DNA of 29,239 bases from a virus, in IMG/VR virus record IMGVR_UViG_3300030012_003425, positions 1 to 29,239 of that record; one strand, written 5' to 3'. Made by a program: the position numbers and the translations under genes. A model generated the notes under the pieces. That model saw only the letters and a program-made list of their open reading frames with translations. It was not told the origin of the DNA and made no database searches. This document shows positions 1 to 29,239 of the stretch, one piece after another. Numbering within the stretch: position 1 is the stretch's first letter; the number at the start of each line of letters is the position of its first letter.

Positions 1-416
1 CATCACTTCAAGACATCAAAACCTGCTTACAACCAAGTTTAATTGAAGGAGCAGGGGTTGGTGTTTTTGCTTTGAGATTTATCAAACAAGATGAAGTTCT
101 CTATGATAAAAAATACTGGAACTGTTTTAAGAATTATCAAGTTCACTGGAAAGATGTTAAAAAACTTGTTGAACCGAAGATTGAGAAGTATATTGAAAGA
201 ATGTGTATGTATGTTCCAGAGACAGAATCCTACATACTCGACGTTCCTTTAAATATGTTGTATACTGAATATTACATAAATCATTCACATACTCCAAATT
301 TATTTTGGGATCGAAAAACACACGAGTTCTTTGCAATACGAGATATTCAAGAGGGTGAAGAACTTACATCATACTACCGACCTGATGAAAGAGATTGGGA
401 ACTTAACGAAGATTAA
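1..416 (+). CDS. SET-domain protein (lysine methyltransferase-like), 5' end outside window
   Basis: The reading frame is open from base 3, so the N-terminus lies upstream and only the last 137 residues are visible. Numbering from base 3, residues 13-24 (LIEGAGVGVFAL) match the first strands of SET domains (eGrGvFA). Residues 93-99 read NHSHTPN, the S-adenosylmethionine-binding NHSxxPN motif, with His where Cys is usual. Residues 112-125 (AIRDIQEGEELTSYY) match the closing motif that supplies the catalytic tyrosine, here Y125; the usual Asp before it is Tyr. SET enzymes methylate lysine side chains of proteins. The target here is unknown: a virion protein or a host protein are both possible. 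The gene sits 2 nt before the next gene and directly upstream of baseplate genes, so late expression is likely. The family call is firm. Activity is inference because of the D-to-Y and C-to-H differences. Confidence 0.82.
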   Translation, partial: SLQDIKTCLQPSLIEGAGVGVFALRFIKQDEVLYDKKYWNCFKNYQVHWKDVKKLVEPKIEKYIERMCMYVPETESYILDVPLNMLYTEYYINHSHTPNLFWDRKTHEFFAIRDIQEGEELTSYYRPDERDWELNED

Positions 417-418
417 TT

Positions 419-1162
419 ATGAGCACACTAATTACAAATTTACCCGCAATTGATGTCTGGGTAAGAAAAGAATATTTAACCGACCATCAAAGTGGTCATG
501 GTGAATTTGAGAAAGGTGTTTGGGTAAGTGCGAAAAGTATGCCTGGTCGTGCCTTTTATTTTGAGACATATCTTCCCGAATATGCAGCAATGTTTGATAA
601 ATTACCAATTTCAGCATTTTTATCTCAACCAAAAACACCTGATCCTGATATGACCTTGCATAATTTGCAATTTTGGAACTGTATGGACTATGGAATTGTT
701 GCAGTTCAGAAACAATTCATCGGTTCAATGCATTATGAGGTCTATACAAGAGATTTTGGCACTCAAACAGGCACTTATGTCTGTACTTTAGATAATTATC
801 ACTCTGATGTTGACGCAATCGACTATTCAACAAGTGAAGTACCTGCTGAACATAAGTCTCATAACATCATTGAACTTGATAATGGGCAGTATTGTCTCTA
901 TCCAAACAACCGAATGAGGATTTACGATAACAGCATCACTCCAGAGACACCAAAAGTGCCTGATTTTAAGGTTTCAACAGTTTATTATCAAGTTGAAAAT
1001 GGACATGATCGTGATGGATTAGGTAATGAAGACAATTATTTCTGGAAAACTACAAAAGAACGTGGAGAAAGTAAAGAAAGAAAACCATTTGAACCCGTAG
1101 GAACAGGAAATACTGCGATTACAGGCACTGTAAATATTGATATTGAACCAGAGTTGGGATAA
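419..1162 (+). CDS. Unrecognised 247-aa protein upstream of gp25
   Basis: I do not recognise this family. The ATG lies 2 nt after the stop of the SET gene, so the two are probably co-transcribed. The protein is soluble, has no signal peptide or membrane segment, and is rich in Tyr, Asp and Asn. The first 180 residues look like a compact globular domain with many aromatics (for example VWVRKEYLTDHQSGHGEFEK from residue 13). From about 185 the sequence becomes charged and loose (ENGHDRDGLGNEDNYFWKTT, then KERGESKERKPFEP). It ends in a short beta-like stretch PVGTGNTAITGTVNIDI. A similar PVGTGNT stretch occurs in the giant protein near base 12052, which may be chance. Position beside baseplate genes makes a tail, baseplate or assembly role plausible, but nothing in the sequence proves it. 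No clear Shine-Dalgarno sequence precedes the start. Confidence 0.8.
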   Translation: MSTLITNLPAIDVWVRKEYLTDHQSGHGEFEKGVWVSAKSMPGRAFYFETYLPEYAAMFDKLPISAFLSQPKTPDPDMTLHNLQFWNCMDYGIVAVQKQFIGSMHYEVYTRDFGTQTGTYVCTLDNYHSDVDAIDYSTSEVPAEHKSHNIIELDNGQYCLYPNNRMRIYDNSITPETPKVPDFKVSTVYYQVENGHDRDGLGNEDNYFWKTTKERGESKERKPFEPVGTGNTAITGTVNIDIEPELG

Positions 1163-1172
1163 GTGTTGTAGA

Positions 1173-1193
1173 ACTCACATAAATAAAGTGAGT
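1173..1193. repeat. Perfect 6-bp inverted repeat enclosing late promoter box
   Basis: ACTCAC (1173-1178) is mirrored by GTGAGT (1188-1193) around a 9-nt AT-rich loop that contains the late promoter -10 box. It could fold in read-through RNA, act as a protein-binding dyad, or be chance. No T-run follows, so it is not an intrinsic terminator. Confidence 0.4.
1178..1185 (+). promoter_or_regulatory. T4-type late promoter -10 box (CATAAATA)
   Basis: CATAAATA matches the T4 late consensus TATAAATA in 7 of 8 positions and lies in the only gap before gp25. There are 21 nt between the box and the gp25 ATG, much the same as for other boxes in this window. Transcription would start about 6 nt downstream, near 1191, giving a leader of about 16 nt without an obvious Shine-Dalgarno sequence. 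It would drive gp25, gp6 and the giant gene. Confidence 0.65.
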
Positions 1194-1206
1194 AAACTCT
1201 TATCGA

Positions 1207-1608
1207 ATGTACGGACAACGTGTTTCGAGGTCATTTAAAGACATAAGTTTGTCTTTTGACCCTCATCCAGTCACTAAAGATCTTCCAGTTCTTAAAAATG
1301 CGAACGCAATACGTCGTTCTGTTCGTAATTTGGTACAAACAATTCCTGGTGAGCGATTTTTTAATCCTCTATTAGGATCATCAGTATATGAAACATTATT
1401 TGATCTAGCAACTTTTGGTACATCAACTCTAATTGAGAAAGAAATTATTAACACAATTGAAAATTTTGAACCACGAGTTAGTAATGTCGATGTTCAAGTT
1501 GATCCAAGGTTTGATCAAAATAATTTCGATGTAACAATCTTCTTTGATATTGTAGGATTAGAGTTACCAACTCAAGAATTTTCATTTATCCTAGAAGCAA
1601 CTCGATAA
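1207..1608 (+). CDS. gp25: Baseplate wedge protein gp25 (GPW/gp25 family)
   Basis: This 133-aa protein is the T4 gp25 homologue, a small sheath-initiator/baseplate wedge component related to bacterial type VI TssE. T4 gp25 has a similar length (132 aa). The family signatures are visible: NANAIRRSVRNLVQTIPGER at residues 31-50, followed by FFNPLLGSSV, and the EPR motif at 88-90 followed by VSNVDVQVDP. In T4 it sits at the wedge core next to gp6 and gp53 and helps start sheath assembly. The ATG at 1207 follows a late promoter box by 21 nt; there is no strong ribosome-binding site. One nucleotide separates its stop from the gp6 start, which implies coupled translation. In T4 itself gene 25 lies away from gene 6; adjacency here is typical of marine T4-like phages. 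Confidence 0.95.
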   Translation: MYGQRVSRSFKDISLSFDPHPVTKDLPVLKNANAIRRSVRNLVQTIPGERFFNPLLGSSVYETLFDLATFGTSTLIEKEIINTIENFEPRVSNVDVQVDPRFDQNNFDVTIFFDIVGLELPTQEFSFILEATR

Positions 1609-1609
1609 T

Positions 1610-3604
1610 ATGCCTTTTACTAAGTTTACAAATCTAGATTTTGATCAGATTAAATCCGAAATTAAGAGTTATTTAAGAGCAAACTCTAATTTTAAAGATT
1701 TTGACTTTGAGGGATCGAATTTTTCAGTCCTGATAGACACGTTAGCGTATAATACTTACATAACTGCCTTTAACTCAAACATGGTTGTGAATGAATCTTT
1801 CTTAGATTCAGCAACTTTGCGTGAAAATGTGGTTTCACTGGCAAGAAATATTGGATATGTTCCTCGATCAAGATCCGCATCAAAGGCACAAGTCAGTTTT
1901 TCAATCAATACTACATCTACCGCATCAACTTTAACACTTGGAGCAGGTCTAGTATGTGTTGGTGCATCTGAAAACTCAACTGTGATGTTTTCTATACCCT
2001 CTCCAATAGTCACAACAATCAATAATGGTGTTGCAAACTTCAATAATATAGATGTTTTACAAGGAACATACTTAAGAAAACAATTTATAGTTAATGGATC
2101 TCTTGATCAAAGGTTTTTACTTGATAATTCATTCATTGATACCTCTACTATTGTCGTAAAAGTCAAAGGTATTTCTGATACTGGTACTTTAGGTAGGGAA
2201 TATTCACTTGCAAGTAACATTTTGAACTTAGATGGTACATCTGAGACCTATTTGATACAAGAAGTTCAAGATGAAAAGTATGAATTACTATTTGGGGACG
2301 GATATTTTGGTAAAAAACTTGAAAATGGTGCAATAATCACTGTAACTTACATTATTACTGATGGATCAGATGGAAATGGGTCTGCAAACTTCTCATATTC
2401 TGGTAGAGTTTTGGATGATAACGGAAATCCAGTTGTTCCAACCAATAATGTTACAATAACCACTAATTCTGTTGCTGCAAATGGTGGTGAAATAGAAAGT
2501 ATAGACTCAATTAAGTATTTTGCACCACGTATTTACGCTTCACAGTACCGTGCAGTGACCGCTAGAGACTATGAAGCAATAATTCAGTCAATATACCCCA
2601 ATACAGAGTCTGTATCGGTTGTAGGAGGTGAGGAACTTGACCCACCAGAGTTTGGACAAGTCTTAATTAGCATAAAACCAAAGAATGGTGACTTTGTTTC
2701 TGACTTTGATAAGCAAAATATACAATCAAAACTCAAAAACTACTCATTATCAGGTATAAATCAAAAAATTATCGACCTTAAGGTGCTATTTGTAGAAATT
2801 GATAGTGCAGTTTACTACAATAGTTCACAAGTTTCTAATGTGAATGATATAAAGAGTAAAGTTACGAGTATTTTAAATACATTTTCCGCTTCAAACATCA
2901 ATAAATTTGGTGGGAGGTTCAAATATAGTAAATTAGGTCAAATTATTGATGGTGCAGACTCATCAATCACTTCAAACATTACTAGAATCATAATTCGACG
3001 CAATATGAAGGCATTATTAAACCAATCTGCACAATATGAACTATGTTATGGTAATGCATTCAAGAAAAATTCTGGTGGATTCAATATTAAGAGCACAGGT
3101 TTTACAATAGCGAACCAATCTGGAACTTTATACTTCACAGATGTTCCAAATACTGATAATGATATGGGAACCTTATCTGTTGTTAAAGAATCAACAGAAG
3201 CAAACAAATTTATTGTTGTGGTAAAATCTGCTGGATCAGTTGATTATAAAAAGGGTGAAGTTATTATCAATACAATTAATGTTACTTCAACTATTCAACC
3301 TAACAACATTATCGAAATACAGGCATTTCCAGATTCAAATGATGTAATTGGTTTGAAGGACTTATATTTGAGTTTTTCTGTTGCTGATAGTACAATAAAT
3401 ATGGTTAAGGATACAATTTCATCTGGAGAGCAGATATCTGGTGTCGGATATAAGACAACATCAAGTTATTTGAATGGAAGTCTAAAAAGAGGTGATACAG
3501 TAACATCAAATGCTTCAATTATTACTACAAGCACCACATCACCTATAATGACCACGACTACATCAACAAGTTCAGGTACATCAACGTCTGGAGGCGGATA
3601 CTAA
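1610..3604 (+). CDS. gp6: Baseplate wedge protein gp6
   Basis: This 664-aa protein is the homologue of T4 gp6 (660 aa), which dimerises into the continuous inner ring of the baseplate and links wedges together. The N-terminus matches the family: FTNLDFDQIKSEIKSYLR at residues 6-23, then NFSVLIDTLAYNTYITAFNSN and a helical ESFLDSATLRENVVSLARNI segment near 60-80. The centre carries the baseplate J-like part: FGDGYFGKKLENG near 228-240 and ASQYRAVTARDYEAIIQSIYP near 310-330. From about 470 the protein is beta-rich. It ends in a Ser/Thr/Gly-rich tail (about residues 637-664) with no sequence complexity, which looks like a flexible extension. The gene is 1 nt after gp25 and 3 nt before the giant gene, so all three should be translated from one message. 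Confidence 0.95.
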   Translation: MPFTKFTNLDFDQIKSEIKSYLRANSNFKDFDFEGSNFSVLIDTLAYNTYITAFNSNMVVNESFLDSATLRENVVSLARNIGYVPRSRSASKAQVSFSINTTSTASTLTLGAGLVCVGASENSTVMFSIPSPIVTTINNGVANFNNIDVLQGTYLRKQFIVNGSLDQRFLLDNSFIDTSTIVVKVKGISDTGTLGREYSLASNILNLDGTSETYLIQEVQDEKYELLFGDGYFGKKLENGAIITVTYIITDGSDGNGSANFSYSGRVLDDNGNPVVPTNNVTITTNSVAANGGEIESIDSIKYFAPRIYASQYRAVTARDYEAIIQSIYPNTESVSVVGGEELDPPEFGQVLISIKPKNGDFVSDFDKQNIQSKLKNYSLSGINQKIIDLKVLFVEIDSAVYYNSSQVSNVNDIKSKVTSILNTFSASNINKFGGRFKYSKLGQIIDGADSSITSNITRIIIRRNMKALLNQSAQYELCYGNAFKKNSGGFNIKSTGFTIANQSGTLYFTDVPNTDNDMGTLSVVKESTEANKFIVVVKSAGSVDYKKGEVIINTINVTSTIQPNNIIEIQAFPDSNDVIGLKDLYLSFSVADSTINMVKDTISSGEQISGVGYKTTSSYLNGSLKRGDTVTSNASIITTSTTSPIMTTTTSTSSGTSTSGGGY

Positions 3605-3607
3605 GAA

Positions 3608-6600
3608 ATGATACAAACTGGTTTTGAGAAACGAGTACAGGTTCAGCAGATACTAGCGAATCAACTCCCTGACTTCATTCGGGCAGAGAGTCCAAAGACG
3701 CTTGACTTCTTAAAACAGTATTATATTTCTCAGGAACATCAATCAGGTGTCACTGATTTAACAGATAATTTAGATCAGTACATAAAATTAGATAATTTAA
3801 CACCAGAAGTTGTTACAGGTCAGACTACTTTATATTCTGGTATAACTTCTACTACAAATAGTGTTCAAGTATATTCTACAAAAGGATTTCCTGATCAATA
3901 TGGTCTTTTTAAGATTGATAATGAAATATTTACATATACTGGAATTACCACAAATACTTTTACAGGAGTAATTCGTGGATTTAGTGGAATTAGTAGTTAT
4001 AGAACTGATTTAAATCAGGAAGAACTTCTATTTGAAGAAACTCAACAGGCAGAACATGAAGCAGGGAGAGGGGTTGAAAACTTAAGTGTTAATTTCTTAC
4101 AAGAATTTTACAAAAAGTTAAAATATACTCTTACACCTGGTTTAGAGGATGTAAATTTTGTTTCAGATCTTGATGTAAATAATTTTATTAAAGGTGCAAG
4201 AGCATTTTATGAGGCGAAAGGTACAGAAGAATCATTTAAAATATTATTTAAAGTATTATACGGTGAAACACCAAAAGTTGTTGATTTAGAGCAATTTCTA
4301 CCCAAACCATCATCTGCACAGTTTTTGAGAAGAGAAATAGTTGTTGCAGAAAGGATTTCTGGTGATCCTGATAAATTAGTTGGTCAAACAATTAAAAAAG
4401 CATCAGATTTAGAGACACAGGCATCTGTATCTGAGGTTGAAATATTTACAAGGTCTGGAATAAGCACATATTTTAAAATTGGATTATTTGTTGGATTTGA
4501 TGATAGAGATTTAATCGAAGGTACGTTTGAAATTCAACCAAAAACTTCAAATATCAATCCTGTATCCATTGGTTCATCTGTAATTACTGTAGATAGTACG
4601 GTTGGATTCGGAACTACAGGAACTTTATTGTCTGGTGATAATATAATAACATATTCTTCAAAAACTGTAAATCAGTTTTTGGGTTGTGTTGGTGTAGACA
4701 ATGCAATGGGGACAAAATCTTCAATTCGCACAAATGACGTATTTTTTGGTTATGAGAACGGAGACATCAACAAAAAGGTAGAGATAAGGGTTACTGGCGT
4801 TCTATCTGATATTGAAACAATTGGTGATGTAACATCAATTACAGAGGGTGAGAAAATATATGTAAAAAATGTAGGGGAGAAAATAAAAAATCCTGAAGTA
4901 AATAAAACACATAAACAAGTTTTTGCAAATTCATGGATTTATAACTCTAGTTCAAGATTTTTCGTAGATAATACTAACAATGGTTATAATTTAGTATCTA
5001 AACCTGACCCCTCTGCATTAAAAGTTGGAGATATTGTAGATATCCTTCTTGGAAACTCAGAAACGATTGAACATGCAAATGCTACGGTGCTTACAATCAA
5101 TGATAAACAGGTAACTTTAGATACAGGTGGTCAATTCTCACCATCTGCAACAACTACTTACACTTTGAGAAGAAAACTTGAAACAGTTAGTAGTAACGGT
5201 GCACCATTAGTATTTGGAAATAATCTTATTACTGCTGATATTCAAAATGTATACACAGAGGGTGAGAAAAATTTCTATGTTGCGTCCAACTCTCTCCCAT
5301 CATACACATTAACAAAAAATCTTGATCAAGCAATAATAACTTCTTTAGTCTCTACAAATTTACAAGAATATGATACAAACAAATTAAAATTTAGTGTATT
5401 AGTATTCAACAATGATGTTCCATTTAAGACAGGTGAAGAAGTAATTTATAATGCCGAAAATAATACTCTTGATGGTTTAATCAATGCTACATCTTATTTT
5501 GTTAAAGTTTTAGCGGATAGAAAAAAAATTCAATTATATAGATCAAGATCTTTAATTGATGCAGATAATTCAGTAAGTCCGACTCGTGAATATTTTTCTG
5601 CACCATCAACATCGGGTTTTCATAAGTTTACTTTAGTCACTCAGAAAACTCAATTTATCAATCCTCAAAAATTATTAAGGAAATTTCCATTCAATCTTGA
5701 TACAAAAACTGGTACAAACACTCTAACAGCACCAGGTGCCCTTGGAATGCTTGTTAATGGTGTTGAGGTTATAAACTATAAGTCGGGCGATAAAATCTAT
5801 TATGGACCGTTAGAGAGCGTTAGATTGTACAATGGTGGAGAAAACTTTGATGTTTTAAATTTACCATCAATAACAATACAGGCAGGTGTAACAACTGCTT
5901 TAGTTCAACCTGTTGTAAAAGGTAAACTTACAGAGGTTTTAATTGATCCTCAAGATTTTGATGTGAAGAAAGTTTCTTCAGTATCAATCACAGGTGGTAA
6001 TTCTACGGGTGCTGTACTAAATGCACAATTAGAGCAAAGACATCGTACACTTTCATTTGATGGTAGACAAACTACAGTTGGTGGTGGAGTAGATGTAGTA
6101 AACGATAATATTACTTTCTCACAAAACCATAATCTAATTAGTGGTGATGAAATCATCTATAATCGAAATGGAAATACTGCAATAGGAGTAGGTGTTCGTA
6201 CAACTGCGTATCAAGACACACAAAATTTAATCACTGGATTAACACTTAATAACGGTGGTGTGTACGTTGCTGAGGTAATTAATAATAAGACAATAAATTT
6301 ATACGAAACACTAGGTGATTTTTCAGCAGGTATCAATACTGTTGGATTTACCACTGCTGTTACATCGGGTACACATAAATTTAGAACAAAGAAAGCAAAT
6401 AATACAATATCTAAAATTTCAATAATAAATGCAGGAACAGATTTTGAAAATCGTAAATTAATTGTTCAACCATCTGGTATTAGCACTGCTCATGATAGTA
6501 TTTTCTTCAAAAATCACGGATTTAATGAGGGTGATGTAATTACATACTCTACAGACGGGACATCTATAGGTGGTTTAGACACAAATCTGCAATATAAAGT

Positions 6601-9600
6601 AATTAAATTGAATGAAAATGAATTTAGATTAGCAAATGCAGGAGCAGCAGGAACAATTTCTGCAAATTATGACCGAAATAATTACGTAAATATAGTTTCT
6701 GCAGGAAGTAGTGAGCAGTTTTTTGCATATCCTGAAATAATTGTTACAGTAAATGCAGATATTATTGGTGGTGTTGGTGTAATTACTGCAACTCCAGTGA
6801 TTAAAGGATCAATTTCTGATGTATATTTGCATAATTTAGGATCTGGATATGGATCAAATACAATTAATTTCCACAAAAAACCAGATATTTTTGTAAAAAC
6901 TGGTAAAGGTGCAGAATTTAAACCAATTATTGATGGTGGTAGAGTAATTAATGTGCAAGTTACAAATACTGGTAGTGAGTATACCTCACCACCAGATTTA
7001 GAGGTTGTAGGTATTGGGTCTGGAACTGGTGCAAAACTTAGGGCAGTAATTGAAAATCAAAAAGTAGTAGATGTTGTAGTATTGAATACAGGTATTGGTT
7101 ATACTGCAGCATCAACCTCTATCAAGGTTACATCAAGGGGTTCTAATGCATCACTACAAGCGTCTGTAAGACATCTAACTGTTAATAACCATCTAAGACA
7201 TGGTGATGAGATTTTAGTTGATACAGAGGACGGTCTGCAGTATGGTTTAGTTGGTTACTCCACAGCAATAGGATTATCTGAATTTGGTGATAATAGTATT
7301 GATCATTCACCAATCATAGGGTGGTCTTACGACGGAAATCCAATTTATGGACCTTATGGGTATGATGATTCATCAAATAGTAATTCTCAAATAAGAAATT
7401 TAGAAACTAGTTATAAATTATCACCATCTGATGTGGTAGATCGACCCTCTGGATTCTCAAATGGATTCTTTATTGAAGATTTCAAGTTTGATAATAGTGG
7501 TGATTTAGATAAACATAATGGAAGATACGGAAAAACACCTGAGTTTCCAAATGGTGTTTATGCATATTTTGTAGGTATTAACACTAATACTCAAACATCC
7601 GTATTTCCTCATTTCATTGGAAACACATATAGATCTAAACTTATTAATCAAGATGTTGATCAAGGATTTGAATTCAATAAATCAAATCTTTTAAGAAATA
7701 CACTTCCTTATGCTGTTGGAGATGTTGGTACAGATAATGATTTTATTAACGAACCAAATGAAATTTTACTTCAAAGTTCAACTATTAATTCTGTTACGAA
7801 AGGATCTGTAGATTCATTTGATATACATGAAACGGGTGAAGGTTATAAAGTTGGCGATTTAGCTATATTTGATAATACAGGAACAAACGGTGGAGGTATT
7901 AGTGCGTTTGTTGATTCAGTCATCGGAAAACCTGTTGAAAATTTATCAACATCTATTGAAGATTATCAAAATGCAAAGTTAGTTTGGAATAAATCAGGTG
8001 AAATAACACTACATACAAGTCAACCACATACTTTATTAGATAATGATACTGTTGTAATTTCTGGAATATCCACATTTATTGCAAAATTAACAGGTGAGCA
8101 TGTTATTGGTGTTTCCTCAGAAAAAACAAAACTATTCTTAGATACGCCAGCAATCACTGTTGCAGGTATTGTGACTGATTTAGTAGTATCAACTATACCT
8201 AATATTTCAGTTGGGTCAACAATCGGAATAGGAACTGCTAGATTATCTGTACTAAACATTTTCCCGAATAGGAAAGTAATACGTGCAATTACTGAGCATA
8301 CCGCTGGAATTCATACAGCGACCACAGATGTAATTGAAATTACTGATAAATTTACAATTCCACTAACAACACCATACTTTGAGTCAAACTTAGATGATAA
8401 GATATTTTTTAATCCTACACAGGAATTAGGTATAGGAACAGTTTCTGGTCAAAGTGGTATCTCTACCATTGTTATAGGTAATTTCCCGATACCAACTTCA
8501 ATACCTAATCAGAGTGTATTCATACCAAATCATCCATTCAAACAAAATCAACAAGTTACTCTTACCAAAGGAGGTAGCACTCGTATAGTTGCATCGAATA
8601 CTGGCGATAGTGCTACATTTAATATTCCCGAATCTGGTGAATCACAAACATTATTTGTAATTAATAAGTCAAAAAATTTAATTGGATTAACAACACAAGT
8701 TGGTTTAACTACCACCACAGATGGATTATTCTTTAGATCCTTTAATTCTAATAATAATGATACAGATTTTAAATATTCTATAGAATCTAATTTTACACAA
8801 GAAGTTGCTAAGGTAGAAAAAATTAAATCCACAATATCAATATCCACTGCACATGGTCTTGAAAATGGTGATTTAATTACTCTCACAGTCAAACCAAAAC
8901 AATCTCTAGGTGTTGGAACCTCAGAATCAATATTATTAAAGTACAATTCAGCAAACGATAAGATTCTTGTTAATCCAATATCATTTGGATCTACTTCAGT
9001 AAATATAACAAAAAATGAATTTGAACTTACATCTCATGGATTTGAAACAGGAGAGAAGATATTTTATGACTCAAGTAGTTTTATTAGTGGTTTAGGGACA
9101 GGTTCATATTTTGTTCATAGAATTGATGATAATAAATTTAATCTCTCATTAACAAGAAAAGATAGTATTTCTGAACCACCTTTGATAGTGGATTTAAAAT
9201 CACAGGGTTCTTCACATGAGATTAGTAAAATTAATCCGATAATTCCCGTAATTAAGAACAATAATTTAGTTTTCAACACAGGTGATGCCTCTTTAACAGG
9301 ATACAGTTTAAAAATATTTTACGATAAAGAGTTTAATAATGAATTGGTTTCAATTGGGTCAACCGATGGATTTAGCGTTGTAAGTGCAGGTAGCACAGTC
9401 ACCCTTTATTATAATGATAATTTACCATCTAAAGTTTACTATTCATTAGAAAAATCTGGATTTATCAGCACAGCAGATAAAGATGTATTTAATTTTTCAG
9501 AAATTAATTTTGTTGATAGTAGTTATAATAATTCCTACAATATATCTGGAGTAGGAAATACAACATTTATTATATCAGTAAGTGAAACTCCAGAACAATT

Positions 9601-12600
9601 ATCTTACATTAAAACAACCTCGGATATATCATATACCACTAAATCTTATGCCGCAGAGGGTGGTGTTGGTTCATTAAATCTTACTTTTGGTGGTGCAAAC
9701 TATAAAAAATTACCAGAGTTTGTTAGTATTGCATCAACAAATGGTATCAATGCTGATTTAATTCCTGTATCAAAAACTGTGGGTAGAATTAATGAGATAG
9801 AGATTAATGATCAAGGTTTTGATTTTTCTGCTGATAAAACCTTAAATCCTGAAATATTCATATCACCTAATATTACAGTTGTTGATAGAAATGAAATTGT
9901 AAGTATAGAAATAATTGATGGAGGTAAAGGTTACACATCACCACCAGATTTATCTCTTGTAAATCCAGAGGATGGGACAAAGTATAATACAGGTGTTCTT
10001 AAAGCAAAAATACAAGGATCATCTATTGATGAAATTGAGATACTTGAGACTCCAGTTGGTTTAAATGAGGTTACAAATTTAGTTTTTGCCGAAAATGGTG
10101 ATAATGGAATAGGTATCAATAGTTGTTTTAGTAACACTACAGGTATAGTTACTTGCTTCCTAGCAACACCAATTTCTGGGTTTATATCAGTTCCTTTTGC
10201 AGTTGGTGATAAAGTATTTGTTGAAGGTATTGTTAATATTCTTGACGAGGGTGATGGATTTAATTCTGCAGATAACAAATATAATTTCTTTGATGTTATT
10301 TCATATTCAAATACAAACCCTGCAAAACTTGTATTTGATGCCTCACAATTCGTCAGCAGTAATCCTGGTATTGCAGTTACATCACAGAACTCATTTGCAT
10401 CTGTCATTAAGAAGACAAATTATCCAATTTTTAAAGTAACACAACAAGCAAGACCATTTAAAGTAGGTGAAAAGATATTTACCAAGGAGGGTGATAGTTT
10501 TGTTGAAAGAGACTTAGTAATATCTGATAACTTGAATGATGATATTAAAGTATTTGGTACATATGAATTGAATGTTGGTGATAAGATTTTTGGACAAAAT
10601 TCAGGAACTTTAGCAACAATTAAATTTTTAAAAGATAATAAAGCAATATTTAAAGTTGATTACTCATTACGTAAAGATATTGGTTGGTCAAATGATATCG
10701 GTAAACTTAATTTAGATTATCAAGTCCTACCAGACAATGATTACTATCAAAATTTATCTTACACAGTTAAAAGTAGTCAGACATATGAAACAATATCATC
10801 AACTGTAAATGGATTATTACACCCAACAGGTTTAAAGAATTTTTCAGATACTGGTATAACTAGCACATCATCTGTACGTGTAGGCATTGGATCAACTTTA
10901 CAATCAACAAGCACAACAGGTTTAGATATTATAACTGAAAAAAGAGTCGATACTCTTAATTTCTTTGATGAAGGAATAGATATTGATACCCTTCCTGATG
11001 ATATTAATCCAACAAAATCAAAATTCATTAAGTTTAATAATAGAAAATTATCAGATTTTATTAATTGTATTAGTAACAGAGTTCTTTCAATAGATGATTT
11101 TAGTAGTGAATTTTCAAATGCAGGTGCAAGTGAATCTGAATTATTTGTAGATACTCATGACTATAGTTTATTAGATGGATACTCTAGATTCTTAGTTCAA
11201 ATAGTTGATCCTGTAGGCACTGAAAGACAAGCAACTGAGATTATTACTCTTCCTTCTCCAACAGGTGATATAATAACCTTTGAAAAAGGTTCACTTGATA
11301 ATAGAAGTGATCGTCAAATAGCAAATTTAGAAGGTAATTTGACTGATGGATCTTTAAGTTTAAGATTTACACCATTTGAAAAGTTTAATACTGACTATGA
11401 TATTAAAATTTTAAAGAATAAATTTACATCATCTGGTGTAGGATCAACATCAATAACAATTGGGTTTGTTGATCTAATATCATCTAATCAAGTGATAGGT
11501 GCAGGTTCTACAGTAAATCTATTACAAAGAAATGTTAATAAAACAGAATCATTGTTTATAAATGCTGAAATTTTAAATGGTACAACTGAGGAAAGAACTT
11601 ATGCTGAAATTTTTGTAGATCATAATAACACTGATACTTTTACTTCAGAATTTTATTTTGATAACGATCCTAATGATACATTATCCGATAGATTCATAGG
11701 AACATTTACATCTGCTATTAGTTCAGGTGTTCTTACATTAGATTATAAAAATACCGATTCAAACGATGTAACCATAAGAACTAAAATAGTAGGATTTGGC
11801 ACAACTGCATCTGGGATTGGAACTCATGTATTTAAAGCAACAGGACAACCTGATGCATCAGTTAATTCTGCGAGATTGCAAACAAATTTTGTTAGTATCG
11901 CATCAACAGGCACTGTCTTTAGCGTAGGTAAGTCTGATGTATCTACTATAAAGGCGATTGCAAAGGTTGGTTATGGCAATAGTTCTGCTCTCCATCAGTT
12001 CTTAATCATAAATGATACAACTGATTCTTATATAACTCAATATCCATTCCTTCCTGTGGGCACAGGAAATACTACAGGAATTGGAACATTTGGATCTGAA
12101 TTTAATGGATCAAACCTTGATATTAAGTTTTATCCTGATGCAGGTATATCAAATATATCTGTCCAGACACATAGTGAAATAATTCAAACAACAAGTGATC
12201 TTGTAAACACACCAGATATTTTATCATATGGAACTATAAGTGAGCAGGTTATAACATCTGGATATAATGCTAGAAATGGTAATAGAGTTAATAGGACTGA
12301 TTTTAACGTCACCCATGAAGGAGTTCCAATATTCCAAAAAACATTTAATCCTGCGACAGCATTAGATACTTCAACGGGAATATTTAATGTTCCTGATCAT
12401 TTCTTCAACACTGGAGAAAAATTAACTTATGCATCAGGTTCATCATTTACTGGTGTAACAGCATCTTCTATACAATCAGGTGGAAGTAATATCCCTACAA
12501 CTGTTTATGCAATAAAGAATGGGTCATCTGAATTTAAATTAGCAACATCTAGAAATAATGCACTTGCAGGTACAGCGATAGCATTTTCATCTGCTGGTTC

Positions 12601-15600
12601 TGGTAATGCTCATACTTTAACAATGGATAATAAACTTTCAAAAGCGATTGTATCCATAGATGGTGTCGCACAAAGTCCAATTGCATTTACTAAACTAATT
12701 TACACATTACAAGATAATTTTGGATCTGTTGGTGCTGGTGAAAGTGTATTTGCTCTATCAGGTATAGGAACAGTCGCTGCTGGTGATCTAATTAAAGTTG
12801 ATGATGAGTTTATGAAAGTAAACTTAGTTGGACTAGGTACCACTGCAGTAGGACCAATTACAGGAACAGGAACATTTAATTTAATTGATGTTGAGAGAGG
12901 TGTTGTAGGATCAACTGCTGCATCTCATAATGATGGTGCATCAGCACGAATTCATCTTGGTTCATATAATTTCATCGGTGGTAAAATACACTTTACAGAA
13001 CCACCATTAGGAAATAACACCAGAAGTGTTGATAGAGAAACTCTCATTCCCATATCAAGATCAACATTTGGTGGTAGAGTATATCTAAGACAAGATTACA
13101 CTACTAATGCTGTATTCGATAACATAAGTAGAGATTTTACAGGAATTGGTGCTACCTATACCCTAACAGTTGGTGGTGCAAATACTACTGGTATTGAAAC
13201 TGGAAGTGGTGTATTATTCCTTAATGATATATTCCAGACACCAACAACTACTAATAACTCTGGTAATATATACAGTTTTGTTGAAGGTGCAACTGGTATT
13301 ACAAGTGTAACATTCACTGGTATCACTGATGGAAGTAATAATTTAATTTTATCTAACGAAGATGTTAATAAGAATCAACTACCTAGAGGAGGAGTAATTG
13401 TTTCTTTAGGTTCAACCAACGGATTAGGATTTGCACCCCCAGTTGGAGCAGCAGTCACTGCAGTTAAGAATCAAAATGGTACAATTACTGCTGTTGGTAT
13501 CGGAACTGGTGATTTTCATGGTTCTGGTTATAGAGGAACTGTTGCAGTCGGTGTCACAGATGTTGCTTACGAACATAGATTTGAGAGTGCTGGTATTGGA
13601 TCAATTAGAAAAGGATCATTTGCTGGTCCTGCGTATACAGCAACGAATGCTGTTTATACTTCATTCAGTGGTGAGTTTGTAATTACTATACCAAGTCATA
13701 ACTTAGTTGTTAATGATACGGTTGGTATTGATACAGGTGGAATTGTATTCAGATGTTCTAAGGATCATTTTGCAACTTTACATCCATATCCTCGCTCAGG
13801 TCCCACTCCAACATCTACAAATGGAGATCCAATAGTTGGTATACAAACAACAATCACTGCAGTTACAACTAATACAATCACAATAAATGTTGGTGCTGGT
13901 GGTGGTGCAGGTACTGGTGCAGTTGTAAATGCGACAGTGGGTGTGGGTGGAACACTCACATTTGCAGTTGCGTCTGGTGGATCTGGTTATGTTCAACCAC
14001 AAATTGATATATCACAACCTTCATATGAAAATCTAGAAGTTGTTGGCGTATCAAGACTTGGAATCGGTGCTACAACAGAAACAGGTAGAAATCTTTTAAT
14101 CAGTGTAGATGTCGGACCTGCAAGCACAGTGGGTATAGGATCAACCTTACGTGAAGTAAAATCATTTAAGATTGCAAGACAAGGTTATGGTTTTAGGAAA
14201 GGTGACGTATTTAAACCAGTGGGTCTTGTAACTGATCGTGGTTTAGGATCTGTTCTTCAAGATTTTGAATTGACTGTACTTGAGACATTTACTGATTCAT
14301 TTGCATCATGGCAGTTTGGTGAGTTAGATAATGTTGATTCAATAAGAAATCTACAAAACGGTTCAAGAACAAGATTCCCACTTGAATTTAACAATGAATT
14401 GTTGAGTTTTGAAACGAATAATACAGAATTGAACTTAAATGCAGTTCTTCTAATATTTGTTAATGGTATCATACAAGAACCAGGAAAACACTATCAGTTT
14501 GAGGGTGGAACATCATTTACATTCAGTGAGGCACCTGATGAAGACGATAAAGTTGATATATTCTTCTACAGAGGAACTCGTGGAACTGATAGTATATCAG
14601 TTAATACGGTGGAAACTGTTAAGCAAGGTGATATTTTAACTTTAAATAAAAATGATAATTTCTCTTCTACATTAGGACAAGATCCGAGAACAATTTACAA
14701 TATCACAACATCTGATAAAGTAGAGACAAACTTATACACAGGATTAGGTATAAGCACAGTTCCTAAACCTATAAGTTGGACAAAACAAAAAGTAGATAAA
14801 GAGATTGCGGGTGAGTTTGTATCAAAGGCAAGAGATTCAATTGAACCACTAGTATTTCCAACTGCAAGAATTATAAGTGATTTATCAACTTCAGGAACTG
14901 AAATATTTTTAGATAATGGAAAATTATTTGACTACGAAGTAGGAAGTCCTATAAGTATAGATGCTTTAATAGTTAATACATCTGATGATCCAGTCGCTGC
15001 TGCGATTACTGCAACAGTTTCTGCTGCAGGTACAATTAGTGCATTAACTATAGGTAGTGGGGGATCTGGATATACTGGATCTACTGTTAACGTAAAAATA
15101 TCTGCTCCTAGTTCAATCGGTGTGGGTGTAGGTACAACTGCATCTGCAACATTAAGTGTTGTGAATGGTGTATTATCAGGAACAGCAAATATTACTAATC
15201 CTGGTCTTGGGTATACACACTCAACTCCACCACAGATTATTACTGCTTTACCCTCAGTATCACTTGAAAATATTAGTAACGCAGGAGTTGCGACTGGATT
15301 CTCTGGTATTATCACAGGTATTCAAACAACAACTGGTATTGGTGGTAATCCTCTTGCTCTTGAGTTCTTTATATCTAATCCTAGTATTTCAGCACTATCA
15401 GTAAATGATAGAATATTAGTATCTGATACTCAGACTGGTTTTGGAATTACATCAATTGATGGTCATAATGCATCAATTGTAGGTATTGGAACAACATTCT
15501 TAGATAATGTTTATAAGATAGATGCTTTCTCAAGAGTAAGTAATGTAGGTATTATTACTTGCAATGTATTATCAACCACCAGTGTAACAGGCATCGCTAT

Positions 15601-15790
15601 TACTGGTTCTGATTTGAATCCTGTTGGAACTTTATCATTCGGTAAGATCTCTGGATTTACAAGATCAAGTTCTCCAATATCAATTGGTGTAACTGGATTT
15701 ACTATAAATTCAGGTCTTTCTACCTTCCCAATATTACAGAGACGAGGGACAGGTTTGAGAGATACAGGTGGATTAAGTAAATCACTCTAG
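3608..15790 (+). CDS. Giant 4060-aa modular baseplate/tail structural protein in the gp7 position
   Basis: One uninterrupted frame of 4060 residues, between gp6 and gp8, exactly where T4 has gp7 (1032 aa, wedge initiator). Residues 1-260 form a recognisable phage module: LPDFI (20-24), FLKQYY (34-39), and F200-F214 (FYEAKGTEESFKILF), a signature seen at the N-terminus of large tail proteins of marine phages. The rest is a string of small beta modules. There are HG/GD modules such as NHGFNEGDVITYS near residue 969, SHGFETGEKIFYD near 1810 and DHFFNTGEKLTY near 2930. There are GxGY modules with Tyr at 1081, 1125, 1165, 2109, 3461, 3822 and 3869. A YHYH-type domain spans about 1233-1338, and a module containing RCSKDHF and HPYPRS lies near 3380-3400. 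LLIFVNGIIQEPGKHYQF lies near 3617. A wedge role (gp7 equivalent plus peripheral additions) is inferred from position. There is no stop, frameshift or composition break. Marine T4-like phages often have a giant protein here, sometimes labelled VrlC. Confidence 0.9.
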   Translation: MIQTGFEKRVQVQQILANQLPDFIRAESPKTLDFLKQYYISQEHQSGVTDLTDNLDQYIKLDNLTPEVVTGQTTLYSGITSTTNSVQVYSTKGFPDQYGLFKIDNEIFTYTGITTNTFTGVIRGFSGISSYRTDLNQEELLFEETQQAEHEAGRGVENLSVNFLQEFYKKLKYTLTPGLEDVNFVSDLDVNNFIKGARAFYEAKGTEESFKILFKVLYGETPKVVDLEQFLPKPSSAQFLRREIVVAERISGDPDKLVGQTIKKASDLETQASVSEVEIFTRSGISTYFKIGLFVGFDDRDLIEGTFEIQPKTSNINPVSIGSSVITVDSTVGFGTTGTLLSGDNIITYSSKTVNQFLGCVGVDNAMGTKSSIRTNDVFFGYENGDINKKVEIRVTGVLSDIETIGDVTSITEGEKIYVKNVGEKIKNPEVNKTHKQVFANSWIYNSSSRFFVDNTNNGYNLVSKPDPSALKVGDIVDILLGNSETIEHANATVLTINDKQVTLDTGGQFSPSATTTYTLRRKLETVSSNGAPLVFGNNLITADIQNVYTEGEKNFYVASNSLPSYTLTKNLDQAIITSLVSTNLQEYDTNKLKFSVLVFNNDVPFKTGEEVIYNAENNTLDGLINATSYFVKVLADRKKIQLYRSRSLIDADNSVSPTREYFSAPSTSGFHKFTLVTQKTQFINPQKLLRKFPFNLDTKTGTNTLTAPGALGMLVNGVEVINYKSGDKIYYGPLESVRLYNGGENFDVLNLPSITIQAGVTTALVQPVVKGKLTEVLIDPQDFDVKKVSSVSITGGNSTGAVLNAQLEQRHRTLSFDGRQTTVGGGVDVVNDNITFSQNHNLISGDEIIYNRNGNTAIGVGVRTTAYQDTQNLITGLTLNNGGVYVAEVINNKTINLYETLGDFSAGINTVGFTTAVTSGTHKFRTKKANNTISKISIINAGTDFENRKLIVQPSGISTAHDSIFFKNHGFNEGDVITYSTDGTSIGGLDTNLQYKVIKLNENEFRLANAGAAGTISANYDRNNYVNIVSAGSSEQFFAYPEIIVTVNADIIGGVGVITATPVIKGSISDVYLHNLGSGYGSNTINFHKKPDIFVKTGKGAEFKPIIDGGRVINVQVTNTGSEYTSPPDLEVVGIGSGTGAKLRAVIENQKVVDVVVLNTGIGYTAASTSIKVTSRGSNASLQASVRHLTVNNHLRHGDEILVDTEDGLQYGLVGYSTAIGLSEFGDNSIDHSPIIGWSYDGNPIYGPYGYDDSSNSNSQIRNLETSYKLSPSDVVDRPSGFSNGFFIEDFKFDNSGDLDKHNGRYGKTPEFPNGVYAYFVGINTNTQTSVFPHFIGNTYRSKLINQDVDQGFEFNKSNLLRNTLPYAVGDVGTDNDFINEPNEILLQSSTINSVTKGSVDSFDIHETGEGYKVGDLAIFDNTGTNGGGISAFVDSVIGKPVENLSTSIEDYQNAKLVWNKSGEITLHTSQPHTLLDNDTVVISGISTFIAKLTGEHVIGVSSEKTKLFLDTPAITVAGIVTDLVVSTIPNISVGSTIGIGTARLSVLNIFPNRKVIRAITEHTAGIHTATTDVIEITDKFTIPLTTPYFESNLDDKIFFNPTQELGIGTVSGQSGISTIVIGNFPIPTSIPNQSVFIPNHPFKQNQQVTLTKGGSTRIVASNTGDSATFNIPESGESQTLFVINKSKNLIGLTTQVGLTTTTDGLFFRSFNSNNNDTDFKYSIESNFTQEVAKVEKIKSTISISTAHGLENGDLITLTVKPKQSLGVGTSESILLKYNSANDKILVNPISFGSTSVNITKNEFELTSHGFETGEKIFYDSSSFISGLGTGSYFVHRIDDNKFNLSLTRKDSISEPPLIVDLKSQGSSHEISKINPIIPVIKNNNLVFNTGDASLTGYSLKIFYDKEFNNELVSIGSTDGFSVVSAGSTVTLYYNDNLPSKVYYSLEKSGFISTADKDVFNFSEINFVDSSYNNSYNISGVGNTTFIISVSETPEQLSYIKTTSDISYTTKSYAAEGGVGSLNLTFGGANYKKLPEFVSIASTNGINADLIPVSKTVGRINEIEINDQGFDFSADKTLNPEIFISPNITVVDRNEIVSIEIIDGGKGYTSPPDLSLVNPEDGTKYNTGVLKAKIQGSSIDEIEILETPVGLNEVTNLVFAENGDNGIGINSCFSNTTGIVTCFLATPISGFISVPFAVGDKVFVEGIVNILDEGDGFNSADNKYNFFDVISYSNTNPAKLVFDASQFVSSNPGIAVTSQNSFASVIKKTNYPIFKVTQQARPFKVGEKIFTKEGDSFVERDLVISDNLNDDIKVFGTYELNVGDKIFGQNSGTLATIKFLKDNKAIFKVDYSLRKDIGWSNDIGKLNLDYQVLPDNDYYQNLSYTVKSSQTYETISSTVNGLLHPTGLKNFSDTGITSTSSVRVGIGSTLQSTSTTGLDIITEKRVDTLNFFDEGIDIDTLPDDINPTKSKFIKFNNRKLSDFINCISNRVLSIDDFSSEFSNAGASESELFVDTHDYSLLDGYSRFLVQIVDPVGTERQATEIITLPSPTGDIITFEKGSLDNRSDRQIANLEGNLTDGSLSLRFTPFEKFNTDYDIKILKNKFTSSGVGSTSITIGFVDLISSNQVIGAGSTVNLLQRNVNKTESLFINAEILNGTTEERTYAEIFVDHNNTDTFTSEFYFDNDPNDTLSDRFIGTFTSAISSGVLTLDYKNTDSNDVTIRTKIVGFGTTASGIGTHVFKATGQPDASVNSARLQTNFVSIASTGTVFSVGKSDVSTIKAIAKVGYGNSSALHQFLIINDTTDSYITQYPFLPVGTGNTTGIGTFGSEFNGSNLDIKFYPDAGISNISVQTHSEIIQTTSDLVNTPDILSYGTISEQVITSGYNARNGNRVNRTDFNVTHEGVPIFQKTFNPATALDTSTGIFNVPDHFFNTGEKLTYASGSSFTGVTASSIQSGGSNIPTTVYAIKNGSSEFKLATSRNNALAGTAIAFSSAGSGNAHTLTMDNKLSKAIVSIDGVAQSPIAFTKLIYTLQDNFGSVGAGESVFALSGIGTVAAGDLIKVDDEFMKVNLVGLGTTAVGPITGTGTFNLIDVERGVVGSTAASHNDGASARIHLGSYNFIGGKIHFTEPPLGNNTRSVDRETLIPISRSTFGGRVYLRQDYTTNAVFDNISRDFTGIGATYTLTVGGANTTGIETGSGVLFLNDIFQTPTTTNNSGNIYSFVEGATGITSVTFTGITDGSNNLILSNEDVNKNQLPRGGVIVSLGSTNGLGFAPPVGAAVTAVKNQNGTITAVGIGTGDFHGSGYRGTVAVGVTDVAYEHRFESAGIGSIRKGSFAGPAYTATNAVYTSFSGEFVITIPSHNLVVNDTVGIDTGGIVFRCSKDHFATLHPYPRSGPTPTSTNGDPIVGIQTTITAVTTNTITINVGAGGGAGTGAVVNATVGVGGTLTFAVASGGSGYVQPQIDISQPSYENLEVVGVSRLGIGATTETGRNLLISVDVGPASTVGIGSTLREVKSFKIARQGYGFRKGDVFKPVGLVTDRGLGSVLQDFELTVLETFTDSFASWQFGELDNVDSIRNLQNGSRTRFPLEFNNELLSFETNNTELNLNAVLLIFVNGIIQEPGKHYQFEGGTSFTFSEAPDEDDKVDIFFYRGTRGTDSISVNTVETVKQGDILTLNKNDNFSSTLGQDPRTIYNITTSDKVETNLYTGLGISTVPKPISWTKQKVDKEIAGEFVSKARDSIEPLVFPTARIISDLSTSGTEIFLDNGKLFDYEVGSPISIDALIVNTSDDPVAAAITATVSAAGTISALTIGSGGSGYTGSTVNVKISAPSSIGVGVGTTASATLSVVNGVLSGTANITNPGLGYTHSTPPQIITALPSVSLENISNAGVATGFSGIITGIQTTTGIGGNPLALEFFISNPSISALSVNDRILVSDTQTGFGITSIDGHNASIVGIGTTFLDNVYKIDAFSRVSNVGIITCNVLSTTSVTGIAITGSDLNPVGTLSFGKISGFTRSSSPISIGVTGFTINSGLSTFPILQRRGTGLRDTGGLSKSL
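6836..7140 (+). other. Tandem GxGY beta modules within the giant protein
   Basis: Three successive copies of a short module end in Gly-x-Gly/Glu-Tyr: Y1081 (GSGYG), Y1125 (GSEYTSPPDL) and Y1165 (GIGYTAAS). Each is followed by a beta strand and a GxGTGA-like turn. The SPPDL segment recurs at residue 2111, where the same 15 bases encode it (6986-7000 and 9938-9952). Such modules are common in phage fibre and baseplate proteins and probably form extended beta structure. Confidence 0.6.
7304..7622 (+). other. YHYH-type domain within the giant protein
   Basis: Residues H1233-D1253 read HSPIIGWSYDGN followed by PIYGPYGYD. This is the hallmark of the YHYH domain family (GWayDGyPIYGP). It is followed by the second hallmark LDKHNGRYGKTPEFPNG from L1300 and by VYAYFV near 1317-1322. 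In the family that last stretch usually reads tYHYH-like; here the His residues are mostly lost. The family's biochemical function is not known to me. It may be a carbohydrate- or surface-binding insert. Confidence 0.7.
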
Positions 15791-15799
15791 TCTCTAACG

Positions 15800-15807
15800 T
15801 ATAAATA
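15800..15807 (+). promoter_or_regulatory. T4-type late promoter -10 box (perfect TATAAATA)
   Basis: A perfect TATAAATA lies in the 36-nt gap between the giant gene and gp8, ending 19 nt before the gp8 ATG. The expected start near 15813 leaves a leader of about 14 nt with no Shine-Dalgarno sequence. It should drive gp8, the DUF4815-type gene and the small genes to about 25012. Confidence 0.8.
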
Positions 15808-15826
15808 TAGAAAAAAACCCAATTCG

Positions 15827-17380
15827 ATGGCCGCTATTGTAACAGATCAGTTTAGAATATTAAATGCTAGTAATTTCGTAGACAACGTAACGGATTCTAA
15901 TAATTCTTACTATGTGTTTGTTGGTCTGTCCAATCCTACAACATCTGGGTTTGGTAGAGCAACAGATTTTAATACTGATACACCAAGTCCAACAGACAAT
16001 TTTGACTATATGAACTTTGTAGGTGATAATATGTCTTTTGGTAAGAAAGTAACTTCAGATAATGTAAGAAGATTGGTGAGAAAGATAACTTGGGCAAGAG
16101 GAACCAAGTATGAGATGTTTCGTCATGATTATAGTAATACTAATAAATCTCCAATAACAGGAGCATCTCGTTTATATGATTCAAATTACTATGTAATGAA
16201 TAGTGATTTTAAAGTATATGTTTGTATTGATAATGGATCTTCTGGAATATCCACTACTGGTAATGCATCACTTGACGAACCTACATTTACTGATCTAGAA
16301 CCATCAAAAGCAGGTACTAGTGGTGATGGGTACCTATGGAAATATCTTTTCACTGTATCACCAAGCGATATTATAAAATTTGATTCTACTGATTTTATAT
16401 CAGTATCAAATAATTGGTCTTCATCAACTGATGCTCAAATTGTTGCAGTTAGGGATAATGGAGATTCTGATATCAATAATAATCAAATCAAAAAAGTTTA
16501 TATTGATAATCAGGGAAATGGGTATACAAATGGAACAGGGCAAGAGGTTGCAATTTTAGGTGATGGAACTGGAGGTAAAGTTGTTATTGATGTTGTTAAT
16601 AATAAAATAACTAACGCAGTGGTATCATCTGGTGGTAAAGGATATACATATGGAATAGTTGATTTGGGACCAATTGGAAATACAAGTGCTTCTGTAAAAG
16701 CAAAATTAATTCCTATTATTCCACCGTCAAAAGGTCATGGTCATGACATATATAAAGAATTGGGTTCAGATAGAGTTCTTGTTTTTGCTAGATTTGATAC
16801 TTCAACAACAAATGATTTTCCAGTAAATACAAGTTTTTCTCAGATTGGAATTCTTAAAAATCCAACTTCAATAGGATCAACTAGTCTATTTACTGATCCA
16901 ACTTTCTCATCAGTGGGTGCTTTGAAATTTACATCATTTAATGTTGAACCTAAAGTTGGAGAAGTTATAAGTCAGAATGTGACTGGTGGAACAGCGAAAG
17001 GATTTGTAGCTGCTTTTGATAATGAAACTAAAGTAGTTAAATTTGTTCAAGATAGAACAAATACATTAAATCCAACAACTTTTGATTCTACTGATTATGT
17101 TGGAGTATCTACGTTCTCGCAGGTGCTTGCATTTGCTTCTAACTCAAATAGTGTTGCAGGTAATCAAGGATTCAACGCAACAATAGATACTGGATTTACT
17201 GGTATAAGCACAAACCCTGACGGAACTAAATTGATATCATTAGACACCCAGTTCACACAAGGGGTTGCTAATCCTGAGATAAATAAAAAGTCAGGTGATA
17301 TAGTATATCTTGATAATCGTCCATTGATTTCAAGAAATGCTAGACAAAAAGAAGATGTAAAAATTATTCTGGAATTCTAA
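15827..17380 (+). CDS. gp8: Baseplate wedge protein gp8
   Basis: Homologue of T4 gp8 (334 aa), a dimeric wedge protein that binds gp7, gp10 and gp6. The N-terminus (IVTDQFRILNASNFVDNV, residues 4-21) and SYYVFVGLSNP match the family start. GDGYLWKYLFTVSPSDIIKF (about 166-185) matches the T4 GDGYVWEYLFEIPPD segment. The C-terminus SGDIVYLDNRPLISRNARQK then EDVKIILEF matches T4 GEMIYMENRPPI...EEINILFTF. At 517 aa it is about 180 residues longer than T4 gp8. Part of the excess is a GxGY beta module at about 223-280, with GNGY at Y233 and GGKGY at Y273, the same type as in both giant proteins. The ATG is 19 nt after a perfect late promoter box. Its stop is 3 nt before the next ATG. Confidence 0.93.
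   Translation: MAAIVTDQFRILNASNFVDNVTDSNNSYYVFVGLSNPTTSGFGRATDFNTDTPSPTDNFDYMNFVGDNMSFGKKVTSDNVRRLVRKITWARGTKYEMFRHDYSNTNKSPITGASRLYDSNYYVMNSDFKVYVCIDNGSSGISTTGNASLDEPTFTDLEPSKAGTSGDGYLWKYLFTVSPSDIIKFDSTDFISVSNNWSSSTDAQIVAVRDNGDSDINNNQIKKVYIDNQGNGYTNGTGQEVAILGDGTGGKVVIDVVNNKITNAVVSSGGKGYTYGIVDLGPIGNTSASVKAKLIPIIPPSKGHGHDIYKELGSDRVLVFARFDTSTTNDFPVNTSFSQIGILKNPTSIGSTSLFTDPTFSSVGALKFTSFNVEPKVGEVISQNVTGGTAKGFVAAFDNETKVVKFVQDRTNTLNPTTFDSTDYVGVSTFSQVLAFASNSNSVAGNQGFNATIDTGFTGISTNPDGTKLISLDTQFTQGVANPEINKKSGDIVYLDNRPLISRNARQKEDVKIILEF
16493..16660 (+). other. GxGY beta module inserted in gp8
   Basis: Residues about 223-278 of gp8 contain two Gly-x-Gly-Tyr turns (Y233 and Y273) separated by a GDGTGG turn. 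T4 gp8 is far shorter and, as I recall its sequence, has nothing like it. The module resembles those in the giant protein and in the DUF4815-type protein. Confidence 0.55.
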
Positions 17381-17383
17381 AAA

Positions 17384-20300
17384 ATGCCTCAGAAAACGAA
17401 TCTAAATATAAATCCATTTTTCGATGACTTCGATAAAAATGATAATTTTTATCGTGTACTATTTAAACCTGGTTTTCCAGTTCAGGCAAGGGAATTAACG
17501 CAGTTACAATCTATACTGCAGAACCAGATAGAGTCTTTTGGTAGTCATATATTTAAAGAGGGATCAATGGTGATTCCTGGTAATATTAATTACAATGATG
17601 AATATAATTCTGTAAAAATAAATCCAGATCATTTAGGGATAGACGTTACTGTTTACAAAGACCAGTTAAAAGGTAAACGTCTTAGAGGTCAAACATCAGG
17701 TATAGTTGCAATCGTTAATGATTGTTATACACCATCTGATGATCCTCAATATACTGATGTTACTTTATACGTCAAATATGTACAATCAGGAACTGATAAT
17801 ACCATAGCGAGTTTTGAAAATGGTGAAATATTAATTACTGAGGACACATTTACTTACGGTAATACTACAATTTCATCTGGTGAAACTGTCGCTTCCTTAG
17901 TATCTGAAAATGCAACAGCAATAGGATCACTCGCTTCTGTGGGGCAGGGTGTATTCTTCATTAGGGGGATGTTTGTCGATGTTGCAACAAGTGATATAAT
18001 ATTAGACCCATATACAAATACACCATCATACAGAGTTGGTTTAACAATACTTGAAGAGATAGTATCAGCAAAAGATGATAAGTCACTTTATGATAATGCT
18101 AAGGGATTTTCAAATTTTGCAGCACCAGGTGCTGATAGACTTAAACTAAGTGCAATACTATCTAAAAAAGCACTCAATGATTATGATGATAAATCTTTTG
18201 TTGAATTACTTAGAGTTGATAATGGAGAGATTAAAAAATTACAGAACAAATCTAATTATAATTTAATTAGAGATTATTTTGCAAAGAGAACTTTTGATGA
18301 GTCTGGTAATTATTCTGTAGAAAATTTTAAGGTTGAAGTTAAAGAATTATTAAACAATCGTGAATCAAATGAAGGTGTATATTTTGAGGGACAACAAACT
18401 GAGCAGGGAAATATTCCGACTGAAGATCAAATGGCAGTTAAAGTATCTGCTGGAACTGCTTACGTTAAGGGATATGATATTGAAACTGTAGGAACAACTG
18501 TTTTAGATGTCGATAAACCTAGAGATGTTGAAAAAATTGAAGCATCTCAAGTTCCATTTGAATTTGGGACAAAATTTAAATTAAATAATGTTCATGGAAC
18601 ACCAGAAATAAAGGTGGGATCCACTTTGACTATAGATTTATATGATAAAAGGAGAGTCAATACAAGTGCTAGTGGAACAAAGATAGGTACAGCAAGAGTT
18701 TACACTCATAATTTAGCGGATGCACCTTATAAAAATGCCTCTACGGAACATGATCTTTATGTATACGACGTTCAAACATTTACAAATCTCGTTGTAAATT
18801 TAGCATTAAGTCCATTACAATGTCCTGCTACATCATTTGTAAAAGGTGTAAGTAGCGGTGCAACTGGATTTGTGGAAACAACAGTTAGTAACTCTACTAC
18901 TGTACAACTAACTCAAACATCAGGAACATTTATATCAGGTGAGCAAATTATAATTAATGGTGATGATTCATTAGTTAGATCAATACAGTCTGTGAAAATA
19001 AACAGTGTGCGTGATGTTAAATCTGTTCATCAAGCAACTGCTAGTTTATCTGGATTTAGTGTGAATTTTGGTGGAGATGTTGTTTTACAAAAAACACAAC
19101 TTAAGGGATTAAGTATCACTGATCAAGTTCAAATAGCAACAAATGGTGTTGTTACGAGTCCAAAATCAAAAATAATTGCAAGTTTAAAGGTAGGAGATAT
19201 AATAAAGTACCCAGTTGCTGGTCAGGCAGTTGAAAGTTTTAATCGTGTCGAAAGTGTTGGTGTTACTACAGCAAAAGTTGAGGCAGTAACAGATGTTACT
19301 GGCGTATGTGAAGGTGGATTACCAAGTGCATCAGTTCTCACTAATATCACAGTTGGATCACCAATAGTTTCAGAAAATGGTGGTTTATTTGCTAAAATAG
19401 ATGATGATAATATTTCGACATTAAATTTGGGAGCATCTAATCTACTTGTTACCGAACAAATTACAGGACAATCAACAAACGCTACCACTGGTGAAATGAA
19501 TATTGCATCAAGTGCTTTAAGTGGTATTACAAGTTCTTTATTTGAAGTTTTCGATGCTGAGAGATATTATGTATCATATAGTGGTGGTGGAATTGAAGAT
19601 TTAACATCTGATCAAGTAACTTTAGTCAATGGTGGAGATTCTGTTAAATTTACAGGTTTAACTATTGGTCAATCTAATGTTGTTGTAAATACGACTGTTA
19701 AAAAATTAGGTATCCAGCATAAAAAGAAAGAATTTATAAGAAGTGAAAAAATTACCATAAATGGAACAGTGTCTGCGGCATCAACTGCAATAAGTGGATT
19801 GTCAACTAGCACATATTTTGGAACAAGAGTAGAGGATAGTTCCATATCTCTAAATGTTCCTGATGTGGTAGAGATAGTAGGTATATATGAATCATTAAAT
19901 ACATCTGCACCAACTTTAGACTCATTAACATTTCCTACAGGGTTAAATTTAGATACATCATCAATATTAGGTGAGAAAGTTATCGGATCAACTAGTGGAG
20001 CAGTTGCTCAAATAGTCACTAGATCATCTGCAACAAAAATTGAAATATCTCATCTTAATTCATCACGTTTCACTGTGGGTGAAATCGTTAATTTTCAAGA
20101 GTCAAATATCGCCTCGATAGTTCAAGTAGTCGATAATGGTAATTTTCAAGATATAACTCAAGAATATGATCTTGATAAGGGACAAAGAGATCAATTCTAT
20201 GATTATGCTAGAATAGTAAGTAAAAATAATTATAAACCATCAAGACAAGTTCTTGTAATATTCAACTGGTTTGATGTCCCAAGTAATGATACTGGTGATG

Positions 20301-23300
20301 TATTTACAGTAGATTCATATCCTGCTGGATCATTTAAGGAAGATATTCCATTGTTACCTTCAGGTATAAGGGCATCAGATACACTTGATTTTAGACCAAG
20401 AGTACAAAGATTTACTGCAAGTAATGCATCACCATTCGCTTTTGCAAGTAGAGATTTTTCATCAACGACTAATCCAAGTTTAATAGTAACTCCAGAGGAA
20501 AGTTCATTAGTTGGTTATGAATATTATCTTCCTAGAATTGATAAAGTTGTTATTGGTAAAAATGGTGTAATAAGTGTTGTTAAAGGTGTATCTTCTGAGG
20601 AACCAAAAATTCCAATAAACGTTGAAGATGCAATGGATATTGCAATTATTGAACTTCCAGCGTATCTCTATAATGCAGATGATGCAAAAGTGATACCTAT
20701 TGATAATCGTAGATATACGATGAGAGATATTGGTAAACTAGAAGATAGAATTGAAAATCTTGAAGTAGTTACATCACTTTCTTTACTTGAACTTGATACT
20801 AAAACATTCCAAGTCAGAGATATTGATAATCTTGATAGATTTAAGTCTGGTTTCTTTGTCGATGATTTTAGAGATAATAATCGTCAAGATTCCTCTACAA
20901 CTGGAAGCACTTTAACTGATGATGGCGAGTTTGCATCACCCATAGATTTTTATTCAATATCACCCGAAATTGCACTTGAACCATCAATTAACATTGATAC
21001 CGCTGATTTTAAGGCAAATCTTGAATTACTAGATTCTAATGTACAAAAAACTGGTGATCATGTAACTTTAAGTTATACAGAAAAAGATTGGATTGAGCAA
21101 CCACTAGCATCAAGAGTAGAAAATGTTAACCCATTTAATATGGTTGATTTTTCAGGATCAGTTGTATTAGATCCCTCCTCTGACTCATGGGTTAGAAACA
21201 TATATGTTGATGGTGGAACTAGGAGAATAACAGGTGGATTTGATGGTACATTCATAGAAAGTATCAAAACATCAAGTGCTCCTGATACTCATATCAGATC
21301 TCGAAATGTTGCTTTTGAAGCAAAAGGATTTAGACCATTGGGTAGACAATATGCATTCTTTGATGGATCAGCAGGAATAGATGTAGTTCCTAAATTAATT
21401 GAAATTACAATGACCTCTGGTACATTTGTGATTGGTGAAACTGTTAAAGGTTTTGTTGGTTCATCGCACTTATTCAGTGCAAGAGCATATGCACCTAATC
21501 ACAAAACTGGACCTGGTGCAAGTCCTGAAACAACATATTCTTTAAATCCATATGATAGAAGTGTTAATCTTCCTGCAGTTTATTCATCATCATCTACTAT
21601 ATTAAATGTGGATGTAAATTCATTAGTTGATGAAGTTTTAGGTAAATATTTTGGATTTGTTACTGAGGGTATGATTCTTCTTGGAGAGACAAGTGGTGCA
21701 CAAGCAAAAGTTGCAAGTGTAAAACTAATACCTGATACATTTGGAGATTTATCAGGATCATTCTTCTTTAGAGATCCGTTTAGTAATCCACTTCCACCAT
21801 TGAGATTTACTACAGGAACAAAAACATTTAAACTTACATCAAGTGCAACAAATGCAAAAAGATTAAAAGGTAGTTTAATTATAAGTTCTGGTGAAACAAC
21901 ATATGAGGCAAATGGTGTTGTAGATACTATCACACAAACTGAAGTCATAGTAAGAAGACCACCTGAACCAGAAGACTGTGATCCATTAGCACAATCATTT
22001 ACTGTTGATGAGACTGGTGCATTTTTAACTGCAGTAGATTTATATTTTGCAAGTGTTGATCCATCTCAAAAAGTAAGAGTTCAAATTAGAACAGTCGAAC
22101 TAGGAACTCCAACTCTTAGATTAGCAGCAGATCACGCACAGGTTGATTTGGAACCATCACAAATAACAACATCAACTGATGGTACAGTCGCTACTAAAGT
22201 TACCTTCCCCTCACCAATATATCTTGAATCTGATACAGAATATGCAGTCGTAGTTCTAGCACCTACATCAAATCTATATGAATTATGGGTTGCTAGAATG
22301 GGTGAGAGGACTGTTAATACAACCACTCTACCAGACGCAGAAAGTGTGATAGTGACTAAACAATATATTGGTGGTAGTTTATTTAAATCACAAAATGGAA
22401 CCATATGGACTGCAAGTCAGTTTGAGGACATGAAATTTAAACTTTATAAGTGTAATTTCAGTTCAACAGCAGGAACTGCATTCTTCTATAATCCAAAACA
22501 AGATATAGATAGCAACACATCTATACTACCTAATGATCCAATTAAAACATTACCACGTAAATTGAAAGTTGTAATTAGTAACACAACTGTGATGAATAAT
22601 ATTCTGATACCTGGTGCAAAAGTAAGTGATGAAACTGCATCAACAGCGATTACAGGTATTGTTGAGAATGCAGGTGGTACAGCAAGTGCAATGACCAAGA
22701 CAAATGTAGGTGTTGGTTATTCACAAGGAACATATGCTGCAGTTCCCTTATATAATATTACAGGATCTGGATCAGGTGCTACTGCAAATATTGTAATTAA
22801 TGCCCAAGGTGAAATTAATGCAGATCCATCAAGTATCAGTGGTGGTTCTGGTTATGTACTGGGTGATGTATTAGGGTTAACCACTAGTACTATGGTTAAA
22901 GGTTCAGGAGCACAAATAACAGTTACAGGATTATCTAACAGAAACACACTTTATCTCACAAATGTACAAGGCCAAGAATTTACTGCGGGTCGCCCTCTTG
23001 TTGTATACAATGGTAGTAGTGCTGTGGCTATGGCTGGTACTACTATTACAAGTTCAGTTGTCGTAAATGATCTTTTTGAAGGAAATGTAATTGAGGTTGG
23101 TCAATTCAGTCATGGTATGCATGCGGACAATAATGTATTAACATTGTCTGGAATAAAACCAAATACAGCACCCACCACTTTAGCAACAGCATTAGGAAGA
23201 AACGATGTGACTATATCAGTCGCAGATACTACAGGATTTAATTTCCAGAGTGGAATTCACACAACATCTGGATTTGTCCAAATAAATGGTGAAATTATCT

Positions 23301-24418
23301 TCTATAATTCAATCACTGCTGGTGTATCACCTGCAGGAACACTTGGAATTTCATCAAGGGGTGTTGACTCGATACAACGTGCACATGATGTTAATACTCA
23401 AGTATTCTCTTATGAATTGAATGGTATTCCTCTAAACAGAATTAATACAACTCATAATCTACCATCAAGCACTTTACTCAAATCTGAGAGAGATCTTGAT
23501 AAGTATCATTTACAGATACTTAGAGGAGATAGAGCAACTGGTGATGATCAATTAAGTTTTTCAGATGAAAATCAGGTGGGAGGATCAGGTGCTAAAGGAA
23601 CAAGAAACGTACAATTTAATACAATAATACCTACATTTAATGTGATTACACCTGGAGACGGTTCAACAATATCTGCTCAAACACGAACAGTATCTGGAAC
23701 AAGTGCAGGTGGATCTGAGGTATCATTCTTAGATCAGGGATTTGAGGATGTATCAATTAATAACTCAAATAACTTAACTACACCTAGAATAGTTGCATCA
23801 GAGAGAAATGAAACCACTAGATTAACTTCTTTACCTAAGAATAAATCTCTTACTGTAGGATTAACACTAAATTCAACAGATTCTAATTTATCACCGATGG
23901 TGAATGTTGTAAATGGATCTGCAATTATATTAGGTAGAAATCGTCTTAATAATCCAATAACAGATTATGCCTTTGACGGTAGAGTCAATCTTGAAGAGGA
24001 TGATCCACATTCATCTACATACGTAAGTAACAAGGTAAGTCTCAAGCAACCAGCAACATCACTTAAAGTATTAGTGGGTGCCTTTAAACATTCATCTGCA
24101 GATTTTAGAGTCTTATATAAATTAACTCGTACTGACTCTAACAACGTAGAGCAAGCATTTGAACTATTTCCTGGTTTTGATAATTTAAGAGATTCTGATG
24201 GTGATGGATTTGGAGATGAGGTTCTTAATTCAAATAATAATAGTGGAAGACCTGATGCTTTTGTGAGATCAAGTGCAGATGGTGAATTTAATGAGTATCA
24301 ATTTAGTATTGATGAATTAGAACAATTTACAGGATTCCAAATTAAGATTGTTATGAGCGGAACAAATGAGGCAAAAGCACCTCGTTTCAAAGATCTAAGA
24401 GTTATCGCATTAGCATAA
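17384..24418 (+). CDS. 2344-aa DUF4815-like tail/baseplate structural protein
   Basis: The N-terminus (NLNINPFFDDFDKNDNFYRV from residue 6, then FPVQARELTQLQSILQNQIE at 31-50 and FGSHIFKEGSMVIPG) is the signature of the DUF4815 family, found in large tail-associated proteins of T4-like marine phages. Other conserved stretches are VSAGTAYVKGYDIETVGTTV near 357, VIPIDNRRYTMRDIGKLEDR near 1103, and CDPLAQSFTVDETGAFLTAV near 1530. There is a GxGY module at about 1770-1830, and a Ca-binding-type loop DSDGDGFGDE at 2270-2279. The gene occupies the place of T4 gp9-gp12, so it probably forms peripheral baseplate or proximal fibre parts; this is inference from order. Only 3 nt separate it from gp8. 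Its stop codon shares one base with the start of a 28-codon ORF (TAATG). Confidence 0.88.
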   Translation: MPQKTNLNINPFFDDFDKNDNFYRVLFKPGFPVQARELTQLQSILQNQIESFGSHIFKEGSMVIPGNINYNDEYNSVKINPDHLGIDVTVYKDQLKGKRLRGQTSGIVAIVNDCYTPSDDPQYTDVTLYVKYVQSGTDNTIASFENGEILITEDTFTYGNTTISSGETVASLVSENATAIGSLASVGQGVFFIRGMFVDVATSDIILDPYTNTPSYRVGLTILEEIVSAKDDKSLYDNAKGFSNFAAPGADRLKLSAILSKKALNDYDDKSFVELLRVDNGEIKKLQNKSNYNLIRDYFAKRTFDESGNYSVENFKVEVKELLNNRESNEGVYFEGQQTEQGNIPTEDQMAVKVSAGTAYVKGYDIETVGTTVLDVDKPRDVEKIEASQVPFEFGTKFKLNNVHGTPEIKVGSTLTIDLYDKRRVNTSASGTKIGTARVYTHNLADAPYKNASTEHDLYVYDVQTFTNLVVNLALSPLQCPATSFVKGVSSGATGFVETTVSNSTTVQLTQTSGTFISGEQIIINGDDSLVRSIQSVKINSVRDVKSVHQATASLSGFSVNFGGDVVLQKTQLKGLSITDQVQIATNGVVTSPKSKIIASLKVGDIIKYPVAGQAVESFNRVESVGVTTAKVEAVTDVTGVCEGGLPSASVLTNITVGSPIVSENGGLFAKIDDDNISTLNLGASNLLVTEQITGQSTNATTGEMNIASSALSGITSSLFEVFDAERYYVSYSGGGIEDLTSDQVTLVNGGDSVKFTGLTIGQSNVVVNTTVKKLGIQHKKKEFIRSEKITINGTVSAASTAISGLSTSTYFGTRVEDSSISLNVPDVVEIVGIYESLNTSAPTLDSLTFPTGLNLDTSSILGEKVIGSTSGAVAQIVTRSSATKIEISHLNSSRFTVGEIVNFQESNIASIVQVVDNGNFQDITQEYDLDKGQRDQFYDYARIVSKNNYKPSRQVLVIFNWFDVPSNDTGDVFTVDSYPAGSFKEDIPLLPSGIRASDTLDFRPRVQRFTASNASPFAFASRDFSSTTNPSLIVTPEESSLVGYEYYLPRIDKVVIGKNGVISVVKGVSSEEPKIPINVEDAMDIAIIELPAYLYNADDAKVIPIDNRRYTMRDIGKLEDRIENLEVVTSLSLLELDTKTFQVRDIDNLDRFKSGFFVDDFRDNNRQDSSTTGSTLTDDGEFASPIDFYSISPEIALEPSINIDTADFKANLELLDSNVQKTGDHVTLSYTEKDWIEQPLASRVENVNPFNMVDFSGSVVLDPSSDSWVRNIYVDGGTRRITGGFDGTFIESIKTSSAPDTHIRSRNVAFEAKGFRPLGRQYAFFDGSAGIDVVPKLIEITMTSGTFVIGETVKGFVGSSHLFSARAYAPNHKTGPGASPETTYSLNPYDRSVNLPAVYSSSSTILNVDVNSLVDEVLGKYFGFVTEGMILLGETSGAQAKVASVKLIPDTFGDLSGSFFFRDPFSNPLPPLRFTTGTKTFKLTSSATNAKRLKGSLIISSGETTYEANGVVDTITQTEVIVRRPPEPEDCDPLAQSFTVDETGAFLTAVDLYFASVDPSQKVRVQIRTVELGTPTLRLAADHAQVDLEPSQITTSTDGTVATKVTFPSPIYLESDTEYAVVVLAPTSNLYELWVARMGERTVNTTTLPDAESVIVTKQYIGGSLFKSQNGTIWTASQFEDMKFKLYKCNFSSTAGTAFFYNPKQDIDSNTSILPNDPIKTLPRKLKVVISNTTVMNNILIPGAKVSDETASTAITGIVENAGGTASAMTKTNVGVGYSQGTYAAVPLYNITGSGSGATANIVINAQGEINADPSSISGGSGYVLGDVLGLTTSTMVKGSGAQITVTGLSNRNTLYLTNVQGQEFTAGRPLVVYNGSSAVAMAGTTITSSVVVNDLFEGNVIEVGQFSHGMHADNNVLTLSGIKPNTAPTTLATALGRNDVTISVADTTGFNFQSGIHTTSGFVQINGEIIFYNSITAGVSPAGTLGISSRGVDSIQRAHDVNTQVFSYELNGIPLNRINTTHNLPSSTLLKSERDLDKYHLQILRGDRATGDDQLSFSDENQVGGSGAKGTRNVQFNTIIPTFNVITPGDGSTISAQTRTVSGTSAGGSEVSFLDQGFEDVSINNSNNLTTPRIVASERNETTRLTSLPKNKSLTVGLTLNSTDSNLSPMVNVVNGSAIILGRNRLNNPITDYAFDGRVNLEEDDPHSSTYVSNKVSLKQPATSLKVLVGAFKHSSADFRVLYKLTRTDSNNVEQAFELFPGFDNLRDSDGDGFGDEVLNSNNNSGRPDAFVRSSADGEFNEYQFSIDELEQFTGFQIKIVMSGTNEAKAPRFKDLRVIALA

Positions 24419-24504
24419 TGAAAAAACACATTCCCCTAAGTTTTGTTCCAAAAATATTCTGGTGTGCTCTCTTTTTGAGCATATCAATTAGCGTAGCATC
24501 ATGA
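24418..24504 (+). CDS. 28-aa putative membrane peptide, coupled at both ends
   Basis: This small ORF starts at an ATG that shares its A with the stop of the 2344-aa gene (TAATG) and ends in a TGA that overlaps the ATG of the next gene (ATGA). It therefore fills what would otherwise be an 82-nt gap in an otherwise gapless operon. The peptide is basic at the N-terminus (MKKHIP) and then hydrophobic (IFWCALFLSISISVAS, residues 13-28), the profile of a single membrane span or a signal-like peptide. No ribosome-binding site precedes it, so translation would depend on re-initiation. No homologue is known to me. It could be a real micro-protein or a chance frame in a spacer; the double overlap is the main argument for it. 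Confidence 0.42.
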   Translation: MKKHIPLSFVPKIFWCALFLSISISVAS

Positions 24505-24824
24505 AAACATTTAAACATTTCCAAGAGGATCAATCTAAAAATCCATTCATAGATCAAAAAACAGGAAGACAAAATCCTGGTGTTTATGGGCATAATCCAC
24601 CTATTCATAAATTAGCAAGTGGAAATAAATATACTAATGATATTTTAGATAGAGATGGTACTAAAGAATTAGATCAGTATCTTCAAGAACCAGAAGTGAT
24701 GAAATTTTTTAGAGATAATGATAATAGAATCAGATCAACTACAGAGGGTCCTAGTGGTGTAAAAACAAAATATTACACAAACAAATTTGTAGTATCTAAA
24801 AAAGGAACCTTACCAAGAGGATGA
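24501..24824 (+). CDS. 107-aa protein with capsid-targeting-like N-terminus
   Basis: I do not recognise the body of this protein. It is small, polar and charged, with no membrane segment, and rich in Asn, Asp, Lys and Gly (for example NPFIDQKTGRQNPGVYGHNP). The first ten residues, MKTFKHFQED, resemble the MKT(F/Y)xxFxxE capsid-targeting peptide of T4 internal proteins, which is cut off by the prohead protease gp21 after Glu. Many T4-like marine phage proteins start this way. If that is right, the product would be packed into the prohead, which is unusual among tail genes. Its ATG overlaps the stop of the mini-ORF, and its own stop overlaps the next start (ATGA at 24821). Function unknown. Confidence 0.8.
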   Translation: MKTFKHFQEDQSKNPFIDQKTGRQNPGVYGHNPPIHKLASGNKYTNDILDRDGTKELDQYLQEPEVMKFFRDNDNRIRSTTEGPSGVKTKYYTNKFVVSKKGTLPRG

Positions 24825-25012
24825 TACCAGTAGAAGGACATAAACATCTATACCGTGAAGAATCAGGTGCAATTGTAAACACCGATACGAACGGTTATGC
24901 AAACTATATGAAAGCGAAGAATACTAAACTAACTGAGAAGAGAGAACTTAATGATCTCAGAAAGGAACTTGATGACTTAAAAAATCAGTTAAGACAACTT
25001 TTAGATAGATAA
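24821..25012 (+). CDS. 63-aa coiled-coil protein, conserved-type small virion protein
   Basis: The start is fixed by a 4-nt overlap with the previous gene (ATGA) and by AAGAGG directly upstream. Residues 1-30 (MIPVEGHKHLYREESGAIVN, then TDTNGYANYM) form a short conserved head of the kind seen in small proteins of many T4-like phages: GHxxLYRxxxxGAIxNxDxxxY. Residues 38-62 (TEKRELNDLRKELDDLKNQL, then RQLLD) are a clear heptad coiled coil. Such proteins are probably oligomeric structural or assembly factors, but I do not know a proven function. The last codons overlap a late promoter box for the next unit. Confidence 0.85.
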   Translation: MIPVEGHKHLYREESGAIVNTDTNGYANYMKAKNTKLTEKRELNDLRKELDDLKNQLRQLLDR

Positions 25013-25015
25013 ATA
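25008..25015 (+). promoter_or_regulatory. Late promoter -10 box (GATAAATA) overlapping a stop codon
   Basis: GATAAATA matches TATAAATA in 7 of 8 positions and contains the TAA stop of the 63-aa gene (25010-25012). There are 21 nt between it and the next ATG at 25037. A transcript from near 25021 would have a leader of about 16 nt with a weak GAG about 9 nt before the ATG. Confidence 0.6.
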
Positions 25016-25036
25016 ACTAAGATCGAGTGATTTGAT

Positions 25037-25384
25037 ATGGCGGTATACGTAACCAATCTGTTAATAAAAACTGGAACAACTTTTGATCAAGTATTTACGT
25101 TAGAAGACGGTGTGAGTAATTCACCCGTTAATTTAACTGGATTTGATGTTTCTGCTCAGATGCGAAAGCATCCTGGTGCAACAGGTGTGACTACATTTAC
25201 GTCATCAATTTTTGATGCTGTTGGAGGAAAAATACAAATCGGTCTAACAACTACACAAACTGCTGAGTTAAAACCAGGTAGACATGTGTATGATGTTATC
25301 ACTACTAACACTTCCACACCTAAAGTTATGGAGTGTGTTATTGAAGGTTCAGTTATTGTAACTAAAGGAGTCACACAAACCTAA
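25037..25384 (+). CDS. 115-aa beta-sandwich tail accessory protein
   Basis: The protein has the pattern of small Ig-like tail accessory proteins found next to fibre genes in many tailed phages. It has a Gly-Thr-Thr-Phe start (IKTGTTFDQVFTLEDG), then PVNLTGFDVSAQMRK at about 30-44, then GGKIQIGLTTTQTAELKPGR with HVYDVITTN at about 63-91, and a closing strand CVIEGSVIVTKGVTQT. The order (DLTG, QxR, GxIxLxLT, YDV, EGxVxVxxxVT) resembles the N-terminal domain of phage baseplate upper proteins, but the match is by pattern only. It lies 24 nt after the previous gene behind a late promoter box. Its stop overlaps the next start (TAATG), so the two are coupled. A role in attaching or decorating fibres is inferred. 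Confidence 0.82.
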   Translation: MAVYVTNLLIKTGTTFDQVFTLEDGVSNSPVNLTGFDVSAQMRKHPGATGVTTFTSSIFDAVGGKIQIGLTTTQTAELKPGRHVYDVITTNTSTPKVMECVIEGSVIVTKGVTQT

Positions 25385-25662
25385 TGGCGATTCGAGTATC
25401 TAGAATTAACAGAACAATCACTGTTAGATTGGGTGCATCAAGTGCCCAAAAAGTTGTTGCTTCAGAAAAAGCAGCGACTACCACTCTTTCAACACTTCAA
25501 GAACTTGAAAATGTACAAGATATTGATGTTACTGCAAGAGCAGATAGAACTTTGTTAATGTTTGATTCGTCCTCCCAAAAATACATACACGTTGATCCCG
25601 CACAAGTTGTTGACCTAGCAGATTCTACTGATGATGATGCTTATGATGCTGGAACGTTCTAA
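25384..25662 (+). CDS. 92-aa small fibre-associated protein ending in DAGTF
   Basis: The protein begins with a basic strand-rich segment (MAIRVSRINRTITVRLG) and continues with a module LQELENVQDIDVTARADRTL at about 38-57 then LMFDSSSQKYIHVDP. This pattern (ENVxDxDV...LMxDSxxxKYxHVxP) is a repeat unit I associate with fibre-like proteins of marine T4-like phages. The acidic end (DLADSTDDDAYDAGTF) resembles the last residues of the fibre gene downstream (DGGSF). It is translated by a TAATG overlap with the 115-aa gene. No enzyme motif is visible. A structural or fibre-attachment role is likely but not proven. Confidence 0.82.
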   Translation: MAIRVSRINRTITVRLGASSAQKVVASEKAATTTLSTLQELENVQDIDVTARADRTLLMFDSSSQKYIHVDPAQVVDLADSTDDDAYDAGTF

Positions 25663-25677
25663 TTAAACTAATATTAT

Positions 25678-25685
25678 AATAAATA
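25678..25685 (+). promoter_or_regulatory. Late promoter -10 box (AATAAATA)
   Basis: AATAAATA matches TATAAATA in 7 of 8 positions in the 48-nt AT-rich gap before the fibre gene, with 25 nt between the box and the ATG. The expected leader of about 20 nt contains AAAAGG at 25692-25697, a possible ribosome-binding site with long spacing. Confidence 0.55.
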
Positions 25686-25710
25686 ATAGTTAAAAGGTAA
25701 ATTTTAAACA

Positions 25711-27660
25711 ATGGCTGCTCCTGTAATAAAGTTTAAAAGAGGTGCCAACAGTAGTTTACCTGCTCTAAAAGCAGGTGAACCAGCGTTTGTAACTGATGAG
25801 TTCGATTTTTATATTGGACTGGACAACAATGCCTCCAATAACAAGTTTTTCGGTTCGCACCGATATTGGACGAGAGAGACTGCAACTGCAGGTTCTGCGG
25901 TAAGAGTCGTAGAGGGTGCAAATAATGGCGACAATTATATAGAATTTAAAGCACCTGCAACATTAGGTGGTAATTTAACATATACATTCCCTGCCACTAA
26001 CGCCACTAGCGGTATTTTACAAAATGATGGTAGTGGTAACTTAAGTTGGATGACGACTGGAACATTGGTCGGTCCTCTCACTATATCAGATACCACAGAT
26101 TCAACTACTAAAGATACAGGAGCCTTTATAATTGATGGTGGTCTTGGCGTAGAGAAGAGTGTAACTGTAGGAGCAGCAGTTTCAATCGGAGACAGACTAT
26201 TTGTTAAGGGTGAGTCAGAATTTATAGGTATCGTTACATTCCGTGGTGGAACAATCAGACTAGGTGACGGAGATACTGATGACGTTGTAGTTGGTGGTGA
26301 GTTTGCATCAGATTTAATACCTACTACTGATAATGCTCACGATATTGGTTCAGCATCAAAAGAGTGGAGAAATGCATTCTTCGATGGAACAGTAGAAACA
26401 GATGGTTTAAATGTATCTGGTGTTCTAACAACAGCACAATTAGCATCTCCAGTTATTTCAGGATTTAATCGTTTACAAGCACCACATGGTGCAACTACAA
26501 CGATTGAAGTAAAAGTTGCAACCAAGGTATCAGGACAACACAGATATCATGGTTCAGGTAGTAGTTTAGGATATGTTTTAGATGATGTTCAGTCACCATT
26601 CCTAACACTCACACCAGGTAGAACATATAAATTTGATACCTCAGATAGTAGTAATAGTGGACACCCATTCAGATTCTATCTCGATGTTGATAAAACATAT
26701 GCATATACTACAGGTGTAACAGTTGCAGGAACTGCTGGTAACTCAGGATCATATACAGAAATTGTTGTATCAGATACAACTCCTGATGTGCTTCACTATC
26801 AGTGTAGTGCTCACGGTAAGATGGGTAACGCTGTTACCACAAATTCAAATACAGTAAATACTCCTCATGATGCAACATTTGAAGGTTTACTGAATGCAAA
26901 AGGTAATGTAGATCTTGGTGACGCAACATCAGATACAATTACTGTTACTGGTAGATTCGATAGTGATTTACTTCCATCAACTGATGGTGCAAGAGACCTT
27001 GGATCATCTGATAATGAATGGCAGGATCTATTCATAGATGGAACCGCACAAATAGACTCTTTAGTAGCAGATACTGCAGATATAAACGGTGGTACAGTTG
27101 ATGGTGTAACAATTGGTGGTGCCTCTGCTGGTGCAGGTACATTCACAGATTTAACTGGTGGTAATATACAAGTTGGCGTTACTGGTGATAATGAGATTGA
27201 TACATCAAGTGGTGGTTTAACTTTAGATTCTGCTGGTGGAACAGTTACAGTTGATGATAACTTAACTGTTAATGGAACATTCACTGTATTAGGAACTCAA
27301 TCTATAATCAATACCGAAACCTTAAAGGTTGAAGATAGTTTGATTGAAGTTGGTCTTGTTAATAGTGGTGGTTCACTGGTTGCTCCTTCATCTGATGCAA
27401 ATATAGATGTTGGTTTAATCTTCCATTACTACAGTGGTTCAGCAAAGAAAGCAGCAGTATTCTGGGATGACTCAGTAGGAAGAATTGCTTTCGGTGCAGA
27501 TGTATCAGAATCATCAAGTGTATTAACAAATTCAACACATGCTACAATCGAAGCAGGTGGATTATTTGTGAAGGATGCTGCGGGATTATCTGCAGTGATT
27601 AGTCATGATGGTTCACTTAGACAGTTAGAAAATATAACAGTCGATGGTGGCTCGTTCTAA
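25711..27660 (+). CDS. 649-aa tail fibre-like protein with cupredoxin-like module
   Basis: Residues 7-36 (KFKRGANSSLPALKAGEPAF, then VTDEFDFYIG) form the phage-fibre N-terminal module related in pattern to the N-terminal domain of the Bordetella phage tropism determinant Mtd (GE...TD...IG). Residues 184-227 and 402-445 are two copies of a 44-residue module with the core DLxPxTDxAxDxGS, EW and FxDGT, typical of phage fibres. Residues 269-380 form a cupredoxin-like module with H318, C365, H368 and M371 placed as type I copper ligands. The C-terminal part (NLTVNGTFTVLGTQSIINTE near 520) is a repeated-strand region common in marine phage fibres. The protein ends in VDGGSF. It is probably a host-contact or fibre component. 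It has its own late promoter and a strong terminator just downstream, so it forms a single-gene unit. Confidence 0.85.
   Translation: MAAPVIKFKRGANSSLPALKAGEPAFVTDEFDFYIGLDNNASNNKFFGSHRYWTRETATAGSAVRVVEGANNGDNYIEFKAPATLGGNLTYTFPATNATSGILQNDGSGNLSWMTTGTLVGPLTISDTTDSTTKDTGAFIIDGGLGVEKSVTVGAAVSIGDRLFVKGESEFIGIVTFRGGTIRLGDGDTDDVVVGGEFASDLIPTTDNAHDIGSASKEWRNAFFDGTVETDGLNVSGVLTTAQLASPVISGFNRLQAPHGATTTIEVKVATKVSGQHRYHGSGSSLGYVLDDVQSPFLTLTPGRTYKFDTSDSSNSGHPFRFYLDVDKTYAYTTGVTVAGTAGNSGSYTEIVVSDTTPDVLHYQCSAHGKMGNAVTTNSNTVNTPHDATFEGLLNAKGNVDLGDATSDTITVTGRFDSDLLPSTDGARDLGSSDNEWQDLFIDGTAQIDSLVADTADINGGTVDGVTIGGASAGAGTFTDLTGGNIQVGVTGDNEIDTSSGGLTLDSAGGTVTVDDNLTVNGTFTVLGTQSIINTETLKVEDSLIEVGLVNSGGSLVAPSSDANIDVGLIFHYYSGSAKKAAVFWDDSVGRIAFGADVSESSSVLTNSTHATIEAGGLFVKDAAGLSAVISHDGSLRQLENITVDGGSF
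26260..26391 (+). repeat. Fibre module copy 1 (44 residues)
   Basis: Residues 184-227 of the fibre protein begin LGDGDTDDVVVGGEF and end with D201-T227. Fifteen of the last 27 positions are identical to copy 2. Confidence 0.75.
26515..26850 (+). other. Cupredoxin-like module in the fibre protein
   Basis: Residues 269-380. A strand pair LTLTPGRTYKFDTSD is followed by SNSGHPFRFYL (H318) and, after about 40 residues, by VLHYQCSAHGKMGNAV with C365, H368 and M371. H318 to C365 is 47 residues, the same as between the copper ligands His37 and Cys84 of plastocyanin, and C-x2-H is also the same. The Met follows after two residues rather than four. The arrangement is seen directly; copper binding is inferred. 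Confidence 0.65.
26914..27045 (+). repeat. Fibre module copy 2 (44 residues)
   Basis: Residues 402-445 of the fibre protein begin LGDATSDTITVTGRF and end with D419-T445. The cupredoxin-like module lies between the two copies. Confidence 0.75.
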
Positions 27661-27675
27661 CAGTAAAGTATAACT

Positions 27676-27683
27676 TATAAATA
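27676..27683 (+). promoter_or_regulatory. T4-type late promoter -10 box (perfect TATAAATA) abutting a terminator
   Basis: A perfect TATAAATA lies 16 nt after the fibre stop and ends 1 nt before the terminator stem. Initiation about 6 nt downstream would fall near 27689, inside the left arm of the hairpin (27685-27691). Transcripts from it would lose most of that arm and should not terminate there. It would drive the 71-aa gene, gp13 and gp14. Confidence 0.75.
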
Positions 27684-27684
27684 T

Positions 27685-27710
27685 AGGTGGGTGTATTCCC
27701 ACCTTTTTTT
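27685..27710 (+). terminator. Intrinsic terminator after the fibre gene
   Basis: A 7-bp GC-rich stem AGGTGGG (27685-27691) / CCCACCT (27698-27704) with a 6-nt loop is followed by a run of seven T (27704-27710). It is the only clear intrinsic terminator in the window and would stop transcripts coming from the fibre gene. Confidence 0.88.
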
Positions 27711-27720
27711 ATATATTGTT

Positions 27721-27936
27721 ATGGATGAAAACGAATACAAAATGATCATATCAGTGTATCAAAAAAAGACACACGATATGCTTGCTCAAATTATAGGATT
27801 AGAAACACGAGTTATGGGACTAAATCATGTTGTTGAGCAATTGAGTGCAAAGGTAACTGATCAGGAAAATTTATTGATTCAACTGAGAGGTAAGAAAAAA
27901 CCAAAAAATATTACAGTAGACTCTGAGGATTTCTAA
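27721..27936 (+). CDS. 71-aa coiled-coil protein before gp13
   Basis: The protein MDENEYKMIISVYQKKTHDM continues with LLxxLExRVxxLNxxVEQLxxKV-type heptads over about residues 20-58, then a basic GKKKPKN segment and an acidic end (SEDF). It is a small, soluble helical protein with no membrane span. A GTG in frame at 27691 would add ten residues, but it lies inside the terminator stem and would be within 3 nt of the expected transcript start, so ATG 27721 is preferred. No Shine-Dalgarno sequence is evident. Its stop overlaps the gp13 start (TAATG). I do not know its function; position suggests a neck or assembly helper. Confidence 0.78.
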   Translation: MDENEYKMIISVYQKKTHDMLAQIIGLETRVMGLNHVVEQLSAKVTDQENLLIQLRGKKKPKNITVDSEDF

Positions 27937-28781
27937 TGGCGAAACCTGCTACACGACAAGAACTAATAGATTATTGCTTTAGGCAGTTGGGTGCACCTGT
28001 ATTGGAAATCAACGTTGATGATGATCAAGTTGATGATTTAGTTGATGATGCACTTCAATATTTTCAGGAAAGACATTTTGATGGTATTGAGAGGATGTAT
28101 CTCAAATATCAATTTACTCAAGAGGATATTGATAGGGGAAAGGCAAAGGGGACAACAGGTGTAGGTATAGTTACAACGACAGGGACATCAACAAATATAA
28201 CTGGATATGGAACAACCACTAATAGTTTCTATGAAACATCTAACTTTATTCAGGTACCTGAATCTGTAATTGGTATAGAAAAAATATTTAAATTTGATAT
28301 GAGTGCGATATCTGGGGGTATGTTTAGCATTAAATATCAACTTTTCTTGAACGATTTATATTATTTCAACTCGGTTGAATTATTGCAGTATGCGATGGTC
28401 AAATCATATCTAGAGGATATAGATTTTCTATTAACCACAGAGGCACAAGTAAGATTTAATAAAAGACAAGATAGATTATATTTGGATATTGATTATGATG
28501 GAATTAATGTTGGAGATTTTATTGTTATCGACTGTCATAGAATTCTTGATCCTACAACTTTCACACAAATTTTCAATGATAGTTTTTTAAAAAGATATCT
28601 TACATCATTGTTAAAAAGACAATGGGGACAAAATTTAATTAAATTTAAAGGTGTTAAGTTACCTGGCGGTATTGAATTAAATGGTCGAGAAATATATGAT
28701 GATGCACTTCGAGAGATACAAATGATTAAAGAAGAAATGAGTTCTACATATGAACTTCCACCTCTAGACTTTATTGGATAA
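27936..28781 (+). CDS. gp13: Neck protein gp13 (head completion)
   Basis: This 281-aa protein matches T4-like gp13 (309 aa in T4), which with gp14 seals the filled head and provides the tail docking site. Family features are the N-terminal ATRQELIDYCFRQLGAPVLE at residues 5-24, followed by INVDDDQVDDLVDDALQYFQ, then ERHFDGIERMYLKYQFTQED. The middle contains LFLNDLYYFNSVELLQYAMV and the C-terminal third contains LKRYLTSLLKRQWGQNLIKF then KGVKLPGGIELNGREIYDDA. The start shares one base with the preceding stop (TAATG), and its own stop shares one base with the gp14 start, so the three are probably translated as a coupled set from the late promoter at 27676. Confidence 0.94.
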   Translation: MAKPATRQELIDYCFRQLGAPVLEINVDDDQVDDLVDDALQYFQERHFDGIERMYLKYQFTQEDIDRGKAKGTTGVGIVTTTGTSTNITGYGTTTNSFYETSNFIQVPESVIGIEKIFKFDMSAISGGMFSIKYQLFLNDLYYFNSVELLQYAMVKSYLEDIDFLLTTEAQVRFNKRQDRLYLDIDYDGINVGDFIVIDCHRILDPTTFTQIFNDSFLKRYLTSLLKRQWGQNLIKFKGVKLPGGIELNGREIYDDALREIQMIKEEMSSTYELPPLDFIG

Positions 28782-29239
28782 TGGCTTTAAATCCCTTCTT
28801 CCTACAAGGATCATCAAGTGAACAAAGACTAGTTCAGGATTTGATTAACGAGCAGTTAAAAATTTATGGTGTTGAGGTCACTTATATTCCTAGAAAATTT
28901 GTAAATCGGAGTACGGTGTTTCAAGAAATTGAAGCATCAAAATTCGATGATAATTATCTCATTGAAGCGTATGTTAATACATGGGATGGATATAGTGGTG
29001 CTGGAGATGTATTAACTAAATTTGGTATGAGTTTGAGAGATGAGTTACAGTTGGTCATTTCTAAAGAAAGGTTTGAAGATTTTATCGCACCATTTTTAAG
29101 TCAGGAGGATCCTGACGAGATTGGTGCTGCTGTATTAAGACCCCGTGAAGGAGATTTAGTTTTCTTTCCTTTAGGTGGTAGACTTTTTGAAGTTAAGTTT
29201 GTTGAACATGAGGTTCCATTTTACCAATTAGGAAACACA
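28781..29239 (+). CDS. gp14: Neck protein gp14, 3' end outside window
   Basis: An open frame of 153 codons runs from ATG 28781 to the window edge without a stop. The start MALNPFFLQGSSSEQRLVQD followed by LINEQLKIYGVEVTYIPRKF matches T4-like gp14 neck proteins (256 aa in T4), so roughly 100 residues should be missing. Further family-like stretches are ASKFDDNYLIEAYVNTWDGY and REGDLVFFPLGGRLFEVKFV. gp14 forms the neck with gp13 and receives the completed tail. The A of its ATG is the last base of the gp13 stop codon. Confidence 0.93.
   Translation, partial: MALNPFFLQGSSSEQRLVQDLINEQLKIYGVEVTYIPRKFVNRSTVFQEIEASKFDDNYLIEAYVNTWDGYSGAGDVLTKFGMSLRDELQLVISKERFEDFIAPFLSQEDPDEIGAAVLRPREGDLVFFPLGGRLFEVKFVEHEVPFYQLGNT

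Follow-up and report, generated by a model that had tools for sequence, protein, structure and literature searches.

In known type 1 (blue) copper proteins the axial methionine may be replaced, by glutamine in stellacyanin and by leucine in ceruloplasmin and fungal laccases. In amicyanin the four ligands are His53, Cys92, His95 and Met98 (PMC12723479). Metal has also been described inside phage tail fibres, where iron was reported for T4 gp37 and proposed for Alteromonas phage R22Y (PMC11705849). The cupredoxin superfamily is known, but a widespread, unannotated virion family within it is undescribed in the open-licence literature searched, in which no paper was found that reports a phage virion with a cupredoxin or blue-copper domain. 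Here we analyzed a stretch of 29,239 bases (the window) from a T4-like marine phage, with a tail-fibre gene that encodes a module of this kind. We regard it as fairly likely that the module is a genuine type 1 copper cupredoxin domain, carried as a mobile surface module in the shaft of the fibre.

The fibre gene and the places of the module

The genes of the window follow the order gp25-like, gp6-like, a 4060-aa ORF, a gp8-like baseplate gene, a 2344-aa DUF4815 protein, LtfC-like, fibre, gp13-like and gp14-like, with the LtfC-like gene on one side of the fibre gene and the neck genes on the other (Table 1). This order is similar to that of the T4 late cluster, in which the fibre genes stand before gp13. 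The fibre gene thus combines homology to a tail-fibre family with a place in the tail gene cluster and, judged by homology and gene order, the module sits in a virion protein. Elsewhere in the window, beside the gp25-like baseplate gene, an ORF at 419-1162 (+) matches phrog_3704, labelled 'ferredoxin', with an E of 7e-113; it has zero Pfam matches and only three scattered cysteines. Its baseplate neighbour makes the label doubtful, and the label is probably a mistake.

Table 1. Features of the fibre gene and of its neighbours, in window coordinates
Feature	Position	Strand	Basis or remark
LtfC-like (L-shaped-tail-fibre-assembly-like) gene	25037..25384	+	phrog_3304 E 7.8e-29; PF23926 over cut-off
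Tail-fibre gene, 649 aa, ATG start	25711..27660	+	ORF call; PHROG tail fibre phrog_30742 E 2.2e-67
N-terminal Mtd_N-like segment, residues 6-35	25726..25815	+	PF18454 E 9.9e-5, under curated cut-off
Shaft repeat copy 1, about residues 183-230	26257..26400	+	self-comparison
Cupredoxin module, about residues 264-376	26500..26838	+	family profile envelope, AlphaFold2, Foldseek against PDB
H318, putative ligand 1 (equatorial His), CAC	26662..26664	+	His in 191/192 copies
C365, putative ligand 2 (Cys thiolate), TGT	26803..26805	+	Cys in 190/192 copies
H368, putative ligand 3 (equatorial His), CAC	26812..26814	+	His in 190/192 copies
M371, putative ligand 4 (axial), ATG	26821..26823	+	Gln, Leu or Tyr in relatives
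Shaft repeat copy 2, about residues 401-448	26911..27054	+	self-comparison
C-terminal region, about residues 502-649	27214..27657	+	in module-less orthologous fibres too (tblastn, alignment)
Neck protein, gp13-like (head-tail adaptor Ad2)	27936..28781	+	phrog_211 E 5.7e-48

The sequence-only reading had pointed to a cupredoxin-like module with a full set of copper ligands at 26515-26850 (fibre residues 269-380); this observation is confirmed, and the interpretation attached to it is partly supported. The module is flanked by two shaft repeats, in which 13-14 of 25 positions are identical between residues 183-228 and 401-446. The fibres of DSL-LC02 (which is also syntenic with the window), S-B05, S-B43 and AG-345-D19 have the same ends without the module: they have in common the N-terminal 113-232 residues, a region of orthologous fibres to which the Mtd_N-like segment belongs, and the last 140 or more residues. 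Other copies are found at the C-terminus of gp9 baseplate connectors and, twice, in the proximal tail fibre of P-SSM2. In locus L188, a phage subtilisin-like protease (1297-3303) has at its end a copy with the full ligand set, and the gp9, proximal-fibre and subtilisin-like copies all keep H...C-x2-H-x2-M. Placed between shaft repeats, absent from orthologues and recurrent in other proteins, the module is mobile. It is present in phrog_30742, phrog_677 (the gp9 connector), phrog_693 and phrog_27200, which are annotated as tail, baseplate or unknown and none of them as a copper protein.

Relation to the cupredoxin superfamily

Reading of the codons established that H318, C365, H368 and M371 form a complete set placed as in type I copper proteins, as the sequence-only reading had stated, in the pattern His...Cys-x(n)-His-x(n)-Met (or Gln/Leu) and with a C-x2-H-x2-M loop. 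The distance of 47 residues between H318 and C365 was also exact, but the diagnostic value given to it did not hold: family members have distances of 41 to 65, and the agreement with plastocyanin is a coincidence.

Taken alone, the window module matched no cupredoxin family at significance, nor Copper-bind or plastocyanin up to an E of 1 (Pfam/NCBIfam); its link to cupredoxins runs through its family. Searched against the PDB, the family profile found Cu nitrite reductase (6hbe, 8.4e-5), plastocyanin (3cvb, E 7.6e-4), on whose ligand columns H, C and H fall, and pseudoazurin (3tu6, 7.8e-3). One divergent member, used as a single sequence, matched the Prochlorothrix plastocyanin 1b3i with an E of 5.2e-5, family members matched amicyanin (7e-5) and plastocyanin (6.9e-4) in NCBIfam, and 17/20 of one subgroup matched Pfam Copper-bind (best 2.5e-5). 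Conversely, a cellular-cupredoxin profile, built independently from 32 sequences of cellular loci, recovered many phage proteins (best whole-protein E 1.7e-17), and hhalign related it to the window-subgroup profile at 95.2% with an E of 2.8e-8, against 0.1% for the reversed control. Comparison of the two phage subgroups gave 99.9% and 7.6e-35, a value flattered by a few rows common to both alignments, and the sequences plainly place both subgroups in one family. With this significant profile relation to the superfamily, the module is almost certainly a cupredoxin by descent. Weak matches below cut-off to CBM_4_9 and PilE_C (Pfam) and RrgB_K2N_iso_D2 (NCBIfam) were taken as beta-sandwich noise, and immunoglobulin chains in the PDB profile search (E 0.1 or worse, mainly over the last strands with Y-x-C) as chance.

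AlphaFold2 models, built from window and IMG/VR loci only, reached a pLDDT of 94.6 for the window module, with nine strands, and of 96.2 for the divergent subgroup that bridges it to cellular proteins; the predicted all-beta fold agrees with the Greek-key beta sandwich of about eight strands of the superfamily. The fold search bore out the earlier suggestion of a cupredoxin fold, since it returned cupredoxins almost exclusively. For the window module, Foldseek against the PDB found rusticyanin, laccases, pseudoazurin (including one engineered with the amicyanin loop), Cu nitrite reductase, AcoP and a purple cupredoxin, with the peptidase SO1698 as the only clear non-cupredoxin. The divergent subgroup had 64 matches with E <1e-3, those listed being cupredoxin-fold proteins, and its match to factor VIII concerns a ceruloplasmin-type fold. 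The TM-scores to solved cupredoxins were about 0.4-0.5 for the window module and 0.5-0.6 for the divergent subgroup; being moderate, they let the models support the fold class, not the geometry of the ligands. In BFVD, giant-virus 'Beta-sandwich proteins' (A0A481Z6J5 and A0A481Z7Q7 from Pithovirus LCPAC302/304, A0A481YWX9 from Marseillevirus LCMAC201) match the fold of the module with TM 0.73-0.79, and two are stand-alone.

Distribution and conservation of the probable metal site

With the window module as query, tblastn found 51 records of phages of Prochlorococcus, Synechococcus, Methylophilales and Pelagibacter, and 44 IMG/VR loci were matched, which agrees with the earlier suggestion that the module may be widespread in marine phage fibres; a divergent copy as query added 129 loci, 80 of which were kept. 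An iterated profile search over these loci gave 243 copies, 207 unique and 192 full-length, distributed as one copy in 72 ORFs, two in 60 and three in 17. Laboratory phages with the module are P-SSM2, P-HM1, Bellamy and P-TIM68. Its carriers also include phages of non-photosynthetic hosts, namely the Pelagibacter (SAR11) phages Mosig and Baldr and the Methylophilales phage Melnitz, and the idea that the fibre mimics a photosynthetic electron carrier is for this reason disfavoured. Cellular homologues were sought by a GTDB scan, which returned two MAG contigs only, both with phage tail genes, and a plasmid scan for the module gave no match. A second copy in the window, at 9233-9469 (E 0.00145, 19% identity), was rejected, as the family profile, even unfiltered, found nothing in that ORF.

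Among the 192 full-length copies the ligand sets were HCHM in 177, HCHQ in 10, HCHL in 2 and HCHY, HSSV and YSAM in one each, so that 190 have H, C and H together with M, Q, L or Y; the axial position is Met in 178, Gln in 10, Leu in 2, Tyr in 1 and Val in 1. The four most conserved residues of these copies are H318, C365, H368 and F308. Among 20 representatives that are all less than 50% identical to one another, with pairs averaging 30%, H318 is conserved at 100%, C365 and H368 at 95% and M371 at 85%. These figures are somewhat inflated, some loci having been fetched with patterns containing C-x2-H. As a control, a profile that stopped at P358 and had its His column masked was searched against the same loci and hit 190 places, in 182 of which (including one row, L047, re-read by hand) C-x2-H and then M/Q/L/Y follow just downstream, the other eight being interrupted or decayed copies. 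Far from the poor conservation that could have spoken against the proposed ligands, the alignments thus indicate a conservation far beyond chance. The site was lost in two copies only (HSSV and YSAM), in both of which the Cys and the second His are gone together, as expected if they share a metal. We conclude that the metal site has very probably been kept by selection.

Within this conserved pattern the sequences vary in loop length, as among cellular cupredoxins, and six divergent copies have C-x2-H-x3 to x5-M. L104 and L075 (copies at about residues 1384-1525 and 1363-1491 of the respective ORFs) form a subgroup with eight further loci; its axial ligand is Gln (HCHQ, C-x2-H-x2-Q), its Cys strand is preceded by a long insert, and it resembles stellacyanin-type copper sites. 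In L057, L058, L061, L063, L064 and L039, second copies near residues 750-950 of the ORFs match the first half of the module, beyond which the sequence is different and has no C-x2-H loop; L039 shows a YYYC stretch again further downstream, and its domain may be interrupted by an insertion.

Possible roles of the metal and known counterparts

The metal of the site is probably copper, and the retention of the four ligands in nearly all of about 190 copies suggests that virus particles of this kind probably carry it. We tentatively propose stabilization as its main role, at a little under an even chance. The fibre would fold inside the host, whose cytoplasm has minimal free copper, and would acquire copper following lysis or on the cell surface; the bound metal would then lock the beta sandwich, stapling the exposed module instead of a disulfide, and the stapled module could present its loops to the host surface. 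A copper-loaded fibre might otherwise act as a lure, recognized by a copper or metallophore receptor in the outer membrane of the host; the Trojan-horse idea put forward for iron in phage fibres would then have a counterpart with copper. The presence of the module in surface adsorption proteins (fibres and the gp9 connector), its exchange between otherwise similar fibres, as happens with receptor-binding parts, and the published precedent of iron in fibre HxH motifs (PMC11705849) agree with such a lure; we nevertheless find it unlikely, given that no receptor is known, that the hosts are diverse, that the module lies mid-fibre and not at the C-terminal tip, and that a type 1 site buries its metal, from which direct handover is not obvious.

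In a redox switch, Cu(II) would be reduced on the surface of the host, and the resulting change in the fibre would help tail contraction to start; such a switch would make use of the complete type 1 ligand set and of an axial ligand (Met, Gln or Leu) tunable as in redox-active cupredoxins. Reduction, however, leaves the shape of a type 1 site nearly unchanged, no electron partner is known and the hosts include non-photosynthetic ones, so we judge this switch quite improbable. Much the same low probability goes to zinc or iron at a conserved site in a copied cupredoxin fold: structural zinc rarely has an axial Met, and His-Cys-His with Met, Gln or Leu is the pattern of type 1 copper. In favor of another metal, sequence alone does not choose between metals, and iron has a precedent in phage fibres (PMC11705849). 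It could also be that the beta sandwich alone matters, as an Ig-like adhesion scaffold with relic ligands, and the fold does tolerate loss of the site, as seen from the few copies without it and the several second copies that end without the loop; but a relic would have decayed, whereas His, Cys and His are kept in 190/192 copies at about 30% mean identity between representatives, which largely refutes this reading and leaves it very little probability. We favor the post-lysis metal staple, then the receptor lure, then the redox switch or another metal.

It would be unexpected to find a textbook family of copper electron carriers built into virus particles with its site under strong selection. 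A module that stands without annotation in the tail fibres, baseplate connectors and further structural proteins of abundant ocean phages can now be named and put to the test. Should it bind copper, these phages may depend on the metal for adsorption, and their particles would act as a new ligand for copper in sea water. The widest reading is possible though rather doubtful: marine T4-like, T7-like and SAR11 phages would have an unrecognized family of type 1 copper domains borne on the virion, with more than one tail protein per particle containing them; the particles would then be copper proteins, and their copper would play a role in adsorption or triggering as well as in the copper pool of the sea.

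Among known proteins, plastocyanin (PF00127) is the best single-sequence PDB match of a family member, but its C-x2-H-x4-M loop and its function in photosynthetic electron transfer differ from the C-x2-H-x2-M loop and the context of the fibre module, which has no Pfam or NCBIfam score over cut-off and does not belong to the plastocyanin functional family. Rusticyanin provides the top Foldseek matches of the window module (E 2.9e-4, with a TM-score <0.5), but is larger, has a longer ligand loop and is a soluble electron carrier. The short loop, called atypical in the sequence-only reading, has the same spacing as in amicyanin of Paracoccus (PMC12723479), and Cu nitrite reductase chains from the family-profile PDB search (CSIHPYM, CTLHPWM) likewise have C-x2-H-x2-M; amicyanin, however, is a soluble periplasmic electron carrier, whereas the phage module is part of a larger fibre protein of the virion. 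The HxH fibres (reported for T4 gp37, proposed for R22Y) would likewise place a metal in a tail fibre, as predicted for the module, but through octahedral iron sites from paired-His motifs, with no separate metal-protein domain.
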